A DNA stretch of 64,000 nt from Pseudonocardia thermophila (GTDB lineage Bacteria; Actinomycetota; Actinomycetes; Mycobacteriales; Pseudonocardiaceae), in contig NZ_FRAP01000004.1 of the NCBI RefSeq assembly GCF_900142365.1, forward strand, positions 186,001 through 250,000. Direction: 5' to 3'. Numbering within the stretch: position 1 is the stretch's first letter; each line of letters begins with the position of its first letter. The notes under the pieces were generated by a model. The model was not told where the DNA came from. It saw nothing but the letters and a program-made list of their open reading frames with translations, and made no database searches. Of the stretch, positions 1 to 64,000 are shown one piece after another. A program made the translations under genes and the position numbers.

Positions 1-1
1 G

Positions 2-562
2 GCGGGCATCGCGATGGAGCGCGGGTACGTGCTGGTCGACGAGCGGCTGCGCACCAACCTGCCCCACGTGTACGCCGTCGGCGACATCGTGCCGGGGCTG
101 CAGCTCGCGCACCGCGGCTTCGCGCAGGGGGTGTTCCTCGCCGAGCAGATCGCCGGGTTGAACCCGCCGCCGATCGACGAGGCCGGCATCCCGCGCGTCA
201 CGTACTGCGAGCCCGAGGTGGCGTCGGTGGGCCTGACCGAGGAGCAGGCCCGCGAACGCCACGCAGAGGTGCAGACCCTCACCTACGACCTCGCCGGCAA
301 CGGCAAGAGCCAGATCCTGCAGACCCAGGGCGCGATCAAGCTGGTCAAGGCCGGCGCTCCTGGCGAGCCGGGTCCGGTCGTCGGCATCCACATGGTCGGC
401 GCCCGCGTCGGCGAGCTCATCGGCGAGGCACAGCTGATCTACAACTGGGACGCGCACGCCGACGACGTCGCCGCGCTCGTCCACGCCCACCCCACCCAGA
501 ACGAGGCACTCGGCGAAGCGCATCTGGCGCTCGCCGGCAAGCCGCTGCACGCACACAGCTGA
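2..562 (+). CDS. lpdA: Dihydrolipoamide dehydrogenase (E3), C-terminal part, cut by window edge
   Basis: Flavoprotein that re-oxidises dihydrolipoyl groups of 2-oxoacid dehydrogenase complexes with NAD+. The reading frame is open to the left edge, so only about the last 186 residues are present. Visible are the second FAD contact YAVGDIVPG, the start of the dimerisation domain ([18 protein letters not shown]) and the C-terminal [12 protein letters not shown], which holds the His-Glu dyad that acts as acid/base at the disulfide. This His-Glu end separates it from the related SthA gene at 48.7 kb, which ends differently. sucB follows after 44 bases on the same strand, so E3 and E2 are probably co-transcribed. 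The redox disulfide itself lies outside the window. Confidence 0.93.
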
Positions 563-606
563 CCGGCTCGCCGGCCGATCGCACAAGGACAGGAGTACCG
601 ACCCAC

Positions 607-2433
607 ATGGCCTTCACCGTCCAGATGCCCGCCCTCGGGGAGAGCGTGACCGAGGGGACCGTCACCCGCTGGCTCAAGCAGGAGGGTGACACGGTCGAGG
701 TCGACGAGCCGTTGCTCGAGGTCTCGACCGACAAGGTGGACACCGAGATCCCCTCGCCCGTCGCCGGCGTGCTGCAGCGCATCGTCGCGGCCGAGGACGA
801 GACCGTCGAGGTCGGCGGCGACCTCGCCGTGATCGCGGACGCGAGCGACGAGCCCGTCGACACCCCGGCCCCGCAGGCCGCTGCGCCCGCCACCGAGGCG
901 GCCGACGACACCGCAGAGGACACCGAGGAGCAGACGGAGGTCGAGCCCGCCCCGGCCGACGCGCCCGCGCCGCGACCCACCCCGGCCGCTGCTGCCCCGG
1001 CCGGTGGCTCCGGTGGCGGCGCCCGCACCCCGGTGACGATGCCCGCGCTCGGCGAGAGCGTCACCGAGGGCACGGTCACCCGCTGGCTCAAGCAGGTCGG
1101 CGACACCGTCGCCGTCGACGAGCCGCTGCTGGAGGTCTCGACCGACAAGGTCGACACCGAGATCCCCTCCCCGGTCGCCGGCACGCTGCTGGAGATCACC
1201 GCCCAGGAGGACGAGACCGTCGAGGTCGGCGCGCAGCTCGCCGTCATCGGCGACGCCGACGCCGCGCCCGCCGCGCCCGAGCCCGCGCCCTCGGCCCCCG
1301 AGCCCGAGGCGCCGAAGGCCGAGCCGGAGCCGGAACCCGAGCAGGAGGCGCCCGCTGCGCCCGAGGCGGAGCCGGCCGCTCCTGCTCCCGCCCCGGCTGC
1401 GCCCGCTGCCCCGGCCGCGGAGGAGCCCGCCGAGGAGCCGTCCTCGGGCGGCGCCCCGTACGTCACCCCACTGGTGCGCAAGCTCGCCGCCGAGCACGGC
1501 GTGGACCTCTCGACGATCAAGGGCTCCGGTGTCGGCGGCCGCATCCGCAAGCAGGACGTGCTGGCCGCGGCCGAGGCCAAGAAGGCGGCGGCCGCTCCGA
1601 CACCGGCCGAGACCCCGGCGGCGCCCGCTGCGGCTCCTCCTGCTGCCCCCGCAGCCGCTGCGGCGCCGCGTGCCCCGCAGGCCGTGCCGAAGCCGGCCGA
1701 CGGCGGCCCGCAGCCGGGCACCACGGTGAAGATGTCGCGGCTGCGCCAGATCATCGCGGAGCGGATGAGCGAGTCCCTGCGGGTGTCGGCGCAGCTGACC
1801 ACCGTGCAGCAGGTCGACGTCACCCGGATCGCCGCGCTGCGGGCGAAGGCGAAGGCGGAGTTCGAGCGCCGCGAAGGGGTGAAGCTGACCTTCCTGCCGT
1901 TCTTCGCGAAGGCCGCGATCGAGGCGCTGAAGGCGTTCCCTCAGGTCAACGCGTCGATCAACGAGGAGACGAAGGAGGTCACCTACCACGACTCAGTCCA
2001 CCTCGCGATCGCCGTCGACACCCCGCGCGGGCTGATCGTCCCGGTCATCCACGACGCCGACCAGCTCAACATCGCCGGTCTGGCGAAGCGGATCGCCGAC
2101 CTCGCCGAGCGCACGCGGACCAACAAGATCTCGCCGAACGAGCTGTCCGGCGGGACCTTCACGATCACCAACATCGGCAGCGTCGGCGCCCTGTTCGACA
2201 CGCCGATCATCAACCAGCCGCAGGTCGCGATCCTCGCCACGGGTGCGATCACCAAGCAGCCGGTGGTGGTCACCGACGCCGACGGCAACGACTCGATCGC
2301 GATCCGGTCGGTCTGCTACCTGCCGCTGACCTACGACCACCGGCTCATCGACGGGGCCGACGCCGGCCGGTTCGTGTCGGCGATCCGGGCTCGGCTCGAG
2401 GAGGGTGCGTTCGAGGCGGACCTCGGGCTCTAA
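607..2433 (+). CDS. sucB: Dihydrolipoamide acyltransferase (E2) with two lipoyl domains
   Basis: E2 core enzyme of the pyruvate and/or 2-oxoglutarate dehydrogenase complex, 608 residues. Order of parts: lipoyl domain 1 (about 1-80, lipoyl Lys43 in STDKVDTE), acidic Ala/Pro linker, lipoyl domain 2 (about 140-218, Lys181 in an identical motif), second linker, peripheral-subunit-binding domain (about 285-322, starts [15 protein letters not shown]), Ala/Pro linker, and acyltransferase domain (about 375-608) with [11 protein letters not shown], whose His578 is catalytic. A purine-rich ribosome site (AGGACAGGAG) lies just before the ATG. It is the counterpart of mycobacterial DlaT (Rv2215), which serves both complexes, so the symbol is by convention; dlaT would be equally apt. 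Confidence 0.95.
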
Positions 2434-2459
2434 CGCCTCGTAGACCGCGGTAAGTCGCG

Positions 2460-2506
2460 ACGAACGGCACTTTCGTCCACTCTGAGTGGACGAGAGTGCC
2501 GTTCGT
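2460..2506. repeat. 23-bp palindrome, copy 1 of a dispersed family
   Basis: Arms 2460-2482 and 2484-2506 pair over 23 bases with a single G-T type mismatch and only one base between them. The arm reads ACGAACGGCACTTTCGTCC and continues ACTC. A near-identical palindrome lies at 19517-19563. It sits 26 bases after the sucB stop and could stop or protect the transcript, but no T-run follows on either strand. Confidence 0.9.
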
Positions 2507-2567
2507 TGCATCCGGGGTGCCGTGCAGCCGGGTCGCGCGACCAGCCGCGGTGGGCCAAGATCGGGTC

Positions 2568-3458
2568 GTGCGCGTCGTCGTCGCCGGTTCGTCCGGCCTG
2601 ATCGGTACTGCCGTCGTCGCCCACCTGCGCTCGGCGGGGCACGAAGTGCTGCGCCTGGTCCGGCGCACCCCGGCGGCACCCGACGAACGGAGCTGGGACC
2701 CGCCCGCAGGCCGCATCGACGAGGGCACCTTCGACGGGGTCGGCGCCGTCCTCGGTCTGGGCGGCGCGGGCATCGGGGACCGCCCGTGGAGCGGAGCGCG
2801 CAAGCAGGTGCTGCGGGACAGCCGCATCGGCGCCACCGAGGTGCTCGCCGCGGCCGTGGCCGAGCACCGGGTGCCGACGTTCGTGTCGGCGTCGGCGGTG
2901 GGCTTCTACGGCGACGCGGGCCCGGACGAGATCGACGAGTCCGCACCGCAGGGGTCCGGCTTCCTCGCCGAGCTGGTGCGCGACTGGGAGGCCGCGACCC
3001 GGGCCGCGGCGGACGCCGGCGCCCGGGTGGTCACCCTGCGCACCGGGCTGGTGCTGTCCCGGCGCGGCGGGCTGATGGGCCGGCTACGGCCGCTGTTCCG
3101 GCTCGCGCTGGGCGGGTGGATCGGGTCCGGCCAGCAGTACTGGCCGTGGGTGTCCCTCGACGACGTGGTCGGCGCGACCCGGTTCGTCGTCGAGCACGAC
3201 GAGATCAGCGGCCCGGTGAACGTGACCGGCCCGACGCCCGTCACCAACGCCGAGTTCACCCGCGCGCTGGCCGCGGCGCTGCACCGGCCAGCGCCGGTGC
3301 CCGTGCCGGAGGCGCTGGTGCGGCTGCTGCCCGGCGGGATGGGCGAGGAGATGCTGCTCCACAGCCAGCGCGCGGTGCCCGCGAAGCTGCTGGCGGCCGG
3401 GTACGAGTTCCGCCACCGCACCCTCGACGACGCGCTGGCCGCGGCGGTCGGGGGTTAG
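2568..3458 (+). CDS. TIGR01777-type NAD(P)-binding epimerase
   Basis: Extended short-chain dehydrogenase of the YfcH/SulA-like TIGR01777 family, 296 residues from a GTG start. The glycine motif is at the very N-terminus (VVVAGSSGLIG), which favours this GTG over an in-frame ATG 72 bases upstream that would add a non-homologous tail and begin inside the palindrome region. Further family marks are SASAVGFYGDAG, with the catalytic Tyr, and the C-terminal MLLHSQRAVPAKLLAAGYEFRH segment. The same gene (Rv2216) follows dlaT in Mycobacterium. Its substrate is unknown; the link to lipoate or nitrogen genes rests on conserved order only. Confidence 0.85.
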   Translation: MRVVVAGSSGLIGTAVVAHLRSAGHEVLRLVRRTPAAPDERSWDPPAGRIDEGTFDGVGAVLGLGGAGIGDRPWSGARKQVLRDSRIGATEVLAAAVAEHRVPTFVSASAVGFYGDAGPDEIDESAPQGSGFLAELVRDWEAATRAAADAGARVVTLRTGLVLSRRGGLMGRLRPLFRLALGGWIGSGQQYWPWVSLDDVVGATRFVVEHDEISGPVNVTGPTPVTNAEFTRALAAALHRPAPVPVPEALVRLLPGGMGEEMLLHSQRAVPAKLLAAGYEFRHRTLDDALAAAVGG

Positions 3459-3464
3459 CGGACG

Positions 3465-4214
3465 CTACCGGATCGCCGGGTCCAGCTGCAGGTCCAGCCC
3501 GGCGGGCACCCGCGGCCGCGCCACCGGGTGCTCCCGCACGGGCAGGGTGCCGTCGAGCGCGGCGAGGACCGCCTCCTCCAGCGGATCGATCACCTCAGCC
3601 ACCGGCACCGGGCGGCCGAGCTCGGCCGCCAGGGACGTCACCCCGGCGTCGGAGATGCCGCACGGCACGATGCGGTCGAACGCGGACAGATCGGGGTCGC
3701 AGTTCAGCGCCAGGCCGTGCAGCGTCACCCCGGCCTGCACGCGCACGCCGATCGCACCGATCTTGCGCTCGTAGCGGGTCTCGTCGGCGGGCAGCCACAC
3801 CCCGCTGCGGCCCTCCACGCGACCGGCGTCGGTGAGGCCGAAGCCGTGCACGACGGCGATCATCGCCTCCTCGAGCCGGCGGACGTAGTCGACGACGTCG
3901 AGCGGCTCGGCCAGCCCGATGATCGGGTACGCGACGATCTGGCCCGGCCCGTGCCAGGTGATCCGCCCGCCGCGGTCGACGTCGATCACCCGGGAGCCGT
4001 CGGTCGGCCGGTCCTCGGGCTGGGTCCGCTTGCCCGCGGTGTAGACGTGGTGGTGCTCCAGCAGCATGAGCACGTCGGGCCCGCGGCCCTCGCGGCGGTC
4101 GTCGGCGTGGGCGCGCTGGATCTCCCACGCCACCTCGTAGTCGACGAGGCCGAGGCGGTCGACGCGGACGGGATCGGTGCTGCGGCGGCAGGATCGGCTG
4201 GCCATGGCGCTCAC
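3465..4214 (-). CDS. lipB: Lipoyl(octanoyl) transferase LipB
   Basis: Moves octanoate from octanoyl-ACP to lipoyl domains, giving the substrate for LipA. About 249 residues. The substrate loop [27 protein letters not shown] with the conserved Lys, LHGLALNC and [13 protein letters not shown] with the catalytic Cys are all present. The GTG start lies one base after the stop of the luciferase-like gene, so translation is probably coupled; an ATG three codons later is equally possible. In Mycobacterium lipB reads in the same direction as lipA, whereas here it is on the opposite strand and converges with the epimerase gene (7-base gap). Confidence 0.93.
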
Positions 4215-4215
4215 G

Positions 4216-5142
4216 TTACGCCAGCTGGGGTGCGACGCGGGCGGCGATGAGCTCCAGGTGGTCCAGGTCGGACAGGTCGAGGACCTGCAGGTAGACGCGG
4301 GTCACCCCGGCCTCCTCCCGCCACCGCCCGAGCGCGTCGACGACCTGGTCCGGGGTGCCGACGAGGGGGTTGTCGACGTGGTCGCCGGCGGCGGTTCCGG
4401 TCACGGCGAGGCGGCGCTCCACCTCGGCGTCGGTCGCTCCGACGGCGACGCGCTGGGCGAACGAGCGCACCATGCCGCCGGGGTCGCGGCCGACGGCCGT
4501 GCACGCGTTCGCCACCCGCTCGTACTGCGCGACGGCGACGTCGAGCCTGGGGAACGGCAGGTTGAACTCGGCGGCGTAGCGGGCGGCCAGCGCCGGGGTG
4601 CGCTTCGGCCCCATCCCGCCGACGATCACCGGGATCTGCCGGCTCGGTTTCGGCAGCGCGGGCGAGTCGGCCACCGTGTAGTAGCGGCCCTCGAACGAGT
4701 AGCGCTCCCCCTCCGGGGTCGCCCACAGCCCGGTGATGATCTCCAGCTGCTCCGCGAGTCGGTCGAAGCGCTCCGCCTGCGGCGGGAACGGGATCCCGAA
4801 CGCGGTGTGCTCGGCCTCGAACCAGCCGGCGCCGAGGCCGAACTCGATGCGGCCGCCGGACATCTGATCGGCCTGCGCGACGGCGATCGCGAGCGGGCCC
4901 GGCAGCCGGAACGTGGCGGACGTCACCAGGGTGCCCAGTGCGATCCGCTCGGTCTGCACGGCCAGGGCCGTGAGGGTGGTCCACGCGTCGGTGGGCCCGG
5001 GTAGGCCGGTGCCACCCATCGTCAGGTAGTGGTCGGAGCGGAAGAAGCCGTCGAAACCGAGTGCCTCGGCGGCCTGCGCGACCCGGAGCAGGTCGGCGTA
5101 GGTCGCGCCCTGCTGGGGCTCGGTGAAGATCCTCAAGTCCAC
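4216..5142 (-). CDS. F420-dependent luciferase-like (LLM) oxidoreductase
   Basis: Member of the bacterial luciferase/F420-dependent oxidoreductase superfamily, 308 residues from a GTG start ([14 protein letters not shown]). Family features: [14 protein letters not shown] near residue 35, [36 protein letters not shown], and a C-terminal [20 protein letters not shown] segment. Cofactor use (F420 rather than FMN) is inferred from the actinobacterial setting. The open frame runs about 330 codons further upstream, but that part is antisense to lipA. It is divergent from lipA (36-base gap) and leads directly into lipB. Confidence 0.85.
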
Positions 5143-5178
5143 GGGGCTCCAGGCTATCCGAGGCGTAGGGTGAGCACC

Positions 5179-6180
5179 GTGACGATCGCTCCCGAAGGTC
5201 GCAAGCTCCTGCGCCTGGAGGTCCGCAACAGCGAGACCCCGATCGAGCGCAAGCCGTCGTGGATCCGCACCCGCGCGCGCACCGGCCCCCAGTACACCGA
5301 GCTGAAGCAGCTGGTGCGCTCCGGCGGCCTGCACACGGTCTGCGAAGAGGCCGGCTGCCCGAACATCTACGAGTGCTGGGAGGACCGGGAAGCGACCTTC
5401 CTGATCGGCGGTGAGCAGTGCACCCGCCGCTGCGACTTCTGCCAGATCGACACCGGCAAGCCGGCCGAGCTCGACCGCGACGAGCCCCGGCGGGTCGCCG
5501 AGTCGGTCCGGCAGATGGGGCTGCGCTACTCCACCGTCACCGGCGTCGCGCGCGACGACCAGCCCGACGGCGGCGCCTGGCTGTACGCCGAGACCGTCCG
5601 CCAGATCCACGCCCTCAACCCGGGCACCGGGGTGGAGCTGCTCATCCCGGACTTCAACGCCCGCGACGACCAGCTCGGCGAGGTCTTCTCCGCCCGCCCG
5701 GAGGTGCTGGCGCACAACCTGGAGACCGTGCCGCGGATCTTCCGCCGCATCCGCCCCGGGTTCCGCTACGAGCGCTCCCTCGAGGTCATCACCAAGGCCC
5801 GCGCGGCCGGGCTGGTGACCAAGTCGAACCTGATCCTCGGCCTGGGCGAGACCCCCGACGAGGTCACCGCCGCGCTGCAGGACCTCTACGACGCCGGCTG
5901 CGAGATCGTCACGATCACCCAGTACCTGCGCCCCTCGCGGCGCCACCACCCGGTGGAGCGCTGGGTCAAACCCGAGGAGTTCGTCCAGCACGCCGAGACC
6001 GCCGAGAAGATCGGCTTCGCCGGCGTCATGGCCGGCCCGCTGGTGCGCTCCTCCTACCGCGCCGGACGGCTGTACGCGCAGACGATCGCCGCCCGCGGCG
6101 AGCAGCTCCCGCCCGGGCTGGAGCACCTCGCCCACGAGGGAGCCGCCGCCCAGGAGGCGCGGTCCTTGCTGGCCGAGTAG
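5179..6180 (+). CDS. lipA: Lipoyl synthase LipA
   Basis: Radical SAM enzyme that inserts two sulfurs into octanoyl domains of E2 and GcvH proteins; 333 residues. The auxiliary [4Fe-4S] cluster ligands are C55, C60 and C66 ([12 protein letters not shown]); the radical SAM cluster ligands are C81, C85 and C88 (CTRRCDFC); the C-terminal RSSYRAG Ser ligand is present. The GTG at 5179 is preferred because AGGGTGA lies 6 bases upstream; a GTG at 5170 is an alternative. It works with lipB and the E2 lipoyl domains of sucB encoded just upstream. Confidence 0.96.
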
Positions 6181-6185
6181 CCACG

Positions 6186-6191
6186 TATCCT
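6186..6191 (+). promoter_or_regulatory. Likely -10 box of a leaderless transcript
   Basis: TATCCT is followed by six bases and the ATG of the DUF4191 gene, and no Shine-Dalgarno sequence is present. This spacing places the transcription start at or next to the ATG, as in leaderless actinobacterial messages. It would give the gene its own promoter although lipA ends only 17 bases upstream. Confidence 0.5.
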
Positions 6192-6197
6192 GGGCCG

Positions 6198-6938
6198 ATG
6201 GCGGGTGGGAAGAAGGACGCTGCGGCGAAGGAAGCGAAGGCGGCGGCGAAGAAGGAGAAGCGGGAGCAGGCCCGTGCCCGGCGCCGCCAGATCTGGCAGG
6301 TCTTCCAGACGCAGCGCAAGGAGGACAAGCTCCTCCTGCCGTTGATGATCGGTGCGCTCGTCGGGGCCAGCGCCCTGGCGTTCATCATCGGGCTGTTCTT
6401 CGACCTGGAGTGGGTCCTGCTGCCGATCGGCATCGCGGTCGGCGTGCTGATCGCGGTCAGCATCTTCGGCCGCCGGGTGCAGGCCTCGGTGTTCGCGAAG
6501 GCCGAGGGCACACCCGGCGCGGCCGGCTGGGTGCTGGAGAACATGCGCGGCCAGTGGCAGGTCACCCCCGGCGTCGCCGGCACCACCCACCTCGACGCCG
6601 TGCACCGCGTCGTCGGCCGCCCCGGCATCATCCTGGTCGCCGAGGGCGCCCCGCACCGGGTGAAGTCGCTGCTCGCGCAGGAGAAGAAGCGCACCGCGCG
6701 CGTCGTCGGCACCACCCCGATCTACGACATCATCGTCGGTAACGACGAGGGCCAGGTGCCGCTCAAGCAGCTGCAGCGCCACCTGATGAAGCTGCCGCGC
6801 AACATCTCGGCGGCGGAGATGGCCTCGCTCGACGCACGGCTGGCCGCGCTGGGGTCGCGGGCCGCCGCGATGCCGAAGGGGCCTCTGCCGCAGGGCGCGA
6901 AGCTGCGCAGCGTGCAGCGCACCGTCCGCAGGCGCTGA
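6198..6938 (+). CDS. DUF4191 membrane protein (Rv2219-like)
   Basis: Conserved actinobacterial membrane protein of unknown function, 246 residues. A highly charged Lys/Ala/Glu N-terminus (about 1-40) is followed by two close hydrophobic helices (LMIGALVGASALAFIIGLFF and LEWVLLPIGIAVGVLIAVSI, about 50-92), then a soluble domain with AAGWVLENMRGQWQVTPGVAG and GRPGIILVAEGAPHRVKSLL. The position after lipA and before an RDD gene and glnA1 matches Rv2219. I infer two membrane spans with both ends in the cytoplasm. Confidence 0.85.
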   Translation: MAGGKKDAAAKEAKAAAKKEKREQARARRRQIWQVFQTQRKEDKLLLPLMIGALVGASALAFIIGLFFDLEWVLLPIGIAVGVLIAVSIFGRRVQASVFAKAEGTPGAAGWVLENMRGQWQVTPGVAGTTHLDAVHRVVGRPGIILVAEGAPHRVKSLLAQEKKRTARVVGTTPIYDIIVGNDEGQVPLKQLQRHLMKLPRNISAAEMASLDARLAALGSRAAAMPKGPLPQGAKLRSVQRTVRRR

Positions 6939-6998
6939 GGTCGTCCGGGTCGGGCCCGCACGGCCGGGGTCGCAGGGAGGAACCTCTCCGCCTGCCGT

Positions 6999-7760
6999 TC
7001 ACGCCACCAGCACGCCCAGGCGGGTCACCAGTTCCTCCGGCCGCGCTGTCGACGGATCGGTGAGGTACGTCTCGACGATCGGGCCGACCGCCTGGTGCCC
7101 TTGCACCCGCACCTGCTCCAGGAGCGCAGCGTACGCGCGCGGAAGCACCTCGTAGGGGCCGACGTGCAGCGTGGTCGCCCACTGCCCGCCGGGCAGCACC
7201 TGCTCGTCTTCGAGCCCGGGCGCGGTGCGGGGCACCCCGACGAGCACGTCCATCTCCTCGGCGAGATCGAGCGGGTAGACCGCCGTCAGCGGCTCCCGAC
7301 CGACGCCCGCGGCGAGCACCCGGCCGCAGAGCGCGCCGATGTCGGCGTCGAGCTCGGCCGCGCGGACGGTGCCGCGCACCCCGGCCAGCTGCTGCGCAGG
7401 CTGATCGGCCACGGCGACGTCGTAGCGGACGCGGTCCGGGCTGGCCAGCAGTCCGTCGAGGGCGCGCAGCGTCTGCTCGCGGCGGGCCAGCTCGGCGGCC
7501 CACCGCTCCCGTTGGTCGGCCAGCACCTTCGCGACCGCGGCGTCGTCCGGGGCCTCGAGCACCTCCCGGACGACCGGGATCGGCACGTCGAGCCGCCGCA
7601 GCAGCGCGATCGTCGTGGCCGCCGGGACCTGCTCGACCGTGTAGTACCGATAGCCCGACGACGGATCGACGTGGGCGGGTTCGAGCAGGCCCTCGGCGGC
7701 GTAGTGCCGGACCGCCTTGACCGTCAGGCGGCAGAGGCGGGCGAACGCCCCGATCGACAT
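6999..7760 (-). CDS. MerR-type regulator with GyrI-like effector domain
   Basis: BltR/TipA-style one-component regulator of 253 residues. The N-terminal winged helix-turn-helix (IGAFARLCRLTVKAVRHYAAEGLL, then SSGYRYYTVEQV) is followed by a dimerisation helix and a C-terminal GyrI-like ligand-binding domain ending ETYLTDPSTARPEELVTRLG. Such proteins often sense drugs or other hydrophobic compounds, but no target transporter lies next to it. The gene follows a free-standing GyrI-like protein after 10 bases on the same strand, so the two are probably co-transcribed and may share a ligand or targets. Confidence 0.82.
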   Translation of the reverse strand: MSIGAFARLCRLTVKAVRHYAAEGLLEPAHVDPSSGYRYYTVEQVPAATTIALLRRLDVPIPVVREVLEAPDDAAVAKVLADQRERWAAELARREQTLRALDGLLASPDRVRYDVAVADQPAQQLAGVRGTVRAAELDADIGALCGRVLAAGVGREPLTAVYPLDLAEEMDVLVGVPRTAPGLEDEQVLPGGQWATTLHVGPYEVLPRAYAALLEQVRVQGHQAVGPIVETYLTDPSTARPEELVTRLGVLVA

Positions 7761-7770
7761 CACGGTGCCA

Positions 7771-8334
7771 TCATGCGCGCCGTCGCGCGGGTGCGTCCGC
7801 GGCGCTCCCCCGGTCGTCGTCGAGCGACAGCTGCAGCCAGGTGCGCAGCTCCTCCGGCGGGACGGTCGACGGATCGGTGAGGTAGACCTCGGTGTGCCCC
7901 TCGGCCGGGGTGCGCCCCTGGGCGGCGACGAACCGGCGGAGCGCCTCGAGTGCGGGGCGCTCCGCCGAGTACGGGCCGTGGTGCAGCAGCCGGGCCACTC
8001 GCTGGGCCGGGACGTGGCGCAGCCGCACGGCCACCCCGAACGGCGCCGCGGCGGCCGCGACCGCGTCCTCGGTGGCCCCGGCCGGGGCCGGGACGGCGAG
8101 CCGCCACTGCCAGCCCTGCGGGGCGTCGAGATCGAACGCCGCAGGGTCACCGCCCTGGGTGTAGGTGCCCTCCAGCGGCACGTCGGTGAGGTCGCCGAGG
8201 GCGGCCCGCACGGCGTAGAGCGCCTGGATGGCCGTACCGAACTCCGGCGACTCGGGTGCGCCGGCGCCGTCGACGGTGAGCACGTCGCGGGCCGGGATGT
8301 CGATCACGTCGGGAACGCTCGTCGATGTGGTCAT
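7771..8334 (-). CDS. Free-standing GyrI-like small-molecule-binding protein
   Basis: 187-residue protein with a GyrI-like fold and no DNA-binding domain. Recognisable parts are ALYAVRAALGDLTDVPLEGTY near the middle and the ending VYLTDPSTVPPEELRTWLQL, which closely resembles the end of the effector domain of the MerR protein encoded next. Stand-alone members can bind or hydrolyse small toxic compounds; which applies here is not visible. It is the first gene of a two-gene unit with the regulator. Confidence 0.72.
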   Translation of the reverse strand: MTTSTSVPDVIDIPARDVLTVDGAGAPESPEFGTAIQALYAVRAALGDLTDVPLEGTYTQGGDPAAFDLDAPQGWQWRLAVPAPAGATEDAVAAAAAPFGVAVRLRHVPAQRVARLLHHGPYSAERPALEALRRFVAAQGRTPAEGHTEVYLTDPSTVPPEELRTWLQLSLDDDRGSAADAPARRRA

Positions 8335-8367
8335 GCCCCGACGGTCGACCCTCCCGCAGGGGGAGGG

Positions 8368-8820
8368 TCAAGCCCGGGTGCGCACCACGATCGAGCGGGT
8401 GGCGCGGTCGTGCCAGCCGCGCTCGTCGGCGTCGCGGATCAGCGGTGGCACGACCAGCGCGACGAGCAGGGTGCGCAGGAGCGCGCGCGGCAGCCCGATC
8501 ACGGCCGTCGAGCCGATGGACGCGACGCGGATGCCGAGCGCCACCATGCCGGCGCTGGCGCCGAAGAACGCCACCGGCAGCGCCGTGATGACGAACCAGA
8601 CACCCAGCACGGCCCACTGCAGGTACGGGGACTCGAACGGATCCGGCCCGACGAGCAGCAGGGCGATCAGGTAGCCGAGCAACCAGTCGACGACGAGTGC
8701 GAACACGCGTCGGCTGAGCGACGCCACCGACGCCGGCCCCTCGGCCGGCAGCCCGAACCGGGCACCCGGATGACCGTCCGGCGCAGGGACGGGAATTTCG
8801 GACTCGCTGGTGGACGCCAT
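8368..8820 (-). CDS. RDD family membrane protein
   Basis: 150-residue integral membrane protein (Rv2219A position before glnA1). After a polar N-terminus come SLSRRVFALVVDWLLGYLIA, with the Arg and Asp that name the family, and two further hydrophobic segments (about 40-60, 75-100 and 120-135). The end VPPLIRDADERGWHDRATRSIV is typical, with the conserved Asp-Arg-..-W-HD pattern. Function of the family is poorly known. The start at 8820 is chosen because a TACCCT box sits six bases upstream, suggesting a leaderless message, and because an ATG seven codons earlier would contain that box. Confidence 0.85.
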   Translation of the reverse strand: MASTSESEIPVPAPDGHPGARFGLPAEGPASVASLSRRVFALVVDWLLGYLIALLLVGPDPFESPYLQWAVLGVWFVITALPVAFFGASAGMVALGIRVASIGSTAVIGLPRALLRTLLVALVVPPLIRDADERGWHDRATRSIVVRTRA

Positions 8821-8826
8821 GGCACT

Positions 8827-8832
8827 AGGGTA
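8827..8832 (-). promoter_or_regulatory. Likely -10 box, leaderless RDD transcript
   Basis: On the minus strand TACCCT is followed by six bases and the ATG of the RDD gene, with no Shine-Dalgarno sequence. Same spacing as at 6186 and 24741. Confidence 0.5.
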
Positions 8833-8871
8833 GGCCTCCACCGGGAGAGACTCGTGTCACGCTGGGCGCCC

Positions 8872-8888
8872 GTTAACGTCTGTGAAAC
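8872..8888 (+). promoter_or_regulatory. GlnR-type operator upstream of glnA1
   Basis: The stretch GTTAACGTCTGTGAAAC contains two half-sites with the AC-(9 bases)-AC spacing that defines GlnR boxes in actinobacteria. It lies 77 bases before the glnA1 start, where GlnR is known to activate glnA in related genera. Only one site of this form was noticed here. Confidence 0.55.
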
Positions 8889-8965
8889 AGCCGAGTGATG
8901 GACGGGCAACATCGCCAACCTAAGTTGCCGCTGGAAATCGAGCCGATCGAAGGAGCCGTGCCAGG

Positions 8966-10387
8966 GTGTTCAGCAACTCGGAAGAGGTCCTCAAGTTCAT
9001 CTCTGACGAGAAGGTCGAGTACGTCGACATCCGATTCTGCGACCTTCCCGGCGTCATGCAGCACCTCACCGTCCCCGCGGCGACGGCGAGCAACCTCCTC
9101 GAGAACGGGGCCGCGTTCGACGGCTCGTCGGTGCGAGGGTTCCAGGCGATCAACGAGTCGGACATGCTGCTTCAGCCCGACATCGCCACTGCCCACCTCG
9201 ACCCGTTCCGCAAGCACAAGACCCTCAACCTCAACTTCTTCGTGCACGACCCGATCACGGGCGAGCCGTACAGCCGTGACCCGCGGAACGTCGCGCGGAA
9301 GGCGGAGCAGTACCTCGCCGCATCGGGCATCGCGGACACCGCGTACACGGGGCCGGAGGCGGAGTTCTACATCTTCGACTCCATCCGTTTCGGGTCCGAC
9401 CCGCACCAGCAGTACCACTTCATCGACTCCGCCGAGGGCTGGTGGAACACCGGTCGCGAGGAGGAGGGTGGGAACCTCGGCTACAAGGTCAACTACAAGG
9501 GCGGGTACTTTCCGGTGCCCCCGGTCGACCACTACGCCGACCTGCGCGCCGACATCGTCGCCAACCTGACCAAGGTCGGGTTCGAGGTCGAGCGCGAGCA
9601 CCACGAGGTCGGTACCGCGGGGCAGGCGGAGATCAACTACAAGTTCAACACGCTGCTCCACGCCGCCGACGACATCATGCTGTTCAAGTACATCGTCAAG
9701 AACACGGCGTGGGCGGCCGGCAAGACCGCCACGTTCATGCCCAAGCCGTTGATGGGCGACAACGGCTCCGGCATGCACGTGCACCAGTCGCTGTGGAAGG
9801 ACGGCCAGCCGCTCTTCCACGACGAGTCCGGCTACGGCGGCCTGTCCGACACCGCGCGCTACTACATCGGCGGCCTGCTGCACCACGCGCCGTCGCTGCT
9901 GGCGTTCACCAACCCGACGGTGAACTCCTACCACCGCCTGGTGCCGGGCTTCGAGGCCCCGGTGAACCTGGTCTACTCGGCGCGCAACCGCTCGGCCTGC
10001 ATCCGTATCCCGCTCTCGGGCAACAACCCGAAGGCCAAGCGCATCGAGTTCCGCTGCCCCGACTCGTCCGGCAACCCGTACCTGGCCTTCTCCGCCATGG
10101 TCATGGCCGGCCTCGACGGGATCAAGAACAAGATCGAGCCGCCGGCCCCGATCGACAAGGACCTCTACGAGCTGCCGCCGGAGGAGGCCAAGGACATCCC
10201 GCAGGTGCCCGGCAGCCTCGCCGAGGTCATCGACCGGCTCGAGGCCGACCACGACTACCTGCTCGAGGGTGGCGTGTTCACGCCCGACCTGATCGAGACC
10301 TGGATCGCCTTCAAGCGCGAGCGGGAGATCGACCCGCTGCGCATGCGGCCGCACCCGTACGAGTTCGCGCTCTACTACGACGTGTGA
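8966..10387 (+). CDS. glnA: Glutamine synthetase type I (GlnA1)
   Basis: Main ammonium-assimilating enzyme (glutamate + NH4+ + ATP to glutamine), dodecameric in this family; 473 residues. Conserved pieces: N-terminal D50-like loop [23 protein letters not shown] metal ligands, [23 protein letters not shown] and [13 protein letters not shown]. The adenylylation tyrosine is Tyr401 in [12 protein letters not shown], matching E. coli Tyr397, so the enzyme should be a substrate of GlnE encoded at 14-17 kb. The GTG start has GAAGGAG ten bases upstream. A GlnR-type site precedes it and a strong hairpin follows the stop. Confidence 0.97.
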
Positions 10388-10420
10388 CGGTCGGCGCGGT
10401 CCAGCCGGTCCCACGGACAT

Positions 10421-10461
10421 GAAGGCCCGGCGTCCTGCCAGGAGGCGGACGCCGGGCCTTC
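10421..10461 (+). terminator. Strong terminator hairpin after glnA1
   Basis: Arms 10421-10435 and 10447-10461 are a perfect 15-base inverted repeat (GAAGGCCCGGCGTCC) with an 11-base loop, starting 34 bases after the glnA1 stop. No T-run follows, as is common for actinobacterial terminators. Confidence 0.8.
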
Positions 10462-10496
10462 GGCACGTCCGGGACGGGTCGAGACCGCAGCTCCCA

Positions 10497-11162
10497 CTAC
10501 CGCGCCTGTGTGACCTCGCCGGTCCCGCTGATGTGCTGCTGCACCTTCGGGGAGCCGCGGTAGGTGACGTCGCCGCTGCCGGAGACGTCGACGGTGAGCG
10601 AGTCGGAGACCGTCACGTCGGCCTCGCCGCTACCGCTGATCCGGATCTCGGTGATCTTCGTGGCGAGACCGGCGGCCTCGTAGGAGCCGGAGCCGTGCAC
10701 GCTCACCACCTGCTCGTCGACGCTGCCGCCGACGACGACGTCGCCGGAGCCCTCGATGTCGACGGTCAGCGAGGAGCCCCTGATGTCGGGGTGGCGGACG
10801 GTACCCGCGCCGGAGATCACGATCCGCTCCAGGGACGGCACCGTGACCGTGTAGTGGATGCGGCTCGCGCCGCGCAGCACCGCGCGGTCCTCCACCGACA
10901 GCACCAGGGTGCCCCCGGAGACTTCGCTGGTCAGCAGCGGCAGCAGGTCCGCGGGCGCCTCGACCGTGAGCGACGGCGGGCCGGTCGAGACGTCCACGGT
11001 GCCGGAGGTGGCGAGGTCGATGCCCGTGACGTCGGAGATCGTGCGCTGCTCGCTGGTCACCTCACCCGCGCCGGATGCCGCGTTCGGCACAGCGCCGCAT
11101 CCCGCGACAGCGGCGACGAACAGTGCGGTGGTTGCGAGCCTCCGGCCGGTCCTCGTCCTCAT
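10497..11162 (-). CDS. Secreted lipoprotein with DUF2807-like (head GIN) repeats
   Basis: 221-residue predicted lipoprotein: MRTRTGRRLATTALFVAAVA is the signal sequence and AGC is the lipobox. The mature part is a repetitive beta structure with recurring SGSG or EGSGD turns (ISGAGTV, IEGSGDVVV, VHGSGSYEA, ISGSGEADV, VSGSGDVTY, ISGTGEVT), about 20 residues apart, as in putative head-GIN adhesin-like domains. Probably outward-facing on the membrane. Function unknown. It faces the glnA1 terminator from the other strand. Confidence 0.75.
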   Translation of the reverse strand: MRTRTGRRLATTALFVAAVAGCGAVPNAASGAGEVTSEQRTISDVTGIDLATSGTVDVSTGPPSLTVEAPADLLPLLTSEVSGGTLVLSVEDRAVLRGASRIHYTVTVPSLERIVISGAGTVRHPDIRGSSLTVDIEGSGDVVVGGSVDEQVVSVHGSGSYEAAGLATKITEIRISGSGEADVTVSDSLTVDVSGSGDVTYRGSPKVQQHISGTGEVTQAR

Positions 11163-11280
11163 GCGTGCGACGCTAGCGCGCGGCGGAGCAGCGCACGGTG
11201 GGGGCAACCCCCGTTGCGGCACGTGTGCGCCGCGGCCGTGCAGACGCGACCATGGGTGAGGTCGCGTCGAGGAGGGAGCA

Positions 11281-11802
11281 GTGCCGGACAGCGGGCATCG
11301 GCCGAGGGGGGAACCCGAGCCGCGGTTCGAATCGGCCGTCGAGCGTCAGATCCGCCTGGCGCAGGAGCGCGGCGCGTTCGACAACCTGCCCCTGGCCGGC
11401 AAGCCGCTGCCCGGCGCGGGCCAGCCCTACGACGAGAACTGGTGGATCCGCAGCTGGCTGGAGCGCGAGGTCGGCAGCGCCGAGGCCCTGCTGCCGGAGT
11501 CGATCCAGCTGCGCCGCGAGATCGACCGCCTCCCGCAGAAGGTGCGGGACATGGACACCGAGTGCGAGGTGCGCGCGGCCGTCCGCGAGCTCAACCTGCG
11601 CATCGCCGAGCACATCCGCCACCCGACCGGCCCCAACGTGCCTGTGACCCCGGTCAAGGTCGACGACGTGGTGGCCCGCTGGCGGGAGGAGCGGCGGGCC
11701 CGCCGGCGCAGGCCGCAGCAGGCCCCGCCGCCCCCACCGGAGCCACCGGAGGACGCCACCCCGCCGAAACGCTGGTGGCGGCGCCTGCTCAGGCTCAGGT
11801 GA
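11281..11802 (+). CDS. DUF1992 protein (DnaJ-homologue subfamily C member 28-like)
   Basis: 173-residue cytoplasmic protein of the DUF1992 family. The motif ERQIRLAQERGAFDNLPLAG followed by GKPLP and ENWWIRSWLEREV is diagnostic; LPESIQLRREIDRLPQKV and the NLRIAEHIRHPTGPNVP segment follow. The C-terminus is Arg/Pro-rich. A J domain is absent despite the family's common name. Start GTG with GGAGGGA upstream. The last eight bases overlap the end of the convergent DDN-type gene. Confidence 0.88.
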   Translation: MPDSGHRPRGEPEPRFESAVERQIRLAQERGAFDNLPLAGKPLPGAGQPYDENWWIRSWLEREVGSAEALLPESIQLRREIDRLPQKVRDMDTECEVRAAVRELNLRIAEHIRHPTGPNVPVTPVKVDDVVARWREERRARRRRPQQAPPPPPEPPEDATPPKRWWRRLLRLR

Positions 11803-12196
11803 GCCGGAACAGCGGGATGATCCGGTCGGTCTTCTCCTGGTACTCGCCGAACCCGGGCCGCCAGGCGACGATCCGCTCCCAGAGCAGGTCCCGCTCCTCA
11901 TCGCGGATCTCCTCGGCCGTGACCGCGAACCGCTCGGTCCCCACCTCGACCTCGATGCGCGGGTTGGCCTTGAGGTTGTGGTACCAGGCCGGGTGCTTCG
12001 GAGCGCCGCCCGCCGACGCGATGATCACCATCGTGCCGTCGTCCTCCGGGAGGTAGACCAGCGGAACCTCGCGCACCGCTCCCGTCTTCGCACCGACCGC
12101 ATGCACGATGATCATCGGCGCGCCCTCGAAGGGGCCACCGACCTTCCCCCCGTTGGCCCGGAACTCCGCGATGACCTGAGCGTTCCAGTCGCTCAC
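11795..12196 (-). CDS. Deazaflavin (F420)-dependent nitroreductase family protein
   Basis: 133-residue member of the DDN/FDOR split-barrel family. Typical segments are VHAVGAKTGAVREVPLVYL, where the family's GAKSGK-type phosphate loop lies, and GAPKHPAWYHNLKANPRIEVEVG. Such enzymes use F420H2 to reduce quinones or nitro compounds; the natural substrate here is not evident. GTG start. It follows the M50 peptidase-like gene by 13 bases and is probably in the same unit. Confidence 0.86.
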   Translation of the reverse strand: MSDWNAQVIAEFRANGGKVGGPFEGAPMIIVHAVGAKTGAVREVPLVYLPEDDGTMVIIASAGGAPKHPAWYHNLKANPRIEVEVGTERFAVTAEEIRDEERDLLWERIVAWRPGFGEYQEKTDRIIPLFRLT

Positions 12197-12209
12197 ACGT
12201 CCCCCCTGT

Positions 12210-12947
12210 CTATCCGAATTGGACCCAGGCAGTGGCGACGAGCGCCGCCGTCCCGATCAACCAGAACACCCCGACCCACATTCCGCGGGGCAGCCGCGTG
12301 AGCGCAGCGAGCATGTCGGCGTCGGACGTGCCGCCGCGCCGGCCGCGCGGATCGACCAGCCGCCCGCGCTGCAGCTCCCGCACCGCACGCACCCCGCCGA
12401 ACACCAGGAACCAGCACAGCGCGACGGCGAACCCGGCCCGCACCGACGGAGTACCCCACCACGCCACTGCACCGACCAGCAACCCGGTGACGACGACGGC
12501 GAGCGCGCCGTAGCCGTTGCGGATCCACCCGAGGGTGACCGCGAGCGCACCGACCACCGCCCACAGCAGCCACTCCGGCCGGCCCGCGGTGACCACGACC
12601 ATGCCGCCCAGCCCGATCAGCGACGGGGCCGGGTAGCCGCCGAGGAACGTCAGCACCAGACCCGGCCCACGGGGCGCCCCTGTGGACACGGTCAGGCCGG
12701 ACGTGTCGGGGTGCAGCCGGATACCGGCCAAGCCGCGCCCGACCAGCACGGCCACGAGCGCGTGCCCGCCCTCGTGGGCGATCGTGACGACGGTGCGCGT
12801 CCACCGCCACAGCGGCGTCCACAGCACCGCGAACAGCGCCAGGACCAGCGCGATCACCGCACTGCGCTGGCCGGTCACCACCCGCAGCGCGACGTCGGCG
12901 ATGCCGTCGAGGACGTTCCGGAGATCGAGCGCGTCGGGCCGGGCCAC
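12210..12947 (-). CDS. M50B-like membrane metalloprotease
   Basis: 245-residue polytopic membrane protein. HEGGH (about residue 59) in VVTIAHEGGHALVAVLVG is the zinc-binding HExxH motif of site-2-type proteases; six or so hydrophobic segments follow. The FLGGYPAPSLIGLGG segment after the motif is typical of the M50B-like family. No PDZ domain is present. Targets are unknown. It lies between a 57-residue acidic-tailed protein (38 bases upstream) and a DDN-type gene, all on the minus strand. Confidence 0.78.
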   Translation of the reverse strand: MARPDALDLRNVLDGIADVALRVVTGQRSAVIALVLALFAVLWTPLWRWTRTVVTIAHEGGHALVAVLVGRGLAGIRLHPDTSGLTVSTGAPRGPGLVLTFLGGYPAPSLIGLGGMVVVTAGRPEWLLWAVVGALAVTLGWIRNGYGALAVVVTGLLVGAVAWWGTPSVRAGFAVALCWFLVFGGVRAVRELQRGRLVDPRGRRGGTSDADMLAALTRLPRGMWVGVFWLIGTAALVATAWVQFG

Positions 12948-12985
12948 CGCCTCATCGTGCCGGGACGGCGGTGCCCGGGTGGTCG

Positions 12986-13159
12986 CTACCCCTGGTGGGC
13001 CTGGTCGTAGCCGTAGTCGCTGTCGTAGTCCAGGTCGAACGGGATCCCGCGCAGGGACTCGAGGGAAACGCGGCGACGCTGGGCGGGGATGATCGCGGTT
13101 CGGGCCTCCTGGGCCAGGTCGTACGAGTAGTCGCCAGCCTCGTCAACGTCGTTGGACAT
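12986..13159 (-). CDS. 57-residue hypothetical protein with Asp/Tyr-rich tail
   Basis: Small soluble protein, start ATG with GAGGAG nine bases upstream, which favours this start over an upstream in-frame ATG. The N-terminal half is acidic (SNDVDEAGDYSYDLAQEA), the middle is basic (PAQRRRVSLESLRGIPF), and the tail is Asp/Tyr-rich (DLDYDSDYGYDQAHQG). No family recognised. The strong ribosome site and a palindrome upstream support a real gene. A membrane protease gene follows after 38 bases. Confidence 0.65.
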   Translation of the reverse strand: MSNDVDEAGDYSYDLAQEARTAIIPAQRRRVSLESLRGIPFDLDYDSDYGYDQAHQG

Positions 13160-13189
13160 CGTCGGCTCCTCGCAGCACACCGCACCCGG

Positions 13190-13208
13190 CAGCTACACTA
13201 CGTAGCTG
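13190..13208 (-). promoter_or_regulatory. Palindromic operator/promoter candidate
   Basis: CAGCTAC-ACTAC-GTAGCTG is a perfect 7-base inverted repeat with a 5-base centre, 31 bases upstream of the small-protein start. On the minus strand the centre contains TAGTGT, a possible -10 box, so a bound repressor could block transcription. Confidence 0.45.
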
Positions 13209-13280
13209 TCACCATTCGGACGGTGTACGGCCAATGATCGCCCGCTGGGGGCGACCAAGGCAATACCGTTCACTCTCCGG

Positions 13281-13922
13281 TCACTCGCGCGCCGCCATGG
13301 CCAGCGACGTCCCGAGGGCGATCATGAGCGCGCCACCCGACGCGCCCAGCCGCCGCACCCGTGCCGGCGAGGTCGCGAGCCAGCTGCGCGCCCAGCCCGC
13401 GCCGAGCGCGTACGTCGCGTCGACCAGGGCGGCGAGGAGCGCGAACAGCGTGCCGAGGACCGCCATCTGCACCCCCGGTGTTCCCGCGGCGGGATCGGTG
13501 AACTGCGGCAGGATCGCCGCGAACAGCACCAGCACCTTCGGGTTCGTCGCCCCGACGACGACGGCCTGCCGGAAGATGCGCGCGGTCATCGGCGCAGGTG
13601 GGGCACCCACGGCCGCGGCCAGGTCGCCGCGGTGGCGGATCGTCTGCACACCCAGGTAGACCAGGTACGCGGCACCGACCAGCTTCAGCGCGGTGAACAC
13701 CTCGATCGACGCGGCCGCGATCGCCCCGAACCCCGCGGCCACCGCCGCGACCACCACGAGGACCCCGGTCGTGTTGCCGGCGACGCTGACGAGCGCAGCC
13801 CGCCGCCCGTGCGCCAGCGCCCGGCCGACGATGAACAGCACGCTGGGGCCCGGTACCACCACCAAGACCATCCCGGTGAGCACGAACGCGACGACGGTCT
13901 GCAGTGAAGGCACGAGCGTCAC
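13281..13922 (-). CDS. LysE/RhtB family amino-acid exporter
   Basis: 213-residue membrane transporter. The family signature is VVVPGPSVLFIVGRALAHGRRAA near the N-terminus; about six hydrophobic helices follow, with GATNPKVLVLFAAILPQF in the middle. Substrate (amino acid or homoserine lactone-type compound) cannot be told. Start GTG. It stands alone between the small-protein unit and glnE. Confidence 0.88.
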   Translation of the reverse strand: MTLVPSLQTVVAFVLTGMVLVVVPGPSVLFIVGRALAHGRRAALVSVAGNTTGVLVVVAAVAAGFGAIAAASIEVFTALKLVGAAYLVYLGVQTIRHRGDLAAAVGAPPAPMTARIFRQAVVVGATNPKVLVLFAAILPQFTDPAAGTPGVQMAVLGTLFALLAALVDATYALGAGWARSWLATSPARVRRLGASGGALMIALGTSLAMAARE

Positions 13923-14003
13923 GCTAGCTCAGATCGCGCCCGACTCACCCGTCGCCGGATCGCGGCTCGCGCGCCTTCCAGCTGCGCCGGATCGCGCTGG
14001 ACC

Positions 14004-14032
14004 CCGCGCTGCTCCTCCGTCGCGGAGCGCGG
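14004..14032 (-). terminator. Hairpin downstream of glnE
   Basis: CCGCGCT (14004-14010) pairs with AGCGCGG (14026-14032), with a nested CTCCG/CGGAG stem inside. It lies 78 bases after the glnE stop in the 187-base gap before the LysE gene. No other signal was found in this gap. Confidence 0.4.
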
Positions 14033-14109
14033 GTTCGCGCGGTGGTCACCTCCCAGCAGTCCTCGGCACAGGCGCGGCGAGCACCCCGGAGTCGTGCTCG
14101 TCGGCCACG

Positions 14110-17100
14110 TCACCAGCCGTAGAACACGCGCTCCACGACCGCCCGGGCCCGCCGGGTCGCACGGCGGTAGTCGTCGACGAACACCCCCGGGTCCCCGTCA
14201 GCCGGGTAGCCCATGGCGTGCGCGACGGCGACGAGCTCGCGCCCCGACCGCGGCAGCTGGTCGCCCGGCTTGCCGCGCACGAGCATGATCGCGTTGCGGG
14301 CGCGGGTGGCCATGGTCCAGCCCGCCTCCAGCGCGGCCGCGTCGGAGGGCGAGATCAGCTCGGCGGCGACGGCCTCGCGCAGCCCCTCCAGCGTCGACGT
14401 CGTGCGCAGCTCGGGGATGTCGCCCGCGTGCTGCAGCTGCAGCAGCTGCACGGTCCACTCGACGTCGGCGAGCCCGCCGTGGCCGAGTTTCGTGTGCGTG
14501 CTGCGGTCGGCGCCGCGGGGCAGCCGCTCCGCGTCGACGCGGGCCTTGATACGCCGGATCTCCGCGACGGCGGCCGCGCTGAGCCCCTCGGGCGGGTAGC
14601 GGATCGGGTCGATCAGCTCGATGAACCGCCGGCCCAGGTCCGCGTCGCCGGCGACCGGCCGGGCGCGCAGCAGCGCCTGCGCCTCCCACACCTCCGACCA
14701 GCGCTCGTAGTAGGAGCGGTAGGACTCCAACGTGCGCACGAGCGGCCCGTTGCGACCCTCCGGGCGCAGGTCCGCGTCGACGATCAGCGCCGGGTCGGGG
14801 CTCGGGGCGCCCAGCGTGCGGCGCACCGTCTCCGCGACGGTGGTGGCGTAGCGGACCGCTTCCCGCTCGTCGGCGCCCTCGACGGGCTCGCACACGAACA
14901 GGACGTCGGCGTCGCTGCCGTAGCCCAGCTCGCTGCCGCCGAGGCGGCCCATGCCGATCACCGCGATGCGCGCCGCCCGCTCGGTGCCCTCCGCCTTGAG
15001 GGTGCGCTCGACGGCGTCGAGGGTCGCCTGCAGCACCGCCACCCACACCGACGACAGCGCCGCGCACACCTCCGGCGTGGACAGCACCCCCAGCAGATCG
15101 GCGCAGGCGACGCGGAGCAGCTCGTGGCGGCGCAGGGACCGGGCGGTGGCCGCCGCGCTGGCCGGATCGGTGTGCCGGGCCACCGACAGCCGCAGCGAGT
15201 TCGCGACCTCGGCCGGATCGCGGGTGAGGTCGTCGGAGAACCCGGTGCTCGGCGCCGCGAGCATGCGCAGCACCTCCGGCGCGCGCACCAGCAGGTCCGG
15301 GACCAGCGCGGACGTGCCCAGAAGGTGCATGAGCCGGTTGGCGACCTGGCCCTCGTCGCGCAGCAGCCGCAGGTACCACGGGGTGTCCGCCAGTGCCTCG
15401 GACACCCGTCGGTAGGCCAGCAGGCCGCGGTCGGGATCCGGGGTGCGGGACAGCTCGTCGAGCAGGACGGGCAGCAGCGCCGTCTGGATGGCCGCCGCCC
15501 GGGAGATCCCCGACGTGAGCGCGCGCAGGTGGTTGAGCGCCCCCTCCGGCGACACCCAACCCAGCGCCTTCATCCGCGCCTTCGCTGCCTCCTCCGACAG
15601 CCGCCCGACGTCGCCGAGATCGGCCGTCACCCGTGCCACGGCCGACAGCAGCGGTCGGTAGAACAGCTTCTGGTGCAGCCGGCGCACCCGCCGCGCGTTG
15701 CGCTGCCACTCGTTGAGGAGCACGCCGACCACGTCGTAGCGCCCATCGGGCCGCATGCGCGCGGCCCGCGCCAGCCAGCGCAGCGCCTCGGTGTCCTGCG
15801 GCGGCGGCAGCTGGTGGGTGCGGCGCATCCGCTGCAGCTGCAGGCGGTGCTCCAGCAGCCGCAGGAACCGGTACGACGCGGCGAGGTTGGCACCGTCGTC
15901 GCGGCCGACGTAGCCGCCGTCGCGCAGCGCGGCGAGCGCCTCCAGGGTCGTCGGGGAACGCAGTGACTCGTCGGTGCGGCCGTGCACCAGCTGCAGCAGC
16001 TGCACCGCGAACTCGACGTCGCGCAGCCCGCCCGGGCCCAGCTTCAGCTCGCGGTCGGCGAGATCGGGGCGGATGTGCTCCTCGACGCGGCGACGCATCG
16101 CCTGCACTTCGGCGACGAAATCCTCCCGGCCCGCGGCGCTCCACACCATCGGTGCGACCGCCTCGGTGTAGGCCTTGCCCAGCTCGGCGTCCCCGGCGAC
16201 CGGGCGGGCCTTGAGCAGCGCCTGGAACTCCCAGGTCTTCGCCCACCGCTTGTAGTAGCTGACGTGTCCCTCCAGGGTGCGCACGAGCGCGCCCTGCCGG
16301 CCCTCCGGCCGCAGGTTCGCGTCGACCTGGAAGCAGGCCTCCCCCGCGACGCGCATCATGCGGTTGGCGAGCTTCGTGGTCGCCTGGTCGGCGGGCTCGG
16401 CGACGAACACGACGTCGACGTCGCTGACGTAGTTCAGCTCGTGCCCGCCGCACTTGCCCATGGCGATCACGGCGAGCCTGCCCACCTCGCCCACCTCGGC
16501 GACCGCCACCGCGAGCGCCGCCTTGAGCGCGGCCGCGGCCAGGTCGGACAGCCGCGCGGTGACGTCCTCGATCTCCATGACGGGCAGCTCCGGCTCCCCG
16601 ACGGCGGCGAGGTCGGCCGCGGCGAGCGCCATGACCTCGTCACGGTAGACCGCACGCAGCGCGGCGATCGCCTCCGCACCGGTGAGCCGGGCCGCGCTGC
16701 CGCCCGGGGACCCGGCAGGCGGCGCGTCGGGATCGGCCCCCACGGCCCGCAGCATCGTGGCCGCCGCGCCCTCCGCGTCGGCCGGGCCGACGTCACCGGC
16801 GAGCCGGTGCCAGCGGTCCGGGTGGGTGACGAGGTGGTCGGTGAGCGCGGTCGAGCTGCCCAGCAGCGCGGTGAGCCGGCCGCGCAACCGCACGTCGCTG
16901 CGCAGCGCGGCGTCGAGCTCGGTCCGGTCGGAGACGGCGTTCATGAGCCGCTCCATGCCGCGCAGCGCGGCGTTCGGATCGGGGCTGCGGGCGAGCGCCC
17001 ACATCACCTGCTCGGCACCGGGCGTCGGTCCGTCGTCCCCCCACCAGCCGAACTCCCGGAGAGTGGACTCGGCCCAGCTCTCCGTGAGGCCGAGCAGTGT

Positions 17101-17127
17101 GAGCGAGGCGCCGGTCCGTCGATCCAC
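14110..17127 (-). CDS. glnE: Glutamine synthetase adenylyltransferase/adenylyl-removing enzyme
   Basis: Bifunctional enzyme that adds and removes AMP on GlnA1 according to nitrogen state; 1005 residues, close to the usual length. Two nucleotidyltransferase domains are visible: the N-terminal removing domain with GKCGGHELNYVSDVDVVFV (about 222) and the C-terminal transferase domain with GMGRLGGSELGYGSDADVLF (about 724). Each is followed by a RPEGRxGxLVRTLE segment and a GGLxDVEx(A/W)VQLLQL segment. The GTG start is the first plausible one after the preceding gene's stop (22-base gap). It is the last gene of a galE - GNAT/DUF397 - glnE unit, unlike Mycobacterium where it lies beside glnA1. Confidence 0.96.
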   Translation of the reverse strand: MDRRTGASLTLLGLTESWAESTLREFGWWGDDGPTPGAEQVMWALARSPDPNAALRGMERLMNAVSDRTELDAALRSDVRLRGRLTALLGSSTALTDHLVTHPDRWHRLAGDVGPADAEGAAATMLRAVGADPDAPPAGSPGGSAARLTGAEAIAALRAVYRDEVMALAAADLAAVGEPELPVMEIEDVTARLSDLAAAALKAALAVAVAEVGEVGRLAVIAMGKCGGHELNYVSDVDVVFVAEPADQATTKLANRMMRVAGEACFQVDANLRPEGRQGALVRTLEGHVSYYKRWAKTWEFQALLKARPVAGDAELGKAYTEAVAPMVWSAAGREDFVAEVQAMRRRVEEHIRPDLADRELKLGPGGLRDVEFAVQLLQLVHGRTDESLRSPTTLEALAALRDGGYVGRDDGANLAASYRFLRLLEHRLQLQRMRRTHQLPPPQDTEALRWLARAARMRPDGRYDVVGVLLNEWQRNARRVRRLHQKLFYRPLLSAVARVTADLGDVGRLSEEAAKARMKALGWVSPEGALNHLRALTSGISRAAAIQTALLPVLLDELSRTPDPDRGLLAYRRVSEALADTPWYLRLLRDEGQVANRLMHLLGTSALVPDLLVRAPEVLRMLAAPSTGFSDDLTRDPAEVANSLRLSVARHTDPASAAATARSLRRHELLRVACADLLGVLSTPEVCAALSSVWVAVLQATLDAVERTLKAEGTERAARIAVIGMGRLGGSELGYGSDADVLFVCEPVEGADEREAVRYATTVAETVRRTLGAPSPDPALIVDADLRPEGRNGPLVRTLESYRSYYERWSEVWEAQALLRARPVAGDADLGRRFIELIDPIRYPPEGLSAAAVAEIRRIKARVDAERLPRGADRSTHTKLGHGGLADVEWTVQLLQLQHAGDIPELRTTSTLEGLREAVAAELISPSDAAALEAGWTMATRARNAIMLVRGKPGDQLPRSGRELVAVAHAMGYPADGDPGVFVDDYRRATRRARAVVERVFYGW

Positions 17128-17149
17128 GGGGTTGATCCTGCCCCGCGCC

Positions 17150-18199
17150 TCAGGGAGTGTCGAACTCGCCCGCCCGCACGCCGGCCAGGAACGCCCGCCA
17201 TTCGTCGGGGGTGAACCGCAGGGGTGGCCGACCGGCCGCGGTGGACGCGGTCGTGCGCAGGAGCACGTCACCGCCGGGAAGCACGGCGATCTCGACCGCA
17301 CCGCCGTCGGCGTCGCTCGCGACGCTGCTGCGCCGCCAGCGCGGCTCCTCCACGAGGGCCGGGACGAAGTCGAGATCCAGCCCGTCGTAGACCGGCACGA
17401 ACCCGAGCTGCGGGTAGAGCCGGTTCGGCCCGGGCTCGGCGCGATCGGTGAACAGCACGACGTGCCGGGCCCCCGCGGCCCGCGCCCAGCGGGCAGCCGC
17501 GGCGGTGACGGCGGCCGCGTAGCCGCGCCGGCGCTGATCCGGCGGGGTGTAGACGGGCCCGATGCGCGACATCCCGGCGACCGGCAGCCGGGCCGTGGCC
17601 TGCGCGACCGGGCGGCCGTCGACGATCCACAGCAGCTCGCCACCACCGGAGCGGGCCAGCTCCTGGCGCATCGCGGCCAGGTCGGGCACCGACAAGTTCG
17701 ACGAGGCCGTGTCCGCGACGAACCCCGCCCGCCACGAGCACAGCAGCTCCGCGTCGGCGACCCCGGCGGGTCGCACCGCCCCCGGCACGCCCTGCGGCGG
17801 GACGAGGGTGCCCAGCTCGTACAGCCGCAGCGTGCGGTCGACGCGCACCGCTCCCCCGTGTCGCGCACGGTGGGCCTCGGCGAACGCCTCCGCCGCCGCG
17901 GTGGGCCCGTGCGCCCCACTGACCGCGACGCCCGCGGCCGCCAGCGCGGCGACGGCGGCGGGCGCGTGCTCGGGCGCCAGGCCGGAGACGATCAGCCGGT
18001 GGCCCGGACTCGCCAGCAGCGCACCGACCGGGGCGCCGGCCTCGTGCACGGTGGCGAGCAGCGCGGCCGGATCACCGTGGCGCACCATCCCGTCGAGGAC
18101 GGTCAGCGCGATCGTGTGCCGGGCGGGATCGCGGGCGTAGAGCGGCTGGGCGAGCGCCGCGAACTCCGCGACGCGCTCGTGCAGGACGACCTCGACCAT
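17150..18199 (-). CDS. GNAT acetyltransferase fused to a DUF397 domain
   Basis: 349-residue protein. An N-terminal half of uncertain fold (1-130) is followed by a GNAT domain (about 135-285) with the acetyl-CoA loop QRRRGYAAAVTAAA and ending LYPQLGFVPVYDG. The last 60 residues form a DUF397 domain: WRRSSVASDADGG, VEIAVLPGGDVLLR, PLRFTPDEWRAFLAGVRAGEF. DUF397 proteins are normally small separate partners of XRE-type regulators in actinobacteria, so the fusion is unusual. The reading frame is uninterrupted through the joint. The ATG lies four bases after the galE stop. Confidence 0.82.
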   Translation of the reverse strand: MVEVVLHERVAEFAALAQPLYARDPARHTIALTVLDGMVRHGDPAALLATVHEAGAPVGALLASPGHRLIVSGLAPEHAPAAVAALAAAGVAVSGAHGPTAAAEAFAEAHRARHGGAVRVDRTLRLYELGTLVPPQGVPGAVRPAGVADAELLCSWRAGFVADTASSNLSVPDLAAMRQELARSGGGELLWIVDGRPVAQATARLPVAGMSRIGPVYTPPDQRRRGYAAAVTAAAARWARAAGARHVVLFTDRAEPGPNRLYPQLGFVPVYDGLDLDFVPALVEEPRWRRSSVASDADGGAVEIAVLPGGDVLLRTTASTAAGRPPLRFTPDEWRAFLAGVRAGEFDTP

Positions 18200-18203
18200 G
18201 GGC

Positions 18204-19229
18204 TCAGGCGTCGGGGTAGCCGTTCGGGTTGTGCGACTGCCAGCGCCACGCATCGGCGCACATGTCGTCGATGGTGCGGGTGGCCTGCCAGCCCAGCTCG
18301 GCCTTCGCCCGGCTCACGTCCGCGTAGCTGACGGGCAGGTCGCCGGGCCGCCGATCGACGATCTCGTACGGGATGGGCCGCCCGACCGCGCGCTCGAACG
18401 CGTGCAGCATCTCCAGCACCGACGTGCCCTGCCCGGTGCCGAGGTTGAACGCCCGCGCGGGCTCGGTGGCCCGCTCCAGGTACTCCAGCGCCGCGACGTG
18501 CCCCTCGGCCAGGTCCTCGACGTGGATGAAGTCGCGGATGCAGGTGCCGTCCGGCGTGGGGTAGTCGCCGCCGAACACCCGCAGCTTCTCCCGCCGACCC
18601 ACCGCGACCTGCGCGATGAACGGCACGAGGTTGTTCGGGATGCCGCCGGGGTCTTCGCCGATCGTGCCCGACGGGTGGGCGCCGACCGGGTTGAAGTACC
18701 GCAGGAGCGCCACTTTCATGCCGGGCACGGCGTGCGCGACGTCGGTGAGGATGTGCTCCAGCATCACCTTGCTGCGCCCGTACGGGTTGACGGCCTCGAT
18801 CGGCACATCGTCGTCCTCGCGGTAGGGCAGCTTCGACCGCGGCCCGTACACGGTGGCCGACGAGGAGAACACCAGCTTCCGGGTGCCGTGCCGCTCCATG
18901 GCGCGCAGCAGCGAGAACGTGGTGTCGAGGTTGTTGGAGTAGTAGGCCAGCGGCTTCTCGACGCTCTCCCCCACCGCCTTGAACCCGGCGAAGTGCACGA
19001 CCGCGTCGATCTGCTCGGACGCGAAGAGCCGGTCGGTCTTGTCGCGGTCGGTCAGATCGAACACGTGCAGCGGGATCTCCCGCCCGGCCAGGGCCGCGAG
19101 CCGGCCCATCACGGCCGGCTTGCTGTTGGAGAAGTCGTCGACCACGACGACGCTGTGCCCGGCCCTCACCAGCGCCAGGACGGTGTGCGACCCGATGTAG
19201 CCGGCTCCGCCGGACACGAGTACGTGCAT
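18204..19229 (-). CDS. galE: UDP-glucose 4-epimerase
   Basis: Interconverts UDP-glucose and UDP-galactose for cell-wall and capsule sugars; 341 residues. NAD-binding GGAGYIGSHTVLALVRAGH, catalytic SSSATVYG and YGRSK (YxxxK), LRYFNPVGAHPSG and RDFIHVEDLAEGH are all intact, and the length is standard. First gene of the unit leading into the GNAT/DUF397 gene and glnE. No other sugar-metabolism gene is near. Confidence 0.94.
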   Translation of the reverse strand: MHVLVSGGAGYIGSHTVLALVRAGHSVVVVDDFSNSKPAVMGRLAALAGREIPLHVFDLTDRDKTDRLFASEQIDAVVHFAGFKAVGESVEKPLAYYSNNLDTTFSLLRAMERHGTRKLVFSSSATVYGPRSKLPYREDDDVPIEAVNPYGRSKVMLEHILTDVAHAVPGMKVALLRYFNPVGAHPSGTIGEDPGGIPNNLVPFIAQVAVGRREKLRVFGGDYPTPDGTCIRDFIHVEDLAEGHVAALEYLERATEPARAFNLGTGQGTSVLEMLHAFERAVGRPIPYEIVDRRPGDLPVSYADVSRAKAELGWQATRTIDDMCADAWRWQSHNPNGYPDA

Positions 19230-19297
19230 GGCGCACAACGCTAGCCGGGTTCGCCTCGAGCTGTGGCGTGCGGGGGCGGCTGCCATGGTGGAGATCC

Positions 19298-19516
19298 GTG
19301 GGGATCGTCGTCGTGGGGGCGGGCGTCGGCGGCCTGGTGACGGCGTTGGAGCTGCACCGGGCGTCGATCCCGGTGACGGTGCTGGAACAGCGTGGGGCCC
19401 GTGGAGACAGCGGGCTCGGCATCAAACCTGCTGCCGCACTCGGTGCGCGTGCTGGCGGACCTTGACCTGCTCGACGAGTTGGTCGCGCTCGGTGTGGCAC
19501 GGCGAGCCGCGGGTGA
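19298..19516 (+). pseudogene. FAD-dependent monooxygenase, N-terminal remnant with frameshift
   Basis: From GTG at 19298 the frame reads IVVVGAGVGGLVTALELHRA, the FAD dinucleotide motif of salicylate-hydroxylase-like monooxygenases, up to SGLGIK. The homology then continues in another frame as NLLPHSVRVLADLDLLDELVALG. The shift is explained by one extra A in GGCATCAAACCTG (about 19424-19426). After about 70 codons, instead of the expected ~400, the similarity ends where the 21-bp palindrome begins (19517). It is a dead fragment, divergent from galE. Confidence 0.8.
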
Positions 19517-19563
19517 ACGAACGGCCCTTTCGTCCACTCAGGGTGGACGAAAGGGCCGTTCGT
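19517..19563. repeat. 21-bp perfect palindrome, copy 2 of a dispersed family
   Basis: Arms 19517-19537 and 19543-19563 (ACGAACGGCCCTTTCGTCC, then AC) are perfectly complementary with a 5-base loop. The arm differs from copy 1 at 2460 by one base. It sits exactly at the broken end of the monooxygenase remnant and 18 bases beyond the glnA2 stop, where it may also end the glnA2 transcript. Confidence 0.92.
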
Positions 19564-19580
19564 CGCGTCTGGACCTGCCT

Positions 19581-20924
19581 TCAGAGCACCGGCAGGTACG
19601 TGGCCAGCTCGTACGGCGTGACCTGGCGGCGGTAGTTGTCCCACTCCACCCGCTTGTTGCGCAGGAAGAAGTCGAACACGTGCTCGCCGAGGATCTCCGC
19701 GACCAGCTCCGAGTGCTCCATCGCCGACAGCGCCTCGGTGAGGTTCTGCGGCAGCGACTCGTAGCCCAGCGCCCGCCGCTCGGTGTCGGTGAGCGACCAG
19801 ACGTCGTCCTCGGTGGGCGGGCCCAGCTCGTAGCCCTTCGCGATGCCCTGCAGGCCGGCGCCGAGGATCACCGCGAACGCCAGGTACGGGTTGCACGCGG
19901 TGTCCAGCGTGCGGATCTCCACCCGGCGCGACGACGACTTGCCCGGCGAGTACATCGGCACCCGGACGAGCGCGGAGCGGTTCGCGTGCCCCCACGACAC
20001 CGCGGTCGGGGCCTCACCGCCGACGATGAGCCGCTTGTAGGAGTTCACCCACTGGTTGGTGACCGCGGAGATCTCCCGCGCGTGCCGCAGCACGCCCGCC
20101 ACGAACGCCTTGCCGGTGTCCGAGAGCTCGTACGGGTCGTCGGGGTCGTGGAAGGCGTTGCGGTCGCCCTCGAACAGCGAGAAGTGGGTGTGCATGGCCG
20201 AACCGGGCTTGTCCGAGAACGGCTTGGGCATGAAGGACGCCCGCACGCCCTGCGTGATCGCGACCTCCTTGACCACGTACCGGAAGGTCATGATGTTGTC
20301 GGCCATGGTCAGGGCGTCGGCGTAGCGCAGGTCGATCTCCTGCTGGCCCGGGCCCACCTCGTGGTGGCTGAACTCCACCGAGATGCCCATCGCCTCCAGC
20401 GTCTCGATCACGTTGCGCCGGAAGTGCGGGGCCACGTCGTGGCTGGCCTGGTCGAAGTACCCGCCGGTGTCGGCCGGCACGGGCACGCTGCCGTCACCGG
20501 GCAGGTCGCGCAGCAGGTAGAACTCGATCTCCGGGTGCACGTAGCAGGTGAACCCGGCCTCGGCCGCCTTCGACAGCGCCCGCCGCAGCACGTGCCGCGG
20601 ATCCGCCCAGGACGGCGAGCCGTCGGGCATCGCGATGTCGCAGAACATCCGCGCCGCGTAGTGCCCGCCCGACCCGGTGGACCACGGGAGCACTTGGAAC
20701 GTGGAGGGATCCGGGCGCGCCACCATGTCCGACTCGTAGACGCGCGCGAACCCCTGGATGGCCGAGCCGTCGAAGCCGATGCCCTCGGTGAACGCGCCCT
20801 CCAGCTCCGCCGGTGCGACCGCCACCGACTTCAGGAAGCCGAGGACGTCGGTGAACCACAGCCGCACGAAGCGGATGTCGCGCTCCTCGAGCGTGCGGAG
20901 CACGAACTCCTGCTGCCGATCCAT
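19581..20924 (-). CDS. glnA2: Second glutamine synthetase (GlnA2 type)
   Basis: 447-residue glutamine synthetase family enzyme, the counterpart of mycobacterial GlnA2. Catalytic-domain marks are present: GIGFDGSAIQGF, YVHPEIEFYLL, MHTHFSLFEGDRNAF, NRSALVRVP and NPYLAFAVILGAGL. At the position of the adenylylation tyrosine of GlnA1 the sequence reads DDVWSLTDTE, with Trp376, so GlnE cannot modify it there. Its physiological substrate could be glutamate plus ammonium or another amino donor. A GlnR-type box precedes it. Confidence 0.93.
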   Translation of the reverse strand: MDRQQEFVLRTLEERDIRFVRLWFTDVLGFLKSVAVAPAELEGAFTEGIGFDGSAIQGFARVYESDMVARPDPSTFQVLPWSTGSGGHYAARMFCDIAMPDGSPSWADPRHVLRRALSKAAEAGFTCYVHPEIEFYLLRDLPGDGSVPVPADTGGYFDQASHDVAPHFRRNVIETLEAMGISVEFSHHEVGPGQQEIDLRYADALTMADNIMTFRYVVKEVAITQGVRASFMPKPFSDKPGSAMHTHFSLFEGDRNAFHDPDDPYELSDTGKAFVAGVLRHAREISAVTNQWVNSYKRLIVGGEAPTAVSWGHANRSALVRVPMYSPGKSSSRRVEIRTLDTACNPYLAFAVILGAGLQGIAKGYELGPPTEDDVWSLTDTERRALGYESLPQNLTEALSAMEHSELVAEILGEHVFDFFLRNKRVEWDNYRRQVTPYELATYLPVL

Positions 20925-20983
20925 TGCTATCCGCCCCGTCTCGTGCGTCCGACGTTCATCGGGCCCGACTCTAGGAACGGCCT

Positions 20984-20999
20984 GTTACAAGAATGTTTC
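20984..20999 (-). promoter_or_regulatory. GlnR-type operator upstream of glnA2
   Basis: On the minus strand GAAACATTCTTGTAAC has GAAAC and GTAAC half-sites with AC-(9)-AC spacing, a close match to the actinobacterial GlnR consensus. A TAGAGT box (20968-20973) lies 10 bases downstream and could be the -10 element. Confidence 0.68.
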
Positions 21000-21035
21000 G
21001 GGGGTCCCCCGGGCCTTGTGACGCGCTCGAAGGAG

Positions 21036-22613
21036 TCACTCACCGCTGCGGCACCTCAGCCCGGCCGGCGGGTCGACCAGATCGACGAGGTAGGCGGTCA
21101 CGGCGTCGTCGATGCACTTCACGCCGTTGAGCGCCACGCCGTGGCCCTCGCCCTCGTGCGTGATGAGGCTCGCGCCCAGCCCCTCAGCCAGGTCCACGCC
21201 CGCCTGGTACGGCGTCGCCGGATCGCCGGTGGTCGAGATCACGACGAGCTTCGGCAGCCCCTGCACCGACGGCACGTGCGGCTCCGACGTCGGCGGCGAC
21301 GGCCAGTACGAGCAGATGCTCTGCGCCGCGACCGGCGGCTGCCCGTCGTCGGCGAACGGGGCGGCCTCCTTGGCCGCGCGGGCGAGTTCGCCCTCCTCCT
21401 CGCGGGTGGTGCGCTGCTCGTCCAGGCAGCTGATGGCGCGGAACGCCTCGATGAAGTTCGAGTACTTCCCGTCCTGGCCGCGGTCGTAGTAGGCGTCGGC
21501 GAGGCCGAGCAGCAGCCGTCCGTCGCCGTTGGCGTACATCGACAGCCCCTGTGCGAGGTACGGCCAGAAGTCCTTGCTGTAGAGCGCCTGGACGATGCCG
21601 GTGATCGCGTCGTTGTAGGACAGCTTGCGGTCGCCGACCTGCAGCGGCTCCTGGATGAGCGGGCGAATGAGCGCCTGCACCCGCGCCGTCGCCTGAGACG
21701 GGTCGGTGCCCAACGGGCAGCTCGGGTTCTTCGCGCAGTCCTTCGCGAACGCCTCGAACGCCTGCTGGAAACCGGCGTTCTGCTTCACGATCCGGTCGAT
21801 CGTCGACTGCTTCGGGTCCAGCGCCCCGTCGAGCACCATCGCGCGCACGTTCTGCGGGAACTGCTCGGCGTAGGTGTAGCCGAGCCGGGTGCCGGCCGAG
21901 TAGCCGATGAAGGTCAGCTTCTCGTCACCGAGCGCCGCGCGCAGGATGTCCATGTCGCGGGCCGCATCGCGGGTGCCCATGTTGGCCAGCACCTCTTCAC
22001 CGCCGGAGCGGCGGATGCAGCCCTGGACGAACTCCTGGTTCTCCTTCTCGGTCTGCGCGACGCCCTCCGGCGACGGATCGATGTCGAGATCGAGCCGCTC
22101 CGCCTCCCACTCCTGGTCGTCGATGCAGTCCAGCGCCGGGGTGGACGCGCCGGTGCCGCGCGGATCGAACCCGACCAGGTCGAACCGCTGGGCCAGCTCG
22201 GTGCCGTCCAGGTCGGGCGCGGTGTAGACGACCTGCCGGTTCCCGGACGCGCCCGGCCCGCCCGGGTTGAACACCAGCGAGCCGATGCGGTCCGAGCCGG
22301 TCGCCTTCTGCCGCAGCACCGCGATCTGCGCGGTGCGGCCCGACGGGTTGGCGTAGTCGAGCGGCACCTCCAGCCGGGCGCACTCGAACCGTTTCTGCGC
22401 GTACTGGTCGCGGTCGCGGTCGGTGATGGCGAAGTCGCCGCACGGCCCCCAGGACAGCTGCTGGTCGTAGAACCTCTCCAGCCCCGGGTCCGCACCCGGG
22501 ACCGCGTTGCCGGTCGCCCCACCGGCGGAGCAGGAGGCGAGCAGGGCGGCTGCGGCGAGCGCGGCGGGGACCGCGACGAACGAGCGGCGACGGGATCTCA
22601 CCCGGCACAGCAT
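21036..22613 (-). CDS. Secreted alpha/beta-hydrolase protease, CaeA/tripeptidyl-peptidase type
   Basis: 525-residue lipoprotein hydrolase. The signal peptide ends in LLASC (lipobox). The catalytic domain has the oxyanion segment NPGGPGASG, DLVGFDPRGTGAS, nucleophile GYSAGTRLG, Asp in TTGDPATPYQ and His in HEGEGHGVALNG; a TAP C-terminal domain with conserved Cys pairs follows. This matches Rv2223c/Rv2224c (CaeA/Hip1), which lie between glnA2 and panB in Mycobacterium. It probably acts on the outer face of the membrane in cell-envelope or peptide processing. Confidence 0.9.
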   Translation of the reverse strand: MLCRVRSRRRSFVAVPAALAAAALLASCSAGGATGNAVPGADPGLERFYDQQLSWGPCGDFAITDRDRDQYAQKRFECARLEVPLDYANPSGRTAQIAVLRQKATGSDRIGSLVFNPGGPGASGNRQVVYTAPDLDGTELAQRFDLVGFDPRGTGASTPALDCIDDQEWEAERLDLDIDPSPEGVAQTEKENQEFVQGCIRRSGGEEVLANMGTRDAARDMDILRAALGDEKLTFIGYSAGTRLGYTYAEQFPQNVRAMVLDGALDPKQSTIDRIVKQNAGFQQAFEAFAKDCAKNPSCPLGTDPSQATARVQALIRPLIQEPLQVGDRKLSYNDAITGIVQALYSKDFWPYLAQGLSMYANGDGRLLLGLADAYYDRGQDGKYSNFIEAFRAISCLDEQRTTREEEGELARAAKEAAPFADDGQPPVAAQSICSYWPSPPTSEPHVPSVQGLPKLVVISTTGDPATPYQAGVDLAEGLGASLITHEGEGHGVALNGVKCIDDAVTAYLVDLVDPPAGLRCRSGE

Positions 22614-22694
22614 GCCAGCGGGGCGGGGATCGGGCCGTTCGGGGAGTGCGGTACGTCGCTCACCGTGACGTCATCCTGACGGTGAGCGAGCGAT

Positions 22695-24734
22695 CTACAA
22701 GGGCGCGTCCGTCGCCACCGCGTGCAACGTGCCCTCGGCCCGGTTCAGCACCCAGACTCGGTCCCCGTGCCCGACCGCGTCGTACAGCCCCGGGCCGAGG
22801 CCCTCGAGGGGCGCGCCCAGCTGGGTGCGCAGATCGGTCGAGAAGCGCCGCAGCGTGCCCGCGTCGACGTCGAACATCCACACCGAGGAGCGGCCGCCGT
22901 AGAAGCCGCAGTCGCACAGCGGATCGACCATCTGCGCGTTGTCCACCGGCTGCAGCCCCGAAGCGCCGTCGGTGACCAGCGCGAACCCCTTCGTGCCACC
23001 GAGGTAGAGCCGCCCGCTCTCCACCGAGATCTGGCTCGATCCCTCCGGCACCGGCACCGGGTTCCCGAGCGGGGTGCCCGACGCCTCGTCCAGCACGGTG
23101 ATCGTGCGGTCGGCCTTGTTGAGCACGTACACCTCGCCGTTGCCGATCGTGATCGACGTCGGCCGCGCACCCACCTTGATCGGGTCCCCGACCGGTCTCA
23201 CCCCGGCGAGGTCGAGCCGCACCACGGCGTTGCGGTCCGGCTGCACCGCCCACACCGCGGTCGAACCCACCGCGATGCCGCCGAGATCGCCACCCATCTC
23301 CACGTAGTCACCGACAGCGCCGCTCGCGGCGTCGATCGGCAGGATCGTCGAGGTGTAGTTCCACGCCCAGATGCGCCCCTGCCCGTAGCCGATCTCGACG
23401 GGCGCACCGGGCACCTCGATCCGCTGCACCTGCCGGGTCACCGGGTCGATGCGGGAGACCGAGGAGTCGTCGGGGTTGGCCACCCAGAGGAAGCCGTTGC
23501 CCTCGACGACCGCGCTCGCGCCGATGCCGACGTCGATCGGTGCTCCGTCGATGCGGCCGGTCGCCGGCAGCACGGGCGGGGGCTCCGGTTCCTTCAGCGT
23601 GGGCGCGACGAGGACGGCGCCCAGGACGACCGCCGCCGTGACGGCCGCGGCGACGGCGCCGTAGACGAGCTCCCGCCTGCTGCGGCGCGGCGGCACCTGG
23701 CCGGCCCCCGGCAACGGCTGCGGGCCGGACGATCCGGGGTGCGACCCGGCCGCGGCCGGCGCGGCGGCGTAGGCGGAGTGGAAACCGGGCGCGTGCTGCT
23801 GACCGGCGAACTGCTGAGGCGCCGGCGGCTGGGTGTACGGCTGGGCCATCGGTTGTGGTGCGGGCTGCGGGAACGGCGCCGGCGTCGCTCGCTGTTCCAT
23901 CTGCGCCACCGCTGCCAGCGCGGCCCGGCCGAACTCGCCGGCGGTCGGGTACCGGTCCTCCCGCCGCTTCGCCAGCGCCCGCGCCAGCACCGGCTCCAGC
24001 GGGCCGCGCAGCGCCGGGTCGACGTCGCCGAGCGCGGGCGCGGGCACGGCGAGGTGCGCGAACATCCGGGCGGCCGTGGTGTCGCGCGGGAACGGCACCT
24101 CGCCGGTCAGCGCCTGGAACAGCACACAGGCCAGCGAGTACTGGTCGGCGCGGCCGTCGACGTCCTCGCCCTGCAGCTGTTCGGGCGCGATGTAGGCCAG
24201 CGACCCGACGACGAACCCGGCCTTCGTCATGCCGGCGTCGCGGCCGTCCTTGGAGATGCCGAAGTCGGTGAGGTAGGTGTGCCACCGCCCGCCGGGGCGG
24301 GTGACGAGGATGTTCGCCGGCTTGACGTCGCGGTGCACCAGCCCACGGGCGTGCGCGGCGTCGAGCGCGTCGGCGACCTGGGCGATCATCTCGACGGCGG
24401 CGCGCGGCGCGATCCGGCCCTGCGAGGCGATCATGGAGGCCAGGTCGGTGCCGTCGACGAACCGCATCGTCAGGTAGACGTGCCCGTCGTCCTCTCCGGC
24501 GTGGTAGATCGGCACGACGTGCGGGTGGTCCAGCGACGCCGCCAGCCGTGCCTCGCGCCGGAACCGCTCGCGGAACTCCGGGTCGCCGGCCAGCTCCGGG
24601 TTGATGATCTTCATGGCCACCGTGCGGTCCAGCGACAGCTGGTGGGCCTTGTAGACCACACCCATCCCACCGCGACCGGCGACGGCGTCGATCCGCAGTC
24701 CGCCGATCACGGCGCCGATGTCGGGTGCGATCAC
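22695..24734 (-). CDS. Membrane Ser/Thr protein kinase with extracellular beta-propeller
   Basis: 679-residue receptor-like kinase. The cytoplasmic kinase domain (about 10-265) has [11 protein letters not shown], catalytic Lys in [16 protein letters not shown] and DFGISK. A Pro/Gln-rich linker (270-350) leads to one membrane helix (about 358-378, [19 protein letters not shown]). The external part (380-679) is built of repeats such as [19 protein letters not shown] and [19 protein letters not shown], as in NHL/YVTN-type propellers, and has a paired Cys (CDCGF). The GTG start follows a CATAAT box by six bases. Ligand and targets unknown; it is divergent from panB. Confidence 0.92.
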
Positions 24735-24740
24735 CGCGCC

Positions 24741-24746
24741 ATTATG
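24741..24746 (-). promoter_or_regulatory. Likely -10 box, leaderless kinase transcript
   Basis: On the minus strand CATAAT is followed by six bases and the kinase GTG; there is no Shine-Dalgarno sequence. The 217-base region up to panB otherwise shows no clear repeat. Confidence 0.48.
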
Positions 24747-24951
24747 TCGGTATTGACCAGGCCTGTACCTCGGTTCTCCCGCGTAGTCCGATCGGGTCAC
24801 GGCGGACCGGTGCCCCGGCGACCGACCGCACCGTGTGAACCTCGCGACAACCGGGGCACGACCGCGGATTCCCGGTGTCACGCTTGGGCCGTCAACAACC
24901 CCCGACGACCCGGGGACCCGCAGGACGGGCCTCGAGGGAGGACGGACAACG

Positions 24952-25803
24952 ATGTCTGACACGCAGACGGGCGAGGTGCAGGGCCCCTACCGCTCGGCCC
25001 CGGCCCCCAAGCGGGTACGGGTGCACCACCTGCGCGAGATGAAGGAGCGCGGGGAGCGGTGGCCCATGCTCACCGCCTACGACGTGTACACCGCCGAGAT
25101 CTTCGACGAGGCCGGCATCCCGGTGCTCCTCGTCGGCGACTCGGCCGGCAACAACGTGTTCGGCTACGACAACACCATCCCGGTCACCGTCGAGGAGCTT
25201 CTCCCGCTGGTGAAGGCGGTGGTGCGGGGCACCCGTACCGCACTCGTGGTGGCGGACCTGCCCTTCGGCAGCTACCAGCTCGGTCCGGAGCAGGCGCTGA
25301 CCACGTCGTTCCGGTTCATGAAGGAAGCCGGCGCGCATGCGGTGAAGCTGGAGGGCGGGGCGCGGTTCGTCCCGCAGGTCGAGGCGCTCACCGGGGCGGG
25401 GATCCCGGTGATGGCGCACATCGGGTTCACCCCGCAGAGCGAGCACCAGCTGGGCGGCTTCCGGGTGCAGGGCCGCGGCGACGCGGGCGACAAGCTGGTC
25501 GAGGACGCCCTCGCCCTGCAGGCCGCCGGTGCGTTCGCCGTGGTGCTGGAGATGGTGCCCGCCGACGTCGCGAAGCGGGTGACCGCTGAGCTGGTCATCC
25601 CGACCATCGGCATCGGCGCCGGCCCGGAGACCGACGCGCAGGTGCTCGTCTGGTCGGACATGGCCGGCATGAACCGCGGCCGCAAGCCGAGGTTCGTCAA
25701 GCAGTACGCCGACGTGGGATCGGTGCTGCTCGACGCAGCGCGCCGCTTCGGCGAGGAGGTGCGCCACGGCGTCTACCCCGCCGAGGAGCACTCCTACACC
25801 TGA
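24952..25803 (+). CDS. panB: 3-methyl-2-oxobutanoate hydroxymethyltransferase
   Basis: First committed step of pantothenate (CoA) synthesis: adds a hydroxymethyl group from methylene-tetrahydrofolate to 2-oxoisovalerate. 283 residues. [69 protein letters not shown] and [18 protein letters not shown] give the full family pattern with metal-binding Asp/Glu. Ribosome site GGGAGGA precedes the ATG. It ends the conserved block shared with Mycobacterium (Rv2225), and its end overlaps the convergent decarboxylase gene by 10 bases. Confidence 0.96.
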
Positions 25804-26948
25804 TCGGCCCCGCCCCCGACCCGCACGAGGGCCGGGGGCGGGTGCATCAGGAAATCGCGGTGGCTGATGTTCAGCGCGTACGCCCCGGCGAGCGCGAACG
25901 CCACCCGGTCGCCCACCCCGATCCGCTCGACGGGCACCCGCCGGGCCAGCACGTCCTTCGGGGTGCACAGCTGACCGACGACGGTGACCGGGCCGGCGAT
26001 CGTCGGCCCGGTCCCCGTGGGCAGCACCGTGAACGGCTGGTCGTGCCCCTTCGCGACGGGGGTGCGCAGGTGGTGCGTGCCGCCGCGGCAGATCGCGAAC
26101 CACTCCCCCGCGCTGCGCTTGAGGTCCAGCACGTCGGTCACGTACCAACCGGAGTAGGCGGTGAGCGCCCGGCCCGGCTCGATCCGCACCAGCGGCCCGT
26201 GATCAGGCAGCCGCAGCGCGGCCCGGTAGGCGGCCCAGTCGAACCGTTCGGCGGGGCGGGTGTAGTCGACGTGCATGCCGCCGCCGATCACGACCTCGGC
26301 CAGGCCGACGCCGTGCCGGGCGGCGAACGCAGCCGCCCAGTCCAGCACGGTGCGGCCCTGCGCCGCGCACGCCTGCGCGTCGAGCCCGCTGGCCAGGTGG
26401 GCGTGCACGCCGAGCAGCTCGATCTCCGGCGGGAGCTCGGCGAGGCAGGCGTCGGCCTCGGCCGGGTCCATGCCGAACGGGCTCGGGCCGCCGCCCATCC
26501 GCAGCACCCCGCCGACCCCGCCGGGCACGTTGACCCGCAGCAGCGCCTTCACCCTGGTCCCGGCCGCGCGGGCGGCCGCGGCGAGCCTGCGCACCTCCAG
26601 GCGGCTCTCGACGTGGACGCGGTCGGCCTGCCGCGCGGCAGCGGCCAGCTCCTCGTCGGTCTTGCCGGGCCCGCCGAACGCGATCGGAACGTCCGGGCCG
26701 AGCACATCGCGGACGTGGGCGAGCTCGCCGCCGCTGGCCACCTCGATCCCGTCGACGTGCCGGGCGACGGTGGCGAGCACGCCGGGATCGGGGTTGGCCT
26801 TGGCGGCGTAGTGGATCTCGACCCGGCCGGGCCCGGTGCGCACGGCGGCGGCGATCGCGGCCATGTGGGCGTCGAGGTGGTCGAGGTCGTAGACGTAGGC
26901 CGGCAGCGGAGCCTCGCGGGCCGCCTTCGCCACCAGATCGGTGATCAT
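25794..26948 (-). CDS. Type III PLP-dependent decarboxylase, siderophore-type
   Basis: 384-residue alanine-racemase-fold decarboxylase of the diaminopimelate/ornithine decarboxylase group, like SbnH of staphyloferrin B clusters. The PLP lysine is in [13 protein letters not shown] (about residue 51); [48 protein letters not shown] and the partner-subunit cysteine in [10 protein letters not shown] are present. It probably makes a diamine or ethanolamine-like building block for the IucA/IucC enzymes. ATG overlaps the stop of the preceding IucA/IucC gene by four bases, so it is the last gene of that operon. Confidence 0.87.
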
Positions 26949-28570
26949 CGCGCGAGGGGGTTCGGCACGGGCACGTACGGGGCCTGCGGGTCCTCGGCGC
27001 CGCGCCAGCGCACAACCAGGTTCGCCTTGGCCGGCAGCGTGGGCCCGTCGAGCAGGGTGCGCAGCTCGGGCGGCTCGCCGAGGTCGGCCGCGGTGGCCGC
27101 GACGGCGATGCGCACCGGGTCCCACAGCTTCTCCTCGGGGGCGCCGGCCAGCTCTGCGACGGCGACGGCCAGCTCGCCGAGGTTGTTGACGAGCAGGCAG
27201 TAACCGATCCGCGCGGCGGCCTGGTCAGGGGTGTAGGCGGTCGCGGCGGCGACGGCGGGATCGAGTGCGCCGAGCAGGTCGGCGTGCCGGTCGGTGCGCA
27301 GCCGCACGCCCTCCATGTCGCGCAGCAGCACGCGCTCGGGGATGCCGGCGCGGCCGGTGACGACCAGGACGTTCTGCAGGTGGGGTTCGAGGACCACGCC
27401 GTGCGCCGCCCACAGCCGCAGCACGGGGGGGACGAGCAGCGCGACGTAGCGCTCCCACCAGGCCAGCGGATCGACGGTGACGGCGGCGAGCCGGGTGGGG
27501 GTCCCTGCCGGGTCGGGTTCCTGGGCGGCGAGGGTGCCGGCCAGGTGCGCCCGCTCGTCCGGGGCGAGCCCCAGCCCGACCCGCACGATGGCGCCGACCC
27601 GGTCGGCGAGCCCGGGGTCGGCGACCGTGCGGGCGAACGGCTCGCCGAGCAGCACGAACCCGTCCACCCCGGCCAGCAGCGGAGTGAGCAGCCGGGTGAG
27701 CCGGACCGCCTTCTCCAGCTCGGCGGCCGTGGAGTGGCGCATGCAGTTGGTGATCCGCACCGAGAGGCTCGTCTTGACGAACACGTCGGCCTCGGGCTGG
27801 TAGAGCGTGCGGACGCTGGACGTCGGGTGCCACGGCGGGCCGGCCGGGCCGAGGTCGACGAGGTCCCCGCGACGCTGTGCTGCGGCCAGCGGCTCGGCGA
27901 GCAGGCGGGCCTGCCAGGGATGCAGCGGCAAGGGGCGGTGGCCGTCGGGCACCTCGGGCGCGAGGCCGTCGAGCGTCGGGACGCCGGCAGACCACTCCTG
28001 CACCCGGTCGGCGCGGAGGGCGAGCCAGTGCAGCGGGAAGGCGGTGCGGGCCTCCGGGGACCAGCGCCGCCACTGCTCGGGATCGCCGGAGCGCCACTTC
28101 GGCGCCGGGTGGCGAGGGTGACCGGCCAGCAGGGCCTGCTCGGAATCGACGTAACCGGCGGCGGGTTCGGCGAGGCTGCGAGCCGGTTGCCGGGGCCGTT
28201 GGGCGAGGGCGGCGGCGAGCGCCGCGCGACCGGCGCGCACCTCGGTGGCGAGGCGGCCACCGCCCGGGCCGCACCAGCGGGCCAGGAGCTGCTCCAGAAG
28301 GGTGAGCAGGCGCTCGAACCCGATGACGGCCCAGCCCTGGGGTACGCGTTCCTGGACGGCGCCGGTGAAGCGGTGGGCGTGCAGCACGGAGCGCGCCCGC
28401 AGCCGGACCCTCAGACAGGCGCCCGGCAGATCGACGGTGAGGTGCTCGGCGGTGGTGCGCACCGCGCCGGCGGGAGCGGCCACGTCACGGACCAGCACCC
28501 CGAGCAAGGTGTGTGCCGCGATGGTGTCGGCTGTTCGATCCGTGACCGGTCCATGACACTTAGTGAGCAC
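26945..28570 (-). CDS. IucA/IucC family NIS synthetase, second copy
   Basis: 541-residue NRPS-independent siderophore synthetase that joins a carboxylate to an amine or alcohol using ATP. Family marks: LPLHPWQARLLAE, TSSVRTLYQP with KTSLSVRITNCMRHS (ATP and substrate contacts), LEPHLQNVLVV and LLRDMEGVRL; a FhuF-like C-terminal domain ends with KANLVVRWRG. The GTG start four bases after the previous stop is used; TTAGG lies upstream. Equal length to the preceding paralogue suggests an old duplication with divergence. Substrate class (A, B or C) cannot be fixed by eye. Confidence 0.9.
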   Translation of the reverse strand: MLTKCHGPVTDRTADTIAAHTLLGVLVRDVAAPAGAVRTTAEHLTVDLPGACLRVRLRARSVLHAHRFTGAVQERVPQGWAVIGFERLLTLLEQLLARWCGPGGGRLATEVRAGRAALAAALAQRPRQPARSLAEPAAGYVDSEQALLAGHPRHPAPKWRSGDPEQWRRWSPEARTAFPLHWLALRADRVQEWSAGVPTLDGLAPEVPDGHRPLPLHPWQARLLAEPLAAAQRRGDLVDLGPAGPPWHPTSSVRTLYQPEADVFVKTSLSVRITNCMRHSTAAELEKAVRLTRLLTPLLAGVDGFVLLGEPFARTVADPGLADRVGAIVRVGLGLAPDERAHLAGTLAAQEPDPAGTPTRLAAVTVDPLAWWERYVALLVPPVLRLWAAHGVVLEPHLQNVLVVTGRAGIPERVLLRDMEGVRLRTDRHADLLGALDPAVAAATAYTPDQAAARIGYCLLVNNLGELAVAVAELAGAPEEKLWDPVRIAVAATAADLGEPPELRTLLDGPTLPAKANLVVRWRGAEDPQAPYVPVPNPLAR

Positions 28571-28574
28571 AGGG

Positions 28575-30200
28575 TTACCTAAGCACGAACCCGGGGCGGG
28601 CTTCATTCGCCAGATAGTTGGGTCCGGTCCGTACGACGTACTTGTTGACGTCCGTGCAGTTCAGCCGGGTCTTCGGCAGCAGCGTGCCGGACGTCACCAT
28701 CGCCTTCACCGGCCAGCGCCGAGCGGTGAGCATCCGGTGCACGGCCGCGCGGGCGGCCACCGAGCGGGGGTGGTCGCGGTCGCAGAATCGATCGGCCGCG
28801 TCGGCGATGCGGTCGCGGACCTCGGGCAGGACCGAGACCGGGAGCAGCGCGCGCACGCAGAGGTGGAGGGTGATCGTCACGAAGAGATCGGCCAGCTCCG
28901 CCGGGTCGGTCACGAGCATGCGCGGATCGGTGAAGGCGGGCACCGGCCGGCCGAGCGCGGCGGCGGCATGAGCGGCGTCGACCCGGGCGCCGTCGTCGTC
29001 CTTGTAGACCAGCCGCAGCGGCGCGCCGTCCTGCTGGGCGATCGTGATGTTCTGCTGGTGAGACTCCAGCGCGATGCCGTAGCGCACCCAGAGCGCGACG
29101 TGCCAGTCGAGCAGCACGGCCAGGTAGCGGGCGCACCAGCGGGGCACGTCGCCCGCGGCCAGCTCCTCCAGCACGGTCGGGCCGCCCGCCCGCGGATCGC
29201 GCACCGGCAGCGCCGCGAGCGGAACCAGTCGGCCGGTGGCGATGTCCGCGGGCAGCACTCGCACCATGGCGGCGAGGTGCTCGTCGGGGCCGTGCAGGTA
29301 ACGGCTCTCGTCGGCGAGCCGGATGCGGGCGGCCAGCTCGGGTTCGCGGGTCAGGACGGCGGCGAGCAGCTCGTGCATCGCGGCGCCGTCGGCGAGGGTG
29401 CCCGGTTTGATCGTGCGGCGGTTGCGCAGCCCCAGCGTCGCCGTCGGCAGCGGCACCTTGACGTGCACGCGCGGATCGCCGGCGAGAGCCAGCGTGCGCA
29501 TCGAGAGCGTCGGCACGACCAGTGGGCCGAGCGGTTCACCGCCGGTGAGCGGGTGCACGGGGACAGCGATCGTGTCGGCGGTGCCGGACGGCCACCACCC
29601 CGGTGGATCGGTGGCGAGGGCGGGCGAGAGCTGCACGTCCGCGCGGGGGACGAACCGCCAGTGCAGCGGGAACGTGCGCGCCTGCTCAGGGGCGTAGGCG
29701 GCGCGCGCGGCGGCGTCCAGGCCGGGTCGGGCCCGACCCGTCGGGTGGACGGGGTGCTCGCGGACCGCGGCGAGGGCGTCGTAGCGCAGCAGCCCGGCGT
29801 AGCCGGTGCGCGGGCCGGGCGGATCGGCGGGCACGGGGTCGCGGGCGGCGTCCAGTGCGGCTCCGCACTCGGCGGCGAAGCCGGCCCAGCCCGCGGTGGC
29901 CTCCGCGTCGGCCGGATCGGGGGCGAGCACGTCGAGCAGATCGGTGAGGCGGCGGACGGGGCGACCGGCCACGTCGAGCGCGACGGCGGCGTGCTCGGCG
30001 AGGAAGCCGTCCGGGACGACGGTGAACTCGGCGGGGCGACCGTCGGGGAGGGTGGTCCGCCAGCGGTCGCCGTCGAGCCGGCCGCGCGAGCGCAGGCCGA
30101 GGTGGTCCTCGCGCAGCAGGGCGGCCAGCACGCGCCGGACGAGCGCCGTCTCGGCAGTGTCGGGTCGGGTGACGGTCGACGTGGTCAGGTGATGCGCCAC
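28575..30200 (-). CDS. IucA/IucC family NIS synthetase, first copy
   Basis: 541-residue synthetase paralogous to the next gene. VPTLSMRTLALAG, HVKVPLPTATLGLRNRRTIK, ALESHQQNITIA, LVYKDDDGARV and the C-terminal LPKTRLNCTDVNKYVVRTG fit the family. The usual HPWQ segment reads HPLTGGEPLG here, so the substrate pocket may differ from the second copy. The GTG start has GGGAGGAG eight bases upstream and overlaps the ATP-grasp gene by 16 bases. Together the two synthetases could perform two successive condensations. Confidence 0.9.
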   Translation of the reverse strand: MAHHLTTSTVTRPDTAETALVRRVLAALLREDHLGLRSRGRLDGDRWRTTLPDGRPAEFTVVPDGFLAEHAAVALDVAGRPVRRLTDLLDVLAPDPADAEATAGWAGFAAECGAALDAARDPVPADPPGPRTGYAGLLRYDALAAVREHPVHPTGRARPGLDAAARAAYAPEQARTFPLHWRFVPRADVQLSPALATDPPGWWPSGTADTIAVPVHPLTGGEPLGPLVVPTLSMRTLALAGDPRVHVKVPLPTATLGLRNRRTIKPGTLADGAAMHELLAAVLTREPELAARIRLADESRYLHGPDEHLAAMVRVLPADIATGRLVPLAALPVRDPRAGGPTVLEELAAGDVPRWCARYLAVLLDWHVALWVRYGIALESHQQNITIAQQDGAPLRLVYKDDDGARVDAAHAAAALGRPVPAFTDPRMLVTDPAELADLFVTITLHLCVRALLPVSVLPEVRDRIADAADRFCDRDHPRSVAARAAVHRMLTARRWPVKAMVTSGTLLPKTRLNCTDVNKYVVRTGPNYLANEARPGFVLR

Positions 30201-31384
30201 TCGTGCTCCTCCCGGAAGCGCTCGACCGCGGCGTCGACCGCGGCCGCGTCGGGGCCGGTCGCCCACACGGCGGCGAGGTAGTCGCGGTTGCTGCCGTGCA
30301 GGGGCGCGCTGGCCCCGACCTGGCGCAGTCTGCGGTGCCCGACGGTGACCGGGCCGCCCGCGTGCGTTCCGTCGGGCGGGGCGGCGGTGAGGGTGCCGGC
30401 GCGCTCGGCGAGCACGTAATCGACGCGGCCGTGGCGGGGTGCGCCGGCGGCTTCCCCGACGTCGGCGGGCAGCGGTTCGCCGCTGTGCACACGCAGGACC
30501 GCGGCGAACAGGTCGGCACCGAGGACGTCGCTCGTGACCAAGTCCATGAGGTCGCCGATCAGCCGGTAGTTGACCTCGATGATCCGTACCCGGTCGCCCT
30601 GCAGCACCACCTCGGTGTGGCAGGCGCCGAGGCCGACGCCGAGCGCGTCGAGCTGGGCGTCGAGATCAGCGCGGACGGCGGCGAGGGCGGCTGGGGCCCA
30701 GTCGAGGCGGATCTCGGTGAACGTCGGCGGCGGGCCGAGGGTGGTGCGCCAGGTGCCGGTGTGGCGGCGGGTGGTGCCGTCACCCAGCGTGTCGAAGGTG
30801 AGCAGCGGGCCGTCGAGGAACTCCTCGACGACGAGCGCCGCGCCCGGCCTGCGCTCGCGGATCTCGGCGACCGCCTCCGCGAGCTCGGCACCGTCGTGGA
30901 CCAGCAGCACGTCCTCGCTGGCCACGCCCTCGCGGGGCTTCACGACAGCCGGGAACACGGGGAACTCGGGCGGATCGTCGGGGCCCAGCTCGGCGTGCGC
31001 GACCGGGTCGAGCGGGGCGAGGCAGCGGCGCATGAGCGCCTTGTTCTTGGCGCGGACGGCCGCCTGCCACGGTTTGGCGGGCAGGTCCAGCAGCTCGGCC
31101 GCCAGGGCGGTGGCGGCCTGGAGGTGGTCGCTGTTCGACAGCAGCGCGGTCGGGCGACCGTGCCGGGCGGCCAGCTGGGCGACGCGGGACGCGACCGCGC
31201 CGGGATCGTGCACCTCGGTGCCGACCACGGCGCGCGGGGCGGCGGGGTTGCCGGCGTAGGCGGCCTGGTGGGCGCCGGGCTGATCGGTGAGCAGCACGAC
31301 GGGCCGGCCGAGGCGGGCCGCAGCGGGCAGGAACCCCAGCGTCACGGAGTCGGTCGGGTTGCGGGCGGTCAGGTAGATCGTCAC
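30185..31384 (-). CDS. ATP-grasp carboxylate-amine ligase of the siderophore operon
   Basis: 399-residue ATP-grasp ligase. An N-terminal Rossmann-like part (IYLTARNPTDSVTLGFLPAA) is followed by ATP-binding VFPAVVKPREGVASEDVLLV, VVEEFLDGPLLTFDTLG and the metal-binding RIIEVNYRLIGDL. It should form an amide by acyl phosphate chemistry. GTG start overlaps the RNB stop by four bases (GTGA), and the end overlaps the first IucA/IucC gene. ATP-grasp enzymes are not part of the classical aerobactin, staphyloferrin or desferrioxamine operons I know. Confidence 0.85.
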   Translation of the reverse strand: MTIYLTARNPTDSVTLGFLPAAARLGRPVVLLTDQPGAHQAAYAGNPAAPRAVVGTEVHDPGAVASRVAQLAARHGRPTALLSNSDHLQAATALAAELLDLPAKPWQAAVRAKNKALMRRCLAPLDPVAHAELGPDDPPEFPVFPAVVKPREGVASEDVLLVHDGAELAEAVAEIRERRPGAALVVEEFLDGPLLTFDTLGDGTTRRHTGTWRTTLGPPPTFTEIRLDWAPAALAAVRADLDAQLDALGVGLGACHTEVVLQGDRVRIIEVNYRLIGDLMDLVTSDVLGADLFAAVLRVHSGEPLPADVGEAAGAPRHGRVDYVLAERAGTLTAAPPDGTHAGGPVTVGHRRLRQVGASAPLHGSNRDYLAAVWATGPDAAAVDAAVERFREEHEWRIT

Positions 31385-32850
31385 TGGTCGATCGCCGTGA
31401 ACAGCACTCTTCCGGTCGACGGGTCGGCCGCGGTGAGCGTGACGGCGACGGTCACCCCGGCCTTCGGGGCTCCGGCGCAGCGGGCGATCACCGCGGGATC
31501 GGGCAGGTACACCTCGCCGGGCTCGCCCTCGGGGCCGGCGGCGCGCAGCACGATCACCTCGAACGTCTCCCCCACCCGGCCGGCCAGGCGGGCGGCCTCG
31601 GTCCGGTCGAGGCAGGCGCGGGCGACCCGGCCGGCGAGCGAATCGGACGCGCTCATCACGTCGGGCAGCTGGGGCAGCGCCTCGAGCAGCCAGGAGTCGG
31701 GGGTGCGGCCGGCGGCGACCGCGAGGCAGATCTCGGTGCCGAAGCGGTCCACCAGGCGCCGCAGCGGAGCGGTCACGTGGGCGTACGGGGCTCCGATGCC
31801 GCCGTGCCCGGGATCCGGCGGCGGCGCCGCGCCGGCGCCGAACGCCGCGTACCCGGCGCCGCGCAGCAGGGTGGTGGCGGCGCGGCGCAGCGCCAGCACC
31901 GGGGCCGATCCGTCGTCGGGCAGGCCGGCGAGCACCTCGGCGGCGCTCGCGCCGTCCGGCCAGTCGAAGCCGAGGCGCTCGGCGGCGCGGCGCAGACCGG
32001 CGACCGCCTCCGCGTCCGGCGCGGGGAGGGTGCGCAGCAGCCCGATCCCGGCGCGCAGCATCATGTCGGCCGCGACCGTGCCGGCGAGCAGGGAGATCTC
32101 GGCGTTCCAGTCCTCGACGGGCAGGCGGGCGCGCACTCGCAGGGTCCAGCCGTCGTCGTCCTGGACGATCTCCTGCTCGGGTAGCTCCAGCTCGATCGCC
32201 CCGCGGGCGACCGCGGCGGCCCGGCGCAGCCTGCCCACCTCGGGCAGGGCCGCGATCGCCGGGTGGAGCTCTTCGCGGGCGTCGATCTGGGCCTGCACGC
32301 CGGCGTAGTCGAGCCGGGCGCGGGACGCGACGACGGCGCGGCGCACGTCGGTCGCGGTCACGGCGCCGTCGGCATCGAGATCGATGGTCCAGAGGACGGC
32401 GCGGCGCGGCCCGTCGGGCAGCAGGCTCGCCGCCTGCTCGGAGAGGACGGGCGGGTGCAGCGGCACCGAGCCGTCGGGCAGGTAGATCGTCTGGCCGCGG
32501 CGGCGCACCTCGGCGTCGAGCGCGCCGCCCGGGGTGACGACCGCGCCGACGTCGGCGATCGCGTAGTGCACGCGGAACCCGCGCCCGACCCGCTCGATGC
32601 CGACGGCCTGGTCGAGGTCCTTCGAGCCCGGCGGATCGATGGTGACGAGCTCGATGTCCGTGGCGTCGATCCGGCCGGGTTCCGCGGTGATCGCGCGTGC
32701 GGCCGCCGCCTCGGCCTCGGCCAGCGCCTCGGGCGGGAATCCGGCGGGCAGTTCGAACTCCTGCCGCACCGCGTCGAAGTCGGGCCCGGGGCGGGAGCCG
32801 GTGGCGCCGGGTGCAGGTGCGGGATCGGGACGGACACCGCTGCTGGGCAC
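31381..32850 (-). CDS. RNB-domain 3'-5' exoribonuclease (RNase II family)
   Basis: 489-residue ribonuclease. The RNB catalytic motif IDPPGSKDLDQAVGIERV provides the four metal-binding Asp residues, followed by VHYAIADVGAVV, RRGQTIYLPDGSVPLHP and LLPDGPRRAVLWTIDLD; the lower half has APYAHVTAPLRRLVDRFG, typical of the family. A short OB-like C-terminus replaces a full S1 domain. The GTG at 32850 is preferred because the longer frame runs through a large inverted repeat. Its end overlaps the ATP-grasp gene, so it heads the siderophore operon; a functional link is unclear. Confidence 0.9.
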   Translation of the reverse strand: MPSSGVRPDPAPAPGATGSRPGPDFDAVRQEFELPAGFPPEALAEAEAAAARAITAEPGRIDATDIELVTIDPPGSKDLDQAVGIERVGRGFRVHYAIADVGAVVTPGGALDAEVRRRGQTIYLPDGSVPLHPPVLSEQAASLLPDGPRRAVLWTIDLDADGAVTATDVRRAVVASRARLDYAGVQAQIDAREELHPAIAALPEVGRLRRAAAVARGAIELELPEQEIVQDDDGWTLRVRARLPVEDWNAEISLLAGTVAADMMLRAGIGLLRTLPAPDAEAVAGLRRAAERLGFDWPDGASAAEVLAGLPDDGSAPVLALRRAATTLLRGAGYAAFGAGAAPPPDPGHGGIGAPYAHVTAPLRRLVDRFGTEICLAVAAGRTPDSWLLEALPQLPDVMSASDSLAGRVARACLDRTEAARLAGRVGETFEVIVLRAAGPEGEPGEVYLPDPAVIARCAGAPKAGVTVAVTLTAADPSTGRVLFTAIDQ

Positions 32851-32876
32851 GCCGAGGAGCCTGCCACGTCCCCGCC

Positions 32877-32969
32877 GCGAGTTGCCCCGACCGGCAGGGC
32901 GAGTCGCCCCGTCGGGTAGGCCGAGCCACCCCGTCGGGGCGACTCGCTCTGCCCGACGGGGCAACTCGC
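32877..32969. repeat. Large 35-base inverted repeat with internal direct repeats
   Basis: Arms 32877-32911 and 32935-32969 match at 32 of 35 positions. The arm begins GCGAGTTGCCCCG and ends GCGAGTCGCCCCG, so shorter copies of the GAG-(T/C)-(T/C)-GCCCCG unit also repeat directly, including one in the loop. It fills the gap between the isomerase-like gene and the RNB gene on the minus strand and is a good terminator or mRNA-stability element. Confidence 0.85.
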
Positions 32970-32973
32970 GCAC

Positions 32974-33699
32974 CTACCGCCAGGGAGCCAGCTCGGGGAG
33001 CGGGGTGTTCGGCCGGCGGCGCAGGTGGCGACCCGCGGCGCGGCCGGTCAGCCACTCCGCCAGCTCCGCTGCGCTGCCCGAGATCTCCAGCGCGTCGGGG
33101 CCAGGCTCGCCGACCGTCCAGCGGCCGGCCGGGTCGCCCGTGGCGACCAGCACGAGAGCGGGGGCGTCGGAGCGGTCGGGGACCGTGGCGGCGGCCTCGG
33201 CGATCAGGGCGAGCAGCATCGGCTGCGGTAGATCCACGAACGACGCGCCGACGTCCAGATCGACGGCGTGCACCCAGGTCTCCACAGCCCGCAGCCACAG
33301 CACCTCGGTGGCCGGGATGCGCCGGCCCGCGTACTCGACCGTGGCCGACCAGGCTTTCTCGGGCAGGCGGCGCACCGCGTCGGCGAGCCGGTCCGAGGAC
33401 TCCACGACGTCGGCGCGGATCTCCTCGGGCGTGCGGCGCGCGCCCTCCTCGATCTCGGCCGCCCGCCGGGCGGCGTCGCGGACCTCGCCCGGCGTGCCGG
33501 TGCGGGCCGTCTCCAGGACGTCGACCAGCTCGTCGGCGTTGCGGGCGACGTGCGTCAGCAGGTGTGCGCGGGTCCAGCCGGGCAACCCGGAGGGCGCGCC
33601 GAACGCGCTGTCACCGAGCCGCGCCATCAACCCGCGCAGATGCTCCGCCCCGTCCTTCGCCCAGGCGAAGGTCGCGGCGGGGTCCTCGCGACCACCCAT
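32974..33699 (-). CDS. Mycothiol-dependent maleylpyruvate isomerase family protein (TIGR03083)
   Basis: 241-residue DinB-fold protein with an MDMPI N-terminal domain: SGLPGWTRAHLLTHVARNAD carries the first metal-ligand His, and WLRAVETWVHAVDLDVG the Glu and second His. The C-terminal part (DALEISGSAAELAEWLTGRA) is the typical companion domain. Known members isomerise maleylpyruvate in the gentisate pathway or use mycothiol in other reactions. The neighbouring FAH-family gene, 19 bases upstream on the same strand, would fit the next gentisate step. Confidence 0.82.
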   Translation of the reverse strand: MGGREDPAATFAWAKDGAEHLRGLMARLGDSAFGAPSGLPGWTRAHLLTHVARNADELVDVLETARTGTPGEVRDAARRAAEIEEGARRTPEEIRADVVESSDRLADAVRRLPEKAWSATVEYAGRRIPATEVLWLRAVETWVHAVDLDVGASFVDLPQPMLLALIAEAAATVPDRSDAPALVLVATGDPAGRWTVGEPGPDALEISGSAAELAEWLTGRAAGRHLRRRPNTPLPELAPWR

Positions 33700-33718
33700 C
33701 AGACGTCCGTCGTCGTGC

Positions 33719-34564
33719 TCACGGCTGCTCGGCGCGACAGGTGTTGCGCAGCTCGCCGATCCCGGCGATGGCGGTGACCACCGTCGTGCCGTCGGTCAGG
33801 TACCGGGGTGGCTTGCGGGCGTGCCCGACGCCGCCCGGGGTGCCGGTGGCGATCAGGTCACCCGGCGCGAGTGTGACGATCGTGGAGATGTAGCGCACGA
33901 GGTCGACCACCCCGAAGACCAGCTGGTCGGTGTTCGAGTCCTGCATCGTCTCGCCGTCGAGGACGGTGGAGACGGCCAGGCCGGACCCGTCGGGAGAGGG
34001 CAGCTCGTCCTTGGTGACCAGCCACGGCCCGACCGGGGTGCTGCGCTCCCAGGTCTTGCCCTGCAGGAACTGCTTCGTGCGGTACTGGTAGTCGCGCATG
34101 CTCACGTCGTTGAGCACGGTGTACCCGGCGACGGCGTCGAGCACGGCCGCCTCGTCGGCCGCCCGCCGCACCGGCTCACCGATGACGATCGCCAGCTCGA
34201 CCTCCCAGTCGACCGCCTGTGACTCCGGCGGCAGCACGATGTCGTCGCGGGCGCCGACCAGCGCCGGCGGGTACTTCGCGAACAGGGTGGGGTGCGTGGG
34301 CGGGGTGTTGCCCATCTCCAGGATGTGGTCCCGGTAGTTCTGGCCCACGCAGATGATCTTCTCCGGCGACGGGACGACCGGCGCGAGGTCCAGCCCGGCG
34401 AGGTCGTGGACCGGTCCGGCCGCCGTGGCCGCCCGCTCGGCCCAGTCGGCGTGCTCCAGCAGCGCACGCACGTCGGCGTCGCCGGTCTCGACCGCCCGGC
34501 CCGCCGCCTCGTCGATCCGCACCGCGCGCAGCCCTGCCGCGGTGCGGATGGTCGCCAGTCTCAT
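33719..34564 (-). CDS. Fumarylacetoacetate hydrolase family protein (fumarylpyruvate hydrolase-like)
   Basis: 281-residue FAH-family enzyme that cleaves C-C bonds of acylpyruvates. IICVGQNYRDHILEMG, FAKYPPALVGARDDIVLP, WEVELAIVIG (metal-binding Glu pair), GYTVLNDVSMRDYQ, KTWERSTPVGPWLV and LAPGDLIATGTPGGVG give the full metal site and family pattern. ATG with GGGGGAGAGG upstream. Adjacent isomerase-like gene suggests fumarylpyruvate hydrolysis in gentisate breakdown, but no gentisate dioxygenase is present in the window. Confidence 0.88.
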   Translation of the reverse strand: MRLATIRTAAGLRAVRIDEAAGRAVETGDADVRALLEHADWAERAATAAGPVHDLAGLDLAPVVPSPEKIICVGQNYRDHILEMGNTPPTHPTLFAKYPPALVGARDDIVLPPESQAVDWEVELAIVIGEPVRRAADEAAVLDAVAGYTVLNDVSMRDYQYRTKQFLQGKTWERSTPVGPWLVTKDELPSPDGSGLAVSTVLDGETMQDSNTDQLVFGVVDLVRYISTIVTLAPGDLIATGTPGGVGHARKPPRYLTDGTTVVTAIAGIGELRNTCRAEQP

Positions 34565-34580
34565 CGCCTCTCCCCCTGTC

Positions 34581-34622
34581 GCGTCACGCCGGTGAGTCTG
34601 CATCGGCCCACCGGCGTGACGC
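34581..34622 (-). terminator. 14-base perfect inverted repeat between serine hydrolase and FAH genes
   Basis: GCGTCACGCCGGTG (34581-34594) pairs perfectly with 34609-34622 around a 14-base loop. It lies 28 bases after the serine hydrolase stop and 16 bases before the FAH start on the same strand. It most likely ends the hydrolase transcript; it may also be a leader structure of the FAH gene. Confidence 0.6.
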
Positions 34623-34650
34623 ACACGGGGGACACCCCGCCAGGCCGGGA

Positions 34651-35820
34651 TCAGGACAGGTTCGCGTAGAGGGCGCGCTCGAAGTCCTGGTACATGCCGA
34701 ACACGTCCGGCGTGACGAACGGCAGCGTGTTCGAGTAGATCGACGCGCAGATCCCGGTCGTGCGGTCGATGAAGAAGTGCGTGTTGCACAGGCCGGCCCA
34801 CGCGCCGGTACCGGCCCGCCGCATTCCCGGAATGTCTTCGGTGTTCAGCAGCAGGCCGTATCCCCATTTGTATCCGGGGCCGGCGTTGAAATCGGCGGTG
34901 GACGCCGGGTCGGCGCTCGGAATCGACTCCGGGAACCACAGGTCGCCGATCTGGTTGGTGAACGCCTCCTCGACCGTCCTCTCCGACAGGATGCGCTCCC
35001 CGTCGAGCTCGCCGCCGCGCAGCAAGGCGCGCTCGAAGCGGATGTAGTCGCGCGGCGTGGAGTACAGCCCGTGGCCGCCCGCCCAGTACTCCGGCGACGG
35101 GTTGAGCTCGATCTCGCTGGCCGTCCACGTGCCGTCCTCGCCCTTGATGTGGACGGGCGTGGTGGCGGCCTTCCACTCGTCGCGCAGGCGGAAGTCGGTG
35201 TCGTTCATGCCGAGCGGCCCGGTGATGCCCTCCTTGATCGCGACGTCGAGGGTCTTGCCGCCGGCCGCCTCGACGACCTTGCCGAGCCAGTCGGTGTTGA
35301 TCCCGTAGACGAACTTCGTGCCCGGGTCGGCGACCATCGGTGCGGTGAAGATGACGTTGGAGCCGGACAGCACGTTGGGGGTGCCGGTGACGGCCTCCCA
35401 CTTCGAGATGTTCTCGTCCCAGAACCAGTAGCTCAACCCGGTCGTGTGCGTGACCAGCTGCTTCACCGTCGCCCGGGAGGCGGGCGGGCGCAGCCTGGGC
35501 GTATCGCCGTCGAAGCCCTCGAGCACCTGGACCTCGGCGAACTCGGGGCAGTAGTCCTCGACCGGGGCGTCCAGGTCGAGCTGCCCGCGCTCGACGAGCT
35601 GGAGCGCAGCGACCGTCGCGACCATCTTGGTCATCGACATGATGCGGTAGTGCGTGTCGCCGCTGACCGGCTCCTGGGAGCCGGCGACGCGGACCCCGGC
35701 GGCCCCCTCGTAGATGACGCCGTCGCGGTCAGCCGCGATCGCGACGACGTTCGGGACCACCCCCGCGGCCACGGCGTCCTGCAGGACCTTGTCCACTGCG
35801 GCGCTCTGCACTGAGCTCAC
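34651..35820 (-). CDS. Beta-lactamase-fold serine hydrolase/esterase
   Basis: 389-residue class C beta-lactamase-related hydrolase (EstB/D-aminopeptidase type). SMTKMVAT holds the SxxK nucleophile (about residue 77), YGINTDWLG the Tyr pair motif, and GGHGLYSTPRDY the third motif replacing KTG. No signal peptide is visible, so it is likely cytoplasmic. Ribosome site GGAGGAGGG precedes the GTG. Substrate unknown; esters are likelier than beta-lactams. Confidence 0.87.
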   Translation of the reverse strand: MSSVQSAAVDKVLQDAVAAGVVPNVVAIAADRDGVIYEGAAGVRVAGSQEPVSGDTHYRIMSMTKMVATVAALQLVERGQLDLDAPVEDYCPEFAEVQVLEGFDGDTPRLRPPASRATVKQLVTHTTGLSYWFWDENISKWEAVTGTPNVLSGSNVIFTAPMVADPGTKFVYGINTDWLGKVVEAAGGKTLDVAIKEGITGPLGMNDTDFRLRDEWKAATTPVHIKGEDGTWTASEIELNPSPEYWAGGHGLYSTPRDYIRFERALLRGGELDGERILSERTVEEAFTNQIGDLWFPESIPSADPASTADFNAGPGYKWGYGLLLNTEDIPGMRRAGTGAWAGLCNTHFFIDRTTGICASIYSNTLPFVTPDVFGMYQDFERALYANLS

Positions 35821-35963
35821 GGTGCCCTCCTCCACATGCTGTTCGACGCCCACGTCCTGAGACGTGGCTCACCCCCAGCCTGGAGAGCGCACCGCACCGT
35901 GGTCAACCCGGACACCCCACCCGAAGGACGGGGACGGCAACCCGGAGAAGACGGAAAACAGCA

Positions 35964-35998
35964 GCGCGCCGGATCGCGGAATCCGCGATCCGGCGCGC
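35964..35998 (-). terminator. Intrinsic-type terminator of the small secreted protein gene
   Basis: GCGCGCCGGATCGCGG (35964-35979) pairs perfectly over 16 bases with 35983-35998 across a 3-base loop. On the minus strand the stem is followed by TGCTGTTTTCC, a modest T-run, which fits a Rho-independent terminator 58 bases after the gene. Confidence 0.75.
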
Positions 35999-36055
35999 CG
36001 GGCCGATCAGGTCGATCATGCCCGATCAGGGACGATCGGGCGTGACCGGATGGCG

Positions 36056-36406
36056 TCAGTCGATGTTCTGGCGGATGCTGTCGTCCACGACGCACGAGGT
36101 GTCGTCGACGGTCGGAGCGGCGACCGCCGTGTCGGGGGCGAGGAGGCCCAGGATGTCACCGATCGCGACGCCGACGTTCACCGGCGGGCACACGTTGACG
36201 TTGTTGAGCGCGTTGACCTCGCCGATGGCGATCAGGCCGCCCGCGTTGCTGCCCTCGTCCACCCGGTTGACCTTGATGTCGTCGACGCTGCCCCCACGGC
36301 CGTGCCCGTGCCCGTGCCCGCCCTTGTCCCCGGCGAAGGCGAGCGGGCTCACCGCCAGCAGGGTCGCAGCGGACGCAGCAGCGACGATTCCAGCCTTCTT
36401 CAGCAC
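36056..36406 (-). CDS. Small secreted protein, weakly rodlin-like
   Basis: 116 residues. MLKKAGIVAAASAATLLAVS begins a clear signal peptide cleaved after AFA. The mature part has a His/Gly stretch (GGHGHGHGRGG), an Asn/Val-rich middle (ALNNVNVCPPVNVGVAIG) and a second Cys in DDTSCVVDD, allowing one disulfide. The MLKKA start, two cysteines and Asn/Val-rich core recall Streptomyces rodlins, but similarity is too weak for a firm call. GTG with AGGAG upstream. The His-rich segment might bind metal. Confidence 0.72.
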   Translation of the reverse strand: MLKKAGIVAAASAATLLAVSPLAFAGDKGGHGHGHGRGGSVDDIKVNRVDEGSNAGGLIAIGEVNALNNVNVCPPVNVGVAIGDILGLLAPDTAVAAPTVDDTSCVVDDSIRQNID

Positions 36407-36692
36407 AGTGATTCTCCTGTCGGGTGATCCCGGCTCATCGGAATGAGCCTTCGTTTCTCCGGCGTCTGCGGGGAGCCTCGCCGGCCGAGAAAGAAGTTAG
36501 CGGGATCTTCCGAGGAAGTACGCATCACCTACCACTATCGTGTGATCCACATTGCTCTCCGTGAGGTTATGCGGCCGTTACGGCGAAATTCCCGCGTGGC
36601 GAATCCCCCCGGACATCCGCGTAACCTCGACGCAGCGTGATCATCGACCACCCCAATGGCCGCATATCCTTTTCGACAGTCACGCGCAGTGA
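36407..36692. other. 286-base AT-richer intergenic region
   Basis: Divides the secreted-protein gene (leftward) from the end of the molybdenum hydroxylase gene. It is visibly richer in A and T than its surroundings. GAGGTTATGCGG (36563-36574) and its near-complement at 36617-36628 form an 11-of-12-base inverted repeat with a 42-base loop. A promoter for the secreted protein is expected near 36420-36540. A short plus-strand open frame here has no supporting signal. Confidence 0.45.
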
Positions 36693-39050
36693 TCAGATCT
36701 CTCCACCCTCCTCGGGAGCGTCCTTGCGCGCCCGCACCGGGAGGGACGCGAAGACGTGGGGCGGCTCACGCCACGGATCGGTCTCACCCGCCTCCGCCGC
36801 CCGGATGGCCGCCCACACCTTCTGGGGAGAGCAGGGCATGTCGACGTGCCGCACCCCCAGGTGGCGCAGCGCGTCGACGACGGCGTTCTGCACCGCCGGC
36901 GTCGACCCGACCGTCGCCGACTCCCCGATGCCCTTGGCGCCGAGCGGGTTCAGCGGTGTCGGCGTCTCGGTCGTCGACGCCTCGAAGGAGATGAGGTCGG
37001 CCGCCGACGGCATCCGGTAGTCGGCGAGCGTGCTGGTGAGCGGCTGACCCTCGGGGTCGAAGAGGACCTCCTCGTACAGCGCCTGGGCGATGCCCTGCGC
37101 CAGACCACCGTGCTGCTGCCCCTCCACCAGCAGCGGGTTGAGCACCCGGCCGCAGTCGTCCACCGCGACCATCCGCCGCGGCCGCACCCGCCCGGTCTCC
37201 GTGTCCACCTCGACGACCGCGACGTGCGCCCCGAACGGGAAGGTCGCGCCGTCCTGCTGCACGTCCAGGCCCGCGGTCAGCTCCGGGCCCGCGCTCGCGA
37301 CCTGCGCCCAGGTGACCGACGCCCCGGGCACGCCGGCCACGGCGAACTCCCCCGCCTCGGTGAGCTCCACGTCGCTCTCCGCGGCCTCCAGCAGCTCGGC
37401 CGCGCGGCGCTTCGCCTGCGCCAGCACGTCGTCAGCCGCGGCCAGCACGGCGCTGCCGCCCAGCTGCAGCGATCGCGAGCCGCCCGTGCCGCCGCCGCGG
37501 GGCACCAGGTCGGTGTCGCTCTGCCGGTAGGTGATGCGGTCCATCGGGATGCCCAGACGGTCGCTCACCACCATCGCGAACGCGGTCGCGTGCCCCTGCC
37601 CGTGCGCGGACGTGCCCGCCGTGACCGTGGCCGAACCGTCGGCGTGCACCGTGACCGAGCCGAACTCCGAGCCGCGCGCCCCGGCGGTGATCTCCACGTA
37701 GGTGCAGATCCCGATCCCGATCTGCACCGGGTCCCCGGAGGCCCGGCGCTCCGCCTGCTCCTCGCGGACCTTCTCGTAGTCGACGATCCGCAGCGCCTCC
37801 CGCAGCGGCAGGTCGTAGTCGCCGCTGTCGTAGCGGGCGCCGCTGTTCGTGGTGAGCGGGAACGCCGCGGGATCGAGGAAGTTGCGCCGGCGCAGCTCCG
37901 CCGGGTCCATCCCCAGCTCGGCGGCGGCCATGTCGATCATCCGCTCCAGGTGGGCCGCGGCCTCCGGGCGGCCGGCGCCGCGGAAGGCTCCCATCGGGGT
38001 GGTGTTGGTGACCACCGTCGCCACGTCGAAGGCCACGACCGGGATGTCGTAGACGCCCTGGCTCATCGTGTACGTCTGGGCGCGGGCGAGGCCGCCGCCG
38101 AAGCCCGCGTACGCCCCGGCGTCGCCGAGCACCCGCGCGTGCAGGCCGGTGATCTTGCCTTCCCGGGTGAGGCCGAGCTCGTACCAGGCGACCTGGCCGC
38201 GCCCGTGCGGCATCGACACGAGGTTCTCCGAGCGGGTCTCCACCCAGCGCACCGCGCGGCCGAGCCGGCGCGCCACCCCCACCGCCGCGGTGTGCTCGGC
38301 GAGCATGCCGGCCTTGCCCCCGAACCCGCCGCCGACGTGCGGGGCGATCACCCGCACCTGCTCAGGGGGCAGGTCGAACAGCCGCGCCGCCTGGTCGCGG
38401 AACAGGTGCGGCATCTGCGTCGAGACCCAGATGGTGAGCCGGCCGTCGGTGACCGGGTCGACGGCGATCGCGTTGCCCTCCATCGGGACGACGGCCACGC
38501 GCTGGTTGACCATGCGGGCCCGCACCACCACATCAGCGCCGGCGAGCACCGCCTCCGCCACGTCGTCGGACGCGCGCTCGCCGGCCACGACGTTGCTGCC
38601 GTGCTCGGGGAACTGCAGCGGTGCGTCGGGAGCCAGCGCGGCCTCCGGGTCGACGACCGCATCGAGCGGGTCGTAGTCGACCTCCACCAGCTCGGCGGCG
38701 TCGACCGCGGCGGCGAGGGTCTCGGCGGCGACGACGGCGACCGCCTCCCCGACGAAGCGGACCCGGTCGGTCGCCAACGGCGGGCGGGGCATGGACTCGT
38801 TCACCACCATCAGCCCGTGGTGGGCGGGCAGGTTCAGGTCGGCCGCGGTGAACACGCCGAGCACCCCGGGCGCCGCTGCGGCGGCCGAGGTGTCGATGCC
38901 GGTGATCACGGCGTGGGCGAACGGGGAGCGGACGAAGACGAGGTGAGCGACGTCGGGGAGCTGCAGGTTGCCGACGAAGGTGCTGGCGCCGGTCAGGAGG
39001 TCGCGGTCCTCCACTCTGCGCACCGAGGTACCGAGGATCGATCCAGGCAT
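36693..39050 (-). CDS. Molybdenum hydroxylase large subunit (CoxL/XdhA type), orphan
   Basis: 785-residue molybdopterin-binding subunit of the xanthine dehydrogenase/aldehyde oxidase/CO dehydrogenase family. VGEAVAVVAAE, GGGFGGKAGMLAEH (about 242), AFRGAGRPEA, TAGTSAHGQGHATAF and catalytic-region GAKGIGESATVGSTPAVQNAV are present. The loop GAFRGAGR is the form II/aldehyde-oxidase type, not the AYxCSFR of true CO dehydrogenase. The FAD (CoxM) and 2Fe-2S (CoxS) subunits expected beside it are missing, so partners must be elsewhere or the protein acts differently. Confidence 0.9.
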   Translation of the reverse strand: MPGSILGTSVRRVEDRDLLTGASTFVGNLQLPDVAHLVFVRSPFAHAVITGIDTSAAAAAPGVLGVFTAADLNLPAHHGLMVVNESMPRPPLATDRVRFVGEAVAVVAAETLAAAVDAAELVEVDYDPLDAVVDPEAALAPDAPLQFPEHGSNVVAGERASDDVAEAVLAGADVVVRARMVNQRVAVVPMEGNAIAVDPVTDGRLTIWVSTQMPHLFRDQAARLFDLPPEQVRVIAPHVGGGFGGKAGMLAEHTAAVGVARRLGRAVRWVETRSENLVSMPHGRGQVAWYELGLTREGKITGLHARVLGDAGAYAGFGGGLARAQTYTMSQGVYDIPVVAFDVATVVTNTTPMGAFRGAGRPEAAAHLERMIDMAAAELGMDPAELRRRNFLDPAAFPLTTNSGARYDSGDYDLPLREALRIVDYEKVREEQAERRASGDPVQIGIGICTYVEITAGARGSEFGSVTVHADGSATVTAGTSAHGQGHATAFAMVVSDRLGIPMDRITYRQSDTDLVPRGGGTGGSRSLQLGGSAVLAAADDVLAQAKRRAAELLEAAESDVELTEAGEFAVAGVPGASVTWAQVASAGPELTAGLDVQQDGATFPFGAHVAVVEVDTETGRVRPRRMVAVDDCGRVLNPLLVEGQQHGGLAQGIAQALYEEVLFDPEGQPLTSTLADYRMPSAADLISFEASTTETPTPLNPLGAKGIGESATVGSTPAVQNAVVDALRHLGVRHVDMPCSPQKVWAAIRAAEAGETDPWREPPHVFASLPVRARKDAPEEGGEI

Positions 39051-39200
39051 GGAGTGACATTAGGCACGAGCGACCGGTCGGCGCTCGGGGTTTGACGAAT
39101 CGGGTCCTGACAGGCGAAAGTGCTCAGGCGACTTCCACGTGACCGCACTCACACCCGGGCGCCCCACCCGGCACCCGGTCGTGCGGTGACGTGACCCCCC

Positions 39201-39237
39201 GGGAGGCCGGACCGGTCGGGGGCCGGTCCGGTCTCCC
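39201..39237. repeat. 15-base inverted repeat
   Basis: GGGAGGCCGGACCGG and its near-complement (one G-T type mismatch) around a 7-base loop. It lies upstream of both divergent genes, so it is not an obvious terminator. Confidence 0.6.
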
Positions 39238-39301
39238 GACCCGAACCGCGCCGTCCGGGATGGTTCCGCGGCGGCCCACGGCGGCTCACACGCCGGGCCT
39301 C

Positions 39302-39353
39302 ACACGACGGCCCCACACGACGGCCCCACACGACGGCCCCACACGACGGCTCA
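39302..39353. repeat. 13-base tandem repeat, four units
   Basis: Units of ACACGACGGCCCC at 39302, 39315, 39328 and 39341; the last ends in TCA. Less perfect copies precede it. It ends 49 bases before the probable fumarase -10 box. Confidence 0.9.
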
Positions 39354-39401
39354 GAATCGATCTCGAGCGGACGTCACAGCCGGGCTGCCGCGATCGGCGG
39401 G

Positions 39402-39407
39402 TACCGT
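39402..39407 (+). promoter_or_regulatory. Likely -10 box, leaderless fumarase transcript
   Basis: TACCGT is followed by seven bases and the fumarase GTG, without a Shine-Dalgarno sequence. Confidence 0.45.
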
Positions 39408-39414
39408 CTCGGCC

Positions 39415-41061
<1,647 letters not shown>

Positions 41062-41165
41062 CATCGGCGCGAGCCCACTGATCGCGTCGAGATCGACGGT
41101 GCCGCGCCCGCAACAGCGCATCCGTCGATCTCGGCGCGGTCTCGTGCGTCAGCCTCGTTCGTCAG

Positions 41166-41305
41166 CGCCCTCGGTTCGGCGCCCACGGTTCGGCGCCCTC
41201 GGTTCGGCGCCCTCGGTTCGGCGCCCTCGGTTCGGCGCCCTCGGTTCAACACCCTCGGTTCAACACCCTCGGTTCAACACCCTCGGTTCAACACCCTCGG
41301 TTCAA
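41166..41305. repeat. 14-base tandem repeat array, ten units, reaching into the pat stop codon
   Basis: Units begin at 41166 and every 14 bases after. Five units are CGCCCTCGGTTCGG (one with ACGG in place of TCGG), then one transitional unit, then four CACCCTCGGTTCAA. The last unit contains the stop codon of the pat-type gene on the minus strand (41302-41304). It fills most of the gap between two convergent genes. Confidence 0.95.
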
Positions 41306-44043
41306 CGCAGCCGGCGCGGACCGGTGTCGTCGCGCTGCGGCGGCGGACCGACCTCGACCCGCGCGCCGGCCACGGAGACCCCGTCGGGGGTCGCCAGCAC
41401 CGGATCGAGCGCGAGCGTGCGCACCTGCGGCAGGTCCTCGGCGATGCGGCCCACCCGCAGCACCAGGTCCTCCAGCGCGGCCATGTCGACCGGCTCCGTC
41501 CCGCGGTACCCGGCGAGCAGCGGCGCCGCCCGCGGTGCCCGCACCAGCGCGGCCGCGTCCTGGTCGGTCAGCGGCACCACCCGGAACGCGCGGTCACCGA
41601 GCAGCTCCGTCGCCATCCCGGACAGGCCGAACGACAGCAGTGAGCCGAACGAGGGGTCCTCCACGATCTCGATCACGCAGGACTCGCCGCGCGGCAGCAT
41701 CCGCTGCACGTACACGTCCGTGCCGCCGGTCACCCGGGCGACGTCGGCGTAAGCGGCCCGCACCGCGTCGGCACCGGCGACGTCCAGTCGGACCCCGGCG
41801 AGGTCGCTGCGGTGGCGCCAACGGTCACTCGTCGCCTTCACCACGACCGGATAGCCCATCTCCTCGGCGATCGCCACCGCCTGGTCGGCGTCTCCGGCCC
41901 GGCCGAACGGCGCGATCCCGATCCCGAAGCAGCGCAGCAGCGCGACCGCCTCGTCGTCGGTGAGCGCCCGCCGCTCGGTGATCCCCCAGTCGTCGATCAG
42001 CTGCCGGGCCGCCTCGGCGTCGACGCCCTCGGGCACCACGTACTCGCCGAACGGCTGCGCCCGCCAACGCGCGTAGCGGGTGATCCGGGCCAGCGCGGCT
42101 GCCGCCCGCTCCGGACTGGGGAAGCTGGGCACCGAACCCCGCTTCGGGGTGCGGGCCGGACCGAGCCCGGTGGCGGGATCGGCCGGGGCGTCCGGCGCGG
42201 CCTCGTCCACGACCGCGAGCTCGTCGGGCACCCCCTCGGCCGCCAGGAACACCGCCACCACCGGGCGATCGGAGCCGGCCACCGCCTCCCGCAGCGCCCG
42301 CGCGTAGGCTGCGCCGGGCATCGCCACCGGCGGCACGAACACCGCCACCAGCGAGTCCGCCCGGTCCGGGCCCTCCTTGGCGAGCGCCGTCCGCACCGCC
42401 TCGGCGAACTGCTCCGGCGTCGCCGAGGCCCCCACGTCGACGGGGCTGCCGGCCAGCTCCATCTTCTCGTCGAGCAGCGCGTCGGCCACCAGCAGGCACA
42501 GCGCGCTCGAGTTGCCCACGACCGCCACCCGCGGACCTGCCGGCAGCGGCTGGTAGGCGAGCACGAGCGCGGTGTCGAACAGCTGCGGCAGCGTCTCCAC
42601 CCGGATCACGCCGGCCTGTTCGAACAGCGCCCGCACGCTGGCCTCGTCGAGCTGGGCGCCTCGCTGCGCGAGCGCGGGCGGCGGGCCGGTGTGCCGGCCG
42701 CTCTTCACCGCGACGATCGGCTTCGTGCGGGCCAGCCGCCGCGCCAGCCGCGAGAACTTGCGCGGGTTGCCGAACGTCTCCAGGTACAGCAGCACCACCT
42801 CGGTGTTCGGGTCGGTCTGCCAGTACTGGAGCAGGTCGTTGCCGGACAGATCGGCACGGTTACCGGCCGACACGAAGGTCGACAGCCCCAGCCCGCGCTG
42901 CTTGGCGCTGGCCAGGATCGCGATGCCGAGCGCACCGGACTGCGAGAAGAACCCGACGTGCCCGGGCCCGGGCAGCTCCGGGGCGAGGGTGGCGTTGAGC
43001 CGCACCTGCGGATCGGTGTTGGCGACGCCGAGCGCGTTCGGCCCGATCACCCGCATCCCGTGTGCGCGGGCCTCGGCCACCAGCTTGCGCTCGGCCTCCA
43101 CCCCGACCTCGCCGGACTCGGAGAACCCGGAGCTCACGACGACGAGCGCGCGCACGCCCTTCTCCAGGCAGGAGTCCATGACCTCGTCGATGTTCGCCGC
43201 GGGCACGGCCACCACGGCGAGCGACACCGGGTCGGGGATCTCGGTGACCGACTTGTACGCCCGGACACCCCGCACCGAGCGCGCCTCCGGGTTCACCGGG
43301 TAGACGGGACCGGTGAAGTTGGCGCGCAGCAGGTTGGCCAGCACCGCGTGACCGATCTTGCGCGGATCGGTGGAGGCCCCGATGACCGCGACCGACTCCG
43401 GGTGCAGCACGTTGTGCACGCTGCGCGCCTCGGCCCGCTGCTCGCGCGCGTCGCGCACCGCCAGCGACCGCTCGGTCGGGTCGATGTCGAACTCCAGGTG
43501 CAGCACCCCGCCCTCGAACTGCCGGCTGACCTGGTAGCCGGCCTGGCGGAACACCCGCACCATCGCCCGGTTCTCCGCGAGCACCTCCGCCTCGAAGCGG
43601 CGCAGGCCGTTCTCCCGGGCGGCGGCGGCGAGGTGCTCCAGCAGGATGGAGCCCAGTCCGCGGTTCTGGTGGGCGTCGGTGACGACGAACGCGACCTCCG
43701 CCGAGACCGGCGGGCCCTCCGCGCCGTCGGGCCGCGGCAGCCCCTCGTACCGGCCGACCGCGATGATCTCGTCGCCGAGCAGGCAGATCAGCCCCACCCG
43801 GGTGCGGTGGTCGACGTGCGTGAACCGCTCGAGGTCGCGTGGGGGGATCCGCGGGTACGGGCCGAAGTAGCGCAGGTAGCGCGTGTGTTCGGACAAGCCC
43901 GCGTGGAACCGCACGAGCGCGTCGGCGTCCGACGGCAGGATCGGGCGCAGGTGCACGATCCCGCCGTCGGACGCGACCACGTCAGCCTCCCAGTGCCGCG
44001 GGTACGGTGCCTCCGTTGCGTGCGCCGGGTCGGTGGCGGTCAC
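41302..44043 (-). CDS. Pat-type protein acetyltransferase: GNAT plus ADP-forming acyl-CoA synthetase-like
   Basis: 913 residues. N-terminal GNAT domain (about 25-175) with acetyl-CoA loop QNRGLGSILLEHL; then CoA-binding domain (ESVAVIGASTDPRKIGHAV), succinyl-CoA-synthetase-like domains (GFFSQSGALGIAILA, VVLLYLETFGNPRKF) and an ATP-grasp domain (GYPVVVKATSDRWRHRSDLAGV). Where catalytic ADP-forming synthetases usually have a SHTG-type His loop, this protein reads ALAQRGAQLDEA, which suggests a sensing rather than catalytic synthetase, as in Salmonella Pat. It probably acetylates lysines of metabolic enzymes. The GTG lies two bases after the acuC stop. Confidence 0.88.
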   Translation of the reverse strand: MTATDPAHATEAPYPRHWEADVVASDGGIVHLRPILPSDADALVRFHAGLSEHTRYLRYFGPYPRIPPRDLERFTHVDHRTRVGLICLLGDEIIAVGRYEGLPRPDGAEGPPVSAEVAFVVTDAHQNRGLGSILLEHLAAAARENGLRRFEAEVLAENRAMVRVFRQAGYQVSRQFEGGVLHLEFDIDPTERSLAVRDAREQRAEARSVHNVLHPESVAVIGASTDPRKIGHAVLANLLRANFTGPVYPVNPEARSVRGVRAYKSVTEIPDPVSLAVVAVPAANIDEVMDSCLEKGVRALVVVSSGFSESGEVGVEAERKLVAEARAHGMRVIGPNALGVANTDPQVRLNATLAPELPGPGHVGFFSQSGALGIAILASAKQRGLGLSTFVSAGNRADLSGNDLLQYWQTDPNTEVVLLYLETFGNPRKFSRLARRLARTKPIVAVKSGRHTGPPPALAQRGAQLDEASVRALFEQAGVIRVETLPQLFDTALVLAYQPLPAGPRVAVVGNSSALCLLVADALLDEKMELAGSPVDVGASATPEQFAEAVRTALAKEGPDRADSLVAVFVPPVAMPGAAYARALREAVAGSDRPVVAVFLAAEGVPDELAVVDEAAPDAPADPATGLGPARTPKRGSVPSFPSPERAAAALARITRYARWRAQPFGEYVVPEGVDAEAARQLIDDWGITERRALTDDEAVALLRCFGIGIAPFGRAGDADQAVAIAEEMGYPVVVKATSDRWRHRSDLAGVRLDVAGADAVRAAYADVARVTGGTDVYVQRMLPRGESCVIEIVEDPSFGSLLSFGLSGMATELLGDRAFRVVPLTDQDAAALVRAPRAAPLLAGYRGTEPVDMAALEDLVLRVGRIAEDLPQVRTLALDPVLATPDGVSVAGARVEVGPPPQRDDTGPRRLR

Positions 44044-44045
44044 GG

Positions 44046-45215
44046 TCAGTCCCGTGGGTCGTCCGGGTCGAGTCCGTGCATCGGGAAGACGGCGCGGCGG
44101 GCGTCGATGATCCCGGTGTCGACCCGCTCGCCGCCCTCGGTCCACGGCTGGAAGCTGGTGTCCGCGCCGTCGGTCATCGTGGTCGGCAACTCCTGACGGG
44201 TGAGCGTGGTGGTGTGGGCGATCCAGCCCGGCGGGATCGACGTGTTCCCCGGCAGGTCGCGGTCCAGCACGGTCGCCAGCAGGTGCGTCCACGACCGCGG
44301 TACCACCCGGAACAGGCCGTACCCGCCGCCGCCGGTGGCCAGCCACTTCCCCCCGGCGGTCTCCTCGGCCAGCTCGCGCAGGCACCGGTAGATCTCCCGG
44401 TGCCCGTCCACGGACAAGCTGAGGTTGGCCAGCGGGTCCTCCGCGTGGGTGTCGACCCCGCACTGGGTGACGAGGATCTGCGGCCGGAACGCGGTGAGCA
44501 GCGACGGGACCACCGCGTGGAAGGCCCGTAGCCAGCCGCTGTCGGTGGTGTCGGGCGGCAGCGGCACGTTGACCGCGTACCCGGCACCGGCGCCCTTGCC
44601 GTACTCCCCCGGCCACCCGGTGCCCGGCCACAGCGTGAGCGGGTGCTGGTGCAGCGAGATCGTGAGCACCCGCGGGTCGTCGTAGAACGCGGCCTGCACC
44701 CCGTCGCCGTGGTGCACGTCGACGTCGACGTACGCGATCCGCTCGAAGCCGTGGTCGAGCAGCCACGAGATCGCGATCGCGCAGTCGTTGTAGACGCAGA
44801 ACCCGGAGGCGCGGTCGGCCATCGCGTGGTGCAGCCCACCGGCGATCGACACGGCCCGGTCGGCCCGGCCCTCCGCGATCTCCCGCGCCGCCAGCAACGA
44901 CCCGCCGCAGACGAGCGCACTCGCCTCGTGCATGTGCATGAAGATCGGGTTGTCCTCGGTGCCGAGTCCGTGCCCGATCCCGAACGGCACCTCCGGAGCC
45001 GACTTCACCGCCGACAGGTACGCCGAGGTGTGGATGCGCTCGACCTCGCTGTCCGGGGCCTGCTCCGGCACCAGCAGCTCAACGCCCTCCAGTACCCCCA
45101 GCTCGGTGGCCAGCCGCATCGTCAGATCCAGCCGGACCGGATCGAGCGGGTGGTCACCGCCGAGGTCGTAGCTCAGGAAGTCCGGCGTCCAGACGACGGA
45201 GGCACGCCTGCTCAT
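44046..45215 (-). CDS. acuC: AcuC-type protein deacetylase
   Basis: Zinc-dependent class I histone-deacetylase-like enzyme of 389 residues. IAGGLHHAMADRASGFCVYN holds the catalytic His pair, IAYVDVDVHHGDGVQ the Asp-His zinc ligands, QCGVDTHAEDPLANL the second Asp ligand and GGGGYG the substrate-channel loop. In Bacillus, AcuC reverses acetylation of acetyl-CoA synthetase; here it is directly followed by a Pat-type acetyltransferase, so the pair likely forms a reversible switch. ATG at 45215 has GAGGTG upstream; a GTG three codons earlier is possible. The start lies inside a 14-base repeat array. Confidence 0.92.
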   Translation of the reverse strand: MSRRASVVWTPDFLSYDLGGDHPLDPVRLDLTMRLATELGVLEGVELLVPEQAPDSEVERIHTSAYLSAVKSAPEVPFGIGHGLGTEDNPIFMHMHEASALVCGGSLLAAREIAEGRADRAVSIAGGLHHAMADRASGFCVYNDCAIAISWLLDHGFERIAYVDVDVHHGDGVQAAFYDDPRVLTISLHQHPLTLWPGTGWPGEYGKGAGAGYAVNVPLPPDTTDSGWLRAFHAVVPSLLTAFRPQILVTQCGVDTHAEDPLANLSLSVDGHREIYRCLRELAEETAGGKWLATGGGGYGLFRVVPRSWTHLLATVLDRDLPGNTSIPPGWIAHTTTLTRQELPTTMTDGADTSFQPWTEGGERVDTGIIDARRAVFPMHGLDPDDPRD

Positions 45216-45266
45216 GACCGACACCTCATGGCCGACCCCTCACGGCAGACTCCTCATGACCGACAC
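45211..45266. repeat. 14-base tandem repeat, four units, over the acuC start
   Basis: Units CTCATGACCGACAC, CTCATGGCCGACCC, CTCACGGCAGACTC and again CTCATGACCGACAC, at 45211, 45225, 45239 and 45253. The acuC ATG (45213-45215) is inside the first unit. The sequence is unrelated to the 14-base array at 41166. Confidence 0.85.
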
Positions 45267-45275
45267 CGTAGGCCG

Positions 45276-46295
45276 TCACCGCGCCCTGCGCTCACTCCCC
45301 GGCCTGATCCGGCGCGTTTCCCGAGAGCGCGCCGTCCCCTCGGGCAGCTGTCCCTCGGCCGGGGCGGGGCTGTCGGCCGGGGCGTACGGTCCGGTGGCGA
45401 CCGGCCGGCTGGGGTCGGCCACCCAGTTGGACCACGAGCCCGGGTAGAGCGGCAGCGGACGGTCGGCGGGGCGCAGCCCGGCCACCTCGGCGGCCAGCAC
45501 CAGCGCGGCGGCGGTGATCCCGGACCCGCAGTAGGCGGCCACCGGCTTCCGCCCGGCATCGCCGGCCGGGCCGTCGGCCAGGTCGGCGGCGACGTCGACC
45601 CCGGCGAACCGGTCGGCCAGCTGCTCCGGGGGCAACCACCGGCCGTCCTCGCCGACGAACTCCAGCACGGGCACGTTGTGGGCGCCCGGGATGTGCCCGG
45701 CCACCGGGTCGAACGGCTCGGTCTCTCCGCGGTAGCGCGCGGCGGCGCGGGCGTCGACCAGCACGCCCTCGCGGCCGATGCGGCCGGCCTCGTCGGCGTC
45801 GACGGTGGGCATCGATCCCGGTACGACCACGAGGTCGCCGGGCTCCGGGGCGGGCACCTCGGTGGAGACGGGGTAGCCGGCCGCGCACCAGGCGGCCCAA
45901 CCGCCGTCGAGCACCGCGACCCGGTCGGCGGGCATCCCCACCCAGCGCAGCAGCCACCAGGCGCGGACGGCGGACAGGCCGTTGCCGTGGTCGTAGGCGA
46001 CGACCCGCGAACCGGCCGAGATGCCCGCCGCGCGCAGGACCCCCTGCAGCCGCTGCGGATCGGGCAGCGGGTGGCGGCCCGCGGGGCCGGGCGGGTCGGC
46101 GAGATCGGCGTCGAGATCGACGAACACGGCGCCCGGGATGTGCCCCTCGCGGTACTCGGGCAGCGTGGACGGGCCGCCGAGCCGGTGCCGGACGTCGAGC
46201 ACGACCAGCGCGGGGTCGCGTTCCGCATCGGTCCCGACACCAAGCGCAGCAGCCAGTTCGGCGACGTCGACGAGTGGAGTGGATCGATCGTGCAT
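45276..46295 (-). CDS. Two-domain rhodanese-type sulfurtransferase
   Basis: 339 residues with an inactive N-terminal rhodanese domain ([38 protein letters not shown], where the active Cys is replaced by Asp-His-Gly) and a C-terminal catalytic domain ([14 protein letters not shown], then [15 protein letters not shown] with the active-site Cys loop). Transfers sulfur from thiosulfate or 3-mercaptopyruvate to acceptors. A Pro/Arg-rich tail follows. It is divergent from ideR with 80 bases between. Confidence 0.9.
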
Positions 46296-46375
46296 CGGTG
46301 CATCTTCCCCGGTATCGCGTGGGTTCGCGACGCACTCACTGGGTAGCATGGGGGCTTGACGAAAGGGCCCTGCGC

Positions 46376-47098
46376 GTGAACGAGCTCATCGACACCACAG
46401 AGATGTACCTCCGCACCATCTACGAGCTGGAGGAGGAGGGCGTCGTCCCGCTGCGCGCACGGATCGCGGAGCGCCTCGGGCAGAGCGGTCCGACCGTGAG
46501 CCAGACCGTCGCTCGCATGGAGCGCGACGGGCTCGTGGTGGTGGCGGGCGACCGGCACCTCGAGCTCACGGAGGCGGGCCGGGCCCGGGCGGTCGCGGTG
46601 ATGCGCAAGCACCGCCTCGCGGAGCGCCTGCTGATCGACGTGATCGGGCTCGAGTGGGAGCTCGTGCACGCCGAGGCGTGCCGGTGGGAGCACGTCATGA
46701 GCGAGGCAGTCGAGCGCAAGCTCGTCGCTCTGCTCGACAACCCCACCACGTCGCCGTACGGCAACCCGATCCCGGGGCTGGAGCAGCTGAAGACCCCGCC
46801 GAGCGAGCCGGCGCGCACCCTGAACGCGCCGCCCGAGCTGGAGATGGGCCTGCAGCGCCTCGACGAGTACGCGCGCCGCGGCGGCGGCCGGGTGGAGGTG
46901 CGCCGCATCGCCGAGCACGTGCAGAACGACGCCGACCTGATGGGCGAGCTGAAGTCCGCGGGCATCGTGCCGGGGCAGGACGTGCAGGTCTCCCCGATCT
47001 CCCGGTTCGGTGACCCGGTGCCGGTGCAGGGCGAGGGCACCCCGCCCGGCGAGGTGGCCCCGCTGATCGCGCACGCCGTGCTGGTGCGCGCCCGGTAG
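46376..47098 (+). CDS. ideR: Iron-dependent repressor IdeR (DtxR family)
   Basis: 240-residue iron-sensing repressor controlling siderophore and iron-storage genes. The winged HTH is [20 protein letters not shown]; metal site 2 is Met10, Cys102, Glu105 and His106 ([11 protein letters not shown]), at the exact numbers of mycobacterial Ide[14 protein letters not shown] is conserved; the SH3-like C-terminal domain is present but more divergent. GTG start. It may control the NIS siderophore genes in this window, although I found no full iron box upstream of them. Confidence 0.95.
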
Positions 47099-47190
47099 CT
47101 CGTCGCCGACCACCTCATCCGGCCCGCCCGACCCGTTCGGCGCGGGCCGTTGTGCGTCCACACCCGTCCGCAGGGGCGAGCGCGCCATCG

Positions 47191-48423
47191 TCAGCACCAT
47201 CCCTGGGCGGTCTCGAGCAGGACGTCCCGCAGGTCGTCCGGGCGCGGCCCGGACGCGGCGACCGCGCGCAGCCGAGCGCTGAGCACGTGCCCGGGCCAGG
47301 CGTCCTGGGCCCGATCGAGCGCCACGTTCGCGAGGGCACCGTCGCCGCGCAGCAGCGCCGAGATCGCGAGCAGGCTGGCCGGGGCGGCGGCCTCCGGATC
47401 GGGTGACTCCCGGGTCAGCGTGGCCCACAGCTGCTCGGCGGCCAGGCGTTCCTGCGGGCTGCCGTCGCGGGCCAGCTTCGCGGTCACGACGATCGCGGTG
47501 TGCAGCACGCCCGGCGAGCCGAGCGCTACGGCCAGCGCGACGATGCGCTGGTCGTCGAGCGGCCACCGGTTCTCGGCGGCGTCGTGGAGGCTGAGCATCA
47601 GCAGGCCGCGCAGATCCTCGGGATCGACCGCGCCGTCGGCGGCGACGACGACGTCGTCGATCAGGTCGGCGACGAGCCGCTCGCGGCGCTCGACGGCAGC
47701 GGGATCGGTAGGGGTGACGAGCACCTGCAGCGCCTCCCGGCTCGGCCGCACGACGACGCCGTCGTACGCCGCACCCGCCGCGAACGCGGTGACCGCGGCG
47801 GCGGGCACGGTGTCGCGGCAGCGGCACTCGGTGTAGCAGCCCCAGCGGGCGCCCGGCCCGGTGCCCGCGGCCCACACGGCGGTGTGCAGCGGGATCCCGG
47901 CCTCCGCCAGCCGCTCGGAGACCTCCGCGGCGAGTCCGGTCATCGGCGGCTCCGGTGGCGATCCCTCGCCGGTCGTCCCGTCCCGCGGCCCGGCCGGGGT
48001 GTGTGCGCCTTCGGTGACGACGACGAGCAGGGCAGCGTCCGGCCGGGTCCGCGCCACCGCGGCGACGCCGTGCTCGGCGAACCGCGCCGCCGCTCCCGCA
48101 TCGTCCGGGCGGGGCAGGTCGCAGCGCAGTAGGAGATCGACGAACGCGCCGCGCAGCGCCACCAGCACCAACGACTCGCGGGGATGGAACCCCAGCATGC
48201 TCGGCAGCGCGGCGACCAGCTCGCCGGGACTGCGCACCGGCTGCCTGATCCGGCCCGGCGGGGCACCGGCCCGTGGCCGGGTCGGGGAGGCGTGCTCGCC
48301 CGCACTCGTGACGGTGTTCTTCGCGGTGTTCCTGTGCTCGGCGTACGGGTGCTCGGTGTTCCTGTGCTCGGTGTTCCTGTGCTCGGTGTTCCTGTGCTCG
48401 GTGTTCCTGTGCTCGGTGGCCAT
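47191..48423 (-). CDS. DUF4192 protein with repeat-encoded N-terminus
   Basis: 410 residues. The DUF4192 domain starts near residue 65 (SPGELVAALPSMLGFHPRES, VLVAL) and includes GARWGCYTECRCRDTVP, RRERLVADLIDDVV and a tail of helical repeats (LWATLTRESPDPEAAAPASL). Function of the family is unknown. The first 37 residues are copies of EHRNT encoded by a 15-base DNA repeat. If translation really begins at the ATG at 48423 these are translated; no internal start before the domain has a better ribosome site that I can see. Confidence 0.78.
   Translation of the reverse strand: MATEHRNTEHRNTEHRNTEHRNTEHPYAEHRNTAKNTVTSAGEHASPTRPRAGAPPGRIRQPVRSPGELVAALPSMLGFHPRESLVLVALRGAFVDLLLRCDLPRPDDAGAAARFAEHGVAAVARTRPDAALLVVVTEGAHTPAGPRDGTTGEGSPPEPPMTGLAAEVSERLAEAGIPLHTAVWAAGTGPGARWGCYTECRCRDTVPAAAVTAFAAGAAYDGVVVRPSREALQVLVTPTDPAAVERRERLVADLIDDVVVAADGAVDPEDLRGLLMLSLHDAAENRWPLDDQRIVALAVALGSPGVLHTAIVVTAKLARDGSPQERLAAEQLWATLTRESPDPEAAAPASLLAISALLRGDGALANVALDRAQDAWPGHVLSARLRAVAASGPRPDDLRDVLLETAQGWC
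48326..48415. repeat. 15-base tandem repeat, six units, in the DUF4192 N-terminal codons
   Basis: Units GTGTTCCTGTGCTCG at 48326, 48356, 48371, 48386 and 48401, with one altered unit (GCGTACGGGTGCTCG) at 48341. Unit length is divisible by three, so changes in copy number keep the frame. On the minus strand each unit encodes EHRNT. Confidence 0.95.
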
Positions 48424-48661
48424 GACCGCAGCGTGGCGGGCCGGGCGGCCGCGTGCCGGGGTGCGTCCGAACGGCTGTGGACAACCGGGACCGGCCCCGG
48501 CTCCCGGAGCCCGATGTGGATGGATCGCCCGCGTCGCGGACCGGGTCGCCGAACTCGTCAGTGGGAACCACTACCCTGTCGCGACTTGCCCGCCGCCGGG
48601 CGGACGGTAAGGCTGTTCCCGGCACCGTCCGGTGCGCGGAAGGCGACGTGAGGGCGAGGCT

Positions 48662-50101
48662 ATGGCGTCTGACGTGGACACTGCAGAACCGGTGTACGAC
48701 TACGACCTGCTGGTGATCGGGTCGGGCCCGGGCGGTCACAAGGCCGCGATCGCGGCGGCGAAGCTCGGCAAGAAGGTGGCGGTCGCCGAGAAGCGCAACA
48801 TGATGGGCGGCGTCTGCGTCAACACCGGCACGATCCCGTCGAAGACGCTGCGCGAGGCCGTGCTGTACCTGACCGGGTTCAGCCAGCGCGACATGTACGG
48901 CCCGAGCTACCGGGTCAAGTCCCAGATCACGATCGCGGACCTGCTGGCCCGCTGCGCGCACGTGGTGGGCCGCGAGATCGAGGTGGTGCGCAACCAGCTG
49001 CTGCGCAACCGCGTCGACATCCTCACCGGCACGGCCCGGTTCGTCGACGAGCACACGGTGGAGGTCGTCGGCGAGGCACGCGGCGAGCGCCACGTCGTCT
49101 CGGCCGCGAACATCGTCATCGCGACCGGCACACGCCCGGCACGGCCGCCGCAGGTGCAGTTCGACGAGGAGTACGTGCTCGACTCCGACGGGGTGCTCGC
49201 GCTCGACCGCATCCCCACCACGATGGTCGTGGTCGGCGCCGGTGTCATCGGCATCGAGTACGCCTCGATGTTCGCCGCGCTCGGCACGCGGGTGACCGTG
49301 GTGGAGAAGCGCCCGCAGATGCTGTCCTTCTGCGATCCCGAGGTCGTGGAGTCGCTGAAGTTCCACCTGCGCGACCAGGGGGTGACCTTCCGGTTCGGCG
49401 AGGAGGTCGAGCGGGTGGAGGTCACGAAGAAGGGCACGGTGACGTCGCTGGTCAGCGGCAAGCGGATCGCCGCGGACATGGTGATGTACTCGGCCGGCCG
49501 GCAGGGCGTGACCGACGAGCTGAGGCTGGAGAACACCGGGCTGGAGGCCGACGAGCGCGGCCGCCTCGCGGTGGACAAGACCTACCGCACCACCGTGCCG
49601 CACATCTTCGCCGTCGGGGACGTGATCGGGTTCCCGGCGCTCGCCGCGACCAGCATGGACCAGGGCCGCATCGCGGCCTGCCACGCCTTCGACGAACCCG
49701 TGCGCGACTTGCAGGAGCTGCAGCCGATCGGCATCTACACGGTGCCGGAGATCTCCTACTGCGGGCGGACCGAGGCAGAGCTGACCGCGGCGTCCGTGCC
49801 GTACGAGGTCGGCATGGCCCGCTACCGCGAACTGGCCCGCGGCGCGATCTGCGGAGACTCCTACGGGATGCTGAAGCTGCTGGTCTCCACCGAGGATCGG
49901 CGGCTGCTGGGCGTGCACGTGTTCGGCACCAACGCCACCGATCTCGTCCACATCGGGCAGGCGATCATGGGCTGCGGCGGCACCGTCGACTACCTGGTCG
50001 ACACCGTGCTCAACTACCCCACCCTGTCGGAGGCCTACAAGGTCGCGGCGCTGGACGTGACGAACAAGCTGCGCGCGCTGGAGACCTACTCCGTGGAGTA
50101 G
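48662..50101 (+). CDS. sthA: Soluble pyridine nucleotide transhydrogenase
   Basis: FAD enzyme exchanging hydride between NADPH and NAD+; 479 residues. FAD motif [20 protein letters not shown], then [17 protein letters not shown]: only one of the two redox cysteines of lipoamide dehydrogenases is present (Thr replaces the second), as in SthA. NAD motif [20 protein letters not shown], second FAD motif [11 protein letters not shown], and the ending [16 protein letters not shown] without the HPT..E dyad. It sits alone, divergent from the DUF4192 gene. Confidence 0.93.
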
Positions 50102-50102
50102 G

Positions 50103-51050
50103 TCAGTACTTCACGCCCTGGGCGTTGAGCCACGGGCGCGGGTCGACGTAGCGCCCGTTCTGCATGACGCCGATGTGCAGGTGCGGGCCGGTGGACTGGC
50201 CGCGGTTGCCGACCTCGGCGATGACGTCGCCCGCGTTGACCTTCTGACCGACCTTCACCAGGGACCGGTTGATGTGGCCGTAGACGGTGATGGTGCCGTC
50301 GGCGTGCTGCAGGCGCACCCACAGGCCGAAGCCGCTGGCCGGGCCCGAGCTGATCACGGTGCCGGCGGCGGGTGCGCGGATGGGGGTGCCGATCGGGGCG
50401 GCGATGTCGAGCCCCTGGTGGGTGGTCCCCCACCGGGCGCCGAAGCCCGAGGTGATCCGGCCGACGATCATCTGGACCGCGCCGCCGGAGCTCGCACCCG
50501 CGGCGGCCTTGGTCTGCGCGGCCTTCTTCTCCGCGACCGCCTTCTCCGCAGCGGCCTTCTCCTCGGCTGCCTTCTTCGCGGCCTCGTTGAGCCCGGCTGC
50601 CTTGATCAGGGCAGCAGCGTCGGCGATCTGCGGCTGGTCGGCGACGGTCGCGAGCGCGGACTCGGCGGCCTGCGCCACCGCGTCCACACCGGTGGTGGCG
50701 ACAGTGGCGGGAGCGACCTGCTGCGGCGTGTCAGCAGCGGTGTTCGTCGTGGCCGCGGCGGTCGCGGCGAACGCCGTGCCGATGCTGGTGCCGATGGTGG
50801 TGCCGATGCCGTCGAGCGCGCCGGAGGACGAGAGCGCCTGGTGACCCGCGGCCGCCAGCGCACCACCGACGACCACCCCGGCGACGATGCGCAGGGGCGT
50901 CGACTGGGTGAGGTCGGCCAGCGTGCTGCCGGCCGGGCTCGCCGCGTGCGAGTGCGGGCGGGCTGCGCCACCTGCCCCCGCTGCCGCCAGTGCGGCGGTC
51001 AGCGGGGGCGGGAGGTGAGCGCGGCCCGAGGGGGAGCGGTGCCGTGCCAC
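50103..51050 (-). CDS. M23-family cell-wall peptidase
   Basis: 315-residue predicted zinc endopeptidase acting on peptidoglycan. A hydrophobic segment (LRIVAGVVVGGALAAAGHQA, about 55-75) acts as membrane anchor or signal; an Ala/Lys/Glu coiled-coil stretch (155-185) precedes the catalytic domain (195-300) with THQGLDIAAPIGTPI (HxxxD), YGHINRSLVKVGQ and GPHLHIGV (HxH). All zinc ligands are present. The GTG has GGAAGGAAAGG upstream. It converges with sthA (one base apart). Confidence 0.9.
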   Translation of the reverse strand: MARHRSPSGRAHLPPPLTAALAAAGAGGAARPHSHAASPAGSTLADLTQSTPLRIVAGVVVGGALAAAGHQALSSSGALDGIGTTIGTSIGTAFAATAAATTNTAADTPQQVAPATVATTGVDAVAQAAESALATVADQPQIADAAALIKAAGLNEAAKKAAEEKAAAEKAVAEKKAAQTKAAAGASSGGAVQMIVGRITSGFGARWGTTHQGLDIAAPIGTPIRAPAAGTVISSGPASGFGLWVRLQHADGTITVYGHINRSLVKVGQKVNAGDVIAEVGNRGQSTGPHLHIGVMQNGRYVDPRPWLNAQGVKY

Positions 51051-51410
51051 TACCTTTCCTTCCGGATCGGGCTTGGCCCGGACGTCCCGTCGGGGGTCGG
51101 GCGGACCGCTCGGGGATGCGGTCCGTTGTCCGGTCTGTCACCAAGCCGTTATCGATCCGGGGGAAACGTTAGCGAGCCTGCGGCGTTCATGAAGGTTCAG
51201 GGGTGAAGAGCTAGCTCGCCGGGCCGGGGCGCGCGACGAGCGGCCATTGCGGCGTGTCGGCCGCGACACGCCGGGTGACGGGACCGCCGTTCACCGCAGC
51301 GAACCGGCGAGTCCCCCGTCCACAGGCCGATGTCCCGCGATGTACGGCCCCTCCGGACCGGGACCTACAACGATCGGGTGACCGGCCGGACCGGACGCGG
51401 GACGTTCGGC
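51051..51410. other. 360-base region between the M23 peptidase and the IOR gene
   Basis: Contains the leader of the M23 gene, with a small hairpin GGACCGC/GCGGTCC (51103-51109 with 51118-51124), and further right a 9-base perfect inverted repeat (51251-51259 with 51264-51272, GGCGTGTCG) that could end the IOR transcript. The consensus of the c-di-AMP riboswitch, frequent before cell-wall hydrolases, was looked for and not found. No coding frame with a ribosome site was seen. Confidence 0.5.
51251..51272 (-). terminator. Hairpin candidate after the IOR gene
   Basis: GGCGTGTCG-GCCG-CGACACGCC, a perfect 9-base stem with a 4-base loop, 139 bases after the IOR stop on the minus strand. The distance is long, so the call is weak. 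Confidence 0.35.
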
Positions 51411-54400
51411 TCAGCGAGCGGGCCTTCCGCCCGGTGTCCCCCCTCGGTGGGAGGGGCGGACGCCGAGCTCGGCAAGTCGATCGTGGTAGCGCGCCACGCC
51501 GGCGAGCTTCACGTCCTCGTACCCGCGGACGAGGTCGGCGGCCTCCGCCGCGGCCACGGCCGTCGCGTAGGTGTCCGGGGTCAGCTCGCGCGCCAGGCGC
51601 AGCACCATCTCCCGGTACTCATCGCGCAGCTGCCGCTCCAGCCGCCGCATCCGGGTGCGGCCGAACGGATCGAGCGGGGTGCCGCGCAGCACCTTGCCCT
51701 TGGCGAGCGCCTTCAGCACCGGCCGCATCCACGGGCCGAACGCGATCTTCTCCGTGCGCCCGGCGGCCCGCAGCACAGGCGGGTGCAGGCGGTAGCGCAG
51801 CTTCTTCCCCCCGGGCACCTCGACGGCGAGCTTCGCCTCGAACGCCGGATCGGTGAGCAGGCGCGCGACCTCGTACTCGTCCTTGTACGCGGTGAGCTTG
51901 TGCAGCCCGTGCGCGACGGCCTCGGAGAACGCGGTGCCCAGCCCGAGTCGCTGCTCGGCCCGCCACACGGTCAGCACGTCGGCGACGTAGCGGCGGGCGA
52001 GCCGCTCGTCCTGGTACTCGGCCAGGTACGCCGCGCGGATACCGGCCTTGCGGCGGGTCTCCCCCGCCAGCTCGCCCAGGTCGTCCCAGGTCCGCGACGG
52101 CGCGGCAGCCGGCCGGGCGGTCGCGGCGGCGAACGCCTGCGGGTCTGCCACAGCCACGCGGCCCCAGCGGAACGCGGCGGTGTTGGCGGCGACCGCGACC
52201 CCGTTCAGCTCGATCGCGAACTCGATCGCCTCGGCCGACAGCGGCAGCACCCCGGCCTGGTAGGCGGCCCCGACGACGAGGAAGTTCGCCGGCATCGCGT
52301 CGCCGAACAGCGCCTGCGCCGCGGCCTGTGCGTCGATCCGCACCACGCGGGCAGCCTGCTCGCCGATGCGCGCGACGAGCGCCTCCACGTCCGGGGCGGG
52401 AGCCCGCACGTCGGACACCATCGCGCCGGTCGGCACCGGGCTGGTGGACACGACGGCGGTGGTCGTGGCGGCGTCGGCACGGGCGAGGTTCTTGCCGTCG
52501 GCGCCCACGAGGACGTCGAAGGCCAGGTAGGCGGTGGCCGTGCCGACCCGGTTCGCCGGGCCGAGCCCGGCCTCGTCGGGGGCGATGCGCAGGTGGGAGG
52601 TCACCGGGCCGGCCTTCTGCGAGAGCCCGGTCTGGTCGAGCCCGTGCACGGCGCGCCCGTCGCGGATCGCGGCCGAGCCGAGCACCTGGTTCACTGTGAC
52701 GATGCCGGTGCCGCCGATGCCGGCGAGGAACACCTCCCCGGATGCGGGCGGCTCGACGTCGGGCACGGCGGGCGGCTCCGGCCGCTCGGCGCGGCGTCGC
52801 GGGGCCTTCGCCGGCGCCTCCACCGTGACGAACGACGGGCAGTCGCCCTTGAGGCAGGAGTAGTCGGTGTTGCAGGAGGTCTGGTCGATGCGGGTCTTGC
52901 GGCCGAACTCGGTCTCGACCGGCTGCACGGACAGGCAGTTGCTCGCCGCGCCGCAGTCGCCGCAGCCCTCGCACACCGCTTCGTTGATCACGACGCGCAT
53001 CGGGCGGACGGGCAGCGCACCGCGCTTGCGCAGCCGGCGGGACTCGGCGGCGCAGCGCTGGTCGTAGATCAGCACGGTGACGCCGGGGATGCCGGCGAGC
53101 AGCCGCTGCGCCTCGTCGAGCCGGTCGCGGTGCCACAGCTCCACCCCGCGCGGCAGCGGGTCGAGCGAGCGGAAGCGCTCGGGCTCGTCGGCCACCACCA
53201 GCACCTTGGCCACGCCCTCGGCCAGCAGCTTCGCCGCCAGCTGGGGCACCTCCAGCGCGCCGGAGGCGCTCTGCCCGCCGGTCATCGCGACGGCCCGGTT
53301 GTACAGCAGCTTGTAGGTGATCGAGACCCCGGCGGCCACGCAGGCCTGGATCGCCAGCTGTCCGGAGTGGGCGAACGTGCCGTCGCCCATGTTCTGGAAC
53401 ATGTGCGTGGCGGTGGTGTAGGGCGCCTGCCCGATCCACTGCGCGCCCTCGCCGCCCATCTGCGTGATCGAGCTGACCGCGCTGGACTCGCGGGTGACGC
53501 TGAACGCCACCATCGCGTGGCAGCCGATGCCGCCGCCGGCGACCGCGCCCTCGGGCAGCGTCGTGGAGCGGTTGTGCGGACAGCCCGAGCAGAAGTACGG
53601 GGTGCGCTGCACCGGCAGCAGCGGCAGCGCGGCCGGGCGGCGCCGCTCGGGGGCCAGCTCGATGCCGGGCACCCCGGACAGGACCCGGCGCAGCGGCCCG
53701 GCGAGCCGGTCGGCGGTCAGCTCCCCCGCCTCCGGCACCAGCGGGCGGCCCTCGGCGTCCTTCGAGCCCTCCACCAGCGGCGCGTCCGGCATCCCGTAGA
53801 GGACGTCGCGCACCGCGCCCTCCACGAACGACGACTTCTCCTCCACGACGAGCACCCGCTGCAGGCCGCGGGCGAACTCGCGCACCAGGTCGCGCTGGAT
53901 CGGGTGGATCATGCCCAGGCGCAGCAGCCGGATCCCGGCGCGGCGCAGATCGGCGTCGGAGAGCCCGAGATCGGCCAGCGCCTGGCGGACGTCGGCGAAC
54001 GTCTTGCCGCCCGCGACGATGCCGAGCCGCGCGTCCGGGGGGTCCACCTCGACCGTGTTGACCGGGTTCGCCGACAGGAACGCGTGGACCATCGCCCAGC
54101 GCGGCCCGTACAGCTGCTCCTCAGCGACCAGTGAGTGCGGCGGAGCGAGGATCGGGTACTGCCGGTAGACGAACGGGGCGCCCTTCCACTCCAGCTGCGG
54201 CACGACGGGCGCCACGTCGGCCACGTCCTTGCCGACGGCGAACACCCCGTCGGCGACGTCGGCGACGATCTTCATGCCGACCCACATGCCGGACGCGCGG
54301 GAGAGCGCGACCCCGTAGCGACCCAGCCGCACGACGTCCGCGGCGTCGGCGGGGTAGAGCACGGGCAGCCCGTAGCCGGCGAGCGTGCGCTCGCTGATGC

Positions 54401-54890
54401 ACGGGATCGTGGAGGACTTGCAGGCCGGGTCGTCCCCGGCGAGCACGAGCACGCCGCCCTTCGGGTGGGCGCCGCACATGTTGCCGTGCCGCATCGGGTC
54501 GCCGGCCCGGTCGACGCCGGGCCCTTTGCCGTACCAGACGCCGACCACGCCGTCGACCGTGCGCCCGTGGCCGGGCACCTCCATCTGGCTGCCCCACACC
54601 GCGGTCGCGGCCAGCTCCTCGTTGACGGCGGGCACCAGGGTGAGCCCCGCGTTCTCCTGCAGCTCGGTGGCGCGTGCGAGGGTCATGTCGAGGCCGCCGA
54701 GCGGGCTGCCCTGGTAGCCGGACACGAACGTGGCCGTCGAGAGCCCGGCGGCCAGGTCGGCGGCGTGCTGCTCGACCAGCAGGCGCGCGATCGCCTGCAC
54801 CCCGGTCAGCAGGACCGGGCCCCCTCCGCTGCGGTAGCGGTCGGCGAGATCGATCTCGACCGGTCCGGGACCCAACTCCTGCGCCGTCAT
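51411..54890 (-). CDS. Indolepyruvate ferredoxin oxidoreductase, fused subunits
   Basis: 1159-residue enzyme that decarboxylates aryl pyruvates to aryl-acetyl-CoA with ferredoxin as acceptor. The alpha-type part (1-630) has SGYQGSPLGGLDMTLARA, a thiamine-pyrophosphate region FCSGCPHNRST, GGGIGCHAMVAF and MGGEGAQWIGQAPY. A cysteine cluster region (CEGCGDCGAASNCLSVQPVE, about 634, and CNTDYSCLKGDCPSF) binds iron-sulfur. The gamma part (about 720 on) starts LAGIGGTGIVTVNQVLGSAA, with LDQTGLSQKAGPVTSHLRI. Fused forms near 1160 residues are usual in aerobes. ATG four bases after the IclR stop. Confidence 0.92.
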   Translation of the reverse strand: MTAQELGPGPVEIDLADRYRSGGGPVLLTGVQAIARLLVEQHAADLAAGLSTATFVSGYQGSPLGGLDMTLARATELQENAGLTLVPAVNEELAATAVWGSQMEVPGHGRTVDGVVGVWYGKGPGVDRAGDPMRHGNMCGAHPKGGVLVLAGDDPACKSSTIPCISERTLAGYGLPVLYPADAADVVRLGRYGVALSRASGMWVGMKIVADVADGVFAVGKDVADVAPVVPQLEWKGAPFVYRQYPILAPPHSLVAEEQLYGPRWAMVHAFLSANPVNTVEVDPPDARLGIVAGGKTFADVRQALADLGLSDADLRRAGIRLLRLGMIHPIQRDLVREFARGLQRVLVVEEKSSFVEGAVRDVLYGMPDAPLVEGSKDAEGRPLVPEAGELTADRLAGPLRRVLSGVPGIELAPERRRPAALPLLPVQRTPYFCSGCPHNRSTTLPEGAVAGGGIGCHAMVAFSVTRESSAVSSITQMGGEGAQWIGQAPYTTATHMFQNMGDGTFAHSGQLAIQACVAAGVSITYKLLYNRAVAMTGGQSASGALEVPQLAAKLLAEGVAKVLVVADEPERFRSLDPLPRGVELWHRDRLDEAQRLLAGIPGVTVLIYDQRCAAESRRLRKRGALPVRPMRVVINEAVCEGCGDCGAASNCLSVQPVETEFGRKTRIDQTSCNTDYSCLKGDCPSFVTVEAPAKAPRRRAERPEPPAVPDVEPPASGEVFLAGIGGTGIVTVNQVLGSAAIRDGRAVHGLDQTGLSQKAGPVTSHLRIAPDEAGLGPANRVGTATAYLAFDVLVGADGKNLARADAATTTAVVSTSPVPTGAMVSDVRAPAPDVEALVARIGEQAARVVRIDAQAAAQALFGDAMPANFLVVGAAYQAGVLPLSAEAIEFAIELNGVAVAANTAAFRWGRVAVADPQAFAAATARPAAAPSRTWDDLGELAGETRRKAGIRAAYLAEYQDERLARRYVADVLTVWRAEQRLGLGTAFSEAVAHGLHKLTAYKDEYEVARLLTDPAFEAKLAVEVPGGKKLRYRLHPPVLRAAGRTEKIAFGPWMRPVLKALAKGKVLRGTPLDPFGRTRMRRLERQLRDEYREMVLRLARELTPDTYATAVAAAEAADLVRGYEDVKLAGVARYHDRLAELGVRPSHRGGTPGGRPAR

Positions 54891-54894
54891 GGCC

Positions 54895-55752
54895 TCACTC
54901 CTGGGAACGCTCCAGTGCCGCGGAGACCGTCGCCGCGGCCCGCCGCACGCTCTGTACGACCGCGACCTTACGGGCGCCCAGCACCCGCGACGTCGAGCCG
55001 ACCACGGAGATGGCCGCCACCGCAACCGTCCGTTCCGCCCGTCGGACGACGATCGGCGCGGCGACCGACGAGATGCCGAGGGTGTGCTCCTCCCGTGAGG
55101 CCGCGTAGCCGTCCTTGCGGACCTGCGCGAGCACCTGCTTGTACCGGTTCGGGTCGACGATCGTGAACGGGGTGCGGCGGGTGAAGCCGCGCTCCAGGAT
55201 CATCCGGGCCATCGGCGGGTTGTGGGCGGCGATCGCCTTGCCCGCGCTGGAGGAGTGGCCGGGCCCGCGCCGGTACAGCTCGGTGTGGAACATCGTGCCG
55301 ACCCCGCTGCCCTCCAGCCGGTCGATGTAGAGCACGTCCGCCCCGACCGGCACCGCGAGCTGCGCCGTCTCGCGCAGCAGCTCCCGCAGCTCGCCCAGCA
55401 CCGGCAGCGCCAGCTCGCGCAGCATCAGCCGGTCGACGGCGAGCTGGCCGATCTCGAACAGGCGCAGCCCCAGCCGGTAACGGCCGGACGTCGTGCGCTC
55501 CAGCATGCCGGCGGTGGCCAGGGCCGCGAGCATGCGGCAGGCGGTGCTCTTCGCGACCCCCAGCTCCTGCGCCACGCGGGTGGCGCCCAGCTCGGCCTCC
55601 CGTTCGAAGCAGCCGAGCACGGCCATCGCGATCGAGACCGACCGCAGCGGCCCCTCGTCCCGCTCGGGTGCGGGGACCAGCGGCGGGGCGTCGGGGCTGA
55701 GGACCGCCGGATCCGGGACTGCAGCTTCGAAGTCGAGATCCGTCAGCGTCAT
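54895..55752 (-). CDS. IclR-family regulator of the dioxygenase operon
   Basis: 285-residue regulator. The winged HTH lies at about 40-95 (GATRVAQELGVAKSTACRML, AALATAGMLERTTSGRYRLG); the effector domain follows (VLYIDRLEGSGVGTMF, HSSSAGKAIAAHNPP, YAASREEHTLGISSVAAPIV). It is placed inside the operon between the histidine phosphatase and IOR genes with 4-base gaps on both sides, so it likely autoregulates. Aromatic acids or ring-cleavage products are plausible effectors. Confidence 0.9.
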   Translation of the reverse strand: MTLTDLDFEAAVPDPAVLSPDAPPLVPAPERDEGPLRSVSIAMAVLGCFEREAELGATRVAQELGVAKSTACRMLAALATAGMLERTTSGRYRLGLRLFEIGQLAVDRLMLRELALPVLGELRELLRETAQLAVPVGADVLYIDRLEGSGVGTMFHTELYRRGPGHSSSAGKAIAAHNPPMARMILERGFTRRTPFTIVDPNRYKQVLAQVRKDGYAASREEHTLGISSVAAPIVVRRAERTVAVAAISVVGSTSRVLGARKVAVVQSVRRAAATVSAALERSQE

Positions 55753-55756
55753 CGGC

Positions 55757-56803
55757 TCAGGCCTCCCAGGCGGGGAACTCGTCCGGTGGCGGGACGTTGA
55801 CCTCGGTGACCCGGTTCCGGTAGGAGACCAACGCTGTCTGCCCGCCCTCGCGCAGCTTGACCCGGATCTCCTCGGTGTTCAACGGTTCGCCGGGGTCGTA
55901 GCCGTGCGCCCAGGTCGCGAACGCCCGCATCGGACCCGAATGGGTGGCGGCGAGGATGCGCGTGTCCTCGGGGTACTCCGCGATCAGCCGGTGGAACCCG
56001 CGCCAGAACCGGCGCACGCACATCGCCGGCGGCTCGAAGTACATCAGCGGGATCGTCAGCCACATCTGGATCGGGTCCGCCCCGCCCAGCTGGACGCGGT
56101 AGAAGCGGTCGATCTCGACGAGCCAGCGCGGCCGCTCCCCCACCGCCATCCGCTCCAGCTTCTCCATCGTCGACTGGTACTGGCGGAAGGCGGAGGTGAC
56201 GTCGCGCAGCCCGTCCGGGGTCCAGACGCCGAAGTTGCGCAGCTCCGGGATCGGTTCGGGCTCGGAGACGACGACCTCCTTGCCCCACAGCGCCAGGCCG
56301 TCCTTGGCCCCGTTGTAGAGCTGCTCGGCGGTTTGGCGGGCCCGGTTGGTGTCGGCGTGCACGAGCCGGATCCGCTCGCCGTCGTTCCAGCGCCGGGACA
56401 GCTCGTGCCCGCGCTGGTGGGCCTGCCAGCTGCCCATCGGGGTCAGCCCGGCGTCGGTGGAGTAGCCCTGGGTGACCCCGTGGCGGATGATCGAGATCTC
56501 GCAGACGAACTTCTCCGCCGACCGCCGCTCCAGCGGGGCCGAGATCTCCTTGCCGCGGGTGGCAGCGGCCAGCGCGGGCGTGAACCGCGCTCCCTCGTGC
56601 TCGACGAACGTGGTCGGGGGCGCGGTGGTCGTGGTCGCGACGCCGTTGTTCCCGTTCGTGCGCTCGCGGAACCGCCGCAGGTACAGCGGCGTGCCGTCGT
56701 CGCCGGCCGGGGCGGCCGGGCCGCGGGCCGTGGTCGCGCTGCGCCGCTCCCGGTACTTCGCCAGGTAGTTCGGCGCCTCGTAGCGGTCGAGGTTCCTCGT
56801 CAT
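55757..56803 (-). CDS. Histidine phosphatase-family protein with repeat N-terminus
   Basis: 348 residues. The phosphoglycerate-mutase-like domain (about 95-330) has the RHG motif (ISIIRHGVTQGYS), HADTNRARQTAEQLY and the second catalytic His in ATHSGPMRAFATW. The first 90 residues are a linker with two copies of a basic/aromatic motif (YLAKYRERR and YLRRFRERT). ATG overlaps the stop of the upstream dioxygenase gene. No role for such a phosphatase in meta-cleavage is established; it may act on a phosphorylated intermediate or a CoA/phosphoryl by-product. Confidence 0.84.
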   Translation of the reverse strand: MTRNLDRYEAPNYLAKYRERRSATTARGPAAPAGDDGTPLYLRRFRERTNGNNGVATTTTAPPTTFVEHEGARFTPALAAATRGKEISAPLERRSAEKFVCEISIIRHGVTQGYSTDAGLTPMGSWQAHQRGHELSRRWNDGERIRLVHADTNRARQTAEQLYNGAKDGLALWGKEVVVSEPEPIPELRNFGVWTPDGLRDVTSAFRQYQSTMEKLERMAVGERPRWLVEIDRFYRVQLGGADPIQMWLTIPLMYFEPPAMCVRRFWRGFHRLIAEYPEDTRILAATHSGPMRAFATWAHGYDPGEPLNTEEIRVKLREGGQTALVSYRNRVTEVNVPPPDEFPAWEA

Positions 56804-57729
56804 GAGTGCACCGTGAAGAAGCGCTCGTTGACCTGGCCGTGGTAGTAGAAGATCGCCCGGCCCATCTCCTCCTCGGTCCAGGTGATCGGCTCGAAGTCCG
56901 GGTCCACCCAGTAGCCGCCGGTGAACAGCTCGTTGCGGTTGCCGACCGGGTCGAAGAAGTACGTCGTGTAGCCGCGGGTCACCCCGTGCCGCGTGGGCGC
57001 CACGTCGATCTCCACACCGTGGTAGGCGAGCGTGTCGGCGGCCTCGCGGATGCCGTTCCAGTCGTCCATCCAGAACGCGAAGTGGTGCAGCCCGCCGTTC
57101 GGCCCGGTGATCACCGCGACGTCGTGCGGGGTGTGGCTGCGTTCGAGGAACGTGGCGAGCTGGTGGCCGTCGTTGGCGAGGATCTGCTCGGTGAGCCGGA
57201 ACTCCAGGACGTCCATGAAGAAGCGGGTGAACGCTTCGACGTCCTCGGCCATGACGAACACGTGGTCCAGCCGGGGCGGGGCGATCCCGACCAGGTCCTG
57301 CGGCCGCGGCGGCGGGTTCGTCATCGGCAGCATGTTGCCGACCCGCTCCATCCCGTGCACCAGCTCGACGAGGTGGCCCGACGGCGCCTCGAACCGGATC
57401 GCCTCGCCCCAGCCGGGGCCCAGCTCGCGGGCGGCGTAGCGCTTCACCGGAACGCTCACCGCCTGCAGCTTGTCGGTGAAGTAGTCCAGGTCGTCCCGCT
57501 CGGCGACCTTGAACGACATGTGGTCCAGCCCGTAGGTGGGGGCCTGGCGCAGGACCACCGAGTGGTGCTCCTGCTCGTCCCAGCACTTGAGGAAGACCTG
57601 CTCGGCTCCCCCGCTGGAGCTGCGGGCCGTTTCGACCAGCCCCAGTACCTCGGTGTAGTAGGCGGCGGCGAGCTCCAGGTCCGGGACCCGGACCTCGACG
57701 TGCTGCAGGCGAAGGATCCGGTCGCTCAT
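56800..57729 (-). CDS. Extradiol (type I, VOC) ring-cleavage dioxygenase, copy B
   Basis: 309-residue catechol 2,3-dioxygenase-like enzyme with two VOC modules (residues 5-125 and 150-295). Fe(II) ligands are the His in PRLDHVFVM, His in GGLHHFAFWMDDW and Glu in GNRNELFTGGYWVD; RHGVTRGYTTYFFDP is conserved. It opens a catechol ring next to its hydroxyls with O2. It closely resembles the gene just before it, with which it overlaps by four bases (ATGA). Confidence 0.9.
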   Translation of the reverse strand: MSDRILRLQHVEVRVPDLELAAAYYTEVLGLVETARSSSGGAEQVFLKCWDEQEHHSVVLRQAPTYGLDHMSFKVAERDDLDYFTDKLQAVSVPVKRYAARELGPGWGEAIRFEAPSGHLVELVHGMERVGNMLPMTNPPPRPQDLVGIAPPRLDHVFVMAEDVEAFTRFFMDVLEFRLTEQILANDGHQLATFLERSHTPHDVAVITGPNGGLHHFAFWMDDWNGIREAADTLAYHGVEIDVAPTRHGVTRGYTTYFFDPVGNRNELFTGGYWVDPDFEPITWTEEEMGRAIFYYHGQVNERFFTVHS

Positions 57730-58652
57730 GTGTGCATCCTCAGGAAGCGCTGGCTGACGACGTTCTCGTAGTAGAAGAGCCCCTTCCCGAACTCCTGCTC
57801 GGTCCAGGTGATGATCTCCTTGTCGGGGTCGACCCAGTAGCCGCCGGTGAACACCTCGTTGCGGATGCCGAGCGGGTCGAAGAAGTAGATGGTGTTGCCG
57901 CGCGTGACCCCGTGCCGCGTCGGCCCCTGGTCGATCTGCACACCGTTGAAGGCGAGGATGTCGGCCGCCTTGCGGATGTGGTCCCAGTCGTCGAGCCAGT
58001 ACGCCCAGTGGTGCAGCGCGCCGTTCGGCCCGTTGACGACGGCGAGATCGTGCGGGGAGTTGGTGCGCCCGGCGAGCCAGACGCCCAGCTGGTGGCCGTT
58101 GCCGTCGAGCACCTGCTCGGTGAGCCGCAGCCCGAGCACCTCGGTGAAGAACTTGCAGGCCTCGGCCACCTCCTCGGCGTTGACCAGCAGGTGGTCCACG
58201 CGCGGTGGGGCGATGCCCGGCAGGTCCGGCGGCGGGGCCGGGGCGGGGTTGCGCTTGCCGAGCAGGTTGCCGGTCTTCTCGATCTCCCAGACCAGCTCCA
58301 TGATCTGCCCGGACGGCACCTCGAAGCGGATCGACTCCCCCTGCCCGACCGCCTCCCCGCGCGAGACCCGGCTGACCTGGGCGCCGTAGGCCTCCAGGCG
58401 CTTCTCGAAGTCGTGCAGGTCGTCCTCGGACTCCACGCGGAACGTGAACGAGTCGAGCCCGGCACGCGGGTGGTAGCGCAGCCGCAGGGAGTGGTGGTCC
58501 TCCTCGTCCCAGCACTTGAACCAGGCCGCGTCCGAGCCCTCCACGGTGCCGCGCTGCACCAGCTGCAGGCCCATGACCTGCGTGTAGTACGCCGTGGCGA
58601 GATCGAGATCGGGAGTGCGGACGTCGACGTGTGCGAGCCGGAGTATGCCCAT
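57726..58652 (-). CDS. Extradiol (type I, VOC) ring-cleavage dioxygenase, copy A
   Basis: 308-residue sister of the next gene. Fe(II) ligands: His in PRVDHLLVN, His in ALHHWAYWLDDW and Glu in IRNEVFTGGYWVD. The C-terminal 60 residues are nearly the same as in copy B, while the N-terminal module differs more. ATG with GAAGGAG upstream; first gene of the minus-strand operon. The two may differ in substrate or form a mixed oligomer. Confidence 0.9.
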   Translation of the reverse strand: MGILRLAHVDVRTPDLDLATAYYTQVMGLQLVQRGTVEGSDAAWFKCWDEEDHHSLRLRYHPRAGLDSFTFRVESEDDLHDFEKRLEAYGAQVSRVSRGEAVGQGESIRFEVPSGQIMELVWEIEKTGNLLGKRNPAPAPPPDLPGIAPPRVDHLLVNAEEVAEACKFFTEVLGLRLTEQVLDGNGHQLGVWLAGRTNSPHDLAVVNGPNGALHHWAYWLDDWDHIRKAADILAFNGVQIDQGPTRHGVTRGNTIYFFDPLGIRNEVFTGGYWVDPDKEIITWTEQEFGKGLFYYENVVSQRFLRMHT

Positions 58653-58729
58653 CGGTGACTCCTTCGTGGGGCCTCCTGCGCTTGACCGCCGAACGGTAAC
58701 GCTCCTAACGTTCCAGATGAAAGACAGTG

Positions 58730-58748
58730 CGTTCCGCAAATCGGAACG
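58730..58748. promoter_or_regulatory. IclR-type operator candidate in the divergent region
   Basis: CGTTCCG-CAAAT-CGGAACG is a perfect 7-base inverted repeat. It lies 16 bases before the plus-strand operon and about 80 bases from the minus-strand one. A second, weaker element (GAACG at 58691, CGTTC at 58709) lies beside it. Two IclR genes in the locus could use these sites. Confidence 0.6.
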
Positions 58749-58763
58749 AAGATCGGAGTCGCG

Positions 58764-59462
58764 ATGCCCGGACCCGAGGAGATGCGCGCGGCCGTCGCCG
58801 AGTACGTGACGGCGCTGCACCGGGCCTACCTCGCCCAGGCCGACACGTTCCCGCCCGCGGTGCGCGGCCGGATGCCGCTGCTGGGCCCGGGCGGCCCGAT
58901 CACCGTCGCCGCGGCGGGGGCGCGCAACCTGCACCTGATCGCCACTCGCGAGCCGCTCGGGCCGCTGCGCGGGCAGGAGATCGAGCTGACCGGCGAGCTG
59001 CCCGGTCTGACCTGGGCGCTGCGGTTCTACGACCCGGTCGTCACGCCGGCGCTGGGCACCATCGACGAGTCCGCCGGGCCCGCCAACGCCGAGGTGCGCC
59101 AGGCGCTGGGGATCTCCACGAGCATCTACCACGTGGTGGCCCAGCCCGGGTCCGGACTCACCCCGCACCACGCTGCGCACGTCGGGTCGAGCCTCGCGTC
59201 CGGGGACTCCGCCGCGGCGCGGGACTTCGAGACGATCCGCAGCCGGGTGCGGGGCCGGGAACGGCTCGTCGACGAGCTCATCGGGGCGACGACGGCCGGG
59301 CTGCCGCACGCGTCCGCGCTGCTGGCGAAGGCGATCGCACCGCACAACCGGGCCGTCGACGCGGCAGCGGGTGCGCCCGAACCGGACCCGGTCGAGATCC
59401 GCAAAGCGCTGCTGGAGGCCGTCGGCGGACGGACGGGGTGGACACCGGGAGGACCGGCGTGA
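58764..59462 (+). CDS. Hypothetical protein of the meta-cleavage locus
   Basis: 232 residues, soluble, no family recognised. Notable segments are RGRMPLLGPGGPITVAAAGA, NLHLIATREPLGPL, TWALRFYDPVVTPALGTIDE and HVVAQPGSGLTPHHAAHVG; the C-terminal third is helical. His-rich GLTPHHAAHVG might bind a metal or substrate. First gene of the plus-strand operon; its stop overlaps the next small frame (GTGA). The position suggests an accessory role in aromatic breakdown. Confidence 0.75.
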   Translation: MPGPEEMRAAVAEYVTALHRAYLAQADTFPPAVRGRMPLLGPGGPITVAAAGARNLHLIATREPLGPLRGQEIELTGELPGLTWALRFYDPVVTPALGTIDESAGPANAEVRQALGISTSIYHVVAQPGSGLTPHHAAHVGSSLASGDSAAARDFETIRSRVRGRERLVDELIGATTAGLPHASALLAKAIAPHNRAVDAAAGAPEPDPVEIRKALLEAVGGRTGWTPGGPA

Positions 59463-59740
59463 CGGCCGGGGGGCCGGGGAACGGCAGGAGAGCCGCACCG
59501 CTGATCGCCGCACCGCTGATCGCCGCACCGCTGATCGCCACAGCGTTGATAGCGCCCGGCGCCTCCGTCGCCGAGCGCGGCTCGCGCGCCGCCACGTCGA
59601 CGACGGCTCCCCCGGTGATGCTCGGCCGGCCGCGGTGGGGCGCCCCAGAGCACCGGGCCCGGGTGCCGCGGAGGTGGACCACATCCTCCCTGCCGCCCTG
59701 TCGGGCCCTGCCGAGCCCCCGGAACCGGAGCTGGCGATGA
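59459..59740 (+). CDS. Small coupled ORF with repetitive hydrophobic segment
   Basis: 93 codons from a GTG overlapping the previous stop to a stop overlapping the next ATG (GTGA and ATGA on its two sides), which is the main argument that it is translated. The N-terminus (RRAAPLIAAPLIAAPLIATA) is Arg-Arg followed by an AAPLI repeat encoded by a 15-base DNA repeat (three copies, about 59495-59540), like a signal peptide or membrane helix. The rest is Arg/Pro-rich without a recognised family, so it may also be a relic. Confidence 0.4.
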   Translation: MTAGGPGNGRRAAPLIAAPLIAAPLIATALIAPGASVAERGSRAATSTTAPPVMLGRPRWGAPEHRARVPRRWTTSSLPPCRALPSPRNRSWR

Positions 59741-60525
59741 GCGACGCGACGCTGTCCACCGTCGGCAACGCCGCACGGCTGCTCAAGGCGTTCCTCGAGA
59801 CCGGCGGCGAGGCCGGGGTCTCGGAACTGGCGCGCCGGCTGGGCCTGGGCAAGTCCACCGTGCACCGGCTGCTCACCACGCTCGTCGCCGAAGGCCTGCT
59901 CGAGCAGGACCCGCACACCGGCGGCTACCGGCTCGGCCTGGTGGTCTTCGAGCTCGGCCACGCCGTGCCCGCCCACCGGCAGCTGCACGCCGCCGCCGGC
60001 CCGGTGCTGGCGCACCTGCGCGAGCAGACCGGCGAGTCGTCGCAGGTCGGGATCCTCGACCCGAGCACGCAGGTGCCGGAGGTCGTCTACGTCGACCGCC
60101 TGGAGAGCGCGTACTCGCTGCGGCTGTTCACCGAGACCGGCCGCCGGGTGCCCGCGCACGCCACCAGCTCCGGGAAGGTGCTGCTCGCGCACCTGCCCGA
60201 GCCGGAGCGGGAGAAGGCGCTCACCGCAGCACCGCTCCCCCGCTACACCACCCACACGATCGTCGATCCCGACGCGCTGCGCGCCCAGCTCGATCTCGTG
60301 CGCGAACGCGGCTGGGCCGACGCGGTCAACGAGCGCGAGATCGGCGTCGGCAGCATCGCGGCCCCGATCCGCGACGCCTCCGGCGAGGTCGTGGCAGCGG
60401 TGAGCATCGGCGCGCCGATCGCCCGCTTCCGCGCCGCGCCGCGCGCCACGCTCGCCGCGGCGCTGGTGGAGGCGGGCGAAGCGGTGAGCAGGCGGCTCGG
60501 CTGGAACCCCGAGGCGATCCCGTGA
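59737..60525 (+). CDS. IclR-family regulator of the lower-pathway operon
   Basis: 262 residues. HTH ELARRLGLGKSTVHRLLTTL, then GYRLGLVVFELG; effector domain with VVYVDRLESAYSLRLF, HATSSGKVLLAH and REIGVGSIAAPIRD. Distinct from the other IclR protein of the locus. ATG overlaps the small upstream frame. The hydratase gene starts 67 bases later, so it may be in the same transcript and regulate it. Confidence 0.9.
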   Translation: MSDATLSTVGNAARLLKAFLETGGEAGVSELARRLGLGKSTVHRLLTTLVAEGLLEQDPHTGGYRLGLVVFELGHAVPAHRQLHAAAGPVLAHLREQTGESSQVGILDPSTQVPEVVYVDRLESAYSLRLFTETGRRVPAHATSSGKVLLAHLPEPEREKALTAAPLPRYTTHTIVDPDALRAQLDLVRERGWADAVNEREIGVGSIAAPIRDASGEVVAAVSIGAPIARFRAAPRATLAAALVEAGEAVSRRLGWNPEAIP

Positions 60526-60592
60526 ACCCCCGTGTTCCGCTCATCGAAACGCCGGCGATGACCTGCGCACCGTCGAGCGCCAGGATCGCACC

Positions 60593-61378
60593 GTGACCGT
60601 CATCGATGCGCCGGCCATGGCGCGCGCCCTCTACGACGCCCGCCGCACGCGCGTGCCGATCGCCCCGTTCACCGACGCGGACCCCACGCTCGGGATGGCC
60701 GAGGGCTACGCCGTGCAGCAGGAACTGATCAAGCTCCTGCTCGCCGACGGCGACGAGATCATCGGCCGCAAGGTGGGCCTGACCAGCAAGCCCATGCAGA
60801 AGCTGATCGGGGTCGACTCCCCCGACCACGGGCCCGTCCTGGCCTCCACCGTCTACAACGACGGCGACGAGATCCCGCTGTCGCGGTTCATCGCGCCCAA
60901 GGTCGAGGCCGAGATCGTGTTCGTGATGAAGGACCGGCTGCAGGGGCCCGGCGTGACCGTCACCCAGGCGCACGCCGCGATCGCCGGGGCCGTCGCCGGC
61001 ATGGAGATCGTCGACTCGCGCATCGCCGACTGGCGGATCAAGCTCGCCGACACCGTCGCCGACCTCGCCTCGAACGGGGCGCTGGCGATGTCGAGCCGGA
61101 TCGTGCCCCTGGAGGGGCTGGACACGCGGCTGATCGGCATGACGCTGACCCGCAACGGCGAGCTGATCGACACCGGCGCCGGCGCGGCCGCGCTGGGCGA
61201 CCCGATCGCGGTCGTCGCGTGGCTGGCCAACGTCCTCGGCGAGAACGGCGTGGCGCTCGAGCCCGGCCACGTCGTCATGACCGGGGCACTGCACGCCGCC
61301 GTGCCGATGAACCCGGGTGACGTCTTCCGCGCCGAGTTCGACCGGCTCGGCCCGATCACGATCCGAGTGGGGGCCTGA
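60593..61378 (+). CDS. 2-oxopent-4-enoate hydratase-type enzyme
   Basis: 261 residues of the MhpD/hydratase-decarboxylase superfamily; adds water to 2-hydroxypenta-2,4-dienoate in meta-cleavage pathways. GRKVGLTSKPMQKLIGVD, VEAEIVFVM (metal-binding Glu pair), IAGAVAGMEIVDSRIADW and LVGGTL-like MTGALHAAVPMNPGD fit the family. GTG start. Stop and the next ATG overlap (TGATG). Assignment of hydratase versus decarboxylase between this and the next gene rests on similarity by eye and could be reversed. Confidence 0.82.
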   Translation: MTVIDAPAMARALYDARRTRVPIAPFTDADPTLGMAEGYAVQQELIKLLLADGDEIIGRKVGLTSKPMQKLIGVDSPDHGPVLASTVYNDGDEIPLSRFIAPKVEAEIVFVMKDRLQGPGVTVTQAHAAIAGAVAGMEIVDSRIADWRIKLADTVADLASNGALAMSSRIVPLEGLDTRLIGMTLTRNGELIDTGAGAAALGDPIAVVAWLANVLGENGVALEPGHVVMTGALHAAVPMNPGDVFRAEFDRLGPITIRVGA

Positions 61379-62136
61379 TGGACGTCCACGACCTCGCCGC
61401 GCGGCTGCAGAAAGCGGTCGCGGAGCGCGCCGCCATCGAGCAGCTGTCCACCGACGTGCCGGAGCTGGACCTGGCCACCGCCTACGCCGTGCAGCGGGTG
61501 CTGCGCGACCAGGCGGGTCCGCTCGCCGGGTGGAAGCTGGGGGTGACCAGCCGCGCCAAGCAGGCCCAGGTGGGGGTGTCGAGCCCGGTGTTCGGCTTCC
61601 TCCCCGCCACGGCCGCGCTGGACCTGGGCGAGCCGCTGGACACCTCGACGTGCATCCAGCCGCGCTGCGAGCCCGAGATCGTGTTCGTGATGGGTCGCGA
61701 TCTCGCCGGCGCCCACGTCACCGCGACCGACGTGCTCGCCGCGACCGCAGGCGTCGCCGTCGGCATCGAGGTGCTCGACTCCCGCTACCGCGACTACAGG
61801 TTCACGATGGCCGACGTCGTCGCCGACAACACCTCGGCGGGCCGCTTCCTCGTCGGCACCCCGGTCCCGCCGACCGGCATCGACCTGCGGCTGGTGGGTG
61901 TGGTGCTGGAGAAGAACGGCGAGGTCGTCGCCACCGCGTCCGGGGCGGCGTCGCTCGGGCACCCCGCCTCCGCCGTGGCGTGGATGGTGCGCACCATGGC
62001 CGCCGACGGCGACGGCCTGCGCGCCGGCCAGGTGGTGTTCTCCGGCGGGCTCACCGCGGCCGTGCCCGTGGGACCGGGCGACGTCGTCGTCGCCTCGATC
62101 GACCGGCTCGGCACCGTCGAGCTGGGCTGCGTCTAG
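61378..62136 (+). CDS. 4-oxalocrotonate decarboxylase-type enzyme
   Basis: 252-residue paralogue of the preceding hydratase; removes CO2 from 4-oxalocrotonate. GWKLGVTSRAKQAQVGVSSP, CEPEIVFVMG (metal ligands), VAVGIEVLDSRYRDYRF, DNTSAGRFLVG and VVFSGGLTAAVPVGPGD. Decarboxylase and hydratase usually form a complex, which suits the coupled translation. The DNTSAG segment is typical of decarboxylases. Confidence 0.84.
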   Translation: MDVHDLAARLQKAVAERAAIEQLSTDVPELDLATAYAVQRVLRDQAGPLAGWKLGVTSRAKQAQVGVSSPVFGFLPATAALDLGEPLDTSTCIQPRCEPEIVFVMGRDLAGAHVTATDVLAATAGVAVGIEVLDSRYRDYRFTMADVVADNTSAGRFLVGTPVPPTGIDLRLVGVVLEKNGEVVATASGAASLGHPASAVAWMVRTMAADGDGLRAGQVVFSGGLTAAVPVGPGDVVVASIDRLGTVELGCV

Positions 62137-62168
62137 TCGGGATCTAGTTCGGGGTCTAGTTCGGGAGG
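62134..62168 (+). repeat. Short degenerate direct repeat after the decarboxylase stop
   Basis: Three copies of about 12 bases, CTAGTCGGGAT, CTAGTTCGGGGT and CTAGTTCGGGAG. The first TAG is the decarboxylase stop codon, and the last copy runs into the tautomerase ribosome site (GGGAGG). Confidence 0.75.
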
Positions 62169-62173
62169 CTCGC

Positions 62174-62377
62174 ATGCCGTTGATCCAGGTCACGCTCGCG
62201 AAAGGACGCACGCCCGAGCAGCTGCGGGCGCTCGGACAGGCGCTCACGGACGCAGCAGAACAGGCGATCGGTGCCAAGCGGGAGACGATCCGCGTGGTGA
62301 TCACCGAGTGCGAGCCCGAGCACTGGTTCGCCGGCGGCGAGACGCTGGCCGAGCTGCGCGCGGCCGGGAAACGCTGA
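62174..62377 (+). CDS. 4-oxalocrotonate tautomerase family protein
   Basis: 67 residues; ketonises 2-hydroxymuconate before decarboxylation. MPLIQVTLAKGRTPEQ supplies the catalytic Pro1 after Met removal, and KRETIRVVITECEPEHWFAGG the Arg/Phe-region residues. GGGAGG lies before the ATG. The stop overlaps the Rieske gene's ATG (TGATG). Confidence 0.9.
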   Translation: MPLIQVTLAKGRTPEQLRALGQALTDAAEQAIGAKRETIRVVITECEPEHWFAGGETLAELRAAGKR

Positions 62378-62736
62378 TGCTCGTCCCGCTCGATCCGCGC
62401 GAGGCACCGTCCTGGACGGTGCGCGCGCCGGACGGGCGCGAGTTCGCCGTCTTCCGGGTGGGCGACGGGTACCGCGTCACCGACGCGGAGTGCCCGCACA
62501 ACAAAGGCCCGCTCGCACAGGGCTGGGTGCGAGACGGCGAGACGCTCGTGTGCCCGTGGCACTGGTACCGGTTCGATCTCGGCACCGGCGCCTGCGCGAC
62601 CACCCGGCAGTACCGGCTGGGCGTCTACCCGGTGCTCGAACGGGACGGGACGTGGTGGGCCGACGTGGGCGAACCGCCCGAGCCGCTGTCGTGGGCGGAG
62701 CGGCTGCGCGCGCACGCCCGCCGGGCAGGTTCGTGA
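62377..62736 (+). CDS. Rieske [2Fe-2S] ferredoxin-like protein
   Basis: 119 residues, a single Rieske domain: CPHNKGPLAQGW (CxH) and CPWHWYRFDLGTG (CxxH) bind the cluster. Stand-alone Rieske ferredoxins pass electrons to ring-hydroxylating oxygenases or keep extradiol enzymes reduced. No oxygenase partner is in the window; the fused IOR and the extradiol dioxygenases are the only nearby redox candidates. Last gene of the plus-strand unit. Confidence 0.92.
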   Translation: MLVPLDPREAPSWTVRAPDGREFAVFRVGDGYRVTDAECPHNKGPLAQGWVRDGETLVCPWHWYRFDLGTGACATTRQYRLGVYPVLERDGTWWADVGEPPEPLSWAERLRAHARRAGS

Positions 62737-62826
62737 GCCCTGGTCCGGACCTGCAGGTTCGGACGACTCGCCCCGCGGATCCCGGTAACGTTGACGACGA
62801 GCCGGGTGGAGCGGGAGGGAGGCGCG

Positions 62827-64000
62827 TTGTTCCGTCGCAACGACCGACCCTCCCCCGCCCCGGACGAAGCCGCGTTCGCGGCCCGCAACGCCGCCACACA
62901 AGGCTTCCTCGCCCTCGACGACGAGCAGCGCGCGGCGGCCGAGGCGGTCCGCGTCGCCGACGAGATCGCCGGCGAGCCGCGGCTGCGCGCGCAGTGGGAA
63001 CAGGTCTCCGCGCAGTGCGACCGGGCCACCGAGGCATACCTCGCGGCCACCCAGCAGTACCCGCTCGACGGCAGCGCGCCGGTCACCGGCTCGAAGGAGG
63101 CCGACGAGAAGGCGCTGCGCGAGATCCAGGCGGCCCGCCAGGCGATCACCCGGTTCCGCGCCCAGCACGCCCGGGAGATCGACGAGGCGGACATGCTGAT
63201 CCGCAACCTCCCGCAGGCCATCCAGAAGGCGCGGGTGGCGCTCGTCGACGCCGACAAGGCGATCACGCAGGCAGAGCGGGCCGGGTACCCGTCGCGGCGG
63301 GCGACGGAGATGCTCGTCGAAGCCGTCCGGGCGGAGACCGGGATCGACTCCGCGGCCGGGCTGCGCGACCGGCACGCCGCGGCCCAGCGCACGATCGAGC
63401 TGGCCAGAGCCGCCGCGAAGCTGGCCGAGGAGGCGCCGAAGACGGCAGCGTCGGTGCAGTCAGCGCTGCGCAGCGTCCGCACCCGGCGGGAGGCCGCGCT
63501 GACGAAGATCGAGGGGATCGAGCCCGCGCTGTCCGCGCTGCGGCGGGAGTTCTCCGAGCCCTGCTCGCGCGATCTCGTCGACGCCGAGAAGGTCGCCCGC
63601 GCCGCAGTGGCCGAAGCGACGGCCGCGCTGGACGAGGCGGAGCGGTTCGCCGGGACCGGCGAGTGGGACGACGCGGCCGACGCGGTCGCGCGCGCCCGCG
63701 GCGAGCTGGGCCGTGCCGAGGAACGGGTCAAGGCCACTACGGACCGGCTGACGCACCTGCGCGAAGTGAAGGCCGATCCGTCGAAGGAGGCGGCGGACAC
63801 CCGGTTCGTGCTGCGCGACGCCCAGCGGCTCGTCGTGGACCGGGGCCTGGTGGACCGGTTCGGCCCGATCCTCGACGCGCAGGCGGTGCGGCTGGAGAAC
63901 GCGCAGGCCCGGCTCACCGGAGTGCACCCGGACTACTGGTTCTACCTGACCGAGCTGCGCGGCATCCGGGAGCGCGTGCGGGCCGTGGTGGACGAGGTGC
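62827..64000 (+). CDS. Long coiled-coil protein, TTG start, cut by window edge
   Basis: From TTG (GGGAGGGAGG upstream) an open frame runs to the window edge, at least 391 residues. After FRRNDRPSPAPDEAAFAARN the sequence is nearly all Ala/Glu/Arg/Leu-rich helix with heptad character (ARVALVDADKAITQAERAG, RTIELARAAAKLAEEAPKTA), interrupted by EWDDAADAVARARGELGRAE. No membrane segment or enzyme motif is visible. The ending present, VHPDYWFYLTELRGIRERV, is more compact. Function unknown; it lies after the Rieske gene but has its own promoter space (90 bases). Confidence 0.78.
   Translation, partial: MFRRNDRPSPAPDEAAFAARNAATQGFLALDDEQRAAAEAVRVADEIAGEPRLRAQWEQVSAQCDRATEAYLAATQQYPLDGSAPVTGSKEADEKALREIQAARQAITRFRAQHAREIDEADMLIRNLPQAIQKARVALVDADKAITQAERAGYPSRRATEMLVEAVRAETGIDSAAGLRDRHAAAQRTIELARAAAKLAEEAPKTAASVQSALRSVRTRREAALTKIEGIEPALSALRREFSEPCSRDLVDAEKVARAAVAEATAALDEAERFAGTGEWDDAADAVARARGELGRAEERVKATTDRLTHLREVKADPSKEAADTRFVLRDAQRLVVDRGLVDRFGPILDAQAVRLENAQARLTGVHPDYWFYLTELRGIRERVRAVVDEV

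Follow-up and report, generated by a model that had tools for sequence, protein, structure and literature searches.

The closest described systems are the XRE–DUF397 pairs WhiJ/BldB and Scr1/Scr2, the WhiJ/BldB type being a proposed toxin–antitoxin system. The available part of the family description (PMC7159879) gives the DUF397 fold as four strands with a terminal helix and names two family motifs, CxE in strand 2 and R-D-S after strand 3. Among DUF397 proteins, BldB has been studied most. According to the accessible sections of PMC10294661, it matches the family poorly, retains few conserved residues and, as an orphan, is located away from whiJ, yet it is functional, and two-hybrid tests showed it to interact with most of its paralogs. 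The initial annotation of the locus described here pointed out that a DUF397 protein is as a rule short, encoded on its own and paired with an XRE regulator, and our comparison supports this. No description of a fusion between a GNAT acetyltransferase and DUF397 was found in the available portions of the literature on DUF397, WhiJ/BldB, DUF397 together with acetyltransferase, or glnE together with acetyltransferase (including PMC2701414, PMC13097080 and PMC10364602).

Results

The window, i.e., the whole stretch of 64,000 nucleotides of Pseudonocardia thermophila analysed here, encodes on its minus strand a protein of 349 residues which, together with its stop codon, is read from a single frame (17150..18199). 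The Pfam scan placed GNAT (PF00583) at residues 175–267 with 36.4 bits (cut-off 20.7) and DUF397 (PF04149) at residues 287–342 with 41.1 bits (cut-off 24), and the last 65 residues on their own scored 45.1 bits for DUF397. This confirmed the initial annotation, which had read a GNAT enzyme with a C-terminal DUF397 in one continuous frame and had located the latter at residues 285–349, correct to within two residues. The fused DUF397 domain was also recovered, above the cut-off and free of stops, when the genome of the window was searched in all six frames.

Three parts of the protein can be distinguished on the minus strand, namely the acetyltransferase part (residues 1–278; 17366..18199), a linker with the sequence VPALVEEPR (residues 279–287; 17339..17365), and the DUF397 domain (residues 287–349 plus the stop codon; 17150..17341). 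The linker resembles the MPAP[IV]P N-terminus of the DUF397 genes found at this locus in relatives, a likeness that is suggestive only. The reading of VPAL as a fossil start codon (compare MPAP) was set aside as no more than suggestive, V279 being encoded by GTC.

The acetyltransferase part carries the sequence RRRGYA at residues 223–228, which we take to be the acetyl-CoA loop, and combines it with the Pfam score and the GNAT fold expected of a member of this family. The AlphaFold2 model of the full-length fusion (mean pLDDT 91.1) shows a two-domain GNAT followed by the DUF397 tail, in which the strands 289–295, 301–306, 312–316, and 327–329 precede a helix at 331–342. It should be noted that the tail (pLDDT blocks of 68–88) was modelled without relatives in this case, because the other rows stop near residue 280. 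The model of the tail alone with 16 DUF397 relatives gave the identical order of elements at a mean pLDDT of 83.2, so that the predicted fold has the four strands and terminal helix of DUF397 in the available description (PMC7159879). The Foldseek search matched the GNAT part to the tandem GNATs 3iwg (E 1.3e-11), 7q3a (E 3.4e-10), and MshD 1ozp (E 1.6e-9). For the tail, the same search gave nothing significant (best E 0.4), and no solved structure matching DUF397 by sequence was found.

The tail codes as other DUF397 domains do: its coding signal per codon is 0.235, and 90 others average 0.237 (sd 0.130). Meanwhile, both family motifs are lost. CxE has become A-V-E and R-D-S has become R-T-T, whereas C[VLI]E and R[DNH][STG] are each kept in 89 of the 91 sampled domains. 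The sole other domain of the 91 that lacks the motifs is a stand-alone DUF397 of genome G039, which follows an XRE and a further DUF397; the loss of the motifs is therefore not peculiar to the fusion. Since BldB is divergent, orphaned, and functional, the loss alone is also no proof that the tail is dead. The G039 gene (locus L154, 1490–1729), which lay outside the Pfam scan, lacks both CxE and R-D-S and adjoins the XRE and a partly duplicated DUF397.

All four genes of the neighbourhood lie on the minus strand, in the order of transcription glnA2 (20924..19581), galE (19229..18204), the fusion (18199..17150), and glnE (17127..14110). The name glnA2 for the glutamine synthetase gene at 19581..20924 is our assumption from the gene order of Mycobacterium; the GNAT genes of relatives have the same conserved neighbour. 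The fusion is separated from galE by 4 bases and from glnE by 22 bases, and it indeed stands in front of glnE, as had been claimed. Pfam confirmed galE and glnE; the proposed operon is suggested by the spacing alone. The Rfam and tRNA scans of the window showed nothing at the fusion locus.

The loci of relatives were mapped using a codon-based gene caller made for this analysis, without curated annotation. The GNAT gene adjoins glnA2 and/or glnE in 28 of the 30 mapped loci of the genus (the window included); one gene separates GNAT and glnE in G048, and neither neighbour is present in G014. Among the 30 mapped loci, that of the window is the only one with galE between glnA2 and GNAT.

In several relatives, an XRE–DUF397 pair occupies this very locus. 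The genome G023 carries glnA2, GNAT, XRE, DUF397, and glnE on one strand, and in G036 GNAT and XRE are followed by a DUF397 that has lost an internal segment, and then by glnE. In G012, G017, and G043 (in the last of these the DUF397 was identified by eye), glnA2, GNAT, XRE, and DUF397 are followed by other genes, and glnE lies about 4–13 kb further on. In G037 and G021, XRE and DUF397 precede glnE without GNAT, and in G035 the XRE of the corresponding stretch near glnE is broken. Thus, an XRE of the same subfamily, in some copies decayed, is found near glnE in seven relatives besides G023. According to Pfam, the XRE of the locus is a standard protein with HTH_31 and DUF5753. A spacer of the CTTTCACCTG type, similar among relatives when compared by eye, precedes the XREs of the locus. 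Inspection by eye of 30 downstream stretches revealed no DUF397 remnants behind GNAT in the relatives lacking XRE; the damaged copy of G036 sits farther downstream, behind the XRE of that genome.

Upstream of the locus XRE, G036 (L055, 5195–5431) and G017 (L058, 5441–5680) carry divergent genes of 78–79 residues, which have no significant Pfam match and are comparable in position to iosA beside whiJ9.

The XREs of the locus from five genomes are 68–91% identical to one another. This subfamily has no match in the window genome at E<=1e-75, nor does the window retain any remnant of an XRE. Elsewhere, the window genome encodes three more distant XREs, each beside its own DUF397 gene, and one weak match; the three share 33–38% identity with the XREs of the locus. 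A cognate XRE for the tail, which the initial annotation had proposed to look for, was not found in the window genome.

In the glnE tree (58 rows, G035 not among them), the window and all seven rows with an XRE at the locus fall inside one clade of 17 rows (98/94), where the XRE-bearing rows are split over two separate branches. The row nearest to the window is G045, whose locus is broken up and lacks XRE. In the XRE tree (30 rows), all eight XREs of the locus belong to one group of 16 rows, in which G023 and G036 branch first and off-locus copies are nested, the basal fork being weak (82/39). At least three changes of the locus label are required on this tree. The tree fits a single origin at the locus from which copies would later have moved out; two insertions would likewise be compatible with the split of the XRE-bearing rows over two branches.

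The distribution of the fusion was examined by searching with the fusion protein. Among 62 genomes of the genus (E<=1e-10), 34 gave a match, in three of them (G021, G032, and G051) to the DUF397 part only. Of the remaining 31 genomes with GNAT, the window genome alone has a stop-free match over residues 1–349, and the GNAT of relatives ends near residue 280. The search of 390 genomes of the family, which scored five candidates per genome, found a match in 177; among the matches listed, the window's was the only stop-free run through both domains, and the few that reach past residue 300 all cross stops. As five candidates were scored per genome and the comparison covers the matches listed, this is no proof of absence from the family. 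The twelve loci matched in a named collection are DUF397 genes, several without a gene model, and a GNAT fusion was called in none of them. The same fusion was thus not found in relatives, as far as the 31 genomes with GNAT and the listed family matches reach. The GNAT–DUF397 fusion is real and, as far as seen, restricted to one species.

DUF397 genes themselves are present in 61 of the 62 genomes of the genus, and one genome has as many as 36. Of the 95 distinct called DUF397 genes in the retrieved loci, which had been deliberately enriched for long open frames, four exceed 100 residues: the window fusion, L186 of G022 (343 aa), L148 of G018 (called as 170 aa), and the tandem DUF397 L150 (127 aa). 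L186 (1510–2541) and L148 (796–1308) are in-frame XRE–DUF397 fusions, a hint that XRE and DUF397 proteins work together.

Discussion

The account that we favour, with a probability of roughly 0.65 as a whole, is that the fusion arose by deletion of XRE and that its product is an enzyme with a tolerated, folded DUF397 passenger. The ancestor would have carried glnA2, GNAT, an XRE of the WhiJ type, a DUF397 of the BldB type, and glnE. In the window lineage, the XRE gene would have been lost together with both spacers, and the DUF397 gene would have come to continue the reading frame of the acetyltransferase gene at its end. This would yield an otherwise ordinary tandem-GNAT acetyltransferase that ends in a small, folded DUF397 domain. 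The XREs at the locus in relatives, the trees, and the absence of this XRE from the window genome make deletion with fusion the parsimonious history, and the XRE–DUF397 fusions of G022 and G018 indicate that a DUF397 gene can fuse to the gene upstream of it. We infer the deletion event itself from these comparisons and consider this part of the account very probable. Points that speak against it are that the window retains no trace of an XRE, that the XRE-bearing rows fall in two branches of the glnE tree, that G045, the row nearest to the window there, has a broken-up locus lacking XRE, and that the tail is not clearly closest to the DUF397s of the locus.

The acetyltransferase part is probably active, because its sequence, loop motif, and fold are conserved and its rate is like that of its clade mates. 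The distance of the window GNAT to the outgroups is 0.872, compared with 0.755–0.925 in 14 clade mates. An acceleration of GNAT after the fusion, considered because of a long branch in the GNAT tree, was not borne out by these distances; among nine clade rows, the glnE of the window likewise shows the greatest distance to the outgroups. The fusion enzyme presumably uses acetyl-CoA as in relatives, and we regard it as a putative acetyltransferase whose position suggests a link to glutamine metabolism.

For the tail, we see about an even chance that it is a tolerated passenger rather than a working module. As a passenger, it would fold, leave the enzyme undisturbed, and ride along, and at most it may keep some residual self- or hetero-oligomerisation, with no DNA-bound partner. 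The ordinary coding signal and the good predicted fold weaken this view, as does the example of BldB, described in the available text of PMC10294661 as functional in spite of being divergent and orphaned. We consider it unlikely that the tail is instead a working module which recruits the acetyltransferase in trans to WhiJ/BldB-type complexes, via other DUF397s or an XRE, and thereby ties acetylation or enzyme activity to the WhiJ/BldB network. The three XRE–DUF397 pairs elsewhere in the genome and the pairing of BldB with most paralogs would provide partners for a tail that codes normally and is predicted to fold. The cognate XRE is absent, however, the XREs of the genome being distant from those of the locus; CxE and R-D-S are both lost, and the fusion occurs in one species only among the matches listed. 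The remaining probability belongs to mixtures of the two readings.

Hetero-oligomerisation of the tail with other DUF397 proteins is possible by analogy with BldB of Streptomyces, for which the accessible part of PMC10294661 describes it. It is doubtful that the tail acts in this way as an adaptor without a regulator of its own, one that hetero-oligomerises with the three remaining DUF397s so that the enzyme is recruited to, or competes in, WhiJ-type complexes and links them to nitrogen status. The idea put forward initially, that the tail tethers acetylation to a DUF397-recognising regulator, is possible and is left unsupported by the absence of a cognate regulator and the loss of both motifs.

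Concerning the origin of the tail, an independent insertion from elsewhere behind the GNAT gene, unrelated to the XRE–DUF397 pair of the locus, appears improbable. The tail shows no clear closest affinity to the DUF397s of the locus, its highest identities (60%) being to two DUF397s from other places, compared with 57% to the locus DUF397 of G017; about 60 residues are too few for its own sequence to settle the origin. The numerous DUF397 genes of the genus would also offer material for an insertion, and G032, which belongs to another clade, has a DUF397 on the opposite strand between glnA2 and glnE. Against this stand the exact positional match to G023 of the same clade (GNAT, DUF397, glnE) and the fact that the DUF397 of G032 also seems to be a leftover of a pair. 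Deletion of XRE followed by fusion is therefore preferred.

In G032, the intact opposite-strand DUF397 (L253, 1464–1798) overlaps with its start (ATGA) the stop of a frame of 44 residues. This frame has no Pfam match and aligns weakly to the C-terminus of XRE (6.8 bits, compared with 1.6 for the best of 500 shuffles). G032 thus seems to offer another instance in which XRE was lost while DUF397 was kept. Repeated palindromic elements of the ACTCATGGAGCTTC...GAAGCTCCATGAGTGG type flank this DUF397 (1455–1480 and 1824–1950); possibly, they are mobile extragenic repeats involved in the loss of XRE.

An assembly or sequencing artefact is very unlikely. The fusion is known from a single genome, a draft of 47 contigs (98.83% complete, 1.45% contaminated), but its locus is interior to a contig of 330 kb, the piece missing is a whole gene rather than a base, the join of 278 GNAT residues to a full DUF397 domain is continuous and in frame, and DUF397 is not readable in either other frame of that stretch. 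A frameshift or lost stop between adjacent genes, in its simple form, was rejected: an XRE separates the two genes in those relatives that have both here, which means that an error of a single base could not create the fusion, and the picture of two separate genes in relatives with a sequencing error in the window does not apply as worded. It is most improbable that the GTG at codon 283 (17353..17351) starts a separate DUF397 protein of 67 residues besides the fusion, since this in-frame codon (V283) lies four codons before the domain but no purine-rich Shine–Dalgarno-like stretch is seen by eye just upstream (GGATCTCGACTTCGTCCCGGCCCTC-GTG).

The loci form a natural series: the intact pair (G023), the broken DUF397 (G036), the apparent loss of XRE (G032), the XRE–DUF397 fusions at other places (G022 and G018), and the enzyme fusion of the window. 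The retention of DUF397 without XRE argues mildly against DUF397 as a toxin that needs XRE as its antitoxin, which agrees with the negative outcome of toxicity tests on Scr2 in the available part of PMC6262351. The fusion also offers a DUF397 domain that comes with its own carrier, which could help structural work.

Compared with the XRE–DUF397 pairs WhiJ/BldB and Scr1/Scr2, the tail is likewise a Pfam DUF397 with four predicted strands and a final helix, and relatives carry such a pair at this very locus. The window differs in that DUF397 forms the C-terminal end of an enzyme, XRE is gone, and both motifs are lost; in place of the adjacent XRE of a WhiJ/BldB-type pair, the neighbours are GNAT and glnE. 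With the stand-alone GNAT of the genus linked to glnA2 or glnE, the enzyme shares the tandem-GNAT architecture and 44–57% identity, whereas none of the other 29 loci carries DUF397 on its GNAT protein. The predicted two-domain fold is also that of MshD and other tandem GNATs, which are only 13–19% identical in the structural alignments; for the MshD equivalog of NCBIfam, the fusion scored 19.2 bits against a cut-off of 163.1. The in-frame XRE–DUF397 fusions of G022 and G018 resemble the window in that DUF397 is fused to the preceding gene, and they differ in that the partner is DUF397's own XRE rather than an enzyme.
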